A stretch of 64,000 bases of DNA from Flavisolibacter ginsengisoli DSM 18119 (GTDB lineage: Bacteria; Bacteroidota; Bacteroidia; Chitinophagales; Chitinophagaceae). A program made the position numbers and the translations under genes. The stretch covers positions 62,001 to 126,000 of the forward strand of contig NZ_FQUU01000009.1 in NCBI RefSeq assembly GCF_900129295.1, given 5' to 3'. Shown piece after piece: positions 1 to 64,000 of this stretch (positions within the stretch are counted from its first letter, which is position 1; every line of letters starts with the position of its first letter). The notes under the pieces are model-generated. The model had not been told where the DNA came from, ran no database searches, and saw only the letters and a program-made list of their open reading frames with translations.

Positions 1-629
1 TCTCTTTAAAACAATTGCTGAAAAACAAATACGGTGATATCTATACTGTTCACCGTTTAGATAAAGGCACCAGTGGCGTGGTAGTTTTTGCGAAACATGA
101 AGCTGCCCACAAACAACTATCCCAGCAGTTTGAATCAAGAGAAACCAATAAGGTCTATAATGGACTGGTGATGGGTGTGCCAGCCGAAGTTTCGGGGGTT
201 ATCAATGAACCCATTTCAGAACATCCCTCCAAAAAGGGGGTAATGACTGTTTATAAAAAAGGCAAAGAAAGCATTACAGAGTATGAAGTGCTACAGCCAT
301 TCAGGATCTTTTCCTGGATGCAGTTCAGGATATTAACAGGCAGAACCCACCAGATCAGGGTGCATATGAAACATCTTGGACATCCTATAGTTTGTGATGA
401 CCTGTATGGTGACGGCAAACCAGTTTTTATTTCCCAGCTTAAATCTAATTACAAACTATCCCAATCTATGGATGAAGAACGGCCATTGTTAAATCGATTG
501 GCTTTGCATTCGGCACAATTAAGCTTTACGGGCTTGCTGGGGAAGCCATATGTGCTTGAAGCACCACTTCCAAAAGACCTGAGAGCTATCCTGCAACAGT
601 TGACCAAATGGTCTGAGCGAAGAAGATAA
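1..629 (+). CDS. RluA-family 23S/tRNA pseudouridine synthase, 5' end outside window
   Basis: This is the C-terminal part of a pseudouridine synthase of the RluA/RsuA superfamily, which isomerises uridine in structured RNA. The reading frame is open from base 3, so the true start lies upstream of the window. The HRLDKGTSG motif (bases ~50-76) carries the catalytic Asp and is the RluA signature. GRTHQIRVHMKHLGHP further on is the second conserved block. The stop is followed by a strong bidirectional hairpin at 646-675. Which RNA position it modifies cannot be told from the sequence. Confidence 0.9.
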   Translation, partial: SLKQLLKNKYGDIYTVHRLDKGTSGVVVFAKHEAAHKQLSQQFESRETNKVYNGLVMGVPAEVSGVINEPISEHPSKKGVMTVYKKGKESITEYEVLQPFRIFSWMQFRILTGRTHQIRVHMKHLGHPIVCDDLYGDGKPVFISQLKSNYKLSQSMDEERPLLNRLALHSAQLSFTGLLGKPYVLEAPLPKDLRAILQQLTKWSERRR

Positions 630-645
630 AAGTTTACACATAAAA

Positions 646-675
646 AAAGAGTCTTCCATTTGGGGAAGACTCTTT
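646..675. terminator. bidirectional intrinsic terminator
   Basis: A perfect 12-bp stem, AAAGAGTCTTCC (646-657) with GGAAGACTCTTT (664-675), encloses a 6-base loop. A-runs lie on the left and T-rich sequence on the right. It sits between the convergent pseudouridine synthase and peroxiredoxin genes and can serve both. Confidence 0.85.
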
Positions 676-687
676 AGTATTTTGAGA

Positions 688-1335
688 TCATTTTTTAGCA
701 TCACCTTCAGGTACAGGTGTATATCTAAGGTAAGGTTTTACCTCTCTCACACCTTTAGGAAATCTCTTAATAGCATCTTCTGTGGAAATTGAAGGAACTA
801 CAATAACGTCTTCACCACGCTCCCAGTTGGCAGGGGTAGCTACGCTGTGATTGGCAGTTAACTGCAGTGAATCAATTACGCGTAATACCTCGTTGAAATT
901 TCTTCCCGTGGAAGCAGGGTAAGTGATCGTTAATTTAAGCGTTTTATCTGGTCCAATTACATACAATGAACGCACTGTAGCTGTTGCTGATGCATTGGGG
1001 TGGATCATATCATATAATGTGGCTACTTCCCTGTTCTCATCTGCAATGATAGGGAAATCCACCTGGCAATTTTGAGTTTCATTGATATCCTTGACCCAGC
1101 CTTTATGTTTATCCAACGGATCAACACTAACGGCAAGCACCTTCACGTTACGCTTTGCAAATTCTTCTTTCAATAAAGCAGTTCTTCCCAGCTCGGTTGT
1201 GCACACAGGTGTATAGTCGGCAGGGTGAGAAAATAAAACGCCCCAGCTGTCACCGAGGTATTCATAAAAATCAATGTCTCCTTCTGTAGTTGATGCTTTG
1301 AAGTTGGGGACTTTGTCTCCAAGATGTAAACTCAT
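688..1335 (-). CDS. Peroxiredoxin, Prx6 (1-Cys) type
   Basis: This is a thiol peroxidase that reduces hydrogen peroxide and alkyl hydroperoxides in the cytoplasm. At 215 aa it has the length of the Prx6 subfamily, longer than AhpC. The peroxidatic Cys45 is in HPADYTPVCTTELG, with the conserved Thr and Pro just before it. A Prx6-type C-terminal domain follows (residues ~160-215). It is the last of four leftward genes dealing with redox and metal stress (superoxide dismutase, CDF exporter, OsmC, peroxiredoxin). A hairpin at 1353-1369 separates it from osmC, so it may have its own promoter. Confidence 0.92.
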   Translation of the reverse strand: MSLHLGDKVPNFKASTTEGDIDFYEYLGDSWGVLFSHPADYTPVCTTELGRTALLKEEFAKRNVKVLAVSVDPLDKHKGWVKDINETQNCQVDFPIIADENREVATLYDMIHPNASATATVRSLYVIGPDKTLKLTITYPASTGRNFNEVLRVIDSLQLTANHSVATPANWERGEDVIVVPSISTEDAIKRFPKGVREVKPYLRYTPVPEGDAKK

Positions 1336-1352
1336 AAAAAATAAATGTTTGG

Positions 1353-1369
1353 GCCTGCCATGTGCAGGC
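1353..1369 (-). terminator. small hairpin after the OsmC gene
   Basis: GCCTGC (1353-1358) pairs with GCAGGC (1364-1369) around a 5-base loop. It lies between the osmC stop and the peroxiredoxin start on the minus strand. The stem is short and the T-tract weak, so it is a possible partial terminator. Confidence 0.45.
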
Positions 1370-1385
1370 TGGTTAATAAAATAAA

Positions 1386-1775
1386 TTACTCCGTAATCAG
1401 GATTTCATAATCGATACGGGAATTCTTATTTAGCATAGCAGCAACCCCACAATATTTTTCCAGTGACAAATCTATGGCCTTCTTTATCTTTTCCCTGTAT
1501 TCTTCTTCCGTTTTTAACTTATACGTAAGATGAATGGTTTTAAAAACTCTTGGATGCTCATCAGTTTGCTCGGCTTCAGCATCTATTTCAAGGCTTGCGA
1601 ATGGTACCCGCATTTTCTCGAGGATATCTACTACATCAATGCCGGTACATCCTGCCAGCCCGGTTAATAATAAAGCTTTCGGGCTAAAGCCTGTTGAGCC
1701 ATCTATTTGAATGGTGGAACTATTCTGAACACTATCAAAAGCATGGGCTGTTTTCCAGGTAGTTATTGTTTTCAT
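1386..1775 (-). CDS. OsmC-family peroxidase-like protein
   Basis: The protein is 129 aa, typical of the OsmC/YhfA group, which either reduces organic hydroperoxides or acts as a related thiol protein. The two family cysteines are present: Cys43 in GLAGCTGIDV and Cys109 in LEKYCGV. The start overlaps the stop of the upstream CDF transporter by 4 bases (ATGA), so the two are translationally coupled. The exact substrate is unknown; the short YhfA-like form is often not a classical Ohr. Confidence 0.88.
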   Translation of the reverse strand: MKTITTWKTAHAFDSVQNSSTIQIDGSTGFSPKALLLTGLAGCTGIDVVDILEKMRVPFASLEIDAEAEQTDEHPRVFKTIHLTYKLKTEEEYREKIKKAIDLSLEKYCGVAAMLNKNSRIDYEILITE

Positions 1776-2791
1776 TTTGAAGCTTCCTCAAGGTCTTTTA
1801 AAGTATGTTTTTCATTCTGCAGGGAATTATCCAGGGTCCATTCAACAGTTTGTTTAAAGCTATGCTGCCTTACAGGACAATCATTCTTTTTACAGATATG
1901 ACACTGAAAATATAGACAACCATCATTGTGAACAAAAAGTTCAAGCGATTCTCCAAAATTACCACGGATGAGTTTTCCCAATTCATCTATTTCAAAGTGC
2001 GCCTGGTGAATATTAAAATACCAGGGAACGGTAAGGTGACAGTCAAGGTGCAGCACATTACCATATTTAATGACCCTGAGGTTATGCAGGTCTACCCAAT
2101 TGTCACGACGGTTCTTTTCAAGCAGTTCTACCATTTTATCCAGCAATTTCATATCTGCTTCATCCATGATGCCGGCAAGTGAAGCCCTAATGATCTTATA
2201 CCCTGTATAAACTATAAAGATACCAAAGCCAATAGCTACCACACCGTCAATCCAAAGGAAATGAGTTACTGAAATAAGTATTAAACCTGCAATGATGCCT
2301 GCGGTTGAATAAGTGTCTGATTGAAGATGTTTCCCACTGGCGATCAGGGCCAAAGAATTATTTCTCTTTCCCTGGCTCAGCGATAAGTATCCTAATATCC
2401 AGTTGATGATAGCTGTACCTCCAATTAAATAGATACCAACATCAAGCTTTTGAATAGGTACAGGTGCAATAAAGTTTTTGGCAGCACTGTAGATGATCAG
2501 AATTCCGGCAGACAATACCAATGTTCCCTCTACTGCGGCTGAAATAAATTCTGCTTTACCATGGCCATAAGGATGGTCTATATCACGTGGTTTGGCAGAG
2601 ACATATAAACTGTATAAACCAATAAATCCAGCCACTACATTCACAATACTTTCCAATGCATCTGTAAGCACCGAAACAGAATTGGTAAGGTAGTAAGCAA
2701 CAAACTTGGCAACCAGTAATATTGAGGAAGCAATAGCTATAAGGCGTTGCAACCTGAGGTTGCTGTTACCAGTCTTCTGTGTTTCAGGCAA
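1772..2791 (-). CDS. Cation diffusion facilitator (CDF) metal exporter with Cys-rich tail
   Basis: This is an inner-membrane divalent-metal/proton antiporter of 339 aa. The N-terminal ~200 residues hold about six membrane segments. Asp44 in VLTDALES and His155/Asp159 in GKHLQSD match the metal-site positions in TM2 and TM5, and HPYGHGK is the usual intracellular loop motif. A cytoplasmic domain follows. The C-terminus carries Cys292, Cys297, Cys300, Cys305 and His310, an extra cysteine cluster that could bind metal. It overlaps osmC by 4 bases. Zn, Fe and Mn are all possible cargoes. Confidence 0.9.
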   Translation of the reverse strand: MPETQKTGNSNLRLQRLIAIASSILLVAKFVAYYLTNSVSVLTDALESIVNVVAGFIGLYSLYVSAKPRDIDHPYGHGKAEFISAAVEGTLVLSAGILIIYSAAKNFIAPVPIQKLDVGIYLIGGTAIINWILGYLSLSQGKRNNSLALIASGKHLQSDTYSTAGIIAGLILISVTHFLWIDGVVAIGFGIFIVYTGYKIIRASLAGIMDEADMKLLDKMVELLEKNRRDNWVDLHNLRVIKYGNVLHLDCHLTVPWYFNIHQAHFEIDELGKLIRGNFGESLELFVHNDGCLYFQCHICKKNDCPVRQHSFKQTVEWTLDNSLQNEKHTLKDLEEASK

Positions 2792-2818
2792 AATGGAAGC
2801 TTAAAAAGTTTCTAAAGA

Positions 2819-3559
2819 TTAAATAGCACTTTGATACCTGTCCTGTATGTAATTCCAGTTTACCACTTTCCACCAATTATTGATATAATCAGCTCTTTTA
2901 TTCTGATAACGCAGGTAATAGGCATGCTCCCAAACATCAAGACCTAATAATGGATATCCTTTTATTTCAGCTATATCCATTATGGGATTATCCTGGTTAG
3001 GCGTAGATCCTATGCGAAGTTTTTTATCATGGTCAAGAAAAAGCCAGGCCCATCCACTTCCGAATCGGTTCTTACCCGCATCTGAAAACTGGGTTCTAAA
3101 AGTCTCAAAGGAGCCAAAACTGTCTGCAATAGCAGCCCCCAATTTTCCTTCTGGGTTTCCACCACCCTTTGGTGACATGGATTTCCAGAATAATTCATGG
3201 TTGTAATGACCACCTGCATTGTTGCGCATCTTGGTGGAATATTTTTTTATGTTAGCCAGCACATCTTCCAATGGCTTATTCATATTCACTCCTTCTGTCT
3301 GTGCCGCATCCTGGAGGTTTTTGGCATATCCTGCCGCATGCTTCGTATAATGAATCTCCATTGTTTGTGCATCAATGGCTTCGGTCAAGGCATTGTAACC
3401 ATAAGGCAATGGCTCCTGGTTGAATCCTATATTGTCCTTGCGGGAAGAATTTTTGGATAAAACGGAGCAGGCGGATAAAATGGTTGAACCCACACAAATT
3501 CCTAATCCTGCTTTTCCGGTTGTACTGATGAAATCTCGTCTTGTGGATAAGGGTGCCAT
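2819..3559 (-). CDS. Fe/Mn superoxide dismutase, exported
   Basis: The enzyme converts superoxide to oxygen and hydrogen peroxide. All four metal ligands are visible: His70, His121 in NHELFW, Asp208 and His212 in DVWEHAYY. Unlike the usual ~200-aa cytoplasmic enzyme, this one has a ~45-residue extension. STRRDF (residues 5-10) resembles a Tat signal, then comes a hydrophobic stretch and a lipobox-like ILSAC ending at Cys31. It is therefore probably a periplasm-facing lipoprotein folded before export. Fe or Mn specificity cannot be decided here. Confidence 0.92.
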   Translation of the reverse strand: MAPLSTRRDFISTTGKAGLGICVGSTILSACSVLSKNSSRKDNIGFNQEPLPYGYNALTEAIDAQTMEIHYTKHAAGYAKNLQDAAQTEGVNMNKPLEDVLANIKKYSTKMRNNAGGHYNHELFWKSMSPKGGGNPEGKLGAAIADSFGSFETFRTQFSDAGKNRFGSGWAWLFLDHDKKLRIGSTPNQDNPIMDIAEIKGYPLLGLDVWEHAYYLRYQNKRADYINNWWKVVNWNYIQDRYQSAI

Positions 3560-3594
3560 AATTTTTTTTGTGAAATTACTAAAATTAGAAGAGG

Positions 3595-5016
3595 TCAGTT
3601 TTTTTCACGAAGCGCTTTTATTTTCCTGCTGATCCTGTTGTAAAATTCCTTACTGAATAATTGCGAATCACGCATAGCTTTATACGTAAGGAAGATTCCA
3701 ATAGGAACAAGGAAAAAAGTTGACATCCACATGCCGATCCTTGGATCCATACTGCCTTCCTTTGCAAATTTTTCTCCCGTAGTGCTACTAAAATAAAATA
3801 GCATGAAGAAGATAATAGCGAAAACAAGTGGGCTACCTAAGCCACCTTTCCTGATGATGGAACCCAGGGGCGCACCGATGAGGAAAAGCACCAGGCAGGC
3901 AACAGAAAGAGATATTTTCCGGTGCCATTCTATCTGGTGCTGACGCAGGTTGCGCTGCAGATCTTCATATTGTGCTAAAATGATTTCATTGCTTCCTTTC
4001 AAAGAATTGATACGATTGCCTGCCTTTTGATGAACCAGCGCCTTGATGCTATCTGGAATTAGTTGTTCAAAACTGCGGGCCTTAACAGGTGTTGCTTTGC
4101 CTTTCCAGTTGCTGTCAAGAAACCTACTGAAAGGAAGAAAGCCAAAAACATCTGTCTTTACCCTGCCCGCCATTAGTTTGTTCACCTTTTCGATAGAATC
4201 AATAGCCACGCCCAATTGGCGCATACTAAGCATACGGGCATTATTCTTATTTACACTGTCGGCCGTTCGTTGCTGTAGTCCGAATGAGCCAAGGTCAAAT
4301 TGTCTTTTATATTCTTTAAATCCCAGGCGTATAAAGTCAGAAGTTGCAGATGTGCCTGACCCCCTTTCTTCATAACGCCAGCCATTTTTAAGGATAAACT
4401 CCATATACCGCTTGTTTTCCGATATACGCATGACCCCATCTGAGGCAATAATGAAGTTATCCTGGATTCCATTGGATTGTTCGTAAATGATAATATTCTT
4501 AATGATACTGTCATTCTTTTCCTTTTGTCCAATTTTGATGGCAAAGCCACTTAGCTTATCATAAAATACTCCTTCCTTCAGATCAAAAGAAGGTTTTGCA
4601 TATACAATATCAGCCAAAAGAGTACGTGATTTCAGGTTGGCTACCGGTATGATATAGTTGGAAAACAAGAAGGCTATGCCGCAAATAAAAAGCGTTACAA
4701 CAAACAATGGTCTCATAAACCGAAGCAGTGATATGCCCGCAGACTTGATGGCTATAAGCTCATAGCTTTCCCCAAGGTTTCCAAATGTCATCAGGGAAGA
4801 GAGCAATACGGCCAGGGGAAGCGCTAACGGCACCAGCACTGCACTTTGGTACCAGATGAATTCGAGGATAATGCCAGTGCTCAGCCCTTTACCAACAAAA
4901 TCATCTATATAAAGCCAGAAGAATTGCATGACCAACACCAGTACCGTAATAAAGAAGGTAGCGACAAAAGGGCCAATGAATGCCTTAATAATAAGTTTGT
5001 CAAGTTTTTTGATCAC
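3595..5016 (-). CDS. LptF/LptG-family (YjgP/YjgQ) permease
   Basis: This is an inner-membrane subunit of the LptBFGC-type transporter that extracts lipopolysaccharide toward the outer membrane. Membrane segments sit at the N-terminus (from ~residue 15) and in the last ~120 residues, with a large periplasmic domain between them, as in LptF/G. The frame could extend to a TTG at 5058. However, a perfect minus-strand -7 box (TATTTTTG, complement of 5056-5063) implies transcription starts near 5050, so the GTG at 5016 is preferred (473 aa). LptF and LptG cannot be told apart with confidence. Confidence 0.85.
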   Translation of the reverse strand: MIKKLDKLIIKAFIGPFVATFFITVLVLVMQFFWLYIDDFVGKGLSTGIILEFIWYQSAVLVPLALPLAVLLSSLMTFGNLGESYELIAIKSAGISLLRFMRPLFVVTLFICGIAFLFSNYIIPVANLKSRTLLADIVYAKPSFDLKEGVFYDKLSGFAIKIGQKEKNDSIIKNIIIYEQSNGIQDNFIIASDGVMRISENKRYMEFILKNGWRYEERGSGTSATSDFIRLGFKEYKRQFDLGSFGLQQRTADSVNKNNARMLSMRQLGVAIDSIEKVNKLMAGRVKTDVFGFLPFSRFLDSNWKGKATPVKARSFEQLIPDSIKALVHQKAGNRINSLKGSNEIILAQYEDLQRNLRQHQIEWHRKISLSVACLVLFLIGAPLGSIIRKGGLGSPLVFAIIFFMLFYFSSTTGEKFAKEGSMDPRIGMWMSTFFLVPIGIFLTYKAMRDSQLFSKEFYNRISRKIKALREKN

Positions 5017-5045
5017 TATGGCAACTGGTTTAAATAATTTTATAG

Positions 5046-5636
5046 ATGCAAGGTTCAAAAATACAGCTTTCAGAGAGTGAGTTAGAACTGGCTTGTAATG
5101 CAGGTATCATCTTAACAAAAAATAGTATCATCAGCAAGACCATTGCATTACTTGGATCAGTAGAGGAATCTATCGCAGAACAAACGGACAGGGGGAGATT
5201 GTTCAGCATATCACCCAAGATCTCACGTGGTGAATATTATGAGGGCCTTCCTTATGTGGTTTTGGATTACCCGCGTTACTCAAGATCTCCGGACCTGTGT
5301 TTTATAAGGGCCATGTTCTGGTGGGGTCATTTTTTCAGCAGCACATTGCAACTTTCAGGCAATATCAAAACAAAATATATCCAGGCTATTGAAGCGTCAT
5401 ATGGTATACTGGCAGAAAAGGAATATTATATAGGCATCAACACTGACCCCTGGCAACATCACTTTGAGGATAACAATTATGTACCGATCCGAACCTTGTC
5501 TGCGGGTGCCTTCCAGGCAATACTTATGGAACAGGAACATATAAAAATTGCTGCAAAATTGCCATTATTGGAATGGCAACATGCAGCAGGCTTCATGATC
5601 AATAGCTGGAACCTCTTGGCTGGATTAATTACCTAA
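5046..5636 (+). CDS. Conserved hypothetical protein, Bacteroidota type
   Basis: This 196-aa soluble protein has no signal peptide, no clear membrane segment and no motif I recognise. Aromatic-rich stretches (DYPRYSRSPDL, FWWGHFFSS, DPWQHHFEDNNY) suggest a compact folded domain. It starts only 29 bases from the divergent LptF/G gene and overlaps that gene's promoter region. Its 3' end overlaps the convergent START-like gene by 12 bases. The neighbour suggests an envelope-related role, but this is inference only. Confidence 0.75.
   Translation: MQGSKIQLSESELELACNAGIILTKNSIISKTIALLGSVEESIAEQTDRGRLFSISPKISRGEYYEGLPYVVLDYPRYSRSPDLCFIRAMFWWGHFFSSTLQLSGNIKTKYIQAIEASYGILAEKEYYIGINTDPWQHHFEDNNYVPIRTLSAGAFQAILMEQEHIKIAAKLPLLEWQHAAGFMINSWNLLAGLIT
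5056..5063 (-). promoter_or_regulatory. TANNTTTG -7 promoter box for the LptF/G gene
   Basis: The minus strand reads TATTTTTG, a perfect match to the Bacteroidota -7 consensus. It lies inside the first codons of the divergent gene at 5046 and about 39 bases before the proposed GTG start at 5016. No clear -33 element was seen. Confidence 0.5.
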
Positions 5637-6005
5637 ACGGTGAAAGAGGTCCTTCACCTGGTGATCCCATAACATGCTTTGATCCTTGATCTCTTTTTTC
5701 TCAGCGAAATCTTTAATGACCAAAATCGTCTGGTTGGTTACCTCAGATTTTTCTATAGCGAATTCAAAATATTCGTCCTTAGGTGCATGCGACCAATGAA
5801 AGCGTATAAATTTTTCTTCTTCCTGGTCTAATACTTCAGCCGTATCTTCTGAACCATTCCAGGAAAAGCTAAAAGTCCCATCTTCATCATCCACTTTATC
5901 AGCAAACCACTCCTGTAATCCGGAGGAGGTGGCCAGAAAGTCATAAAGGATAGTTGGTGAACATCTCACAGGATATTCTAAGGTGTAAAGTTGTTTTTTG
6001 CTCAT
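5625..6005 (-). CDS. START-like domain protein (SRPBCC fold)
   Basis: This 126-aa protein matches the small START-like/AHSA1-like group common in Bacteroidota. Recognisable blocks are the N-terminal strand ending YPVRCSPTILYDFLAT, the helix with GLQEWFADKV, and DGTFSFSWNG. The SRPBCC fold makes a hydrophobic pocket for lipids or other ligands; the ligand here is unknown. The last 12 bases overlap the convergent gene at 5046. Confidence 0.8.
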   Translation of the reverse strand: MSKKQLYTLEYPVRCSPTILYDFLATSSGLQEWFADKVDDEDGTFSFSWNGSEDTAEVLDQEEEKFIRFHWSHAPKDEYFEFAIEKSEVTNQTILVIKDFAEKKEIKDQSMLWDHQVKDLFHRLGN

Positions 6006-6067
6006 CTTGCTTATCTAAGGCTGCAATAATAGAGAATTAATCAATTAAGCAAAATTTTTTTACCCCT

Positions 6068-6159
6068 ATTTGGACTAGTTTACACAGTAATAATTTGGAC
6101 AAATCCAAAAAAACTTGAAAAAATATTTTTTTCATATAGGCCTTTTTGTTAATTTGGAT
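6068..6159. promoter_or_regulatory. cluster of TTTGGA repeats upstream of rpoD
   Basis: ATTTGGAC occurs at 6068-6075 and 6093-6100, and ATTTGGAT at 6152-6159. A reverse copy TCCAAA (6104-6109) makes the inverted repeat TTTGGACAAATCCAAA at 6094-6109. The spacing and symmetry look like operator sites for the rpoD promoter. The rest of the 6006-6279 gap is A/T-rich with no gene. Confidence 0.35.
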
Positions 6160-6279
6160 GAATAGATCAGCAATAGGCTGATATGAAGAACCAGAACTGT
6201 GATGGATATTTTGGGATAATTCCAAAACTAACTAAAACCTAAATCTTAAAAATAACCATCTAAAACCAATCCTATGAGT

Positions 6280-7149
6280 ATGCGTCAACTCAAGATCACG
6301 AAGTCTATTACGAATCGTGAATCTCAAAGCCTCGAGAAGTACCTCCAAGAAATTGGCAAGGTAGAACTCATCACACCGGAAGAAGAAGTCCGACTAGCAA
6401 GATTGATCAAACAAGGCGACCAGCCTGCACTGGATCGTTTGACAAAAGCAAACCTGCGTTTCGTCGTGTCTGTTGCAAAACAGTATCAAAACCAGGGGCT
6501 GTCTCTTCCCGATCTCATCAATGAAGGAAACCTGGGACTGATCAAAGCAGCACAACGCTTTGATGAAACCAAGGGTTTCAAGTTTATCTCTTATGCTGTT
6601 TGGTGGATCCGTCAATCCATTCTCCAGGCATTGGCTGAGCAAGCCCGGATTGTTCGCCTTCCTTTAAACAAGGTAGGTTTGACCAATCGTATTCAAAAGG
6701 CTTTCTCCCAACTGGAACAGGAATTTGAACGTGAGCCCTCAGCTGAAGAATTAGCAGACCTGCTCAATATGGAGCTGGAGGAAGTTACTTCTTCACTGGG
6801 TATCAATGCACGTCACGTAAGTGTTGACACTCCTTTATCTGAAGGCGAGGAAAGCACTTTACTGGATGTGTTGGAAAACACCAATGCTGAAAAAACAGAT
6901 GCCGCGCTTGATCACCACCAGTCTTTAAAAACTGAGATCGACCGCTCCCTTACAACACTTACCGAAAGGCAAAAGGAAGTCATCTGCTATTTCTTTGGTA
7001 TTGGAGTAGACCATCCACTGAGCCTTGAAGACATTGGTGAGAAATTTAACCTGACCAGGGAAAGAGTTCGCCAGATCAAGGACAAGGCCATTACCAAACT
7101 TAGGTCTACCCAAAAGTGCAATTTATTGCGTAGTTATTTAGGGGCTTAA
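6280..7149 (+). CDS. rpoD: Primary sigma factor RpoD (SigA), short Bacteroidota form
   Basis: This housekeeping sigma-70 factor directs RNA polymerase to the atypical Bacteroidota promoters. At ~289 aa it lacks the long region 1.1 and the spacer seen in Proteobacteria. Region 1.2 begins with [15 protein letters not shown]. Region 2 includes [20 protein letters not shown] and [13 protein letters not shown]. Region 4.2 is [20 protein letters not shown]. The start MRQLKI at 6280 is the family's usual one; an ATG two codons upstream (6274) is also possible. It is followed by a strong terminator at 7195-7222. Confidence 0.96.
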
Positions 7150-7173
7150 GCGTTTTCCATCCATCATCCTTGT

Positions 7174-7181
7174 TATCTTTG
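7174..7181 (+). promoter_or_regulatory. TANNTTTG match between rpoD and ffh
   Basis: TATCTTTG matches the -7 consensus exactly. Transcription would start near 7187-7190, immediately before the terminator hairpin at 7195. It may be a chance match, or a promoter whose transcript is attenuated at once. Confidence 0.25.
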
Positions 7182-7194
7182 CGCAAACTTGTTT

Positions 7195-7222
7195 AGAGTG
7201 AACTTAGGTTCACTCTTTTTTT
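7195..7222 (+). terminator. intrinsic terminator after rpoD
   Basis: AGAGTGAAC (7195-7203) pairs with GTTCACTCT (7208-7216) around loop TTAG, followed by a run of seven T. A second smaller hairpin follows: CCCCG (7234-7238) with CGGGG (7246-7250). Confidence 0.9.
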
Positions 7223-7421
7223 ATCACTTAAATCCCCGATTTTACCGGGGTAGTAAGTTGATAAAAAGCTCTTTTAACCAAATTGTTAATTACTTAAAAA
7301 TATTTGATTTAGAGTAAGGATTGTTATTATGCTTTACAACTGGGGGCTGTATTTCCAAAAGGTTTAAGAACATGCATAAGGATAACCTAATAATCTATCC
7401 TAAATCATTAAATACACGATT

Positions 7422-8744
7422 ATGTTTGAAAGTTTAAGTGACCGGCTCGACTCGGCGTTTAAGAATCTGAAAGGTGAAGGGCGAATTACAGACCTGAATA
7501 TAGCTGCCACCGTGAAGGAGATCCGAAGAGCCCTTGTAGATGCAGACGTAAACTATAAGATTGCCAAAGAATTCACGGACACGGTAAAGGATAAAGCCCT
7601 GGGTGAAAAAGTGCTTACTGCCATTAGTCCCAGCCAGTTGATGGTAAAGATCGTGAAGGACGAACTGGTACACCTTATGGGCGACGATGCGGCGGACTTT
7701 AATGCAAAGGGAGCCCCGGCAGTTATCCTGATAGCAGGTTTACAAGGTAGCGGTAAGACCACTTTTAGCGGTAAACTTGCCAATTATCTTAAAAAGCAGA
7801 AAAAATTATCTCCATTGTTGGTAGCAGCCGATGTGTACCGCCCAGCGGCCATGGAGCAGCTTAGAGTGCTGGGTGAGCAGATCGGTGTGGAAGTATACCT
7901 GGAACTTGAAAATAAGAACCCTGTAGAAATAGCTCAAAATGCTATTAGGGATGCGCGCAGCAAGAATAAGAATGTGGTTATTATTGACACAGCAGGTCGA
8001 CTGGCTATCGATGAAGCCATGATGACCGAGGTGGCAAACATTAAAAATGCTGTAAACCCGCAGGAAATCCTGTTTGTGGTCGATAGCATGACAGGGCAGG
8101 ATGCTGTAAACACTGCCAAGGCATTCAATGACCGCCTGGATTTCAGCGGTGTGGTATTGACCAAGTTAGATGGTGATACACGGGGCGGGGCCGCTCTTTC
8201 TATCAAATACACGGTCAATAAGCCCATTAAATTCATCAGCAGCGGTGAAAAGCTTGATACACTGGATGTCTTTTACCCTGAGCGGATGGCCCAGCGGATA
8301 TTAGGGATGGGAGATATAACCACTCTTGTGGAGAAAGCCCAGGCCCAGTTTGATGAAGAACAGGCCCGAAAGCTGGAAAAGAAGATCCGCAAGAACCAGT
8401 TTGACTTTGCTGATTTCAAGCAGCAATTGGAGCAGATCAAAAAAATGGGAAATATCAAGGATTTAATGGCCATGATCCCAGGGGTAGGTAAAGCCATAAA
8501 GGATATAGATATTAGTGATGATGCCTTTAAAGGCATTGAAGCAATCATTAACTCCATGACACCGGAAGAGAGAGCCAATCCAGACCTGATTGATGGAAGC
8601 CGCCGTAAGCGGATATCCAAAGGAAGTGGCAAAGACATTACTGAGGTCAATGCCTTCATGAAACAGTTTGAGCAAATGAGGGAAATGATGAAAATGATGA
8701 ACAAAATGCCTATGGGGCGCATGATGCCTGGCATGCGCAAGTAA
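7422..8744 (+). CDS. ffh: Signal recognition particle protein Ffh (SRP54)
   Basis: This GTPase binds signal sequences and delivers nascent membrane proteins to FtsY and the Sec machinery. It is 440 aa with the usual N, G and M domains. GTPase motifs are GLQGSGKTT (G1, ~residue 107), DTAGRL (G3) and TKLDGDTRGGAAL (G4 region). The M domain ends in a methionine-rich segment (MREMMKMMNKMPMGRMM) that forms the signal-binding groove. It is monocistronic, with terminators on both sides. The SRP RNA gene was not found in this window. Confidence 0.97.
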   Translation: MFESLSDRLDSAFKNLKGEGRITDLNIAATVKEIRRALVDADVNYKIAKEFTDTVKDKALGEKVLTAISPSQLMVKIVKDELVHLMGDDAADFNAKGAPAVILIAGLQGSGKTTFSGKLANYLKKQKKLSPLLVAADVYRPAAMEQLRVLGEQIGVEVYLELENKNPVEIAQNAIRDARSKNKNVVIIDTAGRLAIDEAMMTEVANIKNAVNPQEILFVVDSMTGQDAVNTAKAFNDRLDFSGVVLTKLDGDTRGGAALSIKYTVNKPIKFISSGEKLDTLDVFYPERMAQRILGMGDITTLVEKAQAQFDEEQARKLEKKIRKNQFDFADFKQQLEQIKKMGNIKDLMAMIPGVGKAIKDIDISDDAFKGIEAIINSMTPEERANPDLIDGSRRKRISKGSGKDITEVNAFMKQFEQMREMMKMMNKMPMGRMMPGMRK

Positions 8745-8763
8745 AATGGCCATCTTTATTTAT

Positions 8764-8800
8764 AAAAGCTCCTAAATATTGAATTTTGGGAGCTTTTTAG
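8764..8800 (+). terminator. intrinsic terminator after ffh
   Basis: A 13-bp stem (8764-8776 with 8785-8797, one G-U pair) contains AAAAGCTCC/GGAGCTTTT and runs into a T-tract. Confidence 0.88.
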
Positions 8801-9058
8801 TTTAGGAATATATTGAACCATACTGGCAACCGGGGTAATATCCGGAAAAAGGGGTAGCTATTGGCATTCATTCAATAGAAGGTGCCTTATGCTTACTTAT
8901 TTCCGGGAAAATAGCTTACTTATGGCTGGAAAGGCTTTTTATACATGGAATATTGGCCACTTAACCTTTTTATCAATTCTTTATTGCCTTTTTCCGATCC
9001 AACACTTAGATTTGCAGCTTAATAATTATTGTTTCACGCATTTAAATTTCTATTTAAG
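8801..9058. other. ffh-rpsP intergenic region, no gene seen
   Basis: This A/T-rich stretch must hold the rpsP promoter, but no perfect TANNTTTG box was found close to the rpsP start. The open frame that runs through it into rpsP is a shadow in another frame. Confidence 0.5.
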
Positions 9059-9505
9059 ATGCCAGTTAAAATCCGTTTACAAAGGCACGGGTCTAAGAAA
9101 AGACCCTTCTACTTCATTGTTGTTGCAGATGCACGCAGTCCCCGCGATGGTAAATTCATTCAAAAGTTAGGAACCTACAATCCTTTGACAACACCTGCCA
9201 CTGTGCAGCTGGATCGTCAAAAGTCATTGGAGTGGTTGCACAAAGGTGCGCAGCCTACCGATACTGTTCGTAAGATTTTATCGTACAAAGGTGTTTTATT
9301 CCTTAAGCATTTATTGCGCGGAGTATCACTGGGCTTGTTTGACGAAGCTACGGCTATGACAAAATTCCAAAGTTGGCATTCTGAGCATGAAGCTCAAATC
9401 AGAAAACGCCAGGAAGAAGCTCAACGTGAAAGAAGAGGCAGAAGAAATCCTCCTTACCAGCGCCGTGAAAGAAGACCGGCTCCTGGTGCAGGTTCTGAAG
9501 GCTAA
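9059..9505 (+). CDS. rpsP: 30S ribosomal protein S16 with basic C-terminal extension
   Basis: S16 is a small-subunit assembly protein. The start [11 protein letters not shown] at 9059 is the family's N-terminus, so the longer frame from 9029 is not used. The core (residues 1-~85) carries [20 protein letters not shown] and LGTYNP. About 60 further residues form a charged tail rich in Arg, Glu and Gln and ending Pro/Gly-rich, as in Bacteroidota S16. rimM, its frequent neighbour in bacteria, is not next to it here but 19.8 kb downstream. Confidence 0.96.
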
Positions 9506-9532
9506 TTCCTCATCCAAGACCTTCAAAAGATT

Positions 9533-9564
9533 AAGGTGGTCCGTTTGTCGGATCACCTTTTTTT
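9533..9564 (+). terminator. intrinsic terminator after rpsP
   Basis: An 11-bp stem (9533-9543 with 9549-9559, one G-U pair) with loop TTTGT is followed by a run of T. It cleanly ends the rpsP transcript, so rpsP is not co-transcribed with the acyl-transfer operon that follows. Confidence 0.9.
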
Positions 9565-9761
9565 ATGCCTTGAATTTTTCTGTTACTCTTTTCTTATTCA
9601 ATTATTGTTCTTATTTTACCCCCCGGCTTACACTTACCAGTTCCTTAATTACCAATGCTTATGACGACCCGCCCTACCAGTTAAGGTGAAATATTATTTT
9701 GTTTTCCTTGCTGTTGTTTATCCTTCCCTCCTTTTGAAAAACAATAACCATAACTGACCAT

Positions 9762-12614
9762 ATGAATAATTCAAACCAATTTTCATCCTTATATAATCAG
9801 TGTAGTTTAAATGTCCAGGGTTATAAAGCCTTTCCAACCCAGTGTGCTTCCATACCGTACTATGGACATTTATATTTTGGAGATAAGAAAGACCTGATAC
9901 TTCCTAATCAACAGGACAAACTGGAAAAAGTAGTTGAGTACCTTTCTTCCAGCCGGCATAAGTATCAACAATTCTTAAGACAAAAAGGGCGCTATCCTTC
10001 TTTAGATATTTATGCTTGTTTTCAACCTTTTAATGAGGCCTTTAAAGCATTTTACCCATTTATCAATTTGATAAAAGCATCAGTAAAGGATGGTGATGTG
10101 ATAGTCAACCTATGGGACAGGAGTGGCTGGACCGCAAATTTTTTAGCCGGGCTGTTTCCTAAACAACATATCATAACTGTATGGGAAGGTGATAAAGATA
10201 TCCTTGGCTACAGGGGATTTGATTACTGGATGTCGCCTCTAAGACAAACGAACCAAACTGTTTTGTTTGCTGATTTCTTAAGACCGTTACCTATTGAAGA
10301 TGGTATTGCTGCAGCAGTAATTGGCTTTGACCTCTTGCATAGGTTTCACCAGCCTGAATTATTAAGTGATATTAATAGAATTGCACAACCTGATGCACCT
10401 GTTATTTTCCCCCATGTGCACTTGACCAATAATATGCCTGAACCTTTCTTTGAAAGAGGATGTCGTCAATTACATGGAAACGATTACCAGCATCTGTTTG
10501 ACACGCTATCAAAAACTACCAACAGGAAAGGTTACATTTTTTCAGAACCATTTCTATTTAATTGGAATGACAAGAGCCTGGAATTGGAAATGAAGGCCCA
10601 ATCAGAGCCTGCACATACTGATTACAATGCATGTATTGCCTGGTTACCCAAAGGTGAAATTGTGCTCGAGGCCTGGCGAGGCCATTTAGAACCCGGATGG
10701 GAAAAAATGTATCTGTTGCAAAATCCTTTATTGGAAATAAACAACAGCTCTAAAACTATTGAACTAAATGAAAGGTCATTTGATAATACATTACTTTCCT
10801 TCCTGGACCGGCATCCGGTGTACGCCAATAGGATAAAAGAAACAATAGGCAGTTCAGTTACAACGCAAGTTATAGAGGTACTTTACTGGTCAAAACATGG
10901 CTTGCCACTCTGCGACATTATACAGAAAACAGGTGTGACAAAAGAAGAAATGATCCAGATGCTTCAAAAGTTCTGGGATATGGACCTTGCACAGGCTGTA
11001 CCTGTCAATGAAGCTGGATTCAGATTACAAACACTGCTGGGACAACAACAATACATCTTAGAAAGGTCTGAAGACAACTTACAAGCTTTTTGGAAGCAAT
11101 CTGTAAACTTTTATGGACAGCAGCAATGGGTTCAGGTTGCAGGTGAAGAAGGGCTAACCTATGATCAGGCGGATGAACTAATAGAGTTGCTCAAGAAAGC
11201 TTTAACAGCCCAGGGGTTGAAAAAAGGCGACCGTTTATTACTTTGCACAGGTCTTCATACAGAAACACTGCTATTATTTTGGGCAGCTGTTTCTATAGGC
11301 ATTGTTGTAATCCCTATCTCTCCAAAAGAATCGCCTTATCGCATAAAAGCTTTTATAGATTCACTTAAACCTTCATTCGCTTTAGTAGATCCAGGTCTAT
11401 TGGATACATTCTCAGGTGCAGGATGTAATTCAGTGATAATGACAGACCTTATTGCTGACCCATTATATAAGGAAGAAACATCTTTTCAAACCTGGCTGGA
11501 GCTTTCCATGGTAAAAGAAGTGCAGGTAGATGTTATTGATCCCTTATATAATGATGTTGCGGTTATATTGTGGACGACAGGATCCACCGGCAATCCCAAG
11601 GGTATACCTCTTACCCATCAACAGTTGATCCGGTCTGGCCGGTTAATGACTGAAACCTACCACTGGAAGAAAAATGACCGTTATTATGCGCTAGGTGGAT
11701 TGGAAGCTATGAGCGGATTACGACATGCAACTGTAAGCGTAGCTGAAGCAGGAGCCTGTTGCGTCATACCCAATAAGCATGAAACCATTTTTGATCATCT
11801 TGATACTATTATACAAGAAAAGATATCAATCATTACAGGCAACCCTGTTTTCTTCAGGCAATTGCTGTTAAGCGCAAAAGGCAAATTGAATAACAAGTCA
11901 ATACGACTGGCTCTTTGCACAGGCAATCAGCTATCAGCAGAATTAAGAGCATCCTGGAAAAAGGATACTGGCATACACATGTATAATTATTATGGGTTGA
12001 CCGAAACTTCCGGAATTTGTATTGCAGAACCTCTGAAATCTGAAATAATACATAAGGATAGTATTGGCATTCCGATAGACTCATTGATAAAGATCATTGA
12101 TGAAAATGGACAAACAGTAGAAAATGAACAGGTCGGGGAACTGTGTATCTATGGTGAAGGTGTATTCAATGGATATTACGAAAATGAAGAAGCAACCAAC
12201 AATGCATTAAAGGATGGCTGGTTCTATACTAAGGATATGGCAATTCAACATAAGGATGGTACCATAAGCCTTTGCGGCCGTATATCAAATATGGTTAAAC
12301 TTCCTACTGGTGAACGGGTTGATATTTCAGCCATAGAGGAAACATTAGTAAATCTAAAACAGCTTAAGGACTGGGCAGTTTGTGTTATTTCAAAAGAAGA
12401 GAAGGAAGACATTGGAGTTTTCTTTGTCCCGGAGGATGGCACTCAATACAAAGAGCAAACTGACATTATAAAAGAGCTCATAAGAAGTAAAATTGGCCAA
12501 TATGCAGTTCCTGCTTTAATACAACCTGTCAATTTCATCCCCAGGGGCAATCATAACAAGGTGCTCCATAAACAATTGATTGATCAATATTTTCAAAATA
12601 TCAAAATAAAATAG
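9762..12614 (+). CDS. Methyltransferase-like domain fused to AMP-forming adenylation domain
   Basis: This 950-aa protein has no signal or membrane segment. Residues ~100-230 look like a class-I SAM methyltransferase: VIVNLWDRSGWTANFLA in place of the glycine loop, then an acidic strand end (TVWEGD). Residues ~360-420 resemble a winged-helix spacer. Residues ~440-945 are an ANL adenylation domain: core A3 ILWTTGSTGNPKG (~602), A5 YYGLTETSG (~744), A7 GWFYTKDM (Lys replaces the usual Gly of TGD), A8 around GRISNMVK, A10 NKVLHK (~933). It has no carrier domain of its own and ends 7 bases before the adenylation-carrier gene. The substrate is unknown, and the degenerate SAM loop leaves methyltransferase activity uncertain. 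Confidence 0.8.
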   Translation: MNNSNQFSSLYNQCSLNVQGYKAFPTQCASIPYYGHLYFGDKKDLILPNQQDKLEKVVEYLSSSRHKYQQFLRQKGRYPSLDIYACFQPFNEAFKAFYPFINLIKASVKDGDVIVNLWDRSGWTANFLAGLFPKQHIITVWEGDKDILGYRGFDYWMSPLRQTNQTVLFADFLRPLPIEDGIAAAVIGFDLLHRFHQPELLSDINRIAQPDAPVIFPHVHLTNNMPEPFFERGCRQLHGNDYQHLFDTLSKTTNRKGYIFSEPFLFNWNDKSLELEMKAQSEPAHTDYNACIAWLPKGEIVLEAWRGHLEPGWEKMYLLQNPLLEINNSSKTIELNERSFDNTLLSFLDRHPVYANRIKETIGSSVTTQVIEVLYWSKHGLPLCDIIQKTGVTKEEMIQMLQKFWDMDLAQAVPVNEAGFRLQTLLGQQQYILERSEDNLQAFWKQSVNFYGQQQWVQVAGEEGLTYDQADELIELLKKALTAQGLKKGDRLLLCTGLHTETLLLFWAAVSIGIVVIPISPKESPYRIKAFIDSLKPSFALVDPGLLDTFSGAGCNSVIMTDLIADPLYKEETSFQTWLELSMVKEVQVDVIDPLYNDVAVILWTTGSTGNPKGIPLTHQQLIRSGRLMTETYHWKKNDRYYALGGLEAMSGLRHATVSVAEAGACCVIPNKHETIFDHLDTIIQEKISIITGNPVFFRQLLLSAKGKLNNKSIRLALCTGNQLSAELRASWKKDTGIHMYNYYGLTETSGICIAEPLKSEIIHKDSIGIPIDSLIKIIDENGQTVENEQVGELCIYGEGVFNGYYENEEATNNALKDGWFYTKDMAIQHKDGTISLCGRISNMVKLPTGERVDISAIEETLVNLKQLKDWAVCVISKEEKEDIGVFFVPEDGTQYKEQTDIIKELIRSKIGQYAVPALIQPVNFIPRGNHNKVLHKQLIDQYFQNIKIK

Positions 12615-12621
12615 ACCCCTG

Positions 12622-14448
12622 ATGTTTCAACAGTTATTTGTACAACCGCCTGCAAAAACTTTCCTTCAGACAGAAGATAAAACTTATTCTTATAAATGGC
12701 TGCAGCAAAGGATACTTCAAATAGCAGGGTTGTTTGATTCCCTTTCTCTTAAACAAGGTCAGCGCCTTGTATTGGCAATTTCAGACGACGTAGAAATGAG
12801 TACCCTTTTCTTAGCAGCACTGGCCAATGGTATTACAGTGGTAGTAGCTGATCCTGAATGGAAAGCTGCCAGGGCAAATGCAATCATAGGAAGGAGTGAA
12901 CCTGCATGTATTATTGCAGACAAATCTTCGCTTGATACTTGGAAATTGCAGTTAAACAGTAACTGCATTATTATACCTTTTTCAAAAACAAATGCAAACC
13001 GGCCAGCCTTATTATCAAGGTTTCTTCAAAAGAATAAAGCAGAAGCCAAAGAAGATAGCTTTAGCACTTTATTAGAGAAATCAGTTCCTGTTGCATCCCT
13101 ACCCGCCTCTATAGATCCTGAAACAATAGCCTATATAATATTCACGTCGGGAACTACTGCAGATTCAAAAGGCGTTGCTATTTCGCACAACAATCTTAAC
13201 GCACATCTATCTACTCTTCAAAAAGTTTATGGACTAACACAGGAAAGCAGCATACTGAATCAACTTTTATTATGCCATGCTGATGGGTGCATCCAGGGAC
13301 CGCTGTTATCCGTATATGCAGGTTGCACATGGCACCGGCCATTCAGATTCACAATTGAAAAAATACCTGCGCTCCTTGACTACTGCTATGCCAATAACGT
13401 ATCTCATCTATTCATGGTACCTGCCATGCTTAATATGCTAATACAGTTTTCTGAAAATTATGAAGACAGCTTTAGTTACCCGGCCTTTAATGCCTTAATA
13501 TCAGTATCTGCACATCTTGAAGGTCCGCTATGGGATAAATTTGAATCCATTTTTAAAGTACCCGTTTCCAATGTCTACGGGCTAACCGAAACGGTTGCTG
13601 GAAGCCTTTTTTCAGGCCCTTTACAAGAAACTTCATGCAAGTATACAGTAGGCAAGCCTGTTGACTGTGAAATAAGGATAATTAATGAACAGGGTGAGGA
13701 TGTTGGCAATGGAACGCCAGGTGAACTTCTTTTAAAAGGCCCCCATATTATGAAGTCCTACTGGCAGGATGAGAACCTTACGAATAATTATATAAAAGAT
13801 GGCTGGTTCTATACAGGTGACCTAGCCGCCATTGACGCCGAAGGATTTGTAAAAATCTGTGGACGTAAAAAGAATCTCATTATTTCAGGGGGGATAAATA
13901 TTCAACCGGAAGAAGTTACAGAATGTCTTTTACGTCATCCTTCTGTTTCAGAAGCCTGTGCTATAGGGCTACCTGACCATGTTTTTGGCGAAAAGCTGAT
14001 AGCTGCAATAGTATTGAAACCAGGCAGCAATGATTCATCCTTAGACCTGGTTAACTTCTGCAGGGAATACCTTGAAGAAAAAAAGGTACCTACTAAAATA
14101 TTTATAGTCCCGGAATTACCTAAAGGTGTCTCTGGCAAGGTTCAATTAAATGTATTGAAAGAGCAGCTTCTCCAGCTACATCCAAAAACGCATGAGATAA
14201 ATGGTGAATACCTTGACCAGGTATTAAACATTGCTTCAGAAGTCTTCCAGGTTCCAGTTTCTAATTTATCAGTGAATGATAATTCCAATACGGTAGCTGG
14301 CTGGGATTCAATGGCACACCTGGTATTTATAACAACATTGGAAGAAAATTTCAGCATCAGCTTTTCAACAGCAGAAGTCATAACTATGAACAGTATTCAA
14401 AAAGCCCTCAAACTTATAGAGCAAAAACATGTACCGGCCACAGCGTGA
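12622..14448 (+). CDS. Adenylation domain fused to acyl/peptidyl carrier protein (DltA-DltC-like)
   Basis: The protein is 608 aa. Residues ~1-510 form an AMP-forming acyl ligase: A3 IIFTSGTTADSKGVAISH (~172), A5 VYGLTETVAG (~317), A7 GWFYTGDLA (~394), A8 from CGRKKNLIISGG (~412) and A10 PKGVSGKVQLN with the catalytic Lys. Residues ~525-605 form a carrier domain with Ser563 in GWDSMAHL, the site for phosphopantetheine. It can therefore activate an acid and load it on its own arm. The ligase looks closer to acyl-CoA ligases than to D-alanine ligase DltA. It is the second gene of the operon, and its end overlaps the next frame. Confidence 0.88.
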   Translation: MFQQLFVQPPAKTFLQTEDKTYSYKWLQQRILQIAGLFDSLSLKQGQRLVLAISDDVEMSTLFLAALANGITVVVADPEWKAARANAIIGRSEPACIIADKSSLDTWKLQLNSNCIIIPFSKTNANRPALLSRFLQKNKAEAKEDSFSTLLEKSVPVASLPASIDPETIAYIIFTSGTTADSKGVAISHNNLNAHLSTLQKVYGLTQESSILNQLLLCHADGCIQGPLLSVYAGCTWHRPFRFTIEKIPALLDYCYANNVSHLFMVPAMLNMLIQFSENYEDSFSYPAFNALISVSAHLEGPLWDKFESIFKVPVSNVYGLTETVAGSLFSGPLQETSCKYTVGKPVDCEIRIINEQGEDVGNGTPGELLLKGPHIMKSYWQDENLTNNYIKDGWFYTGDLAAIDAEGFVKICGRKKNLIISGGINIQPEEVTECLLRHPSVSEACAIGLPDHVFGEKLIAAIVLKPGSNDSSLDLVNFCREYLEEKKVPTKIFIVPELPKGVSGKVQLNVLKEQLLQLHPKTHEINGEYLDQVLNIASEVFQVPVSNLSVNDNSNTVAGWDSMAHLVFITTLEENFSISFSTAEVITMNSIQKALKLIEQKHVPATA

Positions 14449-14452
14449 TACT

Positions 14453-15280
14453 ATGCCACCTTTAGGGTTATGGGCATTAGTAGGGGTGGCAACCATATTG
14501 ATCTTTTTAGCAACCTATCGTTTTATTGTTCTGGAGAAAGAAAAAGATTTTGACTCCAGGATAGCCTATATACAACACAAATCGGAAACTGCAGGAAACA
14601 GACCAGTAGTATTAATGCTGGGCACATCTTTATCAGAATACGGACTGGATAGTACAACGGAAATAGAAAAGCAAGTTAGCTGTATTAACAGGCAAAACCC
14701 CGTGATCATCAAGATCTGGAAGCCAGCGATACAGGTAAACCAAATGGTTGACAACCTTAATTATATAGCTTCTAAGCCTCCGCAATTATTGGTTATTGAA
14801 GCTAACATGTTTTGCTATGCTCCACGCATAACCATGCTGAATCAAACCCTGAGAGCGTTTTACAGCGCTTTCAGATTCGAACCTTTACATGAACCTTATT
14901 TTCCCGATAAAACACCAGAAGTTTACACACCTCATACAGGGAACATCGGGGACTTCCGGGATAAAACAGTTGACACCCTCCAATTGATCTCATTCAGAAA
15001 ATGGGCCAACCAACTACAGGCTTCAGGAACAAAGATCCTCCTGGTAAATTTTCCAATTGAAATGCAGGAGGAAATAAAGAAATGGAACAGCAGTGATACT
15101 ATTGCATTCAACCGGAACATCAGGTTTTTACAACAACAGTTAAAGTTTTTCTATTACAAACCATCATGTTACCTGGATTCAACAAACTTTATAGACAAGG
15201 CACATATGAATAAAAAAGGATCAAAGTTGTTCACTGCCATGATATGTAACTCTATAGCAAAAGCCCTGCAAGATCAATGA
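14453..15280 (+). CDS. Membrane-anchored SGNH-family protein (DltD/AlgX-like)
   Basis: A single N-terminal membrane segment (MPPLGLWALVGVATILIFLA) anchors a periplasmic SGNH domain. Block I is LGTSLSEYGLD, with the nucleophile Ser at the GTS. Block V is DKAHMN, giving the catalytic Asp and His in the D-x-x-H order. Proteins of this kind next to an MBOAT transfer acyl groups to or from envelope polymers (DltD, AlgX/AlgJ). The ATG at 14453 lies 4 bases after the preceding stop; another ATG at 14429 would add eight residues and overlap by 20 bases. It overlaps the MBOAT gene by 4 bases. Confidence 0.85.
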   Translation: MPPLGLWALVGVATILIFLATYRFIVLEKEKDFDSRIAYIQHKSETAGNRPVVLMLGTSLSEYGLDSTTEIEKQVSCINRQNPVIIKIWKPAIQVNQMVDNLNYIASKPPQLLVIEANMFCYAPRITMLNQTLRAFYSAFRFEPLHEPYFPDKTPEVYTPHTGNIGDFRDKTVDTLQLISFRKWANQLQASGTKILLVNFPIEMQEEIKKWNSSDTIAFNRNIRFLQQQLKFFYYKPSCYLDSTNFIDKAHMNKKGSKLFTAMICNSIAKALQDQ

Positions 15281-16389
15281 ATATTGAGTTTGTCTTACTC
15301 GCCATTATCTTAATAACTGCTCCAGTACTATGGAATGTATCCAGGTTCTGGCAAGGGAAGGTTATGATGATCTGCACCCTTCTTGTTTTTGCCTGGCTTG
15401 CTCCCTGGTCATTGCTCATCATGGTGCTTACCGCTTGCGCACAATGGCTAATCTGGAAGTATATGCCACCGGCATTAAAAACTACCGGGGTTCTATTAAC
15501 TATATGCCTTCCGCTGCTGGTGTTGTTATCATATAAGTTAGGACATAAGACTATCAATTGGATCATCCCCCTGGGTCTTTCCTATTATACTTTCAGACAA
15601 ATACATGCGGCATTTGAATGTTACAAAGGCATAATAAAGGTGCCCACCTTAGAGGAATACCTGCAGTACCTGCTGTTTTTACCAGTCATCCTTGTTGGCC
15701 CCATTCATCGCATGCCTGAATTTCAGCGCAGCCTGCGCCGCTTAAAATGGCAGCCCTCTGTTTTTTCAGATGGTATGGAGCGCATTTTGTATGGATTGAT
15801 TAAGATTAGTTTCCTTGGCAATTATTTATTTAGTGTCAAGTTCCCTCAATTAGCAGAGCATACTGACTCTGTTTTTATTAAACTATATATACAAACCATC
15901 GCCTTTACCGGTAATGCTTATGTGCAGTTTGCAGGGTTCTCCGACCTTGCCATTGGAATGGGATTAATATGGGGCATCAGGGTGATTGAAAATTTCAACC
16001 GTCCTTTTCTCGCTACTAATATGCAGGATTTCTGGACACGTTGGCATATCTCTTTATCTAGCTGGTGCAGGGATTATATCTTCCAGCCTATTATAGCTTT
16101 GTCCCGTAATCGCTGGATAGCCCTTATAATTTCAATGCTTGTACTTTCATTATGGCATGAAATATCACTTCGTTATATTATCTGGGGCATGGTACAGGCA
16201 GCGCTTGTTTTATTAACTGTTCAATCCAGGAAAACATTTCCCTCTCTTTCACGCTTTGTTAACCAACATCCAATAGGAAAATGGATGGGCCGTATATGGG
16301 TATTTCATTTATTTGCCTTTAGCTGTATTTTCATCGGGTATGAAAACATACATGCTGCAGGTGCACTGTTTAAACAACTATTTGGATAA
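15277..16389 (+). CDS. MBOAT-family membrane O-acyltransferase (DltB/AlgI-like)
   Basis: This 370-aa polytopic protein is of the MBOAT family, which moves acyl groups across the inner membrane onto an extracytoplasmic acceptor. The diagnostic DFWTRWHISLSSWCRDYIF contains conserved His257, and His294 in LSLWHEIS is the expected catalytic His. It overlaps the SGNH gene by 4 bases (ATGA), and its stop overlaps the next start by one base (TAATG). DltB receives its acyl group from a carrier protein, and a carrier is encoded two genes upstream, so the acyl donor is likely the carrier thioester. Confidence 0.93.
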   Translation: MNIEFVLLAIILITAPVLWNVSRFWQGKVMMICTLLVFAWLAPWSLLIMVLTACAQWLIWKYMPPALKTTGVLLTICLPLLVLLSYKLGHKTINWIIPLGLSYYTFRQIHAAFECYKGIIKVPTLEEYLQYLLFLPVILVGPIHRMPEFQRSLRRLKWQPSVFSDGMERILYGLIKISFLGNYLFSVKFPQLAEHTDSVFIKLYIQTIAFTGNAYVQFAGFSDLAIGMGLIWGIRVIENFNRPFLATNMQDFWTRWHISLSSWCRDYIFQPIIALSRNRWIALIISMLVLSLWHEISLRYIIWGMVQAALVLLTVQSRKTFPSLSRFVNQHPIGKWMGRIWVFHLFAFSCIFIGYENIHAAGALFKQLFG

Positions 16390-16526
16390 TGTATAGCTGG
16401 CTATTAAAACATACTTCAAAAAGAATGGCTAACCTGCTCATATTTGCATGGTACCTGTTATTGGTATTGCTGGTACTTTTCTCCTTAAACTTTGAACCAG
16501 GAAGGTTCCGTTATTTGCAGTGGTAA
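16389..16526 (+). CDS. 45-aa single-pass microprotein, DltX-like
   Basis: ATG at 16389 overlaps the MBOAT stop (TAATG). The 45-residue product has a basic N-terminus (Lys7, Lys11, Arg12), one membrane helix (about residues 14-35) and a short C-terminus ending F40-R-Y42-L-Q-W45. Positive charges at the N-terminus predict N-in/C-out, placing Tyr42 on the periplasmic side. DltX of Gram-positive dlt operons is also ~50 aa with one helix and a C-terminal F-x-Y-x-x-F whose Tyr carries the acyl group between DltB and DltD. The size, position after MBOAT and C-terminal pattern all agree. The functional link is inference. Confidence 0.75.
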   Translation: MYSWLLKHTSKRMANLLIFAWYLLLVLLVLFSLNFEPGRFRYLQW

Positions 16527-16552
16527 CAGATAAAAATTGATTATAATTGTTT

Positions 16553-16628
<76 letters not shown>

Positions 16629-16701
16629 TTATAAATTTGCACAAGCAGCAATCATTATTCAGGAACCTTCTAGTAATTGTTTTCAGTTAAAGTTAGCAGT
16701 T

Positions 16702-17661
16702 CTATGGTTTCAATTTCCTGATAAAACTCACTATGCTATTAGTCAATGCTTCTGCTATGGGAAGTAATGCATCATTGTAGGTGGCAATATTAGCATTCCT
16801 GTCACCATACACAATTCTGAAAATATGGTTCATGTTTTGTATCTCCACTAATTGTGCTCTACCATTTGCTTTTTCAAGCGACCTGGCATCTTCCAGTGAT
16901 ACCTGTATATCATTGGTGCCCTGGATGATCAATACAGGGATCGTAAGCTTTTTGATCTCCACAGATGGATCATACTTAAACCAGGAGATTATATAAGGTT
17001 GTACACTAGGCCTGAATAATGAAAACAACATGGGATTGACATTGGAAACTGTCTTACCCGCTACAAGGCTATCAATAATGGGAAATGAGAGATCTTTAAC
17101 AGCCTGTGGTTGTTTGTCCAATTGTTCTTTTAATATTTTATCTGCAGGTCTTCCCGCCCCGGCTATAGATACATAGCCATCTGCATTATTGTTAGCAGCC
17201 ATCATACCAATAAGAGAACCTTCGCTATGACCAATTACAATTAACTTAGAAAACCTCTTATCCTTTCTTAACAAACCGACCCAGCCCTTTGCATCATTTA
17301 CATAATCATCAAACCTGAGATCGGCTTCGGATTTAGCAGCAGCTTTGCTTTCAGCTATTGCTCTTTTATCATACCGCAATGATGCAATCCCACTGTCTGC
17401 CAATGCAATAGCCAACTTATGGAGGCTTTCATTCTTCATCATAGGATTATTACCATTCCGGTCAGTAGGTCCCGAGCCCGCAATGATGAGTGCTACAGGA
17501 ACAGCGCCATTACTTTTTGGCAACGTTAAGGTTCCAAAAATATCGCCTGTTGATGTATGAAGTGTAAGAGGTGATTCCTGGTAGCTACTATCCTGCAATG
17601 GTGCAGCCTTCATAATTGTACAGCACAATACTACAAAACAGCTGAAAATGATATTTTTCAT
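16702..17661 (-). CDS. Secreted alpha/beta hydrolase
   Basis: This 319-aa protein has an N-terminal signal peptide (hydrophobic residues ~2-18, then APLQDS). The nucleophile elbow is GHSEGSLIG, the oxyanion region IAGSGPTDRNG, and a late Asp (IIQGTNDIQV) and His (MNHIFRIV) complete a Ser-Asp-His triad. It resembles periplasmic acyl esterases of the DUF3887/BAAT-like group. It ends at 16702, near tRNA-Lys. Its proximity to the acyl-transfer operon is suggestive of an envelope deacylase, but it is on the opposite strand and may be unrelated. Confidence 0.87.
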   Translation of the reverse strand: MKNIIFSCFVVLCCTIMKAAPLQDSSYQESPLTLHTSTGDIFGTLTLPKSNGAVPVALIIAGSGPTDRNGNNPMMKNESLHKLAIALADSGIASLRYDKRAIAESKAAAKSEADLRFDDYVNDAKGWVGLLRKDKRFSKLIVIGHSEGSLIGMMAANNNADGYVSIAGAGRPADKILKEQLDKQPQAVKDLSFPIIDSLVAGKTVSNVNPMLFSLFRPSVQPYIISWFKYDPSVEIKKLTIPVLIIQGTNDIQVSLEDARSLEKANGRAQLVEIQNMNHIFRIVYGDRNANIATYNDALLPIAEALTNSIVSFIRKLKP

Positions 17662-17714
17662 AACCTCAAAGTAATCAATAAGAAGCTTAAAGAAGATGAG
17701 TGCCCTTAATTAGG

Positions 17715-18353
17715 TTAAATCAGTCCTCTTTTAATTGCTTCTTTTACAAGTCCTGCAGTATTCTTTACATCAAGTTTCTGGTTAATGTTTAACCGGTGGG
17801 TTTCTACGGTACGGAGGCTTATAAAAAGCTTGTCAGCTATTTCCTGGCTGGAGAATCCTTCTGCAATCAATTGAACCAATTCCTTTTCTCTCTTGGTCAA
17901 CGGCACTTCGTAGATAGAACGACGCTGCCCGGTCAGGCTTTCCTGCAACAATATTTTTTTAATGGTCTCATCCATATAATCTTCGCCATTCATTACAGTT
18001 TCAATGGCGGTTAAAATGGTTTGCTTATCTGCATTCTTTAATAAATAACCCTTTGCCCCACTTCGAAAGATCTGCTTTACATAATTACTATCATCAAAGC
18101 TGCTGAAAGCAATAACTTTTGTTTGAGGGTAATGCCTTGTTATTTGTTTGCATAAATCAATGCCATTAGTTTCCGGCATCTGGATATCCATTAGCAACAC
18201 ATCCAGGCAAGATGCTTGCAGGAAATTCAAAAGTTCGTTACCATATTGCGTGGTATATGCCACCTGCAAATGAGGGTAAGTCCCAAGCATTGTTTTCAAT
18301 CCATCAATGACCACAGCATGGTCATCAACTATCCCTAAGCGGATCTGGTTCAT
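17715..18353 (-). CDS. NarL/LuxR-family response regulator
   Basis: The N-terminal receiver domain has Asp10/Asp11 (IVDDHAVV), phospho-acceptor Asp56 (LLMDIQMPETNG) and a conserved Lys (GYLLKNAD). The C-terminal LuxR-type helix-turn-helix reads LTKREKELVQLIAEG, then EIADKLFISLRTVETHR. The start at 18353 lies one base after the kinase stop, so the two genes form a tight pair. A longer frame to 18404 would overlap the kinase by 50 bases and is unlikely. Confidence 0.93.
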   Translation of the reverse strand: MNQIRLGIVDDHAVVIDGLKTMLGTYPHLQVAYTTQYGNELLNFLQASCLDVLLMDIQMPETNGIDLCKQITRHYPQTKVIAFSSFDDSNYVKQIFRSGAKGYLLKNADKQTILTAIETVMNGEDYMDETIKKILLQESLTGQRRSIYEVPLTKREKELVQLIAEGFSSQEIADKLFISLRTVETHRLNINQKLDVKNTAGLVKEAIKRGLI

Positions 18354-18354
18354 A

Positions 18355-20244
18355 TTAGATGGTTCGTATTTTAAGTTCAGCAATTTCAAACTCCAGGTAT
18401 GCACTTACTCCTTTTCCCGGCGCAGACTCGATCTCCATTTTGCCATTGATAGATTCTACCCTGGATCGCAAGCTCTTTAAGCCCATTCCATCCTTTTCCA
18501 GGGAATTAACATTAAATCCCACACCATTATCTTCCAATGTGATGGTTAAAAGATCTGCCTGTTGGCAGACTTGTACAATTGCCTTCTTTGCCTGTGAATG
18601 CTTCAGTATATTATTCAACAATTCCTGTACTATACGATAAACAGTTAATTCAAAACTTTCAATGAATCTATCTATTTTCCCCAACGAATCATATTGAATA
18701 GTAATTGAATTATTACTAATGGATCTACAATACCGATCAAGGGCTTCATCCAATCCATGCATGATCAAAACTTCGGGCATTAAGTTGTGAGAAGTTTTCC
18801 TAATCTCACCTGAGGCAATATCAAGAAGCTCCATTCCACGCCGGAAGCTATCATCCTGATAAATATTTATAGCTTTGACATCCACACTACTGAAATGCAT
18901 TTTAACTGCTGCAAGCAGCCCGGCTACTCCATCATGCAGATCTTTCGCAATGCGACTTCTTTCCTTTTCCTCACCATGCATTAATGCCTGAATCAGTTGT
19001 AATTCTTTCTCTTTTTGAATAGTATCAAGTTTTCTTTTATGAACTTGCCTTTTATACCTGAAGTTGACGAATACAAGCGCTGCTACTAACAAAGCAGCTA
19101 ATGTGGCCCCAATACTATACAAGGTGTATTGCCTTGCCTTTTGTAATTCAAGGTTCTTTCTTGTAATCTGCAATTCCTGTATGGATATTTCCTTTTCTTT
19201 TTGGGCAGTATTGAACTTTACTTCTAATTCCTGTGCTGCCAGTTGTATCTTTTCGCTGCTGATACTGTCCCTATATACCTGTGCCAATCGCATATACTGT
19301 AAAGCACTTTTATAATCCCCTGCTTCATTTTTCAGGAGACTCAGCGTGTCATAGCACCTTTGTAATACAGAGATTAGATGTAATCGTTTAGCCAGGGGAA
19401 GTGCTGCTTTTAGGCTTTGCTCGGCTAATACTGGCAGATGTATTTCCCGGTACAAGAAACCTGAAACCATTAATGACTCAGTCGCAAAGGATTGGTCATT
19501 TGACAGGGTTACATCCCTTTCCAGCAATTTTATGTTTCGAATTGTATTAACACGATTCTGTTTCATGGCATAACAGGCTGCAAGGTTCATATGTATATAT
19601 CCTCTTATCGTCCGGTCATTGATCTTTTCAGCTGCTGGGAGAATGGACTGATGTAGCGCTATAGCCTCGTCTGGTCTTTGTTCCCAACTGTAAGCCATCG
19701 CTTTATTTCCAATGGCCTTTATCAACAATAGTTCATTATGTGCCCTTTTGGCACGCTCAATACCCTTATCCAGGTAATGATACGACTGATCGAATTTTCT
19801 TTTTACTTTATAATAGCTACCAAGTCCCTGGCAAGCCATTGATATCAAACTATCATTCTTTAACTGCTCACCTATAGATAGTGCCTTAAAGAAATAAAAC
19901 AAACAAGAATCACCATTTCCCTGCTTAAAGAAGAGGAGGCCCAATTTTATTGATATATTGCTTTGCCAACCTGGTAATGAATGGACCTGGCTTAACTGGT
20001 ATGCCTCGCTAAATACCAATCTTGCATTGACCAGGTCCGATCTGTGCTGATAATACATGCCGTATTGGAACAGAGCATTTACCAGTGCTTCATTATTTTG
20101 CTCAGCCCTGTATCTTGAAATATTGTTTTTGTAAATACCTTCTTCGGCATTACCAGGATCATTTTTACCAATCTGGCTATAGCAAACATTGCATAAAAGA
20201 GATGGTAAGAAATAAAAAATAAGCAAGAATAAGTAATGCTTCAT
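18355..20244 (-). CDS. TPR-containing sensor histidine kinase (HisKA_3 type)
   Basis: This sensor has a signal peptide (MKHYLFLLIFYFLPSLL), a periplasmic tetratricopeptide-like region of ~300 residues, one membrane helix (near residue 370), and a cytoplasmic kinase. His437 lies in RIAKDLHDGVAGLLAAVKMH, the HisKA_3 phosphorylation motif. The HATPase keeps the N-box (IVQELLNNILKH), G1 (LEDNGVGF) and G2 (DGMGLKSLRSRV). It is the cognate partner of the response regulator one base downstream. The start at 20244 is chosen for the signal peptide; the frame is open to 20283. Confidence 0.9.
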   Translation of the reverse strand: MKHYLFLLIFYFLPSLLCNVCYSQIGKNDPGNAEEGIYKNNISRYRAEQNNEALVNALFQYGMYYQHRSDLVNARLVFSEAYQLSQVHSLPGWQSNISIKLGLLFFKQGNGDSCLFYFFKALSIGEQLKNDSLISMACQGLGSYYKVKRKFDQSYHYLDKGIERAKRAHNELLLIKAIGNKAMAYSWEQRPDEAIALHQSILPAAEKINDRTIRGYIHMNLAACYAMKQNRVNTIRNIKLLERDVTLSNDQSFATESLMVSGFLYREIHLPVLAEQSLKAALPLAKRLHLISVLQRCYDTLSLLKNEAGDYKSALQYMRLAQVYRDSISSEKIQLAAQELEVKFNTAQKEKEISIQELQITRKNLELQKARQYTLYSIGATLAALLVAALVFVNFRYKRQVHKRKLDTIQKEKELQLIQALMHGEEKERSRIAKDLHDGVAGLLAAVKMHFSSVDVKAINIYQDDSFRRGMELLDIASGEIRKTSHNLMPEVLIMHGLDEALDRYCRSISNNSITIQYDSLGKIDRFIESFELTVYRIVQELLNNILKHSQAKKAIVQVCQQADLLTITLEDNGVGFNVNSLEKDGMGLKSLRSRVESINGKMEIESAPGKGVSAYLEFEIAELKIRTI

Positions 20245-20301
20245 CCTGGTTGGTAGCTTGGTATTACAAATGTAGCTTGCCACAGCTTTTTTTCCTATAG
20301 C

Positions 20302-21201
20302 CTAAAGAGTAGTGGCCGCTTTATCAGTCATTTTCAATTCTGAAACATCAAATTCAAGGTAAGCGTTAACACCTTTTTGTAACGAAACTTCTATATCTAT
20401 TTTCCCACTTATAGCAAGGATCCAGGTTTTCAGACGCATCAATTCCCTCTCATCATCCAAATTATTACCGGTCATAAGTCCAACGCCATCATCTTCAATG
20501 GAGACAGAGAGGTAATCTTCCTGCTGTGTTAATTGCACAATTACCTGGGAGGCTTTAGAATGTTTTACTGCATAATTCAGTATTTGTGATACAATACGAA
20601 ATACAGATAGTTCAAAACTACCTTCATACTTGTCAATCTCACCCCAGGAATCATATTCCACCCTGATAGTTTTATTATTGTTGAAGCTTCTGCATAATCT
20701 GCATAGGGCATCATCAAGGCCACCTTGCATTAATGCTTCAGGCACCAGGTTATGAGCAGTTCTGCGAATCTCATGGGCTACCTCATTAAGAAGATGCATC
20801 CCTTGTTGACCTTCTGCTGTATGTCCCAAAAGATCACTTTGTGTTCCGGTACTGAAATGCATTTTTACAGCCGCCAGCATTCCTGCTATGCCATCATGTA
20901 GTTCCTTTGCAATGCGGGTTCGTTCCTTTTGTTCTGCCTGTATCATCACCTGCAGCAATTTGAGTTCCTTCTCTTTCCGCAAGTTGGTGAGCTCTTTAGC
21001 TTGCATTCTTTTATTTAGCCGGTATTGCATAGTAAAAATTACCGCAACCAACGCAACTATCAGTGCCAATAAACCATAATACATATAATAGTTGCTCTTT
21101 AAATTTAAAATAAAAGAATTGGTAATGGCTTGCCAGCAATAGTATTGGCGTTCATAATTATTTTCCTTTAGTCGGCATACATCTGTAATAACTAATGCCA
21201 A
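20302..21201 (-). CDS. Truncated, degenerate paralogue of the neighbouring histidine kinase
   Basis: This 299-aa protein has one membrane helix (residues ~40-60) and HisKA_3/HATPase domains clearly related to the downstream kinase, down to the shared C-terminal AYLEF-x-x-x-ELK. It lacks the TPR sensor region. His102 in RIAKELHDG is kept, but the N-box reads IVSQILNYAVKH: Glu becomes Gln and the Mg-binding Asn becomes Tyr. The G2 box has lost its glycines (ELMRLKTWI). ATP binding is probably lost, so it may be a pseudokinase or a phosphotransfer partner. The N-terminal start is uncertain. Confidence 0.8.
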   Translation of the reverse strand: MALVITDVCRLKENNYERQYYCWQAITNSFILNLKSNYYMYYGLLALIVALVAVIFTMQYRLNKRMQAKELTNLRKEKELKLLQVMIQAEQKERTRIAKELHDGIAGMLAAVKMHFSTGTQSDLLGHTAEGQQGMHLLNEVAHEIRRTAHNLVPEALMQGGLDDALCRLCRSFNNNKTIRVEYDSWGEIDKYEGSFELSVFRIVSQILNYAVKHSKASQVIVQLTQQEDYLSVSIEDDGVGLMTGNNLDDERELMRLKTWILAISGKIDIEVSLQKGVNAYLEFDVSELKMTDKAATTL

Positions 21202-21234
21202 ACAATAATTAATACCGGGCTTTCTGTTTAATAT

Positions 21235-21267
21235 AAGAAGGGTAGTACCAAATGCACTACCCTTCTT
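21235..21267. terminator. hairpin terminator between porin and kinase genes
   Basis: AAGAAGGGTAGT (21235-21246) pairs perfectly with ACTACCCTTCTT (21256-21267), a 12-bp stem with a 9-base loop, just past the stop at 21272. Confidence 0.8.
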
Positions 21268-21271
21268 TAAC

Positions 21272-21823
21272 TTAAAATTTAAAAGTCAAACCCAATTGAA
21301 GCGGAGAGATCCCATAACCTAATTCAGCGTATGCACCTATGTTTGTGCCAAACAGGTATCGTGCCCCGGCATGTAGTTCAAAATCCAGGTCTCCACCAGA
21401 TGAATTATAATTGAAATCACCCTCGCCTGTCGCATCTGTATACTTAAAACTGAAATGCCTGTAAAAAAGCCCAGCTCCACCATAAACATCCAGCTTAGGA
21501 TTACTTACTTTCAATGCTTCATTGAAATGGTAAGAACCCCTTGCTCCAAATAGCAGGTAAGTGTACTTCCAGTCACTCACATACTTCTTCTGGATAAAAC
21601 CTAATCCTAAACCGGCAGTGATGTTTTTAGTGAATCCATGCTCAAAAGAAGCTGTAACAGGAAGGCCCCCTGTACCCGAAAGCCCATAGCTTCCCAGGCC
21701 AATACCTGCATTAAAAAAGTTCACACCTTTAACATCTGTAAATCCGGTTACTTTGGCACCCTGCGCTAACAAACTGCCTTGCATTACAACTGTGATCAGT
21801 AATCCTAATAATAACTTTTTCAT
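21272..21823 (-). CDS. Outer-membrane beta-barrel protein
   Basis: The 183-aa protein has a signal peptide (MKKLLLGLLITVVMQGSLLAQG), then alternating amphipathic strands rich in Gly, Tyr and Phe (GLGLGFIQKKYVS, GARGSYHFNE, YGGAGLFYRHFSF). It ends in a terminal Phe (LQLGLTFKF), as expected for barrel assembly. It resembles small 8-strand porin-like proteins of Bacteroidota. It is isolated, with hairpins on both sides. The function is unknown. Confidence 0.85.
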   Translation of the reverse strand: MKKLLLGLLITVVMQGSLLAQGAKVTGFTDVKGVNFFNAGIGLGSYGLSGTGGLPVTASFEHGFTKNITAGLGLGFIQKKYVSDWKYTYLLFGARGSYHFNEALKVSNPKLDVYGGAGLFYRHFSFKYTDATGEGDFNYNSSGGDLDFELHAGARYLFGTNIGAYAELGYGISPLQLGLTFKF

Positions 21824-21975
21824 TTTCTAATAATTCGTATTTAGTTGGTTAATGATGATGTAAAACTAACATGCCGTTTGTAGGAGTTTCTTTGTACAAC
21901 TACCGGTATTTAAATATCAGTAGTAGTACTTACCCTGCTTGTAAAAACCGTGAAACATTTGACCTTACATAAAAA

Positions 21976-21995
21976 GCCCGCAAATGCGGGCCTTT
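21976..21995. terminator. GC-rich hairpin
   Basis: GCCCGC (21976-21981) pairs with GCGGGC (21986-21991) around AAAT, with A-runs to the left and TTTT to the right. It lies between the OmpA-family and barrel genes and fits a terminator for either direction. Confidence 0.7.
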
Positions 21996-22037
21996 TCTGA
22001 TAAGAGTAACACTGCTAATGATGAACTGTGCATGAGT

Positions 22038-22074
22038 ACACAGCAGGCAATAGCTTAATTATTGCTTGCTGTGT
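22038..22074. terminator. long hairpin just past the OmpA-family gene
   Basis: A 14-bp stem with one G-T pair (22038-22051 with 22061-22074) begins 10 bases after the stop at 22084. It lacks a T-tract, so it may protect the 3' end rather than terminate alone. Confidence 0.6.
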
Positions 22075-22083
22075 CTATCGCAT

Positions 22084-23358
22084 CTATAGTTTAATAAATT
22101 CCACACGCCTGTTTTTTGCCCGTCCTTCTTTAGTCAAATTATCTGCTACAGGTAAAGCTTCTCCCATACCATCACTTTGCATCCTTGATCCTTCCACCTG
22201 GAAATCATGTATGAGTGCTTGCTTCACGGCAGCCGCCCTGCGTTTTGAAAGTTCTTTGTTGGCAACATCCGCTCCTTCATTATCTGTGTGTCCAACGATA
22301 TTCACCTTAACTGTAGGATTTTCATTTAATATGCCGGCAATTTCTCTCAATACTCCCGCAGATTCCGGTTTTAGATGATCAGAACCGCTATCAAATAAAA
22401 TTCCGTTAGTTACCCATTTTCCTTCTGTCAGCAACTTGTGCCGGGCATCTGCTGCACCTTCCGCTACCCGTATATTTGAAATATATACACCAACTTTTTC
22501 TTCATCATAATATGAATTGGCTACTTCAAGGGCCAGGCGGTTATAACTTCCGGTTGCTGGTATAGCCTGTGGTACATCATAGATCTTTTCACCATTGATC
22601 CAAAGCCGTAGCCTCGTTTTTTGTACCCACATGGCAACGTGAAAAGGGGTACCATAATTTGCATCCAGTTTTTTTAAATTCTTTTGACCTGAGTTAAAAT
22701 AATTCTCTCCATTATGATCTGTGGATAGGTTAATAGTAGAATTGCCTCCCTCCGCTGGAGCAATGGTTATTCCGGTATTTGCAAAGGCATTAGGATCGGC
22801 CAGGTATTTGCGTCCATCTTTACCTTGCTCAATAGGCTCCAGCAATTTGAATAGTATGGAGGGATAGACATATCCTTCTTCAGCAAAATTGAGCACCATA
22901 TCAAATTCAACGGTGAAATTGTCTGGAAGCTTTTTGACTTCAGGCGCTATAAAATGCCCGCCCTGGAACATACGCAACCATTTACCAGGCTGGCTTTTAA
23001 TAGTAACTACTTCGCCGCGGTTATTGGTACTCCACAACAAAGGAAACTCACCAACTATATCTTGAGAAAAATCTTCCGTATATACTAACTGTGCACCAGG
23101 TAAGAAGTCATAACGACTATAGCTTTCAAAAGCTGGTGCATCTTTAGCTCCCCGCTGTTTCTCTTCCACTGTTACATTAACATCAGGCGTATCAACAGGG
23201 TTCCTGTTTTTGCCGGCGACATCAATTTCTTTATCCATTCCTTCATTTGTACGCTGCTCCAATCGGTCCTTTACTTTCTGTTTAAACTTGTTTAAAGCTC
23301 CCTGGGAGAATCCCTGGAAGGGAATGGCAATGAGCATGCAAAAAAGGATCTTCTTCAT
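22084..23358 (-). CDS. OmpA-family protein with lectin-like middle domain
   Basis: This 424-aa protein has a signal peptide (MKKILFCMLIAIPFQGFSQG). The middle (residues ~85-300) resembles a concanavalin-type beta-sandwich found in many Bacteroidota OmpA proteins. The C-terminal OmpA/MotB domain (~310-424) binds peptidoglycan: FDSGSDHLKPES at its start, VNIVGHTDNEG, then LSKRRAAAVKQAL. It probably sits in the periplasm, linked to the cell wall. The binding partner of the middle domain is unknown. Confidence 0.88.
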   Translation of the reverse strand: MKKILFCMLIAIPFQGFSQGALNKFKQKVKDRLEQRTNEGMDKEIDVAGKNRNPVDTPDVNVTVEEKQRGAKDAPAFESYSRYDFLPGAQLVYTEDFSQDIVGEFPLLWSTNNRGEVVTIKSQPGKWLRMFQGGHFIAPEVKKLPDNFTVEFDMVLNFAEEGYVYPSILFKLLEPIEQGKDGRKYLADPNAFANTGITIAPAEGGNSTINLSTDHNGENYFNSGQKNLKKLDANYGTPFHVAMWVQKTRLRLWINGEKIYDVPQAIPATGSYNRLALEVANSYYDEEKVGVYISNIRVAEGAADARHKLLTEGKWVTNGILFDSGSDHLKPESAGVLREIAGILNENPTVKVNIVGHTDNEGADVANKELSKRRAAAVKQALIHDFQVEGSRMQSDGMGEALPVADNLTKEGRAKNRRVEFIKL

Positions 23359-23393
23359 ATCGTATGGTTTAGGGTGCTATTTGAGTTTATCGA

Positions 23394-24194
23394 TTATTGC
23401 ATACCGGACAACCATTGTTGGGCATATTGCCTTGCTGCGGTGATGGTTTCTTTTCCGGACCGGAAGCAATACTTCCAGTAGCCGTCTTTAGCCTCCAATG
23501 CCGGGTCAGCAAATACCATCTTGCTACCTCTTTTGACCAGTTTTGCATTGAAATCTATATCCTTAGTAAATTCCAGGAATTGCACCAGCCTTTTATGGAT
23601 CAATTCTTTTACTGTTGGAGGAAATTCTTCTTTCCAGGATTTAATGTCTTCTGCATACATATTCTTTTCCGACTCCTTCAATTCCGTAGCTTCCTGCATA
23701 TAATATTTATGAGCTGGGTCATTGGGGTTCTTTAGGGCTTTGAGTTCTTTATTTAATTCAAGCAGGCTGGCTTCATAAAGTTTCTTCATGTCACCAGTTT
23801 TTGATTTCATATCAGCTTTCGTAGTTTCGATATCAGCCTCGATCTCGCTTATTCTCGATTTCAATTTTTCTTCATTACTGGCTAATCCCTGCGGTTTTGC
23901 CTGTTCCCTTGCCACCTTGTACTTTTCTGCAAATTCATTACCTGAGGTGTAGGCTTTAATATAATCTCCTATTTCCTTTACAGCATCGGCCCGTTTATTT
24001 AACGCTAGCTTCCTGATCACGGTTGAATAGGGAAAGTTTAGCGTACCATCCTGGAAATTGAAGAATATGGTCTCCGTAGCCTCCGCTTTTTCTATTCCCA
24101 GCTGACCAAATATGTCTGTATACTTTTTTATGGTTGTAAAGGCAAAGATGCCTGTCAATAATGAGATTGTAATTACTGCTAACAGCTTTTTCAT
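23394..24194 (-). CDS. Secreted protein with coiled-coil centre, unknown function
   Basis: This 266-aa protein has a signal sequence (MKKLLAVITISLLTGIFAF). A charged helical centre (residues ~105-170, rich in Glu, Lys, Leu) is likely coiled coil. The C-terminal part has conserved-looking motifs PALEAKDGYWKYCFR and AARQYAQQWL. No family is recognised. It is 35 bases upstream of the OmpA gene on the same strand and may be co-transcribed with it. Confidence 0.75.
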   Translation of the reverse strand: MKKLLAVITISLLTGIFAFTTIKKYTDIFGQLGIEKAEATETIFFNFQDGTLNFPYSTVIRKLALNKRADAVKEIGDYIKAYTSGNEFAEKYKVAREQAKPQGLASNEEKLKSRISEIEADIETTKADMKSKTGDMKKLYEASLLELNKELKALKNPNDPAHKYYMQEATELKESEKNMYAEDIKSWKEEFPPTVKELIHKRLVQFLEFTKDIDFNAKLVKRGSKMVFADPALEAKDGYWKYCFRSGKETITAARQYAQQWLSGMQ

Positions 24195-24298
24195 GGCAGC
24201 AAATCTAGCCTGCCCTAAATGCCTGTTTCTAAGTAGAGATACTTAATTTTAAAAATACGTGGGGTTTGAAGGAATTGCGTTTTGCTATGCTTGAATCA

Positions 24299-24676
24299 CT
24301 ATTTAACACCCTTCTTGTTTTTAGCCTTTGCAATATTTTGCGCCACCCTGTATTTCACAATCTTGCTTATCAATTGCAGTGGCATGGGTTGATCGAGTGG
24401 AAACTGCACTGAACCCTTAGCACCTTTATAAGCTGACAATTCTTTTTCAAAAGCCTCAATACCATGTGGTGTAGGATAAAAGCCGATATGATTTTTGAAT
24501 GCAGCAAAATGAACCAGGTTTGCTCCATTAAGTGTAAATGTGGGCATGGCATATTTTATCGTTTCTTCAGCTTCCGGGGCTGCAGTTTTAATGGTTGATC
24601 TTACCTCCTTCAGCAGCTTTTGAATTCCTGGTGGAAAGCCTTTAATATATTCATCAATGCTGCTTGCTCTTTCCAT
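24299..24676 (-). CDS. DUF1801 / YdhG-like protein
   Basis: The protein is 125 aa and soluble. It matches the DUF1801 (YdhG, often labelled iron-chaperone-like) family by PPGIQKLLKEVRSTIKTAAPEAEETIKYAMPTF-type spacing, the AFKNHIGFYPTP block and GSVQFPLDQPMP, ending in a basic tail (KAKNKKG). The molecular role of the family is not settled. It stands alone between hypothetical genes. Confidence 0.85.
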   Translation of the reverse strand: MERASSIDEYIKGFPPGIQKLLKEVRSTIKTAAPEAEETIKYAMPTFTLNGANLVHFAAFKNHIGFYPTPHGIEAFEKELSAYKGAKGSVQFPLDQPMPLQLISKIVKYRVAQNIAKAKNKKGVK

Positions 24677-24736
24677 AATTCTATTACGATTATTGTATTT
24701 AGAAAAAGGATAACACGGTTATAAATTGATACTGCC

Positions 24737-25177
24737 TCATTTTTTATAAATAGCCTTAGTGGTTACAGCTATACGGTTCCATGCATTTATAACCACTATT
24801 TGCATGATCAGTTTGGCTGTTTGCTGCTCACCAAAAATAGCAACCACATGATCATAGGTTTCATCAGTCACACCTTCTTTTGATAACAGCGTCACTTCCT
24901 CCGTTAATTGTAAAGCTGCCCGCTCAGCTTCTGAAAAAAGATGGGACTCTTTCCACACAGCCAAAGCAAATAAACGCCTTTCAGATTCACCCAGCTTTAT
25001 CGCATCCTCTGTATGCATATCAACACAATAGGCACACCCATTTAACTGTGAAGCCCTGGTCTTTATCAATTCTTTCAACAAAGGATCTATGGTGGTTTCC
25101 TTAGTATAATTCTCCAGGGCCATCATAGCCTTATAGGCCCCGGGCTCTTTTTCATACATTGATAATCTTTTATTCAT
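24737..25177 (-). CDS. AhpD-like carboxymuconolactone decarboxylase family protein
   Basis: The 146-aa protein carries the redox motif C-x-x-C followed by His (NGCAYCVDMHTEDA, ~residue 51), diagnostic of AhpD-like alkylhydroperoxidase proteins. EYRERL-type proton-relay residues are represented by ESERRLFALAVWKES. It probably acts as a thiol-disulfide or peroxidase protein. The start overlaps the stop of the upstream PEP-mutase-like gene by 8 bases, so they form an operon. Confidence 0.9.
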   Translation of the reverse strand: MNKRLSMYEKEPGAYKAMMALENYTKETTIDPLLKELIKTRASQLNGCAYCVDMHTEDAIKLGESERRLFALAVWKESHLFSEAERAALQLTEEVTLLSKEGVTDETYDHVVAIFGEQQTAKLIMQIVVINAWNRIAVTTKAIYKK

Positions 25178-26024
25178 CTGTTTTACTTGATTTACTGATC
25201 AAAGCTTTAAGGTAATCGCTGGTCACTTCATTAGCTGTTATTGTTTCCAGGCCTTTATAACTTTTTAATTCTTCGGCCAGGTTTTTCATAGCACGCAGAG
25301 CGACCTTTAAAAATGAAGGTCCAAGACTGAGCCTGGCTACTCCCATAGACTGCAGGACTTCAATTTCCGGAATTCCAGGTATAGTAATAATATTTATTGG
25401 CAATTGCACATGTCTCACTACTTGTTCAATATCTCCTGGCTGACTCATTACAATAGGATAGAAACCATCTGCACCCGCATCTTTATAGGCCTTCCCTCTT
25501 TCTATTGTTTCTTTCAGTTTTTCTTCCGCAGTGGAAAATAAACCGGCATGAATAAAAACATCCGTCCTGGCATTTATAAAAAGAGGAATGCCCTTTTCAT
25601 CCGCCAGTTTTCGAATAAGCGAGATCTTCCTGCATTGCACATCTGTACCATTCAGTGTATGTGTCCTGGTATCAGTATCTTCTATGTTGATGCCAACAAT
25701 TCCTGTATCCAATAACTGTATGATATTCTCTTGCAATTGCTCCTCATTGCTAGCGTAGCCCGATTCAAAGTCGGCGGTAACAGGCACGCTCACACTGTTA
25801 ACTATTTTGCGGAAGAGGTCTAAGAGGGCTGTCAGAGGAATATGTTCACCATCGTAATATCCATTGCTATAAGCAATAGAGGCGCTGGCTGTGGCTACAG
25901 CCTTATACCCTATTGATTCCAATAAAAGTGCCCCTAAAGGATCCCATATATTAGGCAGTATTAGCAGCTCCCCATTATGGTGCAGTTGATGAAATATGAC
26001 AGCTTTTTCTTTTTGTGTAACCAT
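25170..26024 (-). CDS. Isocitrate lyase / PEP mutase superfamily protein
   Basis: The 284-aa protein is of the ICL/PEPM superfamily. Visible are the TIM-barrel strand VTADFESGYAS with the Mg-binding acid, VGINIEDTDT, and LFINARTDVFIHAG. The usual K-x-C-G-H catalytic loop of isocitrate lyases is absent, as in the oxaloacetate-decarboxylase-like subgroup. The reaction likely cleaves or forms a C-C bond of a small keto or hydroxy acid. It is coupled to the AhpD-like gene. No phosphonate genes are nearby. Confidence 0.85.
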   Translation of the reverse strand: MVTQKEKAVIFHQLHHNGELLILPNIWDPLGALLLESIGYKAVATASASIAYSNGYYDGEHIPLTALLDLFRKIVNSVSVPVTADFESGYASNEEQLQENIIQLLDTGIVGINIEDTDTRTHTLNGTDVQCRKISLIRKLADEKGIPLFINARTDVFIHAGLFSTAEEKLKETIERGKAYKDAGADGFYPIVMSQPGDIEQVVRHVQLPINIITIPGIPEIEVLQSMGVARLSLGPSFLKVALRAMKNLAEELKSYKGLETITANEVTSDYLKALISKSSKTDE

Positions 26025-26150
26025 TAGTATAACCTGTTACATGGATTAACTTTTAGAACTCCTGCGTGGAAGAAAAATCCCAATCTTAAGATGGCACAAG
26101 CAATTAAAGGTACAATGATTAACACCACGCGCCAACGCAGGTAAATGAGC

Positions 26151-26648
26151 CTATGAAGCCAGTGGCCGTACTGGTATCCATATCTCCTCTTCAGATGCAT
26201 CGTCATCACGCTTGTAGTTTTCTCCCATCACCGCAAAATGCGGCCTGTTATCCAACTCATATCCTGATCCAGGCAACCAGTCCATAAAAATATACCGGTA
26301 GGTTTCAGCACCCTTTGACGCAGTGCCCTTATGAATAAAAACAGCATACAAACCAGCTGGAAATACAATTGCTTCCATTCCAGGAGGTATGCTATCGTGG
26401 TCTGCAACTTCCACAGCCGCCCATTTTTCAAAGTTCGTATTGACGTTGTAATGCTGAAAGAATAAAGGAGGGTATACTTCAGCAGAAAACAACTCCATAC
26501 CTATCCTGTTGGTGACCTGTTTTAATCCTGGCATAAAAGATTGCCATAATTCCTTTGTTGTGTTGATGGCAAATGACATTTGAACCCGCTTACCCACTAA
26601 TTTCTTCTCGTTCAGGATTTCTATTCTAGCATTCACTTGTACAAACAA
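26151..26648 (-). CDS. GyrI-like / AraC effector-binding domain protein
   Basis: The protein is 165 aa and consists only of a GyrI-like (SbmC, Rob C-terminal) small-molecule binding domain. Recognisable parts are the first strand (EKKLVGKRVQMS), the middle strand FEKWAAVEVADHDSIPPGM, PAGLYAVFIHKG and the acidic end EEEIWIPVR. Such stand-alone proteins bind hydrophobic cations or drugs. There is no DNA-binding domain. The start may be slightly downstream. Confidence 0.82.
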   Translation of the reverse strand: MFVQVNARIEILNEKKLVGKRVQMSFAINTTKELWQSFMPGLKQVTNRIGMELFSAEVYPPLFFQHYNVNTNFEKWAAVEVADHDSIPPGMEAIVFPAGLYAVFIHKGTASKGAETYRYIFMDWLPGSGYELDNRPHFAVMGENYKRDDDASEEEIWIPVRPLAS

Positions 26649-26723
26649 TTAGTTGAAGGCCAAAAATAATAATGAATAAAGGGCCTCACGAGAAATCTTT
26701 AATCCTACAAACCATTCATTATT

Positions 26724-27047
26724 TTACATCATCGAGAAAAGATCCAGAAATCCAATGAGTGATCCGGCAATGACAATCAACCATGAGATTGACCTCAAAC
26801 CCAGGTTTGGATTTTTAAGGTTATTTGCATTTAGACTGATAGCCGCAATGCAAAACACTACGGATACTATAGACGTAAGAGAATTTCCTCTTAAGGAATC
26901 AGGCAAAAAGCTATTATACAATTTTACATTTTCAGGATACCCATCAGCCACCTGGCAAGCGTACACCCACAATACAAATAATATTACAGGAAGAGTAATT
27001 AAAATCAATCCAATTATTAGTTTGGTCCTGGAAGTTGAATGATTCAT
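26724..27047 (-). CDS. Small three-helix membrane protein, unknown
   Basis: This 107-aa protein has hydrophobic segments at about residues 10-30, 55-75 and 85-105, separated by short polar loops (QVADGYPENVKLYN, NANNLKNPNLG). No family is recognised. It is flanked by gaps on both sides and is probably transcribed alone. Confidence 0.65.
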   Translation of the reverse strand: MNHSTSRTKLIIGLILITLPVILFVLWVYACQVADGYPENVKLYNSFLPDSLRGNSLTSIVSVVFCIAAISLNANNLKNPNLGLRSISWLIVIAGSLIGFLDLFSMM

Positions 27048-27271
27048 GGAAGATGGTTTTGTTTGTGTTAGATTAATAACAAATAGGTTCAGGGCAAGGA
27101 AACTTTTATAAATATATAAAATAATAATATATTATTATTCTCTTTATTAAGATATCATCCAAAGCTCTAAGCTTTTGATCTATAGCTTTTTACAAATCAA
27201 TAAATTAAGTGCAGGAAAATAATACTTGATACCTGCATTTATGGAAGGGATGTTATTGCTTTTACATGCTT

Positions 27272-27664
27272 CTAAGAAGGTACCGGGTTGCGGTAAAAAA
27301 TAAATCCATATAGAAAAGCAAAAATCAAATAAAATGCTGCAAGTATCCAAAACACCATAGGAAGATCCGCTTTTCCCAATAAAAGCTTCCCTGATGCCAG
27401 TGTGCCGATGAGATAATGTGTGTAATTAGTAATAGACACAGGCCTGTTATATATTCCACCTATCACGCTTGTCCTTTTCATCCAGTTCAATAATGCCATG
27501 GCAAAATATTGAGCACCTGCAATCTGCAATATCAATTGAATGGTTTTGGAACTTTGTAGCCCAATGAATTCAGCCACCTCATTTGGCATAAAGCTTAATA
27601 TAATTCCCATAAGTGCAAGAAAAATTGCACTAACGGTCATAATTACACGTGTATTCAGTATCAT
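27272..27664 (-). CDS. Small four-helix membrane protein, unknown
   Basis: This 130-aa protein has four predicted membrane segments (residues ~8-28, 42-60, 80-98, 102-122). The middle IAGAQYFAMALLNWM and NYTHYLIGT look conserved, of a kind seen in many Bacteroidota and proteobacterial small DUF membrane proteins. The function is unknown. It stands alone. Confidence 0.7.
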   Translation of the reverse strand: MILNTRVIMTVSAIFLALMGIILSFMPNEVAEFIGLQSSKTIQLILQIAGAQYFAMALLNWMKRTSVIGGIYNRPVSITNYTHYLIGTLASGKLLLGKADLPMVFWILAAFYLIFAFLYGFIFYRNPVPS

Positions 27665-27787
27665 TTTGGCGTTTTTTAATAGCCGGCTAATATACTAATT
27701 TACATATCTCATCAATTATTAAACTGGTTCTATGACCAAATATCTATGGCAGTCAATATTCATCTCCTGGCAGTGAAATCATACCTG

Positions 27788-28390
27788 TTATTTTCCCGTA
27801 TAATAGCGAACCATTGGCCGGTGTTTAGAAGTAGTATCAACGATTTTAAAGCCTGCCCGTTCAAAAGATTTATATAAACCAATCCAGGCAAATGAATCAG
27901 GAATGGTATCAGTAGTAGGTATGGTTGGGTAGGCTTCTATAATACTTATCCCTTTCGTTTTGGCATACCTTATCACTCCTTTTAAAAGTTCAACCGATAC
28001 ACCCTGCCGCCTGAAATGCTTATCTATAAATAAACAGGGAATCGACCATACAGGTTTATCATCAATGCGTTTATGTACCCTGGAGTTTTCCAACTTTATA
28101 AAGTCCTCTCTTGGTGCAAATGCACACCAGGCTATAGGCTGTCCATCATAAATGGCCATAAGCCCTGCTGGCCTGTCATCAAAAATGATCTCCTTTAGTG
28201 CATGCTTATTTATATCATTTATTTTGCCTTCCTGGAAGTCTGCCTTTTTCAACCTGAAATACATACACCAGCAATTACCACATGCACCTCTTTCACCAAA
28301 AAGCTGAACCAGTTTATTCCAGTTACTCCTGGTTACAGGCTCAATGGATAGTTCTTTTAAAAAAATGAAGTCTATAGGTTCACTTTTCAT
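27788..28390 (-). CDS. GNAT-family N-acetyltransferase
   Basis: The protein is 200 aa. The acetyl-CoA binding region reads CLFIDKHFRRQGVSVELLKG (R/Q-x-x-G-x-G/A-like) followed by an extended helix and IIEAYP. An N-terminal cysteine cluster, GACGNCWCMYFR (~residue 35-46), matches a GNAT subgroup found in Bacteroidota and Firmicutes. The substrate is unknown. It is monocistronic. Confidence 0.85.
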   Translation of the reverse strand: MKSEPIDFIFLKELSIEPVTRSNWNKLVQLFGERGACGNCWCMYFRLKKADFQEGKINDINKHALKEIIFDDRPAGLMAIYDGQPIAWCAFAPREDFIKLENSRVHKRIDDKPVWSIPCLFIDKHFRRQGVSVELLKGVIRYAKTKGISIIEAYPTIPTTDTIPDSFAWIGLYKSFERAGFKIVDTTSKHRPMVRYYTGK

Positions 28391-28480
28391 AGCATTAGTA
28401 ATTGATTAACATTGATCGGGCAAATATCCCAATTAATAAAAAGCACGAACAATTTGTTCCCAAAAACAGCGAAGCAATAG

Positions 28481-29110
28481 TTAATTCTTTCTGGCAATAA
28501 ATATCATTTCTGTAAATGGCCTGCCATTTATATTTGAATTTTTGTATAGCACTTTTAATAAACTGAACCTATTTTCAAATAGCAATGCCTGAAGGATATC
28601 TTCGTCATAGTAATAAACGTACGCTTCATCACCACTACTTCCCTTCATATATCCTGAAGTATGATAGTCCCCTTTTATTGCGCTGAAGTAAAGAACACCT
28701 TCTGGTAGTAGCAATTTGGCGCAATCTTTAAAAAACCCTGAAGTTTCTTCACGAGATAAATAAGGAATACAAAAACCGGAAATAACCGCATCAAATATTG
28801 CTTGTATTTCGCCCATATATCTGCAATCCATAATACTACATTGAACACCCGGATTATTTATTCGTGCCAGTTCAACCATTTTAGGGGCATAGTCAATAGC
28901 ATGAATCTGGAAGTCTGGACGTTTGTTCATTAAATACCTGGTAATATTTCCTGGTCCGCAACCTACTTCAAACACGGCTGCACCTTGTTTCTCTACTAAT
29001 TCACAAAATTTGTCATAGCTGTCATTGTATTGTTCCAGGTTCATGAACTTCTCATGGTAAAGTGAAGCTACCTTATTCCACGTCTCAAATGTTACCTGGT
29101 TTCTATCCAT
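28481..29110 (-). CDS. Class I SAM-dependent methyltransferase
   Basis: The 209-aa protein has motif I FEVGCGPGNITRYLM (residues ~46-60), motif II IHAIDYAPKMVELA, and a post-motif region with AIFDAVISGFCIPYL. It belongs to the broad Methyltransf_11/25 group. The substrate cannot be predicted. It is isolated, with a 236-base gap to rimM on the other strand. Confidence 0.87.
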   Translation of the reverse strand: MDRNQVTFETWNKVASLYHEKFMNLEQYNDSYDKFCELVEKQGAAVFEVGCGPGNITRYLMNKRPDFQIHAIDYAPKMVELARINNPGVQCSIMDCRYMGEIQAIFDAVISGFCIPYLSREETSGFFKDCAKLLLPEGVLYFSAIKGDYHTSGYMKGSSGDEAYVYYYDEDILQALLFENRFSLLKVLYKNSNINGRPFTEMIFIARKN

Positions 29111-29330
29111 ATTAATGACAAATTATTTGGGGTTATTCACCACAATTTTACATTACTAAACTATACCTGACTGAAAAATTTGCAACAACTAATCTGATTA
29201 AGTCATAGATCCTAATCAGCCTATATTAAAATATTCGCCTCCGGAATTAATGCTATTTGGTTAGTGATCCATTAATGCATATTATGCCTGTATTTACCTG
29301 TCTACATGAGCGCTCTCCCTATTTCCTGCC

Positions 29331-29338
29331 TATTTTTG
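29331..29338 (+). promoter_or_regulatory. TANNTTTG -7 box for rimM
   Basis: TATTTTTG matches the consensus perfectly and ends 8 bases before the ATG at 29347. Transcription would begin at or just before the start codon. This supports 29347 as the start and a very short or absent leader. Confidence 0.6.
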
Positions 29339-29346
29339 CCAACTGC

Positions 29347-29862
29347 ATGACAGAATATTTTAAAATAGGAAAACTCGTGGCTGCCTTTGGATTAACGGGT
29401 GAATTAATACTGAAGCATAACCTTGGAAAGAAAACTTCTCTTAAAGATTTGAAAGCAATTTTTATAGAAGAAAAAAAAGAAAGCTTCATTCCCTGGTTTA
29501 TCGAACGCACCCGGATAAAGAACGAAGAAGAGATCTACATCAAGCTGGAAAGTGTAAGCTCAAGGGAGGCAGCGATCAGGCTTACCCAAAAAGAGGTATG
29601 GCTGCCTGAGGCAGACTTTAAGAAATTTGCAGCTTCCTCCTCACCTATCAACCTCCTTGGTTACGAGATAGTAGAAGAAGGTAACATCCTGGGCAAGATC
29701 TTGGAAGTGATAGAACAGCCGCACCAGCTTCTTTGCCGCATAGAAGTTAAGGGCAAAGAAGCCTTGATACCGCTGCACGAAGAAACCATCGTGAAGATCG
29801 ATAAGAAAAAACAGCAGGTTATAGTCGAGCTGCCTCCAGGATTACTGGAAATTTATCTGTAG
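29347..29862 (+). CDS. rimM: Ribosome maturation factor RimM
   Basis: RimM helps assemble the 30S head around S19 and S13. The 171-aa product has the N-terminal domain starting YFKIGKLVAAFGLTGEL and a C-terminal PRC barrel (LLGYEIVEEGNILGKI, EALIPLHEETIVKID). The frame is open to 29257, but the -7 box at 29331 and homology place the start at 29347. It is not beside rpsP, trmD or rplS. Its last 44 bases overlap the convergent DinB-fold gene. Confidence 0.93.
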   Translation: MTEYFKIGKLVAAFGLTGELILKHNLGKKTSLKDLKAIFIEEKKESFIPWFIERTRIKNEEEIYIKLESVSSREAAIRLTQKEVWLPEADFKKFAASSSPINLLGYEIVEEGNILGKILEVIEQPHQLLCRIEVKGKEALIPLHEETIVKIDKKKQQVIVELPPGLLEIYL

Positions 29863-30427
29863 ATACACCTGTAGCTTTTATCGCATTCCTCGCCTGGATC
29901 ATGTGCCTTTGTTCATGTGCCACCAGGAAGCGGAATACATCTCCCAACTTCAGGCGGATCATTTTACTGATAGTAGTAGGTATGCGAATCTGCTCCAGGT
30001 TGCGTTTACGGGCCATCTCCAGCAATTGCAATAACTTTTGCTGGTGCTCTTTGAATTCTTTGAAAACACCTTCCACACTCACCCCCCTTTCAGGACGATA
30101 GCCCTTCATGGTCTTCATTTTATTCTTCACCTCGTACACGTTCTTAGGCATCATGGCATTGGTGAAATAATTACCAAAGAATCCTGGAACAAACCAGGCA
30201 TTGACCTCTTTAGGAATATGCACCATTGCTTTTTCTATAGCGGGCAAATAGTAGCGGTTATACATATTTAAATGTTCCAATGCCTGGGCTGCACTCCACT
30301 TGCCTTCGGCAGGAGGATAACCCAGTTTTACATTATCTGCCATTTGCAGGTGGTCGGCAGCAGCCATCAATTGCCTGACATCCGCTTCTAATTGATTTAT
30401 AAGTTCTTCGGTTTTAAACTTTTTCAT
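29819..30427 (-). CDS. DinB-fold (DinB_2) thiol-transferase-like protein
   Basis: A four-helix DinB/YfiT-like protein of ~202 aa. Metal-site histidines are seen in KWSAAQALEHLNMYNRYY (His in LEHL) and VAHEQRHMIQAR (two His). Enzymes of this fold often use bacillithiol or related thiols, and BshA is encoded further on (40178). The start at 30427 is preferred over 30445. Despite the family name it is not DNA polymerase IV, which is encoded at 31127. Its 3' end overlaps rimM by 44 bases. Confidence 0.85.
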   Translation of the reverse strand: MKKFKTEELINQLEADVRQLMAAADHLQMADNVKLGYPPAEGKWSAAQALEHLNMYNRYYLPAIEKAMVHIPKEVNAWFVPGFFGNYFTNAMMPKNVYEVKNKMKTMKGYRPERGVSVEGVFKEFKEHQQKLLQLLEMARKRNLEQIRIPTTISKMIRLKLGDVFRFLVAHEQRHMIQARNAIKATGVSTDKFPVILEAARL

Positions 30428-30490
30428 TGTCGGTTGTTTTTTCAAAACTATTTCTATACCTGTTGCAAAATCTTTGCCTGCACCAAGATT

Positions 30491-31078
30491 TTATAACCGC
30501 ACCCTGCCAAGCAGCTTACTGAATGTAGTAGCATCAAGGCCCAGGTAGGAAGCCAGGTACTTATGAGGAATAAGGTTTAACACTTGTGGACTTCGGGTCA
30601 ATAATTGGCGAAACTTTTCCTCTGCACTAAAGCTTTGCAGCTCCACCTGTCTTTCAAGCACCCCTTTTAAAGCCCAGGACGTAGATTTTAATACCATCCG
30701 GTGAATACCAGGATGTTGGTCCATTAGCCGCTCCAGCTGTTTATAAGTTGTTCTCAAAAAACTGGAAGCAGTAAGCGTTTCAAGGAAATAGAAAGAAGGA
30801 GTTTGGGTAAGAAAAGAATCAGCTACCCCGGAAAAAGAATAAGGATAGGTGAAAACAATAGTTACCTCAGCTCCGTTTTTGTCAAGGTAATAGCTGCGCT
30901 GCACACCTTCCAATACAAAATACAGGTATCGTTCTGTTTCACCGGCTGAAGTAAGTATGATTTTTCGCTTGCATGTAAATGGCTCCCATATTTCCACAAA
31001 AGATTCCCACTCCTTGTCCTTCAAAGGATAAATAGCAGTAATGAACTTGTGTAGTAACTCCTCCTCTGGTAGTTGCAT
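30491..31078 (-). CDS. Crp/Fnr-family transcriptional regulator
   Basis: A ~195-aa protein with an N-terminal cyclic-nucleotide-binding-like beta barrel (residues ~25-120; RYLYFVLEGVQRSYYLDKNG) and a C-terminal winged helix (PHKYLASYLGLDATTFSKLLGRV). It belongs to the Bacteroidota Crp-like group that usually lacks the full cAMP-binding residues. The start MQLPEEELL at 31078 leaves a 48-base divergent gap to the DNA polymerase IV gene, so it could regulate that neighbour. Confidence 0.88.
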   Translation of the reverse strand: MQLPEEELLHKFITAIYPLKDKEWESFVEIWEPFTCKRKIILTSAGETERYLYFVLEGVQRSYYLDKNGAEVTIVFTYPYSFSGVADSFLTQTPSFYFLETLTASSFLRTTYKQLERLMDQHPGIHRMVLKSTSWALKGVLERQVELQSFSAEEKFRQLLTRSPQVLNLIPHKYLASYLGLDATTFSKLLGRVRL

Positions 31079-31113
31079 TTGGTTAAAGTTAGGGGCAAAG
31101 CGGGCAATAAGAT

Positions 31114-31121
31114 TAATTTTG
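31114..31121 (+). promoter_or_regulatory. TANNTTTG -7 box for DNA polymerase IV
   Basis: TAATTTTG matches the consensus perfectly and ends 5 bases before the ATG at 31127, which argues for that start and for a leaderless or nearly leaderless mRNA. Confidence 0.6.
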
Positions 31122-31126
31122 AATAT

Positions 31127-32293
31127 ATGGCTGAAACGCCACGTCATATTGCCCATTTCGACCTCGATGCCTTCTTTGTTTCGGTAGAATTATTAAAGCG
31201 CCCGGAACTGAGAGGAAAACCGCTCATTGTGGGGGGCGATGGGCAACGGGGCATAGTAGCTGCCTGTAGTTATGAAGCCAGGAAATTTGGTATACAAAGC
31301 GCTATGCCGGCCATGACTGCAAAAAAGCTATGTCCACAGGCCATCTTCCTCAAAGGAAGCTACCATGAATACAGTAAGTACTCACGCATGGTCACAGATA
31401 TCATTGCCGCGGCGGTACCAGTGTATGAAAAAGCTTCTATAGACGAATTTTATGTTGACCTTACGGGAATGGATAAGTTCTTTGGTGTAAGCCAATATAC
31501 CCGTGAACTAAGGACAAGGATCATAAAAGAAACAGGCCTGCCAATATCTTATGGCCTGTCTACCAGTAAGCTGGTAAGCAAAATGGCCACCAACGAAGCC
31601 AAACCCAATGGTTACCTGGAAATACCAGCCGGAAGGGAAACTGCCTTTCTCTGGCCCCTTACTGTAGATAAAATACCCATGGTGGGTAAGCAAACGCAAC
31701 AGCAATTGTATAGCATGGGCATACATACCATTGAGCAACTGGCAAAAACACCCGTTGAGCAACTGGAATATGCTTTTGGCAAATGGGGTAAAAGCCTTTG
31801 GGAAAAAGCACATGGCCTGTCTGATTCGCCAGTAGAACCTTACAGTGAACAAAAGTCCCTGTCGCACGAAAACACTTTCCAGGAGGACCATAATGATATT
31901 TCCTTTCTTAAAAAGGAACTGGTACGCCTAACAGAAGAAACAGCCTACGACCTGCGCCAGGAAGAAAAGCTTACCGGCTGCGTTACCATTAAATTACGCT
32001 ACTCAGACTTCAAAACTGTATCACGCCAGGAAGTAATTGACTACACAGCGCTTGACAATGTGCTGATGCAAAAGGTTCATGACCTTTTTGATAAATTATA
32101 CCACAAGGGGGAAAAAGTTCGCTTATTGGGTGTACGCTTCAGCCATCTTGTTCCCATGACCATTCAAATGAGTCTTTTTGATGATTCTGTGGAAAAGCTG
32201 GAACTATTCAAGGCTGTTGATGGCATTAAAAACCAGTTTGGATCCGGCGCTGTAATGAAGGCCACTTCGCTTGGCAATAAGAAGAAGAACTAA
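31127..32293 (+). CDS. dinB: DNA polymerase IV (Y-family)
   Basis: This error-prone translesion polymerase has 388 aa. The Y-family catalytic motifs are IAHFDLDAFFVSVE (first Asp), SYEARKFGIQSAMP, and ASIDEFYVDLTG (S-I-D-E). A helix-hairpin-helix region (KIPMVGKQTQQQLYSMG) and a little-finger domain follow. The C-terminus has MSLFDD, resembling a beta-clamp binding motif (QxSLF-like). The start at 31127 rather than 31073 agrees with the promoter box. Confidence 0.95.
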   Translation: MAETPRHIAHFDLDAFFVSVELLKRPELRGKPLIVGGDGQRGIVAACSYEARKFGIQSAMPAMTAKKLCPQAIFLKGSYHEYSKYSRMVTDIIAAAVPVYEKASIDEFYVDLTGMDKFFGVSQYTRELRTRIIKETGLPISYGLSTSKLVSKMATNEAKPNGYLEIPAGRETAFLWPLTVDKIPMVGKQTQQQLYSMGIHTIEQLAKTPVEQLEYAFGKWGKSLWEKAHGLSDSPVEPYSEQKSLSHENTFQEDHNDISFLKKELVRLTEETAYDLRQEEKLTGCVTIKLRYSDFKTVSRQEVIDYTALDNVLMQKVHDLFDKLYHKGEKVRLLGVRFSHLVPMTIQMSLFDDSVEKLELFKAVDGIKNQFGSGAVMKATSLGNKKKN

Positions 32294-32300
32294 GATGGAG

Positions 32301-32325
32301 AGGATTTATTAGGATTTTTGAGGAG
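32301..32325. repeat. dispersed 25-bp repeat, copy 1
   Basis: This ~25-bp sequence begins AGGATT and ends AGGATTTTTGAGGAG. A second copy with three mismatches is at 34867-34891. Both lie directly after a gene. Confidence 0.5.
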
Positions 32326-32440
32326 AATGAAGCAGCTACCAATGGTATTGATTTTACTTTAGATCCATATAATTATTTCTTAATACCTGCTCTTTTACCC
32401 TTATTTTGAACCATTATTTCAGCCAGGCTCCTTGTGTTAT

Positions 32441-32495
32441 GCAACGGCTATGTAACGCCTATGTGCCGCCTATGTAACGGCTCTGCAACGGCTCT
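32441..32495. repeat. tandem array of five 11-bp repeats
   Basis: Five head-to-tail units, each 11 bases: GCAACGGCTAT, GTAACGCCTAT, GTGCCGCCTAT, GTAACGGCTCT, GCAACGGCTCT. Eleven is not a multiple of three and the region is intergenic, so it is not a protein repeat. Confidence 0.8.
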
Positions 32496-32909
32496 TTAAA
32501 GAGGCGGAACAAAGCCGGTATATACATGAAAGAAACATATAATACAGGCAGGTATTAAAAGAACTTACCCCGAATGATGCATGTATTGTGGCGAGCCTAT
32601 GGAATTATATCCTTTCAATTAACCAGGGATCAAAGAAAAGAGATTAAGATTAAGGATGTTACCTATCAGGCTTCAAAGCCTGGAAGGCTCGTGTATAAAA
32701 GAACGGGTTTTATAAGGAAAGCCCTGCTCCATTCCTGTCAACTCATTAACCTTTCAACTTTTTATCTTACTTCTCTACCCATCTCTCTTTTTTAGTTTTG
32801 ATTTTTGTGTTTTGCCTAATCCATCCTTCCTAATCATTAATTTTACGAACTTTCAAAGCAGGGAGGCCTGCTGAATAGAGAAATTTATCCATTCAACTAA
32901 ATAACGATT

Positions 32910-34277
32910 ATGCAAACAGCCTGGAAAGAGTATCAGGAGAAAAATCAACAACGCTTTTTGGATGAGATGCTTGAATTATTGCGAATACCTTCTATCAGCG
33001 CAAAGAGTGAATGTAAAGATGATATGCGGAAATGCGCGGAAATGGTGAAGCAACGCCTGCTGGATTCGGGAGCCGACAAGGCTGAGGTTATGGAAACTGA
33101 AGGGCACCCGGTAGTTTATGGTGAAAAGATCATTGACCCTTCCAAACCAACTGTTTTAGTGTATGGCCATTATGATGTGCAACCTCCGGAACCTCTTGAG
33201 CTCTGGCACAGCGGGCCTTTTGACCCCGTAATAAAGGATGGTAAGGTATATGCCCGTGGCAGTGCTGATGACAAAGGCCAGTTTTACATGCATGTAAAAG
33301 CTCTAGAGACCATGGTTAAGACCAATACCATGGCTACAAATATTAAATTCCTGATTGAAGGTGAAGAAGAAGTAGGATCACCCAACCTGGGAAAATTTGT
33401 TAGCCAGCATAAAGAAAAGCTAAAGGCGGATGTTATTCTTATCTCCGATAGTTCCATGATCTCTATGGAAAATCCTTCCCTTGATATTGGCGTCAGGGGT
33501 CTTTCTTATATAGAGGTGGAAGTAACGGGTGCTAATCGTGACCTGCATAGTGGAACTTATGGCGGAGCAGTAGCCAACCCCATCATTATACTGGCTAAAA
33601 TGATCGCATCATTGCATGATGAGAATAATCATGTGACCATCCCGGGATTTTATGATGATGTAGTAAATGCATCAAAAGAAGAAAGGGAACTGATGGCCAA
33701 GGCTCCTTACAATGAACAGGAATATAAAGATGAATTGGGCATTAAGGAAACCTGGGGAGAAAAAGGTTTTACTACAGGTGAAAGAACAGGAATACGCCCA
33801 ACTATTGAAGTTAATGGCATCTGGGGTGGTTATTTAGGCGAAGGTGCTAAAACAGTATTGCCCTCAAAAGCTACCGCTAAGATATCTGCACGCCTGGTAC
33901 CTAACCAGTCATCCAGGAAGATCACGGATATGCTGCTGGAGCATTTTAAAAAGATAGCCCCGCCTTCAGTGAAAGTGGAAGCTTTTGAACACCATGGAGG
34001 CGAACCATATATGACCCCTATTGACAGCAAGGGTTATAAGGCTGCAGCCAAGGCAGTTCAAACCACGTTTGGCAAAGAACCTATTCCTGTGCGGGGTGGT
34101 GGCAGTATTCCCATTTGTTCTATACTTGAAAAAGAGCTTGGTATCAAGATCGTATTTATGGGCTTTGGACTGGACAATGATAACCTGCACTCACCAAACG
34201 AGAAATATAACCTGGAGAATTACTATAAAGGCATTGAAACAATTCCTTATTTCCATAAGTTCTTTGCACAAGAATAG
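32910..34277 (+). CDS. M20-family dipeptidase
   Basis: A 455-aa cytoplasmic zinc peptidase of the M20 (ArgE/DapE/CNDP-like) family. The metal-site motifs are LVYGHYDVQPPEPLELW (His, Asp), ARGSADDKGQ (Asp), and FLIEGEEEVGSPN (catalytic Glu pair), with a dimerisation lid between. The HSPNEKYNLENYYKG end carries the last His. It probably hydrolyses dipeptides. It is followed by a strong terminator. Confidence 0.93.
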   Translation: MQTAWKEYQEKNQQRFLDEMLELLRIPSISAKSECKDDMRKCAEMVKQRLLDSGADKAEVMETEGHPVVYGEKIIDPSKPTVLVYGHYDVQPPEPLELWHSGPFDPVIKDGKVYARGSADDKGQFYMHVKALETMVKTNTMATNIKFLIEGEEEVGSPNLGKFVSQHKEKLKADVILISDSSMISMENPSLDIGVRGLSYIEVEVTGANRDLHSGTYGGAVANPIIILAKMIASLHDENNHVTIPGFYDDVVNASKEERELMAKAPYNEQEYKDELGIKETWGEKGFTTGERTGIRPTIEVNGIWGGYLGEGAKTVLPSKATAKISARLVPNQSSRKITDMLLEHFKKIAPPSVKVEAFEHHGGEPYMTPIDSKGYKAAAKAVQTTFGKEPIPVRGGGSIPICSILEKELGIKIVFMGFGLDNDNLHSPNEKYNLENYYKGIETIPYFHKFFAQE

Positions 34278-34309
34278 AAAGGTTTCTGGTTTATTGAATT
34301 TTGTTACTG

Positions 34310-34342
34310 GTTCTTTAGGTCAAAATGGCCTAAAGAACTTTT
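34310..34342 (+). terminator. intrinsic terminator after the M20 peptidase
   Basis: A 12-bp stem (34310-34321 with 34327-34338, one G-U pair) with loop AAAAT is followed by TTTTT. Confidence 0.88.
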
Positions 34343-34461
34343 TATATACGGCATAAAGGTTGAAGGAGAAAAGTGGAAAAAGCTTTCTGAGTTTGCGAGA
34401 TAGTCAGAAGGTTGAGTAACACCTTTGATAATTTGATGTTTTTATATTTTGCTTTTGCAAT

Positions 34462-34848
34462 ATGGCTGAAAAAGAAAAGCTACGCATAGATAAATACCTC
34501 TGGGCCATTCGTCTTTTTAAAACAAGGACGCTGGCTGCGGCTGCCTGCGATTCGGGGAAAGTAAAGCAAAATGGCACCGCAGTAAAGGCAGCAAAAAATG
34601 TGAGTGTTGGTGACGAATACGAAGTAAAAACAGAAGCTAAGAAATGGCGTATTAAGGTTACCGATCTTTTACATAACAGGCAGGCATATGCTGAAGCCAT
34701 CAAATACTACCTGGATATTACGCCGCAGGAAGAACTGGACCGTATGCAATTTCATGCTGCCTCCTTCCATACCGGTAAGCGGCAGAGCAAGATAGGACGC
34801 CCGACAAAGAAACAAAGAAGAGAACTGGATGAATTCAAGGAAGACTAA
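34462..34848 (+). CDS. S4-domain RNA-binding protein (Hsp15/HslR-like)
   Basis: A 128-aa protein with an N-terminal S4 domain (LRIDKYLWAIRLFKTRTLAAAACDSGKVKQNG) that binds RNA, and a basic tail (GRPTKKQRRELDEF). Hsp15 homologues rescue stalled 50S subunits carrying peptidyl-tRNA. TGCTTTTG, one mismatch from the -7 consensus, ends 4 bases before the start, suggesting a leaderless transcript. Confidence 0.9.
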   Translation: MAEKEKLRIDKYLWAIRLFKTRTLAAAACDSGKVKQNGTAVKAAKNVSVGDEYEVKTEAKKWRIKVTDLLHNRQAYAEAIKYYLDITPQEELDRMQFHAASFHTGKRQSKIGRPTKKQRRELDEFKED

Positions 34849-35105
34849 TTGAGAACTATGATTGAAAGGATTGTATAGGATTTTTGAGGAGGAGGGGAAT
34901 TACGAACATTTGAACAAGGAATATCGAATTTGGAAGTATTTAGGTTGGCAAGGCTTTTTGATAGCAGATGTTCTTTGGTTGAGGGCTGAAAAATTTTCAA
35001 TGATCAACACGCAATGCTCAATTTTCAGGTGAGAGAATGATGGGCACAAATAATTCTCTTCAACCTAAAGAACAAGAAACAATAAACAAGAAACTATAAA
35101 CCTCC
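34849..35105. other. intergenic region with decayed dispersed repeats
   Basis: It contains the second copy of the 25-bp repeat (34867-34891), then AACAAGGAATATCGAAT (34913-34929) and a TCAATGATCAACACG-type stretch (~34997). Such sequences recur between genes in many Bacteroidota genomes. No gene was seen. Confidence 0.4.
34867..34891. repeat. dispersed 25-bp repeat, copy 2
   Basis: It matches 32301-32325 at 22 of 25 positions; the last 15 bases are identical. Confidence 0.5.
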
Positions 35106-36476
35106 CTATATGGCTTTACTGAATATCTGCTTTCCAGGTGCAGAGCGGTGCAGGTAAAGGTCGAAAGCACTGCAGATATTGCGAAGGAAATAATGTCCCT
35201 GGTCTGTAAGGCTTAATCCTTTCCTGTTCCATTCTATGAGGCCATCTTTGGCCAGGTCGGCAAGAACCGGAAAAGTATATTGTTCCAATAAAGGAATGTG
35301 CTCTTCCTTAAAACTCGTTTCGCCCTTACAACAGATATCCAGGATATATTTTCTGAAAGCAATGTCTTCATCAGTTAAGATATAACCCCTTTTTATAGCA
35401 AATTTCCCTTCATTGATACTGGTGTAATAATCGTGTAATGCCTTTTGATTCTGGGCAAAAGCATTTCCTGTATCGCTAATGCTTGAAACACCCAATCCCA
35501 ATAACAAGCCTGAATTTTGTGTTGTATATCCCATAAAATTCCTGTGCAGTCTTCCTGCCTTCCATGCAAGGTATAATTCGTCAGTAGGAAGGGCAAAATG
35601 ATCCATGCCGATATCTACATAACCATTCTTCATCAACAGCTCTTTTCCTTTCAGGTACAACAATATCTTTTCTTCTGCACCAGGCAGGTCAGATTCATCA
35701 AACAGGCGTTGGGCCTTACTGGTCCAGGGGACATGAGCATAACTATAAAAAGCAATGCGGTCAGGCTTTAATTCAATGATCTTGTTGATGGTCCTTTCAA
35801 TGCTTTCCAATGTTTGTTTGGGAAGCCCATAAATAAGGTCAAAATTGATGGAAGTAAATCCAATTGAACGGGCATTTTCTGTTGCAGCCTTTACATTTTC
35901 AAAAGGTTGGATGCGGTTGATGATACGTTGTACTTCAGGGTCATTATCCTGAACCCCATAGCTTATGCGCCTGAAGCCATTGTTATATAATGTTTTCAGG
36001 TGTTCAGGTGTTGTATTATTAGGATGACCTTCAATACTGAATTCATGTTTGGGATGAAGAATACTGGATTTTAAAATAAACTTCAGAAGCCGTTGAAGAT
36101 TGCGGGGAGAGAAAAATGTAGGTGTGCCACCTCCCAGGTGAAGCTCCCTGATCACAGGGGTCTGCTTCATCAGCTTGCGATACATAGCCCACTCCTTTTC
36201 CAGTACATCAATGTACTCTTCCTCTACCTTATGATTGGTGGTTATTTTTTTGTTGCAGCCACAATAAGTACATAATGATTCACAAAATGGCAAGTGTATA
36301 TAAAGGCTGATCCCGTTAATATGATTTTGTTCACTGAATTTATTCCTGAATGCTTCTTTCCATTGCTCAATATCAAGCTCATCTTTCCAGAAAGGTACAG
36401 TTGGATAGCTGGTATACCTGGGCACCGGCTGGTTGTACTTTCGTATGAGTATGGAATTGACTGCTTCACTTTTCAT
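35106..36476 (-). CDS. hemN: Oxygen-independent coproporphyrinogen III oxidase
   Basis: A radical-SAM enzyme converting coproporphyrinogen III to protoporphyrinogen IX in heme synthesis without oxygen. Of 456 aa, residues ~55-70 hold the [4Fe-4S] motif C-x-x-x-C-x-x-C (PFCESLCTYCGCNKK), preceded by RYTSYPTVPFW as in true HemN rather than HemW. GGGTPTF is the SAM-binding GGE-like block. TACTTTCG, one mismatch from the -7 box, is just before the start. Confidence 0.94.
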   Translation of the reverse strand: MKSEAVNSILIRKYNQPVPRYTSYPTVPFWKDELDIEQWKEAFRNKFSEQNHINGISLYIHLPFCESLCTYCGCNKKITTNHKVEEEYIDVLEKEWAMYRKLMKQTPVIRELHLGGGTPTFFSPRNLQRLLKFILKSSILHPKHEFSIEGHPNNTTPEHLKTLYNNGFRRISYGVQDNDPEVQRIINRIQPFENVKAATENARSIGFTSINFDLIYGLPKQTLESIERTINKIIELKPDRIAFYSYAHVPWTSKAQRLFDESDLPGAEEKILLYLKGKELLMKNGYVDIGMDHFALPTDELYLAWKAGRLHRNFMGYTTQNSGLLLGLGVSSISDTGNAFAQNQKALHDYYTSINEGKFAIKRGYILTDEDIAFRKYILDICCKGETSFKEEHIPLLEQYTFPVLADLAKDGLIEWNRKGLSLTDQGHYFLRNICSAFDLYLHRSAPGKQIFSKAI

Positions 36477-36748
36477 ATTACGAAAGTATCAAGATGCCAA
36501 AGGGTTAAATATGACCTTTGTTAGAAAATCACAGGAGTTTTATCAGTGGTAAACTTGATAACCAACCCATTTATATAGAATAATGGCAAGGTGCTACCCT
36601 ACTTAGTTAAAAAATAATAAAATGTCATAAAACTGTAAGTCTATTGGGATAAAATCCCATTGACATTTTAAATGAATACATGTGGACAAGGAACTGATTC
36701 CTGGTTTGAATAAGACCTAAATCATAAATATGTAATTCCTCTCCCGGT

Positions 36749-36756
36749 TACCTTTG
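36749..36756 (+). promoter_or_regulatory. TANNTTTG -7 box for ubiE
   Basis: TACCTTTG matches the consensus perfectly and ends 7 bases before the ATG at 36764. Confidence 0.6.
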
Positions 36757-36763
36757 CAGCCTT

Positions 36764-37513
36764 ATGACCGAATTTTCACATGACAGGATCAAGCCCTTTT
36801 CTGAACAGGGCTCCAAGAAAGAACAGGTAAGTGAGATGTTTGACCATATAGCACCGCGTTATGATTTCATGAACCGTTTTCTCAGTGCTGGTATTGATGT
36901 AAGCTGGCGAAAGAAAGCCATTAAACGCTTTCAAAAGGATAATCCAAAGATCCTGTTAGATGTGGCAACGGGAACAGCAGATATGTCCATCATGGCAATG
37001 AGGATATTGCACCCGGAAAAGATCATAGGCATAGATATTTCAGAAAAAATGCTGGAGATAGGCCGCAAAAAGATTGATAAAGAAGGGCTTGGAACGAAAA
37101 TTGAGTTGTTCAGTGGCGATGGTGAAACAATAAATTTCCCAAAGGATTCGTTTGATGGCGTGATGGTGGCCTTTGGGGTAAGGAATTTTGAAAACCTGGA
37201 GAAAGGGATGGCTGAGATATTAAGGGTTATGAGGCCCGGATCTCAGTTGATCGTCCTGGAATTCAGCAAACCAAAATTACCTGGTGTGAAAACCCTGTAT
37301 AATTTTTATATGGGTGTGATAGCACCGCAAATGGCTAAATGGTTTAATCAAAATAAGAAGGCTTACCAGTATTTGAATGAATCTGCAAAGGCCTTCCCCG
37401 ACCGCCAGTTATTTATTGATGTACTAAACAAAACAGGTTATTCCGATACCTCATTTAAACCACTAAGCTTAGGAATATGTTGCATATACAGCGGACGAAA
37501 GCCAAAAACCTGA
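36764..37513 (+). CDS. ubiE: Demethylmenaquinone methyltransferase (UbiE/MenG)
   Basis: This enzyme makes menaquinone by C-methylating demethylmenaquinone with SAM. The 249-aa protein has the UbiE signatures VSEMFDHIAPRYDFMNRFLS and SWRKKAI near the N-terminus, motif I LLDVATGTADMSI, and GVRNFENLEKGMAEILRV. As Bacteroidota use menaquinone, menG/ubiE activity on demethylmenaquinone is expected. It overlaps porT by 37 bases. Confidence 0.94.
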   Translation: MTEFSHDRIKPFSEQGSKKEQVSEMFDHIAPRYDFMNRFLSAGIDVSWRKKAIKRFQKDNPKILLDVATGTADMSIMAMRILHPEKIIGIDISEKMLEIGRKKIDKEGLGTKIELFSGDGETINFPKDSFDGVMVAFGVRNFENLEKGMAEILRVMRPGSQLIVLEFSKPKLPGVKTLYNFYMGVIAPQMAKWFNQNKKAYQYLNESAKAFPDRQLFIDVLNKTGYSDTSFKPLSLGICCIYSGRKPKT

Positions 37514-38214
37514 AAAGCCGGGCCTTTTTCTTAGTGCTCTTTTTTACTGTTTCCTATACTTCCTTTTCTCAAAAAGTATTATACCAGGAGGACCATGATA
37601 ATAAGGCCTATTATTTTGGTATTTCTTTAGGCATAAGCAAAGCCAGTTTCCATACACACCTGAGCCCTGGCTTTATGGAGCAGGATAGCATTATGGTAGC
37701 TGAACCCATGAACAATGGTGGTTTTAACCTTGGCTTACTGGCCACTATGAATCTTACCCGCAGGTTTGAACTCCGGTTCAATCCACAGTTGATGTTCACG
37801 GAAAGGAATATACGCTACCAGCTAAAATATAAGGACCAGGATTTTGGCTACCAGGTTGATAAAAAAGTTGAGTCTGTTATCACCAGTTTTCCATTACAGG
37901 TGAAGTTCAATTCCGACCGCATAGGTAACTTTCGTGTATATATGCTGGGCGGCGGCAAGGTGGATATTGACCTTGCATCTAATGCAAAGGCCAGGAAGGC
38001 AGATGATATGATCCGCATCAATCGTTTTGATTATGGTATTGAAGCGGGAGTAGGTTTTAACTTTTACTTTCCCAGCTTTATTCTTTCTCCGGAGATCAAG
38101 ATCAGTAATGGCTTAAGCAACCTGCATGACCGCAATGAAAATTTGAATTACAGCCGCATACTGGAAGCCATTCAATCAAGGATGATCGTATTTACCATTC
38201 ACCTGGAAGGATAA
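37477..38214 (+). CDS. porT: Type IX secretion system protein PorT
   Basis: A 245-aa outer-membrane beta-barrel protein with a signal peptide (FFLVLFFTVSYTSFSQ). The barrel shows GISLGISKASFHTHL, RFELRFNPQLMFTERNI and EAGVGFNFYFPSFILSPEIKIS. PorT (SprT) is needed for type IX secretion, and in Bacteroidota it often lies directly downstream of ubiE, as here. The start at 37477 overlaps ubiE by 37 bases; no other ATG lies before the signal peptide. Confidence 0.85.
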   Translation: MLHIQRTKAKNLKSRAFFLVLFFTVSYTSFSQKVLYQEDHDNKAYYFGISLGISKASFHTHLSPGFMEQDSIMVAEPMNNGGFNLGLLATMNLTRRFELRFNPQLMFTERNIRYQLKYKDQDFGYQVDKKVESVITSFPLQVKFNSDRIGNFRVYMLGGGKVDIDLASNAKARKADDMIRINRFDYGIEAGVGFNFYFPSFILSPEIKISNGLSNLHDRNENLNYSRILEAIQSRMIVFTIHLEG

Positions 38215-38215
38215 A

Positions 38216-38246
38216 AATAATTCACTTACTACATAAGTGAATTATT
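38216..38246. terminator. bidirectional hairpin between porT and the next gene
   Basis: A perfect 13-bp stem, AATAATTCACTTA (38216-38228) with TAAGTGAATTATT (38234-38246), loop CTACA, between convergent genes. Confidence 0.8.
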
Positions 38247-38257
38247 CATGTTGGCAC

Positions 38258-38668
38258 TTATTTATCTACCTGCACGCTATCAACTATATATTCTGTGTCT
38301 CCTCGCCATGAAAGCGTTCCATTCTTTTGTTTATAATGTACAGTAACAAATTTTCCCTGTGCATTCATTAGTTCATCCGCAACATTTTTCTTAGTAACAG
38401 AAAAGAAAAACTTTTCTGAAGCCAGGGATACGTTGGCATTACTTCTAATGCTGCTGAGTACCATCTCTCCTTCATAGGTCTTAAAAAGATTGCCCTTGTG
38501 GGAAAATTTCTGGAGAAGTCCATACCTGTTACCACTGCTATAAGTAAAGTAATACTTCCAGTAGAAATAAATGCCCCCTCCTAGTAAAAGAAAGAGAATA
38601 ATAACGGTAAATACTTTTCCAAACCCGCTTCGCTTTCTTTGAACGAAGGAACCAGAACTGTTATCCAT
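38258..38668 (-). CDS. Single-pass membrane protein, Bacteroidota conserved, unknown
   Basis: The 136-aa protein has a short cytoplasmic N-terminus, a membrane helix (residues ~17-38, VFTVIILFLLLGGGIYFYW) and a periplasmic domain with KGNLFKTYEGEMVL. Homologues in this phylum are often labelled 6-phosphogluconate dehydrogenase in databases, which nothing in the sequence supports. The function is unknown. It is next to an M28 peptidase. Confidence 0.75.
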   Translation of the reverse strand: MDNSSGSFVQRKRSGFGKVFTVIILFLLLGGGIYFYWKYYFTYSSGNRYGLLQKFSHKGNLFKTYEGEMVLSSIRSNANVSLASEKFFFSVTKKNVADELMNAQGKFVTVHYKQKNGTLSWRGDTEYIVDSVQVDK

Positions 38669-38697
38669 ATTCCTAAGTTAGTTATGATTGCCAAGAT

Positions 38698-40071
38698 TTA
38701 CAATCCATATTTATCTACCAGGTAGATGAGGCCTGCCATGTTCACTGCCCCTAATTCCAGTTCACGCTTGTTCACCGCCTCGAAAACATCATTTCGGGCA
38801 TGGTGGTAATCAAAATAGCGTTGTGAATCAGGCATGAAGCCGGCAAGCGGTGTCTTTTGGGTTTTAGCCAATGGTCCTATGTCAGAACCACCACCACCCC
38901 GAATCCATTCGCAGGAACCATATGGCGCCAGGAGGTCCTTCCATCCCTGCATCTTTTGGAACTGGCTATCAGAAACAGTGGCACTGAATCCCCGGGGTGT
39001 AAAGCCACCTTCATCGCTTTCCAGAGCAAAAATGTGTTTTTCTCCCTTAGACAAAGCTTCTTCGGCATATTTTGCACCTCCACGTCCTCCATTCTCTTCG
39101 TTAGCAAAAAGCACGAAGCGGATGGTTCTTTTGGGTTTATATCCTAATGCCTTGAATGTGCGTAGCAACTCGATGGTTTGTACACAACCGGCACCATCAT
39201 CATGCGCTCCTTCTGCAGGATCCCATGAATCAAGATGACCGCCGATGGTGATAAATTCATTAGGGAATTCTGAGCCCCGCAATTCACCAATAACATTATG
39301 ACCTATGGTATCAGGTAAGAATTTACCATGAGTATGTATGGTTACAGATACCTTACCATTCGCAGCCTGGCTACTTAACCAATCTGCATCTTTTAATCCA
39401 ATAGCTACGGCAGGTATTTTAGCAAGGGAATCAACATAATTGGTAGCACCGGTGTGTGGATTGTTGTCCGTACTGTGAGACATACTCCTGACTATCACCC
39501 CAACAGCACCATAAGCGGCAGCATGACTTGGTCCGCCTCCGCGGTAACGTACTGCGTCACCATAAGAACCGAAAGTATGAATGAACGTGGGAACGAATTT
39601 GTAATTATAGAAAACGATCTTGCCTTTTACCTCATCCTTTCTTTTGTCCAGCTCGTCAAAACTGTTCACAACAATTACAGGTGCTGTAAGTGGCTTCATT
39701 GATCCCACAGAATTTCCAAGAGCTATCACATCAAGTTTATGTACCTGCTTTTTGTCGCCAGATGTATAAGAAGCACTTGCTTCATCCGTGCCACCCCTTA
39801 CCCAATGAGGCACCATACATTCTTGTAACCATGCCTTATCTGCCCCTGCATCCTGCATGGCTTTCAGGCCCCATTTTTCGGCCTTTACCATTTGGGGTGA
39901 ACCTGATAAACGACCGCCAACCTGCTTGGTTAAAACACGGAGGTCATCGTAGGCCTTACCATTGGTTAAGATTTGGTTAGATATTCTGTTGATAAAAAGA
40001 GAGTCTGAATCCTGGGAAAATGATACAAAAGCTTGTAAACTAAAGGAAAGGAATAGGATAAATGTCTTCAT
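38698..40071 (-). CDS. Secreted M28-family metallopeptidase (carboxypeptidase Q-like)
   Basis: The 457-aa protein has a signal peptide (MKTFILFLSFSLQAFVSFSQ), a PA domain insert (residues ~130-230) and an M28 di-zinc catalytic domain. The metal and catalytic residues appear in ITIGGHLDSWDPAEGAHDDGAGC (His, Asp, Asp), FVLFANEENGGRGG (Glu pair) and FDYHHARND (His). It probably hydrolyses peptides in the periplasm or outside the cell. Confidence 0.92.
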   Translation of the reverse strand: MKTFILFLSFSLQAFVSFSQDSDSLFINRISNQILTNGKAYDDLRVLTKQVGGRLSGSPQMVKAEKWGLKAMQDAGADKAWLQECMVPHWVRGGTDEASASYTSGDKKQVHKLDVIALGNSVGSMKPLTAPVIVVNSFDELDKRKDEVKGKIVFYNYKFVPTFIHTFGSYGDAVRYRGGGPSHAAAYGAVGVIVRSMSHSTDNNPHTGATNYVDSLAKIPAVAIGLKDADWLSSQAANGKVSVTIHTHGKFLPDTIGHNVIGELRGSEFPNEFITIGGHLDSWDPAEGAHDDGAGCVQTIELLRTFKALGYKPKRTIRFVLFANEENGGRGGAKYAEEALSKGEKHIFALESDEGGFTPRGFSATVSDSQFQKMQGWKDLLAPYGSCEWIRGGGGSDIGPLAKTQKTPLAGFMPDSQRYFDYHHARNDVFEAVNKRELELGAVNMAGLIYLVDKYGL

Positions 40072-40177
40072 TGTTTAAAAATAAAAGTAATCTGGTTTCC
40101 AAAGCCAATTTTTTAACGTTACCCGCAAAGAAGCAAACGCTTTTTTGTAACTACCTTCATTTATCTAAATTGATTTA

Positions 40178-41311
40178 ATGAGAATAGGTATAGTTTGTTA
40201 CCCTACGTTTGGGGGTAGCGGTGTATTAGCAACAGAATTGGGAAAGGCGTTAGCGCAGCTTGGGCACCAGGTGCACTTTATCACTTACCAGCAACCGGTA
40301 AGATTAAATGGATTTATTCCTAATATATTCTACCACGAGGTACAGGTTCCAACCTACCCTTTGTTTGATTATCCTCCGTATGAAACAGCACTTGCCAGCA
40401 CCATGGTGGACGTGATAAAAAATAACCATTTGCAATTGCTGCATGTGCATTATGCCATTCCACATGCTTCCGCAGCCTATATGGCAAAGAAGATCTTAGA
40501 ACAGGAAGGGATACATATTCCTTTTATCACCACATTACATGGTACTGATATTACCCTGGTGGGCAGGGATAAAATGTATGCACCCGTTGTTGCTTTTTCT
40601 ATCAACCAGAGTGATGCCATCACGGCCGTATCGCATAACCTGAGGGATGAAACATTTACTCACTTCAAAATAGAAAAGAACATCGAAGTGATCCACAACT
40701 TTGTAGATGTACAAAGGTTCTCACGAAAACCTATAGATGCTTTTAGAAAGGTGATTGCCCCTGAGGGTGAACGCATTCTTTTACATGCTTCCAATTTTAG
40801 AAAAATTAAACGTGTAGAAGATGTGGTGCTGATATTTAACGAGGTGAAAAAAGAAATACCGAGCAAATTGTTGTTTGTGGGTGATGGACCCGAAAGAGGC
40901 ACTGCAGAAGAATTATCGCGTAAGTTGGGTATATGCGATGATATTCGCTTTGTTGGAAAGCAGGAACAAATGGAAGATATATTAGCCATTGCAGATCTGT
41001 TCCTGTTGACATCAGAATATGAAAGCTTCGGATTGGCAGCTCTTGAAGCTATGGCTTCGGGTGTGCCTGTAATATCTACCAATGCGGGTGGTTTGCCTGA
41101 AATAATGATACAAGGCGTTACCGGTTATATGGGTAATGTGGGTGATGTTGATACTATGAGTAAACAGGCTATTGATATTTTGAAAGATGATGACCGATTG
41201 CAACAATTTAAGGCCAATGCATTTGAGCAGGCGAAAGCCTTTGATATTTCAAGCATTGTACCCATGTATGTGAAATTGTATGAAGAAGTGTTGAGCAGTG
41301 TGATGGTATGA
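40178..41311 (+). CDS. bshA: N-acetyl-alpha-D-glucosaminyl L-malate synthase BshA
   Basis: This GT4 glycosyltransferase joins L-malate to GlcNAc from UDP-GlcNAc, the first step of bacillithiol synthesis. The N-terminus IGIVCYPTFGGSGVLATELG is the BshA signature. LHVHYAIPHASAAYMA and the nucleotide-binding ESFGLAALEAMASGVPVI (E-x7-E) follow. The length of 377 aa is normal. bshB and bshC were not seen in the window. Confidence 0.95.
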   Translation: MRIGIVCYPTFGGSGVLATELGKALAQLGHQVHFITYQQPVRLNGFIPNIFYHEVQVPTYPLFDYPPYETALASTMVDVIKNNHLQLLHVHYAIPHASAAYMAKKILEQEGIHIPFITTLHGTDITLVGRDKMYAPVVAFSINQSDAITAVSHNLRDETFTHFKIEKNIEVIHNFVDVQRFSRKPIDAFRKVIAPEGERILLHASNFRKIKRVEDVVLIFNEVKKEIPSKLLFVGDGPERGTAEELSRKLGICDDIRFVGKQEQMEDILAIADLFLLTSEYESFGLAALEAMASGVPVISTNAGGLPEIMIQGVTGYMGNVGDVDTMSKQAIDILKDDDRLQQFKANAFEQAKAFDISSIVPMYVKLYEEVLSSVMV

Positions 41312-41371
41312 AAAGGTTTTAAGTGAATGCCTGGTTTTGTTTCACTAAAATTCACTAACCAAATATATTAT

Positions 41372-41399
41372 AGAATAGCCTCCTGGTGGAGGCTATTCT
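41372..41399. terminator. hairpin after bshA
   Basis: A perfect 12-bp stem, AGAATAGCCTCC (41372-41383) with GGAGGCTATTCT (41388-41399), loop TGGT, between the convergent bshA and envC genes. No long T-tract. Confidence 0.75.
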
Positions 41400-41458
41400 G
41401 GCTTTATAGATGTAGACTGTTAAGAGACAAGATTATGGATTCACCACGAGCATACTGG

Positions 41459-42751
41459 CTATCTTCTTAGCCACGGCTGGGGGTTCACATTCTGAGATTC
41501 TATCATGAGCATGAAGTCGAGCTGGCCTCCACTGCCATCATCAGCTTGAGCAGTTCTTCCGATAGCCTGGCCTGTACGCACATTATCGCCCCTGCTTACT
41601 GAAGCACTGGAAAGATTGCTGTATACAGTAAAGTATTTACCATGGCGGATCATCACCATCATTCCATCACCGGTATTGGATACAGCACTTACTTCACCAT
41701 CAAACACTGCTTTAACGGTAGCACCTGCATTGGGAGTACTTATGGTAATACCAGGGTTATCCATACTGAGGCCCTCCACCCTGCTGGTACCAAAAGGAAT
41801 ACTGACATTTCCATTATCTACCGGCCAGGGAAGACTACCCCTGTTACTTGCAAAATTGGCCGCCAGCTTAGCCTGGCCTTCATTCAATACCAGGTAATCC
41901 TGTTTTTTAGCGGGGGCAGACTTTTTTACCGGTGCTGAAACGGTACCAGAAGATGCGTTAGACTTACTGGCATCTGCTTCCTTTTTCCGAATGGCAGCCA
42001 GTCTTGCTTCTTCTTCCTTCTTTGCCTTTTCTATCTCACGGCGCACAATAGCCGCAATCTGACCCCTTAATATCTTGTCACGTTTACGCTTAATGGCCAT
42101 TTGCTGTGCCAGGTCTTTTTCCTGCGACTTTAGCTTAGATACTACTGCATCCTTTTCTTTTTTCTGAACCTCCAGTGATGCCATTTCATGGCGTTGGTTC
42201 TCCAATGCAGATTTCTTTTGGGATTGCTTGCCTAATAGTTGTTGCTTACGATCCTGTATCAGCTTTTGGGTTTCTTCAATATTTGCTACCTGCTGCTGAC
42301 GGTAAGAACGGTAAGCTTTGAGATAGGAAACCCTCTTTAGGGCATCATTAAAGCTACTCGCAGAGAAAATAAAGTTCAGGTAGTCATAGCTGCTTTTATT
42401 CTTATAAGCATAAACCACACTTTTGGCATATTCTATCTTGAGGGTATCCAATTGTTTTTGCAGCCGGTTGATCTCAAGGTTACTTGTATAGATATCCCCG
42501 GATATAATATTGATTTCTTTATTGATATTCGCAATGAGCCTGTCCTGCAACTCCAGTTTACGTTCCAGCATCCTCAGCTTTGCCAAATTAGCCTTGGTTT
42601 GACCTTTGACCTTACTCAAACTATTTTGTAAATCCCTGATCTCCTGTTGAATTTCCTTACGTTCACTTTCCATTTTGGCTTTGTCGGCGGATTGTGCGAA
42701 GCCACTGTGAACGCAGAAAAAAAGAATGAATACAAACAGAAGTTTTTGCAT
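41459..42751 (-). CDS. EnvC-like murein hydrolase activator (degenerate LytM/M23)
   Basis: The protein has a signal peptide (MQKLLFVFILFFCVHSGFAQ), long coiled coils (residues ~25-250) and a C-terminal LytM domain. The usual active-site H-x-H is replaced by Q-L-D in GSGGQLDFML, and the first zinc His in the N-x-G-H-D-like strand is also missing (NPGITIS). It is therefore likely a non-catalytic activator of cell-wall amidases, as EnvC is in E. coli. The start at 42751 is chosen for the signal peptide. It is the last gene of the porU-porV-ispF-dut-DUF4292-envC run. Confidence 0.88.
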   Translation of the reverse strand: MQKLLFVFILFFCVHSGFAQSADKAKMESERKEIQQEIRDLQNSLSKVKGQTKANLAKLRMLERKLELQDRLIANINKEINIISGDIYTSNLEINRLQKQLDTLKIEYAKSVVYAYKNKSSYDYLNFIFSASSFNDALKRVSYLKAYRSYRQQQVANIEETQKLIQDRKQQLLGKQSQKKSALENQRHEMASLEVQKKEKDAVVSKLKSQEKDLAQQMAIKRKRDKILRGQIAAIVRREIEKAKKEEEARLAAIRKKEADASKSNASSGTVSAPVKKSAPAKKQDYLVLNEGQAKLAANFASNRGSLPWPVDNGNVSIPFGTSRVEGLSMDNPGITISTPNAGATVKAVFDGEVSAVSNTGDGMMVMIRHGKYFTVYSNLSSASVSRGDNVRTGQAIGRTAQADDGSGGQLDFMLMIESQNVNPQPWLRR

Positions 42752-42799
42752 GGCCGGTCTTATTAGGATTGTATCTAACGCTTTCAACTAAAATAAATT

Positions 42800-43609
42800 T
42801 TAATTACGATCATAATTTTTAGGTATGGAGAATGGGAAACTCACCTGTTCATTCAATTCGTACTGTTTAAAATCAAGAATGATATCCAGGCGTGTTTTCT
42901 CCGTTACGCTTACTCGTCTTTTGGTTGAAAATAAAAAACCTTTTTTGTTTTCATATTCACTGTAGTTAAGATCAGCAGTTCTGTTCCTGGCTATATTGAC
43001 ATCATCAAGCTTCAGATGCAGCAGGCTATTATTGCCAGCATCAAGTGTAGCGAGGTTTTTAAACCAGTTGCCTATACTCAATAAAGTGATCGTATTATTC
43101 TTTTTAGAAAATGCCACTACATTAGGATCAATATATACAGGATTGCCTATGATAATATCCTGCAATGTAAAGAGGTCAAGGGGTAGTGATGTTATCTCCT
43201 GCAGGTAGTCCACACTGCGGGCAGTATAAGTCTTTTCCAGCTTATTTAAGAGTTTGACCGAATCCTTTGTAATGAGCACTCGCATAGCTTCAATGCCCAA
43301 TAAGGCATTGGCAGAGATCCAGATAGCACTATCCCTATACATTCTGATATTGGCATTGATGTTATACTTCTTACCATCGCTGCCTTCATAATCAATGTTT
43401 ACCTTACTGGTGAAAGTATTATACTGGATTCTGTTAGCATTGATCTCAGAAACCATTTTCCGGAAGTACTGCATTGAATCTTCCCTCACGCCCTGCAGCA
43501 CAACCTTTGCTGAAGTATCTTTTTTTGAAATGGCCGTTTGTATCTTTTTAGTGGAACGACAGGAAGCTATCAATACAATAGAAAGTATAATAATTAAAAG
43601 TCTGTGCAT
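42800..43609 (-). CDS. DUF4292 lipoprotein
   Basis: The 269-aa protein has a lipoprotein signal (MHRLLIIILSIVLIASCRS, Cys17). DUF4292 is a Bacteroidota family with a fold like LolA/LolB, which suggests a role in carrying lipids or lipoproteins across the periplasm. Only 3 bases separate it from dut. The LolB-like role is inference. Confidence 0.82.
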   Translation of the reverse strand: MHRLLIIILSIVLIASCRSTKKIQTAISKKDTSAKVVLQGVREDSMQYFRKMVSEINANRIQYNTFTSKVNIDYEGSDGKKYNINANIRMYRDSAIWISANALLGIEAMRVLITKDSVKLLNKLEKTYTARSVDYLQEITSLPLDLFTLQDIIIGNPVYIDPNVVAFSKKNNTITLLSIGNWFKNLATLDAGNNSLLHLKLDDVNIARNRTADLNYSEYENKKGFLFSTKRRVSVTEKTRLDIILDFKQYELNEQVSFPFSIPKNYDRN

Positions 43610-43612
43610 TCA

Positions 43613-44053
43613 TTAATTTTTTCCGGTTGAACCAAAGCCACCTTCACTGCGTGAAGTTTCCGACAATATCTCTACCTGGTGCCAGGAAATCTTTTCTATC
43701 TTTTGAACCACCAGCTGTGCGATCCTGTCACCATGTTGTATGACCTGCAGTTCACCTGACAGGTTTATCAATAGAATCTTAATTTCTCCCCTGTAATCAC
43801 TGTCAATTGTTCCAGGTGTATTCAGGCAGGTCAATCCTTGTTTAATGGCCAGCCCACTTCGTGGCCTTACCTGTGCTTCAAATCCCTGGGGCAATTCTAT
43901 AAATAATCCCGTTGGGATCATTTGCCTTTCCATCGGTTTTAATACCATTGTGCCTTGGAGATTGGCCCTGAGATCCAGCCCTGAAGAACCTTCCGTAGCA
44001 TAGGTAGGTAAAGGATTGGAAGATGTATTAATGATCTTAACTGCAATGCTCAT
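43613..44053 (-). CDS. dut: dUTP diphosphatase
   Basis: This enzyme removes dUTP and supplies dUMP. The 146-aa trimeric-type protein has all five motifs: [40 protein letters not shown] and [10 protein letters not shown]. The start MSIAVKI at 44053 is preferred over 44083. Its upstream neighbour is ispF. Confidence 0.95.
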
Positions 44054-44088
44054 TGTTTCAAAGATAGGTTTGGGAGGTTCCAAAGATG

Positions 44089-44568
44089 TTAAATAGTTTC
44101 CAATAAAGCTGAGGCATAGGCAACCACACCTTCTTTCCGGCCCACAAAACCCATTTGCTCGGTAGTGGTGGCTTTTACTGAAATATCTCTTTTCCCAATG
44201 CCCGCAATAGTAGAAATTACCTCTTGCATCTGTTCTATATAAGGTTTAATCTTTGGCTCCTGGAGGCATAAAGTACTGTCGATATTTATAACGCGGTAGC
44301 CTTCAGCCCTGATCAACTCAATGCTTTGCTGCAACAATATCTTGCTGTCAATGTTTTTATATTGCTGGTCTGTATCCGGAAAGTGCACGCCAATATCACC
44401 CAGGCAAGCTGCACCCAGCAAAGCATCGCAAATGGCATGTAATAAGACATCAGCATCGCTGTGCCCAAGACCTCCTTTATGATAAGGTATTAAAACACCA
44501 CCTATCCATAATTCCCTGCCTTCTGCCAATTGATGAAAATCAACTCCTAAACCTATACGGATGCCCAT
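44089..44568 (-). CDS. ispF: 2-C-methyl-D-erythritol 2,4-cyclodiphosphate synthase
   Basis: IspF makes the cyclic diphosphate of the MEP isoprenoid pathway. The 159-aa product starts at [14 protein letters not shown]; Asp and His of DFH bind zinc, and [21 protein letters not shown] is the family signature. A perfect minus-strand TACATTTG box (complement of 44581-44588) ends 12 bases before this start, so the frame to 44622 is not used. Confidence 0.95.
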
Positions 44569-44580
44569 ATTATTTTTTGG

Positions 44581-44588
44581 CAAATGTA
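44581..44588 (-). promoter_or_regulatory. TANNTTTG -7 box for ispF
   Basis: The minus strand reads TACATTTG, a perfect match, 12 bases upstream of the ispF ATG. It would give the ispF-dut-DUF4292-envC run its own promoter downstream of porV's terminator. Confidence 0.5.
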
Positions 44589-44654
44589 GGAAGGCTATGT
44601 GATGATAATACGACCTGCTCAATAGACAATTACCGCTACTGTACCTGGCAATAA

Positions 44655-44687
44655 ATAAAAAAGCGGCCTGAATAAACAGAGCCGCTT
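44655..44687 (-). terminator. intrinsic terminator after porV
   Basis: AAGCGGC (44661-44667) pairs with GCCGCTT (44681-44687). On the minus strand it is followed by a run of T. It separates porU-porV from ispF. Confidence 0.8.
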
Positions 44688-44709
44688 GTATGATTATAAT
44701 GATTTCTTA

Positions 44710-45882
44710 TTATTCTGTTGTAGTTCCTTCACCACTAAGATCAAATACAAGTGAGAAACGAAGTGTATTGGCTAATGGGTTTTGGTTCACACCACTATTA
44801 ACAGGAATAAGGTAAGAGAAGTTCAATCCAAAAACATTGTACTTGATACCTACACCTGTTGTAAAATAACGGCGGTTACCCTTTGTTTTATCTTCATAAA
44901 AATAGCCGGCACGCAGTGCGAACTGGTTATTATACCAATATTCTGCACCTAGAGAAGCCTGGAATTCTTTGATCTCTTCAGACATGCCGCCTGGAGCATC
45001 TCCAAACGAACTAAACCAGCTACCAACTACACTCTTGGTCCGGTAGTTATTAAAGTTGATCGTATCCTGTTGTGTTGGCGGATTGGAAGGTACTGGTGGA
45101 GTAGGAACCATCAATTTATTCAAATCAACACCAAATGTGATCTTATTGCTTTCATCTATGACCTTAGTATAAGTGGTACCAATGCCAAAGTTGGCAGGAA
45201 TGAAATCTTTCTGTTCTGCATTATCCGTGTAAGATATTTTTGAACCCAGGTTGGTCAATGCCAATCCAAAGGCCCATCCCTGGCCAGCTTCAGTAAGTGC
45301 CCTGTAATACAAACCAATATCACCAGCTACAGCACTTCCTGCCTTATATGTATTGCCATTGCCACTGTAACCACTGGCAAGATTGGAATAGATATATTTT
45401 AATCCAACACCTATACCCATCTTTTCAGAAAGCTTACGGGAATACCCAAGGTCAAATCCAAATTCGCGTGGATTTGAAGTATTTAAAGGATTGCCATTAT
45501 TATCGGTGAACTGGATACTACCTAAATTGAAATAACGCAATGAACCAGAAACCGCCTGGTTTTCGTCTAATTTATAATAACCGGCTAGTGAAGCCAGGTA
45601 CACATCATTAACCAGTTTTTTCAACCATGGAGTGTAGGTTACATTCACACCTGCTACCGATTCATTAAATGGAACTTTTCCGAGATTGAAAAACGAAGCA
45701 CTTGCATCAGGACTGGTAGCCAGTGATAATTCACCCATTGCACCTGCCCGGCCATCAGGTGAGATTCTTAAAAAAGGTACAGCGGTGGTTACAACATTAA
45801 TTCTTTCCTGGGCATATGTGGGAAGGACGCCTGCGATCAATAGCGTAAGAGCAGTTGTCAGTCGTAATGCAGTTGATTTCAT
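44710..45882 (-). CDS. porV: Type IX secretion outer-membrane protein PorV
   Basis: A 390-aa FadL-like 14-strand outer-membrane barrel. It has a signal peptide (LRLTTALTLLIAGVLPTYAQ) and the PorV start VPFLRISPDGRAGAMGELSLATSPDA, which is strongly conserved in the family. PorV acts as a shuttle, passing T9SS cargo to the PorU sortase. The gene follows porU with a 73-base gap on the same strand, the usual Bacteroidota order. Confidence 0.94.
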   Translation of the reverse strand: MKSTALRLTTALTLLIAGVLPTYAQERINVVTTAVPFLRISPDGRAGAMGELSLATSPDASASFFNLGKVPFNESVAGVNVTYTPWLKKLVNDVYLASLAGYYKLDENQAVSGSLRYFNLGSIQFTDNNGNPLNTSNPREFGFDLGYSRKLSEKMGIGVGLKYIYSNLASGYSGNGNTYKAGSAVAGDIGLYYRALTEAGQGWAFGLALTNLGSKISYTDNAEQKDFIPANFGIGTTYTKVIDESNKITFGVDLNKLMVPTPPVPSNPPTQQDTINFNNYRTKSVVGSWFSSFGDAPGGMSEEIKEFQASLGAEYWYNNQFALRAGYFYEDKTKGNRRYFTTGVGIKYNVFGLNFSYLIPVNSGVNQNPLANTLRFSLVFDLSGEGTTTE

Positions 45883-45955
45883 AGTTCTTGTTTATAAAGT
45901 GCGTGAAAATATACAGTTTTGGTTATAAAAGGAAAATGTTTGGTTGTTTATACAG

Positions 45956-48900
45956 CTAAAGAATGACGAGTCGTTCCCACTTTTCGGCCGTAGTTCCATA
46001 TGATGTTCTGATCTTAATACGGTATACATAGACACCTCTTCCTAATTTATTACCGTACTCATCCCGGCCATCCCATAGAATGTCATTGGAACGGTTTCCT
46101 TCAGAATTTATTGTCTGTGTGAGGGTTTTTATAAGCTTGCCACTGATGGTAAAGACCTCAACTTTAGCATACAGATCTTCGAATGGATGGTTATGTTCAA
46201 ACCAAAAACTGGTGGAAGTAGTAAAAGGATTAGGATAATTCAATACGTGTTCCAATTTTAGTTCACCTGTTGCAATGACAGTAAATTCCAGTACATATTC
46301 GCTGGAGTTATTGGTAACATCCCATGCTTTTATTTTTAATGTATGATGCCCCGCAGCAAGTTCAGGTAATTGAAAGCGAACAGTTCCTTTTTGGAAGTTA
46401 TCTAGGTCTGTTTCATAAAAGTTGTTTAATACATAGTATTTATTGTTATCATTATCCAGGGTAGCTACCAGGTCATGGCCTATTCCGGAACTTACCGTAT
46501 TAATACCAGATGAATCCACCAGCTTCACCAACAATATAGGTATTGCATTGGTAATGCTGCCATTGACAAACTTTTCATCATTAAGATAAGCCCTGATCTC
46601 TGGTCCCTCGTGATCTTTATTAGCTGTTGTATCTATTCCACCTATGATAACATTAGAAGAATAGCCACCTCCCCCTATGTTACCATTTTCCGCATAGAGA
46701 CTTAGCTTACCCTTTCCATATTGGTAATTAATATCCTTTGGCAGCCTGAAGCGAAAAAAGAAACGCCCATTCTCTACTGAAGCCTTTCCTTTAAAAAGAA
46801 TGTTGGCCTGCTGTGTAAAACCTACGGGAAAACTACCAGGGTCATTGCCAAGAGTAGTAATGGTTTCCGGCTTATCAAATAAAGATAAATAAGCTGTACC
46901 ACTAAAGCTGCTTAAAGGATCATCATGCAGGTCAGTAATAAAGCCTTCGACAGACACAAACTCTCCGGCACTTAAAGTATCTATGGAGCCCTGGATATCC
47001 CTGCCATTAATGGCTTTGACTACAGGTTTCAATTCCGGGAATCCCAAACGCATGGCCGGATCCCCTAGTAATACAAACTTCCTGTTATTAATCACATCTC
47101 CGGAATTTAAATAGGTGAAATTCTTGGCATCCATTAAGGCTGCTCCCAAAGATTTGTAATGACCATTGCTATCAGGTTTAAGGGCTGCCTTGAGGTAGTT
47201 TTCATTAATGATCCTGTTGCTATAGGCAAACACTACCCTTGATGTGGTCATTAACCCTATTCCACCTGTTTTAGGCCTCACAAGAATATTTTCTCCCAGG
47301 GAGTTTACCAGTGGATTATCATAAGGCGCAAAATCACAAGTAGCCGTAATAAACAAGGGCAGTTTAGTTGAGTTTTCCCATTTATTAACTATAGACTGGT
47401 CAAGCACCACTTCTTCTGCCAGCCTTTGAGACCCTCCATGTCCGCTATAATTCCATATCAGGGTGCCAGTATAAATGGAATTGTCCACCTGGATGTTGGC
47501 TTGTGGATAACGCCCTCCTGCTGACCCACTCTCCTGCCTGAATGCATCAAGGTAAATCTTCTGTGTATTAAAAAGGGGAGCTTCAGTAGCGATGGCAGTT
47601 GCAAGGGTTTCAGCATCCTGCAGGTGCAGGTTATTATCCTCATCGTCCGCTACAAGGTCTATATTATTTCGCCAGGGACCCAGGGAGGCAGCGGAATGAT
47701 AAGTGAATACCTTTTCTACAAAATTCTTTGCTTCAACTAAATTCTTTGCAGGTACTCTCCCAATTCCAATATCAAGGGTATTGATGATCAAACCCGAGTT
47801 TATATCCTCATTCTCATCTAAAAAACCGTAAAAATCATCTGATGTATAGGTGCTCAAAGGATCTAAAGAGGAATTACTTTCATACACCGGAACTAAGGCC
47901 GTATTATTAGGTACCCGGTTTTTATAATCGAAAGATCCTTTCCCAAAAAGTAAGAGATACTTTCCGGAATCTTTCCAGGAAGTCCTGTAACGGTCATAGA
48001 ACATCTTGACGAAATTGCGCAACGCAGACGGGTCAGGAGATCCACCAGAGAATTCATTGTATACCTGCTCTGTAGTAACCACAATGGTCTTTAATTGATC
48101 ATGCTGCTCATGAAATGCCGCTAAACGCTTTGCTTCGGACAGGAATTCTGGGGGAGTAATGATGAAATAGTCCGCGGGACCGCTAGCATGAAGGTTTTGA
48201 TTGGCCACCTTTCCTTCCACCAATGGCGACAAATAATTATTTGAAAAGGCAAAATATTCTTTTAATTGTATGGCATCATTCGTAAACCACAATTGATTAC
48301 CTGATAAGACACTTTTCATAGTTACGGGCTGGGCCATGTCGGTAACATCCCAAACCTGTGTACGCGCATCTGTATTGGATATTACATATTCAACAGAAGG
48401 TGTCCCTACACTTCCCAGGTCTCTGAATGGCAATTGTCCGGAGGGGGGCATTTCCAGGCTGCGCCGGTAAAATAGTTCAAACCAGTTCAGCCATCCCTGG
48501 CTATTGAAACTCCCGGGCGTAAAGTTGAGTGTCACAACCGGGTTGGGAGAGGCAGTGAAATTATCTTTTTTCTCCACCTGCTGGGCAAAAGGGTCTAAGA
48601 TACCAGTACCTACTCCTGGAACAGGTATTTGTTGGACAGGTATGCCATTTACAGATATTGAAAATGATGAGCCAACGTTTAAAGAACGGGCCACTACATT
48701 AGATGTTATCCTTGCAGGTTGGCCTGGAATAATGCCTGGTATGGCAATATTATAGTTTAGTGCCAGGGTTTTACCCGGGGCGTTGGCCATTTCTTCTCCA
48801 AACCATTCCTTACCACTTGCCAGGAAATTGATCGTGTCAAGCTCATGAAAATAATGGTCATCAAATGAACTTATAGTCTTCTGTGGAACAGGAGAACTGA

Positions 48901-49375
48901 TTTGCTGTTTGACCCTTTTACCAACTCCACCTACAGTGATAAAAAAATAAGCCTTATCGCTGTATAGGTTCTTAATATGGTGATATTGCCCGCTAGTGGA
49001 ATCCAGTGACCACGGGTTGGGACCCCTGGTATAGAATAATATTTGATCCTGGGCATCAAACACTCCATCTCCTCCATCATTAACCATAATGGCTATTTCC
49101 TCCAGGTCGTCAATTGAACTTCCGGCATTTGATTCCGGAAGCATACCTCCCCCATTCCCAAAAATTCTTACCTGGCCAGAGGGGATGGAACCCTGGATGC
49201 CTAAAGCTGCCAGGAATGAGGGGTCAATCTTATAAATTCCCTCCCTGTCAACGCTGAATTTATACCAGTTTCCAGTAGCTAAAACAGATGAAGATTTGTA
49301 CGTTCTTTGGGCCTTTACCCATAGCATTGAAGCTGTCAAAACACTCAGGATCAGTAGCTTTGGAATGGAGAACAT
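45956..49375 (-). CDS. porU: Type IX secretion sortase PorU
   Basis: PorU removes the C-terminal signal from T9SS cargo and attaches cargo to A-LPS at the cell surface. The 1139-aa protein has a signal peptide, a gingipain-like C25 cysteine peptidase domain with His ~645 in WNYSGHGGSQ and Cys ~678 in ITATCDFAPYD, and a C-terminal secretion-type domain (LEHVLNYPNPFTTST, GRGVYVYRI). This is a normal length for the family. It pairs with porV downstream, and gldJ lies divergently upstream. Confidence 0.94.
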   Translation of the reverse strand: MFSIPKLLILSVLTASMLWVKAQRTYKSSSVLATGNWYKFSVDREGIYKIDPSFLAALGIQGSIPSGQVRIFGNGGGMLPESNAGSSIDDLEEIAIMVNDGGDGVFDAQDQILFYTRGPNPWSLDSTSGQYHHIKNLYSDKAYFFITVGGVGKRVKQQISSPVPQKTISSFDDHYFHELDTINFLASGKEWFGEEMANAPGKTLALNYNIAIPGIIPGQPARITSNVVARSLNVGSSFSISVNGIPVQQIPVPGVGTGILDPFAQQVEKKDNFTASPNPVVTLNFTPGSFNSQGWLNWFELFYRRSLEMPPSGQLPFRDLGSVGTPSVEYVISNTDARTQVWDVTDMAQPVTMKSVLSGNQLWFTNDAIQLKEYFAFSNNYLSPLVEGKVANQNLHASGPADYFIITPPEFLSEAKRLAAFHEQHDQLKTIVVTTEQVYNEFSGGSPDPSALRNFVKMFYDRYRTSWKDSGKYLLLFGKGSFDYKNRVPNNTALVPVYESNSSLDPLSTYTSDDFYGFLDENEDINSGLIINTLDIGIGRVPAKNLVEAKNFVEKVFTYHSAASLGPWRNNIDLVADDEDNNLHLQDAETLATAIATEAPLFNTQKIYLDAFRQESGSAGGRYPQANIQVDNSIYTGTLIWNYSGHGGSQRLAEEVVLDQSIVNKWENSTKLPLFITATCDFAPYDNPLVNSLGENILVRPKTGGIGLMTTSRVVFAYSNRIINENYLKAALKPDSNGHYKSLGAALMDAKNFTYLNSGDVINNRKFVLLGDPAMRLGFPELKPVVKAINGRDIQGSIDTLSAGEFVSVEGFITDLHDDPLSSFSGTAYLSLFDKPETITTLGNDPGSFPVGFTQQANILFKGKASVENGRFFFRFRLPKDINYQYGKGKLSLYAENGNIGGGGYSSNVIIGGIDTTANKDHEGPEIRAYLNDEKFVNGSITNAIPILLVKLVDSSGINTVSSGIGHDLVATLDNDNNKYYVLNNFYETDLDNFQKGTVRFQLPELAAGHHTLKIKAWDVTNNSSEYVLEFTVIATGELKLEHVLNYPNPFTTSTSFWFEHNHPFEDLYAKVEVFTISGKLIKTLTQTINSEGNRSNDILWDGRDEYGNKLGRGVYVYRIKIRTSYGTTAEKWERLVIL

Positions 49376-49589
49376 GGTGGTGGCTATCGTAGAATTAACA
49401 TGTAAAAAACGTAAAACCCCTTAAACAATTCATATCATTCTATCTATATTCGCACATCTGTCTTATAAAACTATTTGGGTTTACAATAATTCCAATCAGA
49501 TGGCGTTAAAGTTATTCCAAACAATGGTTAAACCAAGGCAGACACATGAAAAATCCATGTGTTCCTTTAGAAAGACAAAAAACGCAACC

Positions 49590-51176
49590 ATGCAAGTAAG
49601 AAATTTTTTAATCCTATTATCCTGTGCCGCAGCGCTCACCTCGTGTAAAAACGGCCTATTCGGCAAAAACAAAAAAGACAAATCCGATGTAACAGGTTGG
49701 AACTACAATGACAAAAACCAGGGTGGCTACCAGGTAGCTAAATCCCAGGAACAGGGCCTTGGGCCAGGTTTGGTGTTTGTTCAGGGTGGTACCTTTACTA
49801 TGGGTCAAACTGAAGAAGACGTGATGGGCAACTGGGATAATATCCCCCGCCGGGTTACGGTTCCATCATTTTATATTGACCGTACCGAGGTAGCCAATGT
49901 GCACTACCGCGAGTATATCTTCTGGCTTAACAGGGTTTTCAATCCGGAAGACGATCCCAACAACCAAAAAATAATTGATGCTGCTCTGCCCGATACGCTG
50001 GTATGGCGTAGCGAGTTAAGCTATAATGAACCGCTGGTTGAATATTACTTCCGCCACCCCGGTTTTAATTACTATCCAGTAGTAGGTGTTAGCTGGAAGC
50101 AGGCCCACGATTTTTGTCTTTGGAGAAGCGATAGGGTTAATGAAGGTATCCTGATGCAAAAAGGATATGTTTCTACCCAGGGCGTACAGGGTCAGCAAGG
50201 ACAGGAAAACTTTACTACTAAATCTTACTTACTTGGACTTTACCAGGCTCAGCCAGGCAAAGGAGCTACTTCTAAAAAGAATCCTTTAAAAACTCCACAG
50301 GGCACGCCGCGTACAACGGTGACTATGGAAGATGGTTTATTATTACCTGATTACCGTTTGCCCTTTGAAGCTGAGTGGGAATATGCAGCCTATGGTTTAA
50401 TCAATCAAAACCCTCGTCCTTCTACCAAAGAAGGTAAAAGAGGAGAGGAATTGCAATCCAATAAGCAGGTTTACCCTTGGACGCATAATATGAACTCAAG
50501 TGGCTTGCGTGATACGAAACATGGCAGCTGGCAAGGTCAGTTCCTGGCCAACTTTAAAAGAGGATCAGGTGACAATGCTGGTGTGGCTGGTGGTTTGAAC
50601 GACCGTGCAGTTTATACCTCTGAGGTAACTTCTTTCTATCCTAATGGTTTCGGCATATACAATATGGCTGGTAACGTTAGTGAGTGGGTGGCTGATGTGT
50701 ACAGACCTCTTACGGGTCTGGATGTTGCAGGCAACCAGGATGATGTAGCCCCTTACCGTGGTAATAAATACCAGAAACTATATGTTAAGGATCCTGCTGC
50801 TACTGATCCAAACGAAAGATATGAAAGAGACAGCACAGGTCGTGTAAAGATGACCGATGTAACTGACGAAGAAAGCAAGAACCGCCGTAACTACCAGCGT
50901 GGTAACGTTATCAACTTCCTTGATGGTGATAGCCTGTCAAACGCTTCTTATGGTTATGGAGTTACTACCCTGATCTCTGATAAGTCAAGAGTTTATAAGG
51001 GTGGAAGCTGGAATGACCGTGCCTACTGGCTGGTACCAGGAACCCGCAGGTACCTCGAAGAAGACCAGGCGTCCAGCACCATTGGATTCCGTTGCGCTAT
51101 GGATCGCATGGGTAGCCCTGAAGGCAACAAGAGGAAAACCGGTAACTTCTGGAAAACTAAAAAGCAAAAAAGATAA
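49590..51176 (+). CDS. gldJ: Gliding motility / T9SS lipoprotein GldJ
   Basis: The 528-aa lipoprotein starts at MQVRNFLILLSCAAALTSC, with the lipobox Cys just before KNG. The rest is an FGE-sulfatase-like fold: FVQGGTFTMGQ, FYIDRTEVANVHYREYIFWLN, MAGNVSEWVADVYR, RVYKGGSWNDRAYWL. GldJ stabilises the GldKLMN motor and ring of T9SS and is needed for gliding in flavobacteria. The frame is open to 49500, but the signal fixes the start. It is divergent from porU and followed by a strong terminator. Confidence 0.9.
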   Translation: MQVRNFLILLSCAAALTSCKNGLFGKNKKDKSDVTGWNYNDKNQGGYQVAKSQEQGLGPGLVFVQGGTFTMGQTEEDVMGNWDNIPRRVTVPSFYIDRTEVANVHYREYIFWLNRVFNPEDDPNNQKIIDAALPDTLVWRSELSYNEPLVEYYFRHPGFNYYPVVGVSWKQAHDFCLWRSDRVNEGILMQKGYVSTQGVQGQQGQENFTTKSYLLGLYQAQPGKGATSKKNPLKTPQGTPRTTVTMEDGLLLPDYRLPFEAEWEYAAYGLINQNPRPSTKEGKRGEELQSNKQVYPWTHNMNSSGLRDTKHGSWQGQFLANFKRGSGDNAGVAGGLNDRAVYTSEVTSFYPNGFGIYNMAGNVSEWVADVYRPLTGLDVAGNQDDVAPYRGNKYQKLYVKDPAATDPNERYERDSTGRVKMTDVTDEESKNRRNYQRGNVINFLDGDSLSNASYGYGVTTLISDKSRVYKGGSWNDRAYWLVPGTRRYLEEDQASSTIGFRCAMDRMGSPEGNKRKTGNFWKTKKQKR

Positions 51177-51196
51177 TCCTGAAAAACATCATAGAC

Positions 51197-51228
51197 ACCC
51201 CTTCCAGTCATACTGGAGGGGGTTTTTT
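51197..51228 (+). terminator. intrinsic terminator after gldJ
   Basis: An 11-bp GC-rich stem (51197-51207 with 51213-51223, one G-U pair), loop TCATA, followed by TTTTTT. Confidence 0.92.
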
Positions 51229-51249
51229 ATTCAATAGACTTTCACCTAT

Positions 51250-51257
51250 TACTTTTG
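51250..51257 (+). promoter_or_regulatory. TANNTTTG -7 box for murF
   Basis: TACTTTTG matches the consensus perfectly and ends 4 bases before the ATG at 51262, so the murF mRNA is likely leaderless. Confidence 0.6.
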
Positions 51258-51261
51258 CCAA

Positions 51262-52536
51262 ATGAATATAGAAGAACTATATACTCTATACCTGCAAAAT
51301 CCTTCTATCCAGACAGATACCCGCAAACTGAAGAAAGGAGATTTGTTTTTTGCCCTGAAAGGTCCAAGCTTTAATGGCAACGAGTTCGCGGCCAAAGCCA
51401 TTGATGCAGGCGCGTCTTATGTTATAATAGATGATCCAAAGTATGCAATGGACCGTACCATTGTAGTAGGCGATGTATTGAAAACATTACAGGAACTGGC
51501 ACGTCATCACAGGTTACAATTTGATATACCTTTTATAGCCATCACAGGCAGTAATGGCAAAACAACTACAAAAGAGCTGATACATGCTGTTCTATCTTCT
51601 TCTTTTACAACCTATACTACAGAAGGCAATCTAAACAACCACATAGGTGTTCCACTAACAATATTAAAGATCAGGAAGGATGCTCAAATGGCTGTAATAG
51701 AAATGGGAGCAAACCACCAAAAAGAGATAGATTCCTATTGCCAATATGCAATGCCTACGCATGGATTAATAACCAATGTAGGAAAGGCACACCTGGAAGG
51801 TTTTGGCGGTGAAGAAGGAGTTAAAAAAGGTAAAGGCGAACTATTTGATTATTTAAGGCAGCATAAGGGAACTGTCTTTATAATGTCAGACTATGATTAC
51901 CTGCAGGAAATGAGCAAAGGAATACCTGTTGTATATACTTATGGAACAAAAGAGGCTCAAGTAACAGGTAATATTTACCAGACAGACCCTTTTGTAGCGG
52001 TTCAATTTAGCAAAGGCTATGAAGGAATAATACAAACTCACCTTGTAGGTAGTTACAACCTGCCTAATATATTATCGGCTGTGGCTATAGGCCATTACTT
52101 TAAAGTACCACCTGGAAAAATAAGAGCTGCCATTGAAAGCTATATGCCTTCTAATAGTCGTTCACAATTGATGCAAAAAGGGAACAACCAGATCATTTTG
52201 GATGCTTACAATGCAAATCCCAGTAGCATGAAGGCAGCCATTGAAAACTTTGGCAGCATGAAAGCGGATGATAAGGTGCTGGCCCTTGGAGCTATGGCCG
52301 AGTTGGGAACCAGCAGTATAAAAGAACATGAAATGCTAATTGAACAAATCCAAAAGTACCCCTGGAAAGATGTCATCCTGGTTGGTGGCGATTTCATGCA
52401 AATAAAACACCCTTTTCATCAATTTACTTCGTCAAAAGAAGCGGGTGAATGGATGAAAGGAAAATACAAAAACGCCTGCCTGTTGATCAAAGGATCAAGG
52501 AGTATTCAAATGGAGAAAGTATTAGATTATTTATAA
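51262..52536 (+). CDS. murF: UDP-N-acetylmuramoyl-tripeptide:D-Ala-D-Ala ligase
   Basis: MurF adds D-Ala-D-Ala to the UDP-MurNAc-tripeptide in peptidoglycan synthesis. The 424-aa protein has the N-terminal substrate domain (QTDTRKLKKGDLFFALKGPSFNG), the P-loop AITGSNGKTTTKELI, and the Mur signatures EMGANHQKEID and DAYNANPSSMKAA. A -7 box sits 4 bases before the start. It overlaps the DUF983 gene by one base (TAATG). Confidence 0.95.
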   Translation: MNIEELYTLYLQNPSIQTDTRKLKKGDLFFALKGPSFNGNEFAAKAIDAGASYVIIDDPKYAMDRTIVVGDVLKTLQELARHHRLQFDIPFIAITGSNGKTTTKELIHAVLSSSFTTYTTEGNLNNHIGVPLTILKIRKDAQMAVIEMGANHQKEIDSYCQYAMPTHGLITNVGKAHLEGFGGEEGVKKGKGELFDYLRQHKGTVFIMSDYDYLQEMSKGIPVVYTYGTKEAQVTGNIYQTDPFVAVQFSKGYEGIIQTHLVGSYNLPNILSAVAIGHYFKVPPGKIRAAIESYMPSNSRSQLMQKGNNQIILDAYNANPSSMKAAIENFGSMKADDKVLALGAMAELGTSSIKEHEMLIEQIQKYPWKDVILVGGDFMQIKHPFHQFTSSKEAGEWMKGKYKNACLLIKGSRSIQMEKVLDYL

Positions 52537-52997
52537 TGATCATGTCCACTGAAATACCCCATAGGAATTATTTAATTACCATAATTACCTGTCGTTGCCC
52601 AAGATGCAGAGAAGGAAAACTTTTTAAATACCCCCTCACCTTTCGCTTTAACAAAAACATGGAAATGAATGAAAGCTGTCCTGTATGTGGACAGGTGACA
52701 GACATAGAAGTAGGATTTTATTATGGTACAGGATATGTAAGTTACCTGGTTGCCTTATTGCTCACTGTTATCAGTTTTATTTTGTGGCTATTGATCATTG
52801 GATTCTCTTTTAAGGATAGACGTTTTTTATATTGGATCAGTTTTAATTCCCTATCTCTTTTATTGCTACAGCCCTGGCTCATGCGTTTTGCTCGTAGCTT
52901 ATGGTTATCCTGTTTTGTAAGTTATGATCCTGAATGGCCTGATCATAAACCTGATGACCCAGAGCGTGTCATTAAGGAACAAATGAATAATTGGTAG
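52536..52997 (+). CDS. DUF983 membrane protein with zinc ribbon
   Basis: A ~153-aa protein. An N-terminal zinc ribbon has two cysteine pairs, TCRCPRCREG and CPVCGQ, followed by two membrane segments (VALLLTVISFILWLLII and FNSLSLLLLQPWLM). DUF983 proteins are widespread and of unknown function. The start may be 52536 (overlapping murF) or 52542. Co-transcription with murF is likely. Confidence 0.85.
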   Translation: MIMSTEIPHRNYLITIITCRCPRCREGKLFKYPLTFRFNKNMEMNESCPVCGQVTDIEVGFYYGTGYVSYLVALLLTVISFILWLLIIGFSFKDRRFLYWISFNSLSLLLLQPWLMRFARSLWLSCFVSYDPEWPDHKPDDPERVIKEQMNNW

Positions 52998-53324
52998 TTA
53001 TCCAATCAAAATAAAGCAGGTCCTGTAGAAACAGGACCTGGATATGTACATTTAAACATGCACATGAGAAAAATATCTTAATGCTGCAAAATTACCTTAT
53101 TGTCCCGGGAGGAATTAAAACTAAAATCACAAAATTTTACCTCTTTACATGATCCATCTCATCAATTAATTGATACCAGAAATGAAATTAGTGATTATGT
53201 AGTTCAGGAGCTTTCTAGTGTAAGGAGAAACCATCATATTAATTGATAGGTGGTCAAATGCCATTATAGGGAATGCAGCAATAGATGGATTTAAATCTAT
53301 CTTAAAGATGGAAACCAACAGCTA
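52998..53324. other. 327-base intergenic region before the AraC gene
   Basis: It contains the hairpin at 53017-53040. The rest is A/T-rich; no gene and no perfect -7 box near 53325 were seen. Confidence 0.5.
53017..53040. terminator. hairpin after DUF983
   Basis: A perfect 10-bp stem, CAGGTCCTGT (53017-53026) with ACAGGACCTG (53031-53040), loop AGAA. No T-tract follows. Confidence 0.7.
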
Positions 53325-54197
53325 ATGTTCCAGAAAATAACCGAATCAAATAAACTGGTTTTAAACAAACCAATGGATATAGACATGATCTATTATTCAG
53401 AACTGGAAGAATGGTACACCACGAATGCATTCAGAAGTTTTAGCGTTAAATATGTCGTAGATAATTGCATATATTATAAGATAGATGGGAAAGAACATGC
53501 TGTGAATGCAGGCACTTATATGACTGCCTGTAAATATGATAATGTATATGCTTATAATAAACTGCCTATAAAAAGTATCTGTATTGACATTTGTCCTGAT
53601 ACAGTTTTAGAGACCTTCACTGTTCTTACTACCGGACACGAAGATTTTGATAACTTTCTTTCCGGGCACTTTAAATATCCTGAGTTTTTTGAGAGCCTGC
53701 ATTCGGTAACCAATACTACCATTGGTGCAAAACTCCAGCAACTACTTTCCAGGATAGAAAAGGAAAAAACGCCTGATATCAACAAGGAATGGTTCATGGA
53801 CCTGTCAGAAAGGATCATCTACCAGGAATATGGCAATTACCTGGCACTAAACGAAATAAATTCTGTGAAAGCAACTACCAGAAAAGAAGTGCTGCACCGA
53901 TTGCAGCTGGCTAAAGAATTTATGGATTCCAACTACCTTGAGATAGCAGAGATCAAGGAAATTGCAGATCACTGTAACATGTCAGAATACCATTTCTTCC
54001 GCAGGTTTAAGGAAGTGTATAAAAAAACGCCTTACCAGTATATCACTGAACATAAAATGCAGAAAGCCCGGCAACTTTTATCAGAGAAGAAACATACTGT
54101 TTCTGAAGTAGCCCTTCTTTGCAGCTTTCCTGATGTATTTACTTTTAGCAAAAGCTTTAAAAAATTCTTTGGCATCCCTCCTTCCCTGGTAAAATAG
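53325..54197 (+). CDS. AraC-family transcriptional regulator
   Basis: The 290-aa protein has an N-terminal cupin-like ligand-binding region (residues ~1-170) and a C-terminal double helix-turn-helix (~190-290): EIAEIKEIADHCNMSEYHFFRRFKEVYKKTPYQYI, then VSEVALLCSFPDVFTFSKSFKKFFG. The target is unknown. It converges on the susD/susC pair, which could be a target. The same-strand gap upstream is 327 bases, enough for its own promoter. Confidence 0.9.
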   Translation: MFQKITESNKLVLNKPMDIDMIYYSELEEWYTTNAFRSFSVKYVVDNCIYYKIDGKEHAVNAGTYMTACKYDNVYAYNKLPIKSICIDICPDTVLETFTVLTTGHEDFDNFLSGHFKYPEFFESLHSVTNTTIGAKLQQLLSRIEKEKTPDINKEWFMDLSERIIYQEYGNYLALNEINSVKATTRKEVLHRLQLAKEFMDSNYLEIAEIKEIADHCNMSEYHFFRRFKEVYKKTPYQYITEHKMQKARQLLSEKKHTVSEVALLCSFPDVFTFSKSFKKFFGIPPSLVK

Positions 54198-54273
54198 CAT
54201 TGTAGGATATTTTTCCTGTATCAGAAAAGATTACAGATCTCCGCTTATATACTTCAACCACCTTCAAAAACAA

Positions 54274-54295
54274 GCAGGCGGTAGAAACCGCCTGC
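54274..54295. terminator. hairpin after the AraC gene
   Basis: A perfect 9-bp stem, GCAGGCGGT (54274-54282) with ACCGCCTGC (54287-54295), loop AGAA. It has the same GT-AGAA-AC tip as the hairpin at 53017-53040. Confidence 0.7.
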
Positions 54296-54490
54296 GACTA
54301 CTTAATAATTTTTTTATCTATTGACAGACTGAGAACAGTCTCTCGCACATGAGAATAATTCAATAACAAATTAAGATATTTATCACCCACTAATTGGTCA
54401 TGATATGCGAGGCATGAAGTATCTGTTTTGAAACGTGAATAACCTTAATAAATGTGTATACGAATGAATTTGAATTTGCACTTTGCAAGA

Positions 54491-54520
54491 AAAAAAGCAG
54501 TGATCTTCCACTGCTTTTTT
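54491..54520. terminator. bidirectional intrinsic terminator after susD
   Basis: A 12-bp stem, AAAAAAGCAGTG (54491-54502) with CACTGCTTTTTT (54509-54520). It gives a U-tract in both directions. Confidence 0.9.
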
Positions 54521-54551
54521 TTGATTCCTCCATTCAACAAATGTCATGCAT

Positions 54552-55982
54552 TCAATATCCTGGATTTTGTTGTTCTCTTATTGCGGGGTTTGCATCCAGT
54601 TCTTCCTGGGGTATTGGCAATATCCGTCTAAAACTATTGGCAGCAATAACAAGTGGAACATTTCCGGGATAGTTACCAGCCAGGTTTACCCTTACAACGT
54701 CCATATTATACCTTGCCAGGTCCCAATAACGATGCCCTTCAAAAGCAAGCTCCTTTCTCCTTTCCAGAAGTATATCCGATAAGAGTGCAGCTCCTGAAGA
54801 TGAATAGCCAGCAAACGATGGATCTCTTTCTTTAGCTACAGCATTTAGATAATCAAGAGCAAGCGATTCATTTCCTGTCTGGTAGGCAGCTTCTGCAGCA
54901 ATCAAATAAACTTCCGACATCCTGATAACCTTGTATTCATCCTTATCTGCAGATCCTGCATTTGGAAATTTATTTACCACTTTAGCGTTGGCACCCCTGG
55001 TTGGACTTCCTACTACTATCAGATCTTTTCTTACATCTGTATTACTGTAGGTATTATACAACGATTCAGTTGCCAGGGCATCTCCATATCCATTTTGATC
55101 ATAGAAATAAGCAAGGGATGAATTGCCTGCATTATTATTGGCATCAAATACCACTTCGAACAGGACCTCCATTTTATCATTCCGATCTTTATTGTTTTCC
55201 CAGAAAGACAATACCTCGTTCAACTTCAACAAGGAATAACCGCTGTTATTGATCACATCTTCTGCTGTGTTTAAGGCCTTTGGCCAGTCACCTTTATACT
55301 CATATACCCTGGCAAGCAATGCCTTTGCGGCATATTTTGTAAAAAATCCGGAGGATTTCTCAATGGTCAACAAACCTGTTGCTTCGGTAAGATCTTTCTC
55401 TATCTGCGCATAGACCTCTTTTAGCGTATTCCTTGGTGGCTTCACTATTGGATTATATTCAAGTATTACAGGCACTCCAGGAGCATTAGGATCTACTGTG
55501 TATGGCTTAGCAAAATGCCTGGCCAATTCAAAATACATAAGGGCCCTGATAGATAGCGCTTCTCCCCTTATTTGATCAATTTCTGCTGTCCCCTTCAATG
55601 GACTATTTATAACATTATTGGAACGAAGTATCGTACTATAGGCAGATTCCCAAACACCCTGTGCATTGGAATTAGTGACAGTATAATTGACCTGGAAAAA
55701 ATCAAGGTAACGATTACTGTTAACCGTGGAAATATATACGTTATCTGCAAGCAGATCGGCAAACAAGGGAATAGTTCTTCCATATAGATTTACACTTCCC
55801 AGGTTTGCATAGGCCCCGCTCAATGCCGCTTTCATGTCAGATACATTGGAAATTGCTACATCTGAACCTATACTATCATAAGGTCTCAGGTCAAGGAAAT
55901 CCTTTTTGCAGGATGTGATGACCAATCCAATCATCAATACTCCCAACGTTGCAGCTTTATTGAAATAACTTCTTGTAGTCAT
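54552..55982 (-). CDS. RagB/SusD-family nutrient-uptake lipoprotein
   Basis: A 476-aa surface lipoprotein with the lipobox LVITSCKKDFLDL. SusD-type TPR-like helices (e.g. IRGEALSIRALMYFELARHFA, YAAKALLARVYEYKGDW) and the C-terminal LLERRKELAFEGHRYWDLAR block are typical. It caps the SusC barrel encoded just upstream and binds the substrate. There are no enzyme genes next to the pair, so the nutrient (glycan or peptide) cannot be inferred. Confidence 0.94.
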   Translation of the reverse strand: MTTRSYFNKAATLGVLMIGLVITSCKKDFLDLRPYDSIGSDVAISNVSDMKAALSGAYANLGSVNLYGRTIPLFADLLADNVYISTVNSNRYLDFFQVNYTVTNSNAQGVWESAYSTILRSNNVINSPLKGTAEIDQIRGEALSIRALMYFELARHFAKPYTVDPNAPGVPVILEYNPIVKPPRNTLKEVYAQIEKDLTEATGLLTIEKSSGFFTKYAAKALLARVYEYKGDWPKALNTAEDVINNSGYSLLKLNEVLSFWENNKDRNDKMEVLFEVVFDANNNAGNSSLAYFYDQNGYGDALATESLYNTYSNTDVRKDLIVVGSPTRGANAKVVNKFPNAGSADKDEYKVIRMSEVYLIAAEAAYQTGNESLALDYLNAVAKERDPSFAGYSSSGAALLSDILLERRKELAFEGHRYWDLARYNMDVVRVNLAGNYPGNVPLVIAANSFRRILPIPQEELDANPAIREQQNPGY

Positions 55983-56018
55983 ATAGAAAGATAATTTTAT
56001 TATAAAAGAATGAATACC

Positions 56019-59000
56019 CTATAACTGGATGTTAACTCCTACTGTAAAAGACTTAGGTATAAAGAACTGCAGGTCGTTAGCACCATTGATGCCTTGCTCG
56101 GGATCCATAGTTATGTTTTTATCAAAAGTCTTGGTCCACAGGTTGGTCCCACGCACATATAAGCTGAATTGCGAAAGCATCAATTTTTCTGCAATGGAAG
56201 CAGGCAAATCAAATCGCAACGTGAGGTTTCGCAAGCGTATAAAATCACCCTTATAGAAGTACCGGCTTGATGCAGCGTTAGATGTTGTTGAATTAAAGAA
56301 ATCATAGCGTGGTACATCTGTTATATCACCAGGTTTCTGCCAACGCTGCAATTGTTTGCGGTTGTGGTTCAAGGATGCAAAAGCTCCATCGCCTGTAAAT
56401 AAAAAACCCCATTGATCATACAGCAAATTGCCGTATTGGTAGTTTAGCTGGGCATCAAGACTTATAAATTTATATGACAACGTGGTATTGAAGCCACCGA
56501 AACCCTTTGGTGATGCTGAACCAATAATGGTGCGGTTAGCCTTACTGAAATCAGAGGTAGTTTCATTCTTGCTCTCATTTGTATACCATAAAGGATCACC
56601 AGTCTGTGGATCAGCACCGGCCCATAAACGCGTGAATATGGATTGTACATCTTCACCCACGCGGATGATATATGGCAATGAGCGTATCTCTGTTTGGCCT
56701 TCTCTCAGGCGGGTTACCTTATTCTTATTCCAGCTTCCGTTTAAAGAAAGAGACCAGGTAAAATCTTTAGTTTTAACAGGTGTGGCATTCAAAGTAACCT
56801 CATATCCCTTATTTTCCATTGCACCCACATTGTTGTTGAATGAAGTAAACCCACTGGTAGGAGATAATGGCTCATTGAGCAACAATTGGTCTGTTTTCCT
56901 TTTGTAATAATCAGCTTCAATAGAGATTCGATTCTTTAGCAATCCAATTTCAATACCGATATCCAATGGTTTGTTTTGCTCCCATGTAAGATCAGGATTG
57001 CCAACATTATTAGGAAAGCTTGCAGGCAAACTATTATAGGTGCCAGTAAAAGAATAGGTTGCACGCCAGTTGTAATTACCAATTCCAGCATTACCATTAA
57101 CCCCATAAGATCCCCTTAACTTTAACAGGGAGATCACATCAACTCCATCCATAAATGCTTCCTGGTCAATATTCCAGGCTGCTCCCACACTCCAGAAAGT
57201 GCCATAACGACTATTTGCTCCAAACCGTGAAGAACCATCCCTGCGCAGACTTCCGGATATTGTATACTTATTTAAAAAACTGACATCAGCTTTTGACAAC
57301 CATGAAACAAAAGAATAATCAGATCCGGCAAATACAGGTGTCAATGGAGTGACTGGTGAAGGATATTTAATTGATGTTGTTAAAGGAAATCCATTCCCGG
57401 AACCATTCTGTGTCAGCAACTGTGATTTCTGAGCCTCATAACCACCTGTTACATGAACATCCAGTTTATCCCGGAGCGTACGAAAGCTATAATCTGCAAG
57501 GTTGGTCCATACCCAATTGAATAAACGGTTGTAACTATTAAAGAATAAGCCTGTAGTGGCTGGATCATTGGTGGAATAATCACCAAAGAAAGGATTGTAA
57601 TAGGCATTCTCTTCAATATTACTATAGTCTATACCATACCGTGAGGATATCTTCAAATTATCCAGGATCTTAAACTCGCCATTTACTGAGCCTAATAATT
57701 TAGAGGTTTGATTATGAAGCCTGTCATATTTTCTTATGGCCAGTGGATTAAATATCTGGTTGAATATTGCAGGATCATAATTAGGTGTGCCGTCAGCATT
57801 ATAAGCTTCAAGTGTAGGAAGTAAGGCCATCCCGGCAATGATTGGGTTTCTGAAATTGGAGCTTTCCGATTCGCCTTCCTGGTTAAAAGAAGATAGATTT
57901 AAATTAGAACCAATTGTTAAACGTTTACTCACCTGGTGCTTCAGGCTTGTATTGAAGCTATATCGTTTGAAGCTTGACCCAATGATCTCGCTTAACTGTT
58001 TGAAATATCCCCCCGAAACAAAGAACTGGGTTTTAGCATCTCCGCCAGAAGCAGAAAGATTCACCTGCTGTTGTTGTCCTTTTCTTTTCACAAGATCAAG
58101 CCAGTTATAATTCGCTGTTGAGTTGTAGCCCAATTGTCCTAATATATCTTCCACATCAGCTTGTGTACCTCCAACATGCAGAATGCCTTCTGTCGTCAAC
58201 TCTTTGAATTCATCTTTTGTCAATGGCTTCGCCAGGTCAGGGAAGTACGCTATATCATTTTTCCCAAATTCTCCATCCACCCTTATTTTGGTTTTACCTG
58301 CAGCACCCTTTTTAGTGTTTATAAGTATCACCCCATTTGCTGCACGGGATCCATATATGGAAGCAGAAGATGCGTCCTTTAACACACTGATGCTTTCAAT
58401 ATCATTAGGATTTATTCCGGCCAATAGATTGCTCGAATTGGTTGCATTGGAAAAATCTCCAGTGTTCACCGGAATTCCGTCAATCACAAATAAAGGGGAG
58501 GATGTGGCATTGATAGATCCTATTCCCCTTATTCTTATTTCCTGGAAGCTTCCGGGTTGACCACTGGGTGATACTGATTGCAAACCAGCTATCTTTCCCT
58601 GCAGCATTTGATCTACAGATGGCATTGGGATATTTTCCACCGCACTACCGGATATCTTGCTTACAGCCCCGGTCACCTTTCTTCGTTGCTGAGTGCCATA
58701 GGCCACAACAACTACCTCATCCAACCCGGTTTTGACACCCGGAACAAGAGCCACGCTATAATTGGACTCATTGGTAAGGGCCACTTCCCTGTCACTAAGA
58801 CCTATATAAGAAATGACAAGTGCTGTAGCATTTGAAGGAAGTGATAAAGAGAATGATCCATCTGCGGAAGTGCTTGTTCCAATGTTGGTACCCTTAACAA
58901 TAACTGAAGCATTGGCAAGACCGTTACCCTTGTCATCTGTAACTCTGCCGCTAATATTCCTGGCCTGGGCCATTACCTGCATACTAACAAGGAACAATCC

Positions 59001-59027
59001 GAAGCATAGTAAAAATAATTTTCTCAT
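56019..59027 (-). CDS. SusC/RagA-family TonB-linked outer-membrane transporter
   Basis: The ~1002-aa protein has a signal peptide (MRKLFLLCFGLFLVSMQVMAQ), an N-terminal carboxypeptidase-D-like domain (RNISGRVTDDKGNGLANASV), a plug starting near DEVVVVAYGTQQRRKVTGAV, and a large TonB-dependent barrel ending KSFTVGVNIQL. It works with SusD downstream to import a large substrate. The start at 59027 is set by the signal peptide. The 297-base divergent gap to the LytTR gene contains a small hairpin, TGCACC/GGTGCA (59240-59259). Confidence 0.94.
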   Translation of the reverse strand: MRKLFLLCFGLFLVSMQVMAQARNISGRVTDDKGNGLANASVIVKGTNIGTSTSADGSFSLSLPSNATALVISYIGLSDREVALTNESNYSVALVPGVKTGLDEVVVVAYGTQQRRKVTGAVSKISGSAVENIPMPSVDQMLQGKIAGLQSVSPSGQPGSFQEIRIRGIGSINATSSPLFVIDGIPVNTGDFSNATNSSNLLAGINPNDIESISVLKDASSASIYGSRAANGVILINTKKGAAGKTKIRVDGEFGKNDIAYFPDLAKPLTKDEFKELTTEGILHVGGTQADVEDILGQLGYNSTANYNWLDLVKRKGQQQQVNLSASGGDAKTQFFVSGGYFKQLSEIIGSSFKRYSFNTSLKHQVSKRLTIGSNLNLSSFNQEGESESSNFRNPIIAGMALLPTLEAYNADGTPNYDPAIFNQIFNPLAIRKYDRLHNQTSKLLGSVNGEFKILDNLKISSRYGIDYSNIEENAYYNPFFGDYSTNDPATTGLFFNSYNRLFNWVWTNLADYSFRTLRDKLDVHVTGGYEAQKSQLLTQNGSGNGFPLTTSIKYPSPVTPLTPVFAGSDYSFVSWLSKADVSFLNKYTISGSLRRDGSSRFGANSRYGTFWSVGAAWNIDQEAFMDGVDVISLLKLRGSYGVNGNAGIGNYNWRATYSFTGTYNSLPASFPNNVGNPDLTWEQNKPLDIGIEIGLLKNRISIEADYYKRKTDQLLLNEPLSPTSGFTSFNNNVGAMENKGYEVTLNATPVKTKDFTWSLSLNGSWNKNKVTRLREGQTEIRSLPYIIRVGEDVQSIFTRLWAGADPQTGDPLWYTNESKNETTSDFSKANRTIIGSASPKGFGGFNTTLSYKFISLDAQLNYQYGNLLYDQWGFLFTGDGAFASLNHNRKQLQRWQKPGDITDVPRYDFFNSTTSNAASSRYFYKGDFIRLRNLTLRFDLPASIAEKLMLSQFSLYVRGTNLWTKTFDKNITMDPEQGINGANDLQFFIPKSFTVGVNIQL

Positions 59028-59351
59028 CAGCTTTACATTTAACTGCAAGACCAATAAAAGCAGGATATTGCTTCAGTAATTGCTGATTGAAATAATGAAG
59101 CATGAATATTAAAATGTAAAGCCCTGAAAATAACTTCTGAAGTGACGACCGATTTAACAATAGAATATTCGTTTAAAGCAGAAAGAATAATAGTAAAAAT
59201 GCAGGCTCCTATTTAGCCAAACTGTTTCTACTACCCACCTGCACCTTGTAGCCGGTGCATTTAACCATGATAGTTTCCGTTCATCATTTTAGCAATCATT
59301 GACAAACGCTTTAAAGGTTTAATATATAATTTACGAAACAAATCGTGGATC

Positions 59352-59723
59352 ATGGAAGCACTAACAACTATGAAGAAAAAGAAAACCCGCCTGGTCGTAC
59401 GGAAAGGCAATGAGAACATTGCTTTAAAAGTGGAAGATATTGCCTTTATATACAGGGATAATACCATTATTGTTGCTGTGGACAAAGAAGAGAAAAAGTA
59501 TCTCTGCGACAGGAATCTTTCGGCTCTTGAAGAAGAATTGGATGAATCCATGTTTTTTAGGGCTAATCGCAAATACCTGGTTAATATTCAATATATAAGA
59601 GGATTCAAAAGCTTTGAGAAAGTAAAGCTGGAAGTCAGCCTGTTAATACCTACCTGCAATCATAGCATCATAATCAGCCAGGAGACAGCCCCTCTCTTCA
59701 AAAAATGGATCAACGAGGAATAG
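59352..59723 (+). CDS. LytTR DNA-binding protein without receiver domain
   Basis: A 123-aa protein consisting almost only of a LytTR domain: LKVEDIAFIYRDNTIIVAV, LSALEEELDESMFFRANRKYLVNIQYIRGF. There is no receiver or membrane part, so it is not a normal two-component regulator. It is divergent from susC and may control that pair, or its activity may depend on another signal. The start could be the internal Met seven codons on. Confidence 0.85.
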   Translation: MEALTTMKKKKTRLVVRKGNENIALKVEDIAFIYRDNTIIVAVDKEEKKYLCDRNLSALEEELDESMFFRANRKYLVNIQYIRGFKSFEKVKLEVSLLIPTCNHSIIISQETAPLFKKWINEE

Positions 59724-59876
59724 CTCGTTATGGGCTGGAAATCTCCCTCAGCTTCCGTAATGGGAAGATTTTTATCCAATATATTATATTTTTATTTACA
59801 GCCTGGAACACGCCCTTTTGATATAAATGTCAGTCTGCCAACCTACTTATCAACTGAATGGCTTCTTCTGTGCTTA

Positions 59877-59997
59877 TCCCTATCCACCCCCTATCTACTC
59901 CCTAGCTACTGTATAGATACTGCGTGATGATCACGCACTATCTATAGCGCAGGTAGGCAGGAAGTCGGGAGAAGGTAAGGAGGAGGTAGGGAAAAGT
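59877..59997. repeat. inverted array of 11-bp repeats around a palindrome
   Basis: The left arm has 11-base units TCCCTATCCAC, CCCCTATCTAC, TCCCTAGCTAC, TGTATAGATAC. The centre is GCGTGAT-G-ATCACGC (59922-59936). The right arm has units of the same length but complementary type, with GGTAGG/GGTAAG/AGTCGG spaced every 11 bases. The array can form a long imperfect hairpin centred at 59929. Confidence 0.75.
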
Positions 59998-60102
59998 AAT
60001 AACATATACAGAACGAAAGAACCTACAGTTTAACTTATTCATTTAGGTGGGAACTGAAGAGTGTTATAAACCTCCTTTTTGCCCACACTACACCATTGGT
60101 TA

Positions 60103-60144
60103 TAGGTTTTAGCCCCTTCGGCACGCTGCGTCTGCTAAAACCTA
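60103..60144. repeat. REP-like inverted repeat
   Basis: A perfect 11-bp stem, TAGGTTTTAGC (60103-60113) with GCTAAAACCTA (60134-60144), encloses a 20-base GC-rich loop containing CCTTCGGCACGCTGCG. It is not followed by a T-tract. Confidence 0.6.
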
Positions 60145-60174
60145 CAGGGATTACAAATAAAGTGTAAATAAAAG

Positions 60175-60206
60175 AAGCCCGCCTAAGCTTTTGCTTAGGC
60201 GGGCTT
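60175..60206. terminator. strong terminator downstream of tRNA-Ser
   Basis: A perfect 14-bp stem, AAGCCCGCCTAAGC (60175-60188) with GCTTAGGCGGGCTT (60193-60206), loop TTTT. On the minus strand it directly follows the tRNA 3' end. Confidence 0.9.
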
Positions 60207-60297
60207 TGGCGGAGACTGAGGGATTCGAACCCTCGATACCCTTTAGAGGTATACACACTTTCCAGGCGTGCTCCTTCAACCACTCGGACAAGTCTCC
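60207..60297 (-). tRNA. tRNA-Ser (GGA)
   Basis: The minus strand folds as a class II tRNA with a long variable arm. Acceptor GGAGACT pairs with AGTCTCC, the anticodon loop CTGGAAA gives GGA, and the T-loop is GGGTTCGAATCCC. Discriminator G and CCA are encoded (complement of 60207-60210). Confidence 0.96.
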
Positions 60298-60335
60298 TGT
60301 TATTTTGAAAGAGGCAGCAAATTTAGGCTTTAGAG

Positions 60336-61094
60336 CTATAGCTTGAACAGCTGCCTGGCATTTTCTGTGGTTATTTCTGCAACCTGGTCTAAACTTAGAC
60401 CGGTAATGTCAGCCAATTTCTCAGCAACAAGCCTGGTATAGGCAGGCTCGTTGCGTTTCCCCCTGAAAGGAACCGGGGCTAAGTAAGGGGCATCTGTTTC
60501 AAGGATCACTCTTTCGATGCCCGTCTTTTCCAGGATCTTATCCAACCCGCCATTTTTAAAGGTAGCTACTCCCCCTATTCCCATCATAAAATGGGTATCC
60601 ATTAAAGAAACAGCTTGCTCATAAGTACCGGAGAAACAATGAAATACTCCTTTCAATGCTGGATATTGCCGAATAACCTCTATACATTCGTCGGTGGCAT
60701 TGCGGGAATGGATGGCAATAGGAATGTCATATTGTAAAGCCAGTTCTACCTGGGCATGAAAGCATTGGAATTGCTGGTCAGTATATGTTTTATCCCAATA
60801 AAAGTCCAGTCCTATTTCACCGATAGCACAAAATTTTCTTCTCTGGAGGTATTCCCTAACGATGGCCAGTTCCTTTTCAAAAGTTTCATTAACGGAACAG
60901 GGATGCAACCCTATCATTGCCAAACATTGGGTATACGTAGATTCCGTTAGCAACATAGCCTCGTGCGTAGTGCTGTCAATAGCAGGCATAAGGATAGAGT
61001 CTACCCCAGCCTCTAAAGCTCTTTTAATACAATCATCCCTGTCACTATCAAATTCTTGCAAATAAATATGGGCATGAGTATCAATCAAATACAT
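60336..61094 (-). CDS. TatD-family metal-dependent hydrolase
   Basis: A 252-aa TIM-barrel nuclease-like hydrolase. Metal ligands are seen in LIDTHAHIYLQEFDSDRD (H-x-H), IGEIGLDFYWD (Glu), IAIHSRNA (His), GVFHCFSG (His) and ETDAPYLAP (Asp). Family members degrade DNA or D-Tyr-tRNA. It is transcribed toward tRNA-Ser and stands alone. Confidence 0.94.
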   Translation of the reverse strand: MYLIDTHAHIYLQEFDSDRDDCIKRALEAGVDSILMPAIDSTTHEAMLLTESTYTQCLAMIGLHPCSVNETFEKELAIVREYLQRRKFCAIGEIGLDFYWDKTYTDQQFQCFHAQVELALQYDIPIAIHSRNATDECIEVIRQYPALKGVFHCFSGTYEQAVSLMDTHFMMGIGGVATFKNGGLDKILEKTGIERVILETDAPYLAPVPFRGKRNEPAYTRLVAEKLADITGLSLDQVAEITTENARQLFKL

Positions 61095-61207
61095 TGTAAA
61101 GAAGAATTACAGGGCAAAACTGGTTAAAAAAAGATTAAGAAGGTTTTAAACTTACAGCAAAACTACCGTTCTTAGGTGTGTTAAAAGGCCGCAATCAAAA
61201 CTAAGTC

Positions 61208-62140
61208 ATGAAAACTACTCCTTTCCTTACCCGGGTGATCACTTTAGCCTACCTGGCAGTATTTATAATCTCTGGTTGTAAAAAAGAAACCAGCAGTTCT
61301 AATCTTACTTCTCAACAGGAAGAAGAAATAGCCAGCTTTTCCGCTGAGTCAGAAACTAATAACGAAGTGATTTTCAATGATGTATTTGATAATGTCCTTG
61401 GTGTGAATAATGAGGTGGGAATGGCCGGGCTGGGAGTTTTTGGCAGGAAAAGTAATACACTCACAGGAGGCCGTGAGTCGGGTATGGATTCCATTACCTG
61501 TTATACCATTTCAATAACCCATTTAAATGCTCCTGATATATTCCCTATGAAAATAGAAATTGATTTTCGTGGCGGATGCCAGGGAAAGGATGGCCATATA
61601 AGATCGGGTAAAATGATCAGCACCTATACTGGTCGCTTAACCATACCTGGGAAATCAGTAACTACAGTATTTGAAGGGTTCAGGTTTGATAGTCTTACCG
61701 TAGAAGGCATTCAAACGATCACTAATAGTACAAATGCAGGCTCAATCAGGAGACAATTCACAATTGATATTAAGGATGGAAAACTTACAACTCCTTCGGG
61801 CTCCTATTCTGCCTGGACCAGCCACCGGGTAATTACTCAAATAGAAGGAAATGGGACCCCGGACCTTCCCCTTGATGATATTTTCTCCATTACCGGGAAT
61901 GCCCATGGAAAGCTAAAACGTGGGGATATTTTAAATGCCTGGCAATCCGAGATCCTTGATCCATTGATCAAGAGGTTCACCTGCCACTGGATATCCAAGG
62001 GTACTTTGAAAGTGTGGAGAGAAACCTTACAAAGCACATCCCCATGGGCAGGAACCCTGAACTATGGAGACGGAACCTGTGATTACATTGGGATGCTGAC
62101 CATAAATGGCATTTCACGGACTGTGAAGCTTCCTCATTAA
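61208..62140 (+). CDS. Lipoprotein of unknown function
   Basis: The 310-aa protein has a lipoprotein signal with lipobox VFIISGCKKE (Cys24). The mature part is beta-rich with repeated T/S-G-containing strands (e.g. GKMISTYTGRLTIPGKSVTTVFEGF) and a DSITCYTISIT segment. I do not recognise a family. It is probably in the periplasm or on the surface. No neighbour suggests a role. Confidence 0.8.
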   Translation: MKTTPFLTRVITLAYLAVFIISGCKKETSSSNLTSQQEEEIASFSAESETNNEVIFNDVFDNVLGVNNEVGMAGLGVFGRKSNTLTGGRESGMDSITCYTISITHLNAPDIFPMKIEIDFRGGCQGKDGHIRSGKMISTYTGRLTIPGKSVTTVFEGFRFDSLTVEGIQTITNSTNAGSIRRQFTIDIKDGKLTTPSGSYSAWTSHRVITQIEGNGTPDLPLDDIFSITGNAHGKLKRGDILNAWQSEILDPLIKRFTCHWISKGTLKVWRETLQSTSPWAGTLNYGDGTCDYIGMLTINGISRTVKLPH

Positions 62141-62229
62141 ATTATTTATTGACAAAGCCGAAATAGAATTTTATATTCCAAAAAAGTTTTTACCTTTAAA
62201 CCAGTTTTCATAGGGTACGGATTAAAAAC

Positions 62230-62253
62230 GGGCCAGGGTTTCTACCCAGGCCC
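62230..62253. terminator. GC-rich hairpin between convergent genes
   Basis: GGGCC-A-GGGT (62230-62239) pairs with ACCC-A-GGCCC (62244-62253), with one A/A mismatch and loop TTCT. Confidence 0.75.
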
Positions 62254-62270
62254 TAATTATTTATAGCCAT

Positions 62271-62912
62271 TTATCTTACATATTCAATATTTCTGCATGT
62301 ATAACCCCGGCTATGCAGATGTTTTAACACTAACGGTAAAGTATATTTTAAATGCGTGAAGGCTTTTTCACTATCATGAAAAACGATAACAGAGCCTTGA
62401 GTATAATGTTGTAAAACATTTTGAAGGCATTGTTCAGCGCTAATAGAAAGATCAAAGTCTGCACTTAAAACATCCCACATGACTATTCTTGCTTTTTGCA
62501 GATGCATGGCTGAGGAAATTTGCCTGGATTGTGAAAGTTTTATTTTACCATAAGGGGGCCTAAACAAATTGCTGTGGATGAATTTGCTTGCTTTACTAAC
62601 ATCACCAATATATTCCTGGGTAGTAACTTTCCATCCATTCATATGGTTGTGAGTATGATTACCTACAGCATGTCCTTCAGCTAATATCCGATCATAAATA
62701 TCAGGATGCGCCACTACATTCTTACCAATGCAAAAAAATGTAGCCCTTGCATTGTATTGTTTTAACTGATCCAGAACCCAGGGAGTTACTACTTCATGTG
62801 GACCATCATCAAAAGTCAGGTACACTTCTTTTTGTTTGGTATTTACCCGCCATAAAAAAGAAGGAAATAATACCCTTGCCAACCATGGAGTTTTGATAAA
62901 ATACCTGTGCAT
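62271..62912 (-). CDS. Polysaccharide deacetylase (NodB/CE4)
   Basis: The ~213-aa protein carries all CE4 motifs: VYLTFDDGPHEVVTPWVL (motif 1, metal Asp), VGNHTHNHMNGW (motif 2, two His), RPPYGKI (motif 3), then ARIVMWDVLSADFDLS and GSVIVFHDSEKA (motif 5 His). It deacetylates N-acetylglucosamine in peptidoglycan or a surface polysaccharide. The start at 62912 (MHRYFIK) is preferred over 62936. There is no clear signal peptide. Confidence 0.9.
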   Translation of the reverse strand: MHRYFIKTPWLARVLFPSFLWRVNTKQKEVYLTFDDGPHEVVTPWVLDQLKQYNARATFFCIGKNVVAHPDIYDRILAEGHAVGNHTHNHMNGWKVTTQEYIGDVSKASKFIHSNLFRPPYGKIKLSQSRQISSAMHLQKARIVMWDVLSADFDLSISAEQCLQNVLQHYTQGSVIVFHDSEKAFTHLKYTLPLVLKHLHSRGYTCRNIEYVR

Positions 62913-63017
62913 ACTTAACGAAGGTAAAAAGCACAATGGATGTTATGGTAATCAAATTAATTTATTGATAGTAGTTGCAAGTTGTAGCTGGATTTATCCA
63001 GTTGGTTAAGTACGTTG

Positions 63018-63025
63018 TATTTTTG
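63018..63025 (+). promoter_or_regulatory. TANNTTTG -7 box for gltX
   Basis: TATTTTTG matches the consensus perfectly and ends 5 bases before the ATG at 63031, so the gltX mRNA is probably leaderless. Confidence 0.6.
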
Positions 63026-63030
63026 CCAAT

Positions 63031-64000
63031 ATGAACAATAAAGTTAGAGTACGCTTTGCGCCAAGTCCGACAGGAGGATTGCACCTGGGTGGAGTACGTA
63101 CAGTGTTGTATAATTATTTATTTGCGAAGCATCATGGCGGTGAATTTATATTGCGCATTGAAGATACAGATCAAAGCAGGTATGTATCAGGTGCTGAGGA
63201 ATATATATTTGAAACATTGAAATGGTGTGGTCTGGAGCCTGATGAAAGTGCAGTACATGGTGGAAACTTTGGGCCTTACCGTCAAAGCGAAAGAAAAGAA
63301 TTATACAGGAAATATGGCGAAGAACTGGTGAATAAAGGGCTGGCCTATTATGCTTTTGATACTGCACAGGAGCTGGATGAAATGCGTAATCGTTTGCGTA
63401 CAGACACCAACCCAAACCCACAATACGACCACAGTGTGCGCATGCAAATGCGAAACTCTCTTTCACTTTCAAAAGAAGAAACTGATTCGTTATTACAGTC
63501 AAATACACCTCACGTTATCAGAATAAAAATACCCGATAATGAAACAATAAGTTTTACAGACATGATAAGAGGTGAGGTGAGTTTTGACACTTCAATTGTA
63601 GATGATAAGGTCCTATTAAAAGGTGATGGTATGCCAACGTACCACCTGGCAGTTGTGGTAGATGATTACCTGATGCAGATAACCCATGCTTTCAGGGGAG
63701 AAGAATGGTTACCAAGTTCCCCGGTACACATATTACTCTGGCGCTATTTATTTGGGGAAGAAGCTATGCCACAATGGGCACACCTCCCACTGATATTGGG
63801 CCCTAATGGAAAACTGAGCAAACGGGATGGCGCCAAATATGGATTCCCGGTATTTTCGATGAACTGGCAGGATCCCAAAACAGGAGAAGTGACTGAAGGT
63901 TTTAAAGAAAGAGGTTTTCTTCCACAGGCCTTCATCAATATGCTTGCAGTGTTGGGATGGAATGATGGCACAGAACAGGAAATATTTACATTGGATGAAC
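63031..64000 (+). CDS. gltX: Glutamyl-tRNA synthetase, 3' end outside window
   Basis: This class I aminoacyl-tRNA synthetase charges tRNA-Glu. The first 323 codons are present and uninterrupted. The HIGH-type motif is RFAPSPTGGLHLGGVRT at residues ~8-24, the catalytic-domain block is FILRIEDTDQSR, and the KMSKS-like loop is GKLSKRDGAKYG (~residue 269). The anticodon-binding domain lies beyond the window. The start follows a perfect -7 box by 5 bases. Confidence 0.96.
   Translation, partial: MNNKVRVRFAPSPTGGLHLGGVRTVLYNYLFAKHHGGEFILRIEDTDQSRYVSGAEEYIFETLKWCGLEPDESAVHGGNFGPYRQSERKELYRKYGEELVNKGLAYYAFDTAQELDEMRNRLRTDTNPNPQYDHSVRMQMRNSLSLSKEETDSLLQSNTPHVIRIKIPDNETISFTDMIRGEVSFDTSIVDDKVLLKGDGMPTYHLAVVVDDYLMQITHAFRGEEWLPSSPVHILLWRYLFGEEAMPQWAHLPLILGPNGKLSKRDGAKYGFPVFSMNWQDPKTGEVTEGFKERGFLPQAFINMLAVLGWNDGTEQEIFTLDE

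Follow-up and report, generated by a model that had tools for sequence, protein, structure and literature searches.

Positions 9762-16526 of the window, a 64,000-nt stretch of the Flavisolibacter ginsengisoli genome, probably encode a second, independent lineage of carrier-fed, split MBOAT-SGNH acyl-Tyr export that handles a cargo other than alanine and is an analogue of Dlt rather than Dlt itself. This reading draws on the gene anatomy, conservation, fold assignments and separate phylogeny observed here. ORF calls place five densely packed rightward genes in the region (Table 1), with A1 and A2 separated by 7 bases and overlaps of 20 bases between A2 and the SGNH gene, 4 bases between the SGNH and MBOAT genes, and 1 base, at TAATG, between the MBOAT and microprotein genes. 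The coordinates confirm the tight arrangement proposed by the sequence-only reading, and chance is not the explanation: this gene order is found again in different phyla, and the 45-aa protein is conserved, with one Tyr that never varies. Matches to sigma-70 promoters were no commoner than in shuffled sequences, and no Bacteroidota-type promoter pattern was found upstream of the operon. Recent transfer was considered on the basis of GC content and dropped, as the operon (0.39-0.40) gives no signal against its surroundings (~0.40).

Table 1. Features of the operon and of its upstream boundary (window coordinates).
Feature	Coordinates	Strand	Evidence
Terminator-like hairpin after rpsP, upstream transcription-unit boundary	9533..9559	+	Consensus match only
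A1 (P0001), 950 aa, auxiliary ligase	9762..12614	+	Domains and orthologues
A2 (P0002), 608 aa, adenylation-carrier fusion, presumed acyl activation and carriage	12622..14448	+	Domains, alignment
SGNH-fold protein (P0003), 283 aa, N-terminal TM helix	14429..15280	+	Model, triad
Split-type MBOAT (P0004), short, 370 aa	15277..16389	+	Profile, alignment
Single-pass microprotein (P0005), 45 aa, ends FRYLQW	16389..16526	+	Homologues, motif

The sequence-only reading would have been refuted had these homologues never occurred together elsewhere. They do so in at least 12 other genomes, so the unit is real, and the same gene order was found in other Bacteroidota, where that reading had proposed to look for it, and in Pseudomonadota. 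The hosts span several Bacteroidota families, Janthinobacterium, another Pseudomonadota genome and a Sulfitobacter plasmid, the last being the one true relative among plasmid matches that were mostly partial (~30% identity); the host's own family has the cassette in 1 of 396 genomes. One of the loci (L041) belongs to Pedobacter changchengzhani. Judged from these sequences, the cassette is rare, its distribution is patchy and extends to Pseudomonadota, and it is not a feature of the Bacteroidota as such. A more distant locus (L134) encodes a ligase, an SGNH protein, a microprotein, an MBOAT and a TIGR03099-like decarboxylase. No neighbouring gene that would hint at the cargo recurs in most loci.

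In a Saprospiraceae genome (G781), A1-A2 lie on a different contig from SGNH-MBOAT-microprotein, as might be expected if the latter three used an acyl-CoA such as acetyl-CoA, like PatA, and the ligase genes were unrelated passengers. Acyl-CoA is indeed the donor for all well-described non-Dlt MBOAT/SGNH pairs (PMC12148441). However, G781 still encodes both ligases in trans, along with a second SGNH gene, and the gene immediately upstream of SGNH-MBOAT-microprotein is A2 in every other clade locus that was read and has its 5′ sequence intact; these loci come from different phyla and include a plasmid copy. A split MBOAT is, moreover, otherwise typical of the carrier-fed DltB, and we consider an acyl-CoA donor very unlikely.

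The C-terminus of the microprotein varies on FXYXXF, the acyl-shuttle motif published for DltX and PatA (PMC12148441). Tyr42 is invariant in all 17 homologues, F40 is found in 16 and FXY is kept in 16, with the last residue, F in Dlt and PatA, relaxed to W, L, F, Y, I or N. The charged N-terminus and hydrophobic middle would, under the positive-inside rule, place the motif on the periplasmic side. The DltX model PF12459 matched none of the 17 microproteins but all six genuine DltX controls, and comparison with the DltX profile gave a prob of 28; these proteins lie outside DltX.

The MBOAT (profile score 83.6 bits) matches the DltB model TIGR04091 over its full length, at 166 bits against a cut-off of 375, and the MBOATs of the cassette form a clade of their own (support 100/99) separate from the DltB clade (100/100), which together argue against calling it DltB. 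His294 is invariant (13/13), as in MBOAT-SGNH acyl-Tyr shuttles, and aligns with DltB His336 of 6bug. The protein is of the split type and has neither the C-terminal extension nor the motif seen in fused MBOATs; the same genome also encodes one fused MBOAT (L001), ending FIYFQF. The SGNH protein is predicted to adopt an SGNH fold behind one N-terminal TM helix, and its triad Ser67/Asp256/His259 is invariant in 14 of 14 orthologues with identities as low as 12-36%, providing the Ser-Asp-His partner of such shuttles. It matched no Pfam family, DltD included, and its orthologues matched none of the Pfam acyltransferase families; its likeness to DltD is one of fold and triad. The claim of a counterpart for every Dlt part thus stands for the roles, all of which are present, and falls short for the families: the MBOAT is the sole detectable specific-family relative, the microprotein misses DltX, the SGNH protein is alike only in fold and triad, and the ligases belong to another subfamily.

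A2 consists of an adenylation domain (residues 8-506; AMP-binding, 212 bits) followed by a carrier domain (PF00550, 19.9 bits, just under the cut-off of 20.8) in which GWDS offers Ser563 as attachment site. The WDS site is present in all 16 aligned A2 homologues and in one further, and the host genome encodes a phosphopantetheinyl transferase family protein. The carrier is fused to the ligase rather than separate like DltC. For A2, profile scores favoured CaiC (115 bits) over DltA (50-70 bits), the best PDB match was oxalyl-CoA synthetase, no DltA stood among the best 60 matches, and in a tree A1, A2 and DltA formed three separate ligase clades. At this level both A1 and A2 are nearer to acyl-CoA ligases than to DltA. 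A2 bears H-A-D-G at motif A4, and the H-x-D-G pocket motif, partly common to carnitine-CoA ligase (H-I-D-C), would suit a substrate that bears a hydroxyl, amino or ammonium group. A2 thus departs from DltA in sequence subfamily and A4 motif, a distinction of sequence rather than of measured specificity. Since the ligases are not DltA-like, D-Ala is an unlikely cargo, which supports and strengthens the earlier proposal that the cargo differs from that of classical Dlt. An attempt to read the cargo firmly from the substrate code of A2 was abandoned because its register against DltA depends on the alignment: the invariant Asp coincides with DltA Asp197 in two of three alignments and is one residue away in the third. 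The known rule does not point to a beta-amino acid either, since ligases for beta-amino acids retain the Asp found in those for alpha-amino acids, and an Asp at the next residue is not their signature (PMC11253843).

The two alignments that superimpose this Asp on Asp197 would suit a divergent true Dlt system that, in a diderm cell, attaches D-alanine or another small alpha-amino acid to a glycan or an outer-membrane acceptor, as would the identical part list and the full-length, 166-bit DltB-model match. There is also a diderm precedent, the Bordetella dra locus, which as cited in PMC9410548 adds D-alanine to a component of a Gram-negative outer membrane; on that account, the diderm setting was already known for Dlt-type modification. 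Nevertheless, we judge a true Dlt quite improbable: the MBOAT scores far under the DltB cut-off in a separate clade, the DltX model fails on all 17 microproteins and recovers all six controls, the ligases are two in number and nearer to acyl-CoA ligases, and H-x-D-G replaces the F-D-L-S of DltA.

A1 comprises a class I methyltransferase-fold domain (~98-300), a winged-helix-like segment (~363-413) and an AMP-binding domain (459-928; PF00501, 192 bits). The AF2 model of the N-terminal domain (pLDDT 79.6) shows a Rossmann methyltransferase fold (Foldseek prob 1.00 to class I), and the Methyltransf_11 profile matches 3 of 11 A1 orthologues. In these 11 aligned sequences the Gly-rich SAM loop (motif I, GxGxG) is not present, and W118, R120, G122 and W123 are invariant (11/11) where it would stand. 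The methyltransferase-like domain claimed for this ligase is thus borne out as a fold, but with the usual SAM loop changed methylation is only putative. L044 and L120 have no A1, and the A1 of L047 and L133 has no methyltransferase domain; the A2-carrier/SGNH/MBOAT/microprotein core therefore does not need A1. In L142, an A2-like ligase without a carrier stands in for A1.

This replacement is compatible with a scheme in which the two ligases assemble an acyl unit on the carrier that is modified or made of two parts, with A1 forming an amide or the methyltransferase-fold domain methylating the unit, and MBOAT/SGNH export it to a lipid or protein acceptor instead of a glycan. VinN/VinM provide a precedent of two ligases and one carrier, the second adenylation enzyme acylating a carrier-bound amino acid (PMC11284099), and the L035 operon overlaps at its start with a gene for a class III aminotransferase, a relative of which lies near L042. 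The core copies that dispense with A1 or its methyltransferase domain, and the lost glycines of GxGxG, make this scheme unlikely. Slightly less doubtful, and still tentative, is an undescribed class of envelope decoration in which two ligases and the methyltransferase-fold domain build on a carrier a modified non-alanine acyl group, possibly cationic or N-methylated, for export by an acyl-Tyr microprotein unrelated in sequence to DltX.

With every Dlt role represented, the order conserved and the catalytic and shuttle residues in place, activation, carrier loading and transfer across the membrane, as first proposed, remain the best reading. By analogy with the biochemistry of Dlt and PatA/PatB, from which each transfer step is taken, A2 would adenylate a carboxylic acid other than D-Ala and load it as a thioester on the phosphopantetheine at Ser563 in the carrier domain fused to it. 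From there the MBOAT, through His294, would shift the acyl group to the microprotein, onto Tyr42 of its periplasmic C-terminal motif, and the SGNH protein would accept it on Ser67 and pass it to a hydroxyl group on an acceptor in the envelope, which is most likely a glycan. A1, found in most but not all cassette copies, would play an auxiliary part in cargo supply or modification.

A search of the openly accessible literature, with subscription papers outside it, found no paper describing this operon. According to a 2025 paper, non-Dlt MBOAT/SGNH pathways have neither a carrier protein nor a DltX-like microprotein (PMC12148441). The cassette, contrary to that account, has both and yet is not Dlt, so a carrier-fed split shuttle would exist in at least two lineages. 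As a compact five-gene set, it bears on how donor type (carrier or CoA) pairs with motif position (split or fused), and it may indicate that some Bacteroidota and Pseudomonadota carry a novel acyl ester in their envelopes.

Among known systems, Gram-positive Dlt (DltA, DltB, DltC, DltD and DltX) shares with the cassette a ligase, a carrier, an SGNH protein and a separate microprotein in one operon, a short MBOAT without C-terminal motif and a single-pass microprotein with a C-terminal Tyr motif; the cassette differs in its MBOAT clade, a microprotein outside the DltX model, ligase subfamily, A4 motif (H-x-D-G rather than F-D-L-S), fused carrier, extra methyltransferase-fold ligase and diderm hosts. 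Bordetella dra, compared by its description, is likewise Dlt-like in a diderm, but its reported cargo is D-alanine, whereas the cassette ligases are not DltA-like. PatA/PatB (peptidoglycan O-acetylation) and AlgI-type fused pairs share the MBOAT His, acyl-Tyr motif, SGNH triad and envelope acylation, but their motif is part of the MBOAT itself, on extra helices, and their donor is acyl-CoA, where the cassette has separate genes and a carrier domain. VinN/VinM with the carrier VinL also combine two adenylation enzymes with one carrier, in a polyketide starter pathway without MBOAT/SGNH export and with the amino-binding Asp (D230) retained in VinN. Finally, A1 resembles the exosortase-A-associated ligase TIGR03098 (146 bits, under the cut-off of 592), but the operon in the window has no counterpart of the PLP decarboxylase TIGR03099.

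The five open reading frames proposed by the sequence-only reading were borne out in position by an ORF check, and Ser563 of the second protein is indeed the serine of the GWDS motif in its carrier domain. The genes are separated by a 7-base gap and then overlap by 20, 4 and 1 bases. Since a terminator-like hairpin follows rpsP just upstream, the five genes probably form a transcription unit of their own; those downstream lie on the opposite strand.

In Dlt, DltB passes D-alanine from the carrier DltC to the tyrosine of the FXYXXF motif in DltX, from which DltD takes it next; PatA/PatB systems have the motif fused to the MBOAT and draw on acetyl-CoA as donor (PMC12148441). The MBOAT P0004 matches the DltB model along its whole length, at a score under the model cut-off, and resembles DltB in being short and lacking the motif. 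Its His294 aligns with DltB His336 and is invariant among the homologues aligned. P0003 matches no Pfam family; in its structural model an N-terminal membrane helix precedes an SGNH fold, and the triad is invariant in 14 homologues. The microprotein P0005, which has no family match, ends in FRYLQW; the tyrosine is invariant (17/17 homologues), a phenylalanine precedes it by two residues in 16 of the 17, and the last motif position is variable. By analogy, the acyl group would pass from carrier to tyrosine to SGNH protein. The host's other MBOAT offers an internal contrast to this split form, being of the fused type and ending in FIYFQF (SSFIYFQF in full; locus L001, G000:C23); the gene directly upstream of it resembles an SGNH partner.

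Relatives were gathered by one search over 84,980 named genomes, six-frame genome searches and a plasmid search. The same gene order does recur elsewhere: complete with the MT-fold ligase, it was found at L035, L037, L038 (5′ part cut by a contig end), L039, L041 (Pedobacter changchengzhani), L043, L045, L048 (Janthinobacterium) and L049, and at L040 it agrees as far as the contig extends. L047 and L133 keep this order, but their first ligase lacks the MT domain, and at L142 the first ligase is A2-like without a carrier. L044 and the Sulfitobacter plasmid locus L120 hold only A2, SGNH, MBOAT and microprotein; one Saprospiraceae genome divides the set over L126 and L042, and the copy in genome G127 is interrupted by a transposase gene. 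Because the plasmid copy sits among glycosyltransferases, its location hints at a glycan acceptor there. The aminotransferase at L035 is possibly a cargo gene.

Features of the window and of related loci
Sequence	Coordinates	Feature
Window	9533-9559	Terminator-like hairpin, 3′ of rpsP
Window	25170-26024	Protein of PEP phosphomutase family
Window	44710-49375	PorV gene adjoining that of a large, PorU-like C25 peptidase; components of type IX secretion
L035	8324-9700	Class III aminotransferase overlapping operon start
L042	11517-12875	Aminotransferase relative near Saprospiraceae copy
L071, Bacteroidetes MAG	1146-2387	Another short MBOAT, kind uncertain
L120, Sulfitobacter pontiacus plasmid NZ_CP049347.1	4650-10299	Core adenylation-carrier, SGNH and MBOAT genes plus unannotated 53-aa microprotein (IIYIDL); NeuD-like acetyltransferase upstream, reductase-like gene downstream, glycosyltransferase cluster around
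L133, Pseudomonadota copy (G806)	10615-11568	Radical SAM protein, 23 bases after microprotein gene
L134, Pseudomonadota (G862)	7937-14163	Related but separate cluster

The system is rare. The MT-fold ligase occurs in one of 396 genomes of the host's family, including eight other genomes of the genus, and in 3/375 of the phylum; the MBOAT clade occurs in 2/181 genomes of the Pedobacter family and 1/74 of the G806 family. Flanking genes vary from locus to locus. This patchy distribution fits horizontal spread; the base composition of the operon, set against its surroundings, does not point to a recent acquisition.

Several comparisons set the system apart from Dlt. Its MBOATs formed one clade (100/99) in a 39-row tree, and DltB another (100/100). 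A first, larger tree placed both split forms on one side (93, SH-aLRT only); the 39-row tree, in conflict with it, drew DltB nearer the fused forms. As these trees, which comprise tens of rows and include some long branches, disagree, they do not fix how the system's MBOATs relate to DltB and the fused forms. The Pfam DltX model matched all six control DltX proteins and none of the 17 microproteins, and profile comparison of the microprotein with DltX was weak. Pfam-confirmed DltX genes lie beside DltB-like genes at L073, L074, L092 and L105 (Chloroflexota, Verrucomicrobiota), with DltA-like genes also adjoining at the last three.

The L134 cluster encodes a TIGR03099-like PLP decarboxylase, a 309-aa protein, a ligase bearing an SFD motif and, in the place of the SGNH protein, a protein of 374 aa. 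Its microprotein, 47 aa long and ending in FRYAGF, is encoded ahead of the MBOAT, which itself falls outside the window-family clade. With this other set of non-Dlt parts, split shuttles may show a wider variety than the window family alone.

In P0001 (A1), the AMP-binding domain follows an N-terminal region that a Pfam search did not recognize. The model of this region, built from 11 orthologues with pLDDT 79.6, finds its match in class I SAM methyltransferases (probability 1.00), and Methyltransf_11 matches 3 of the 11. A conserved segment replaces the Gly-rich loop, with Trp118, Arg120, Gly122 and Trp123 invariant (11/11); Glu142, the acidic residue following the next strand, and a block FPHVH..N..P are retained. 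P0002 (A2), the adenylation-carrier fusion, scores 115 bits against E. coli carnitine-CoA ligase versus 50-70 bits against DltA. Among solved structures, oxalyl- and malonyl-CoA synthetases come closest to it; the system's ligases group in clades of their own.

Motif A4 reads H-[ATSN]-D-G in all 18 A2-type ligases and aligns without gaps with H-V-H-G of oxalyl-CoA synthetase and H-I-D-C of CaiC, whereas DltA has F-D-L-S. Depending on the alignment, the aspartate coincides with DltA Asp197 or lies one position beyond it, so we claim no role for it. It is conjecture that an invariant acid in the pocket would favour substrates bearing an amino, ammonium or hydroxyl group. A1 has no such acidic residue at this motif and mostly reads M-S-G-L-R.

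Among known systems, the Dlt-like Bordetella dra locus has already been reported to carry out D-alanylation in a diderm (PMC9410548). The pairing of two ligases with a single carrier is reminiscent of VinN/VinM (PMC11284099), but A1 is dispensable in some loci.
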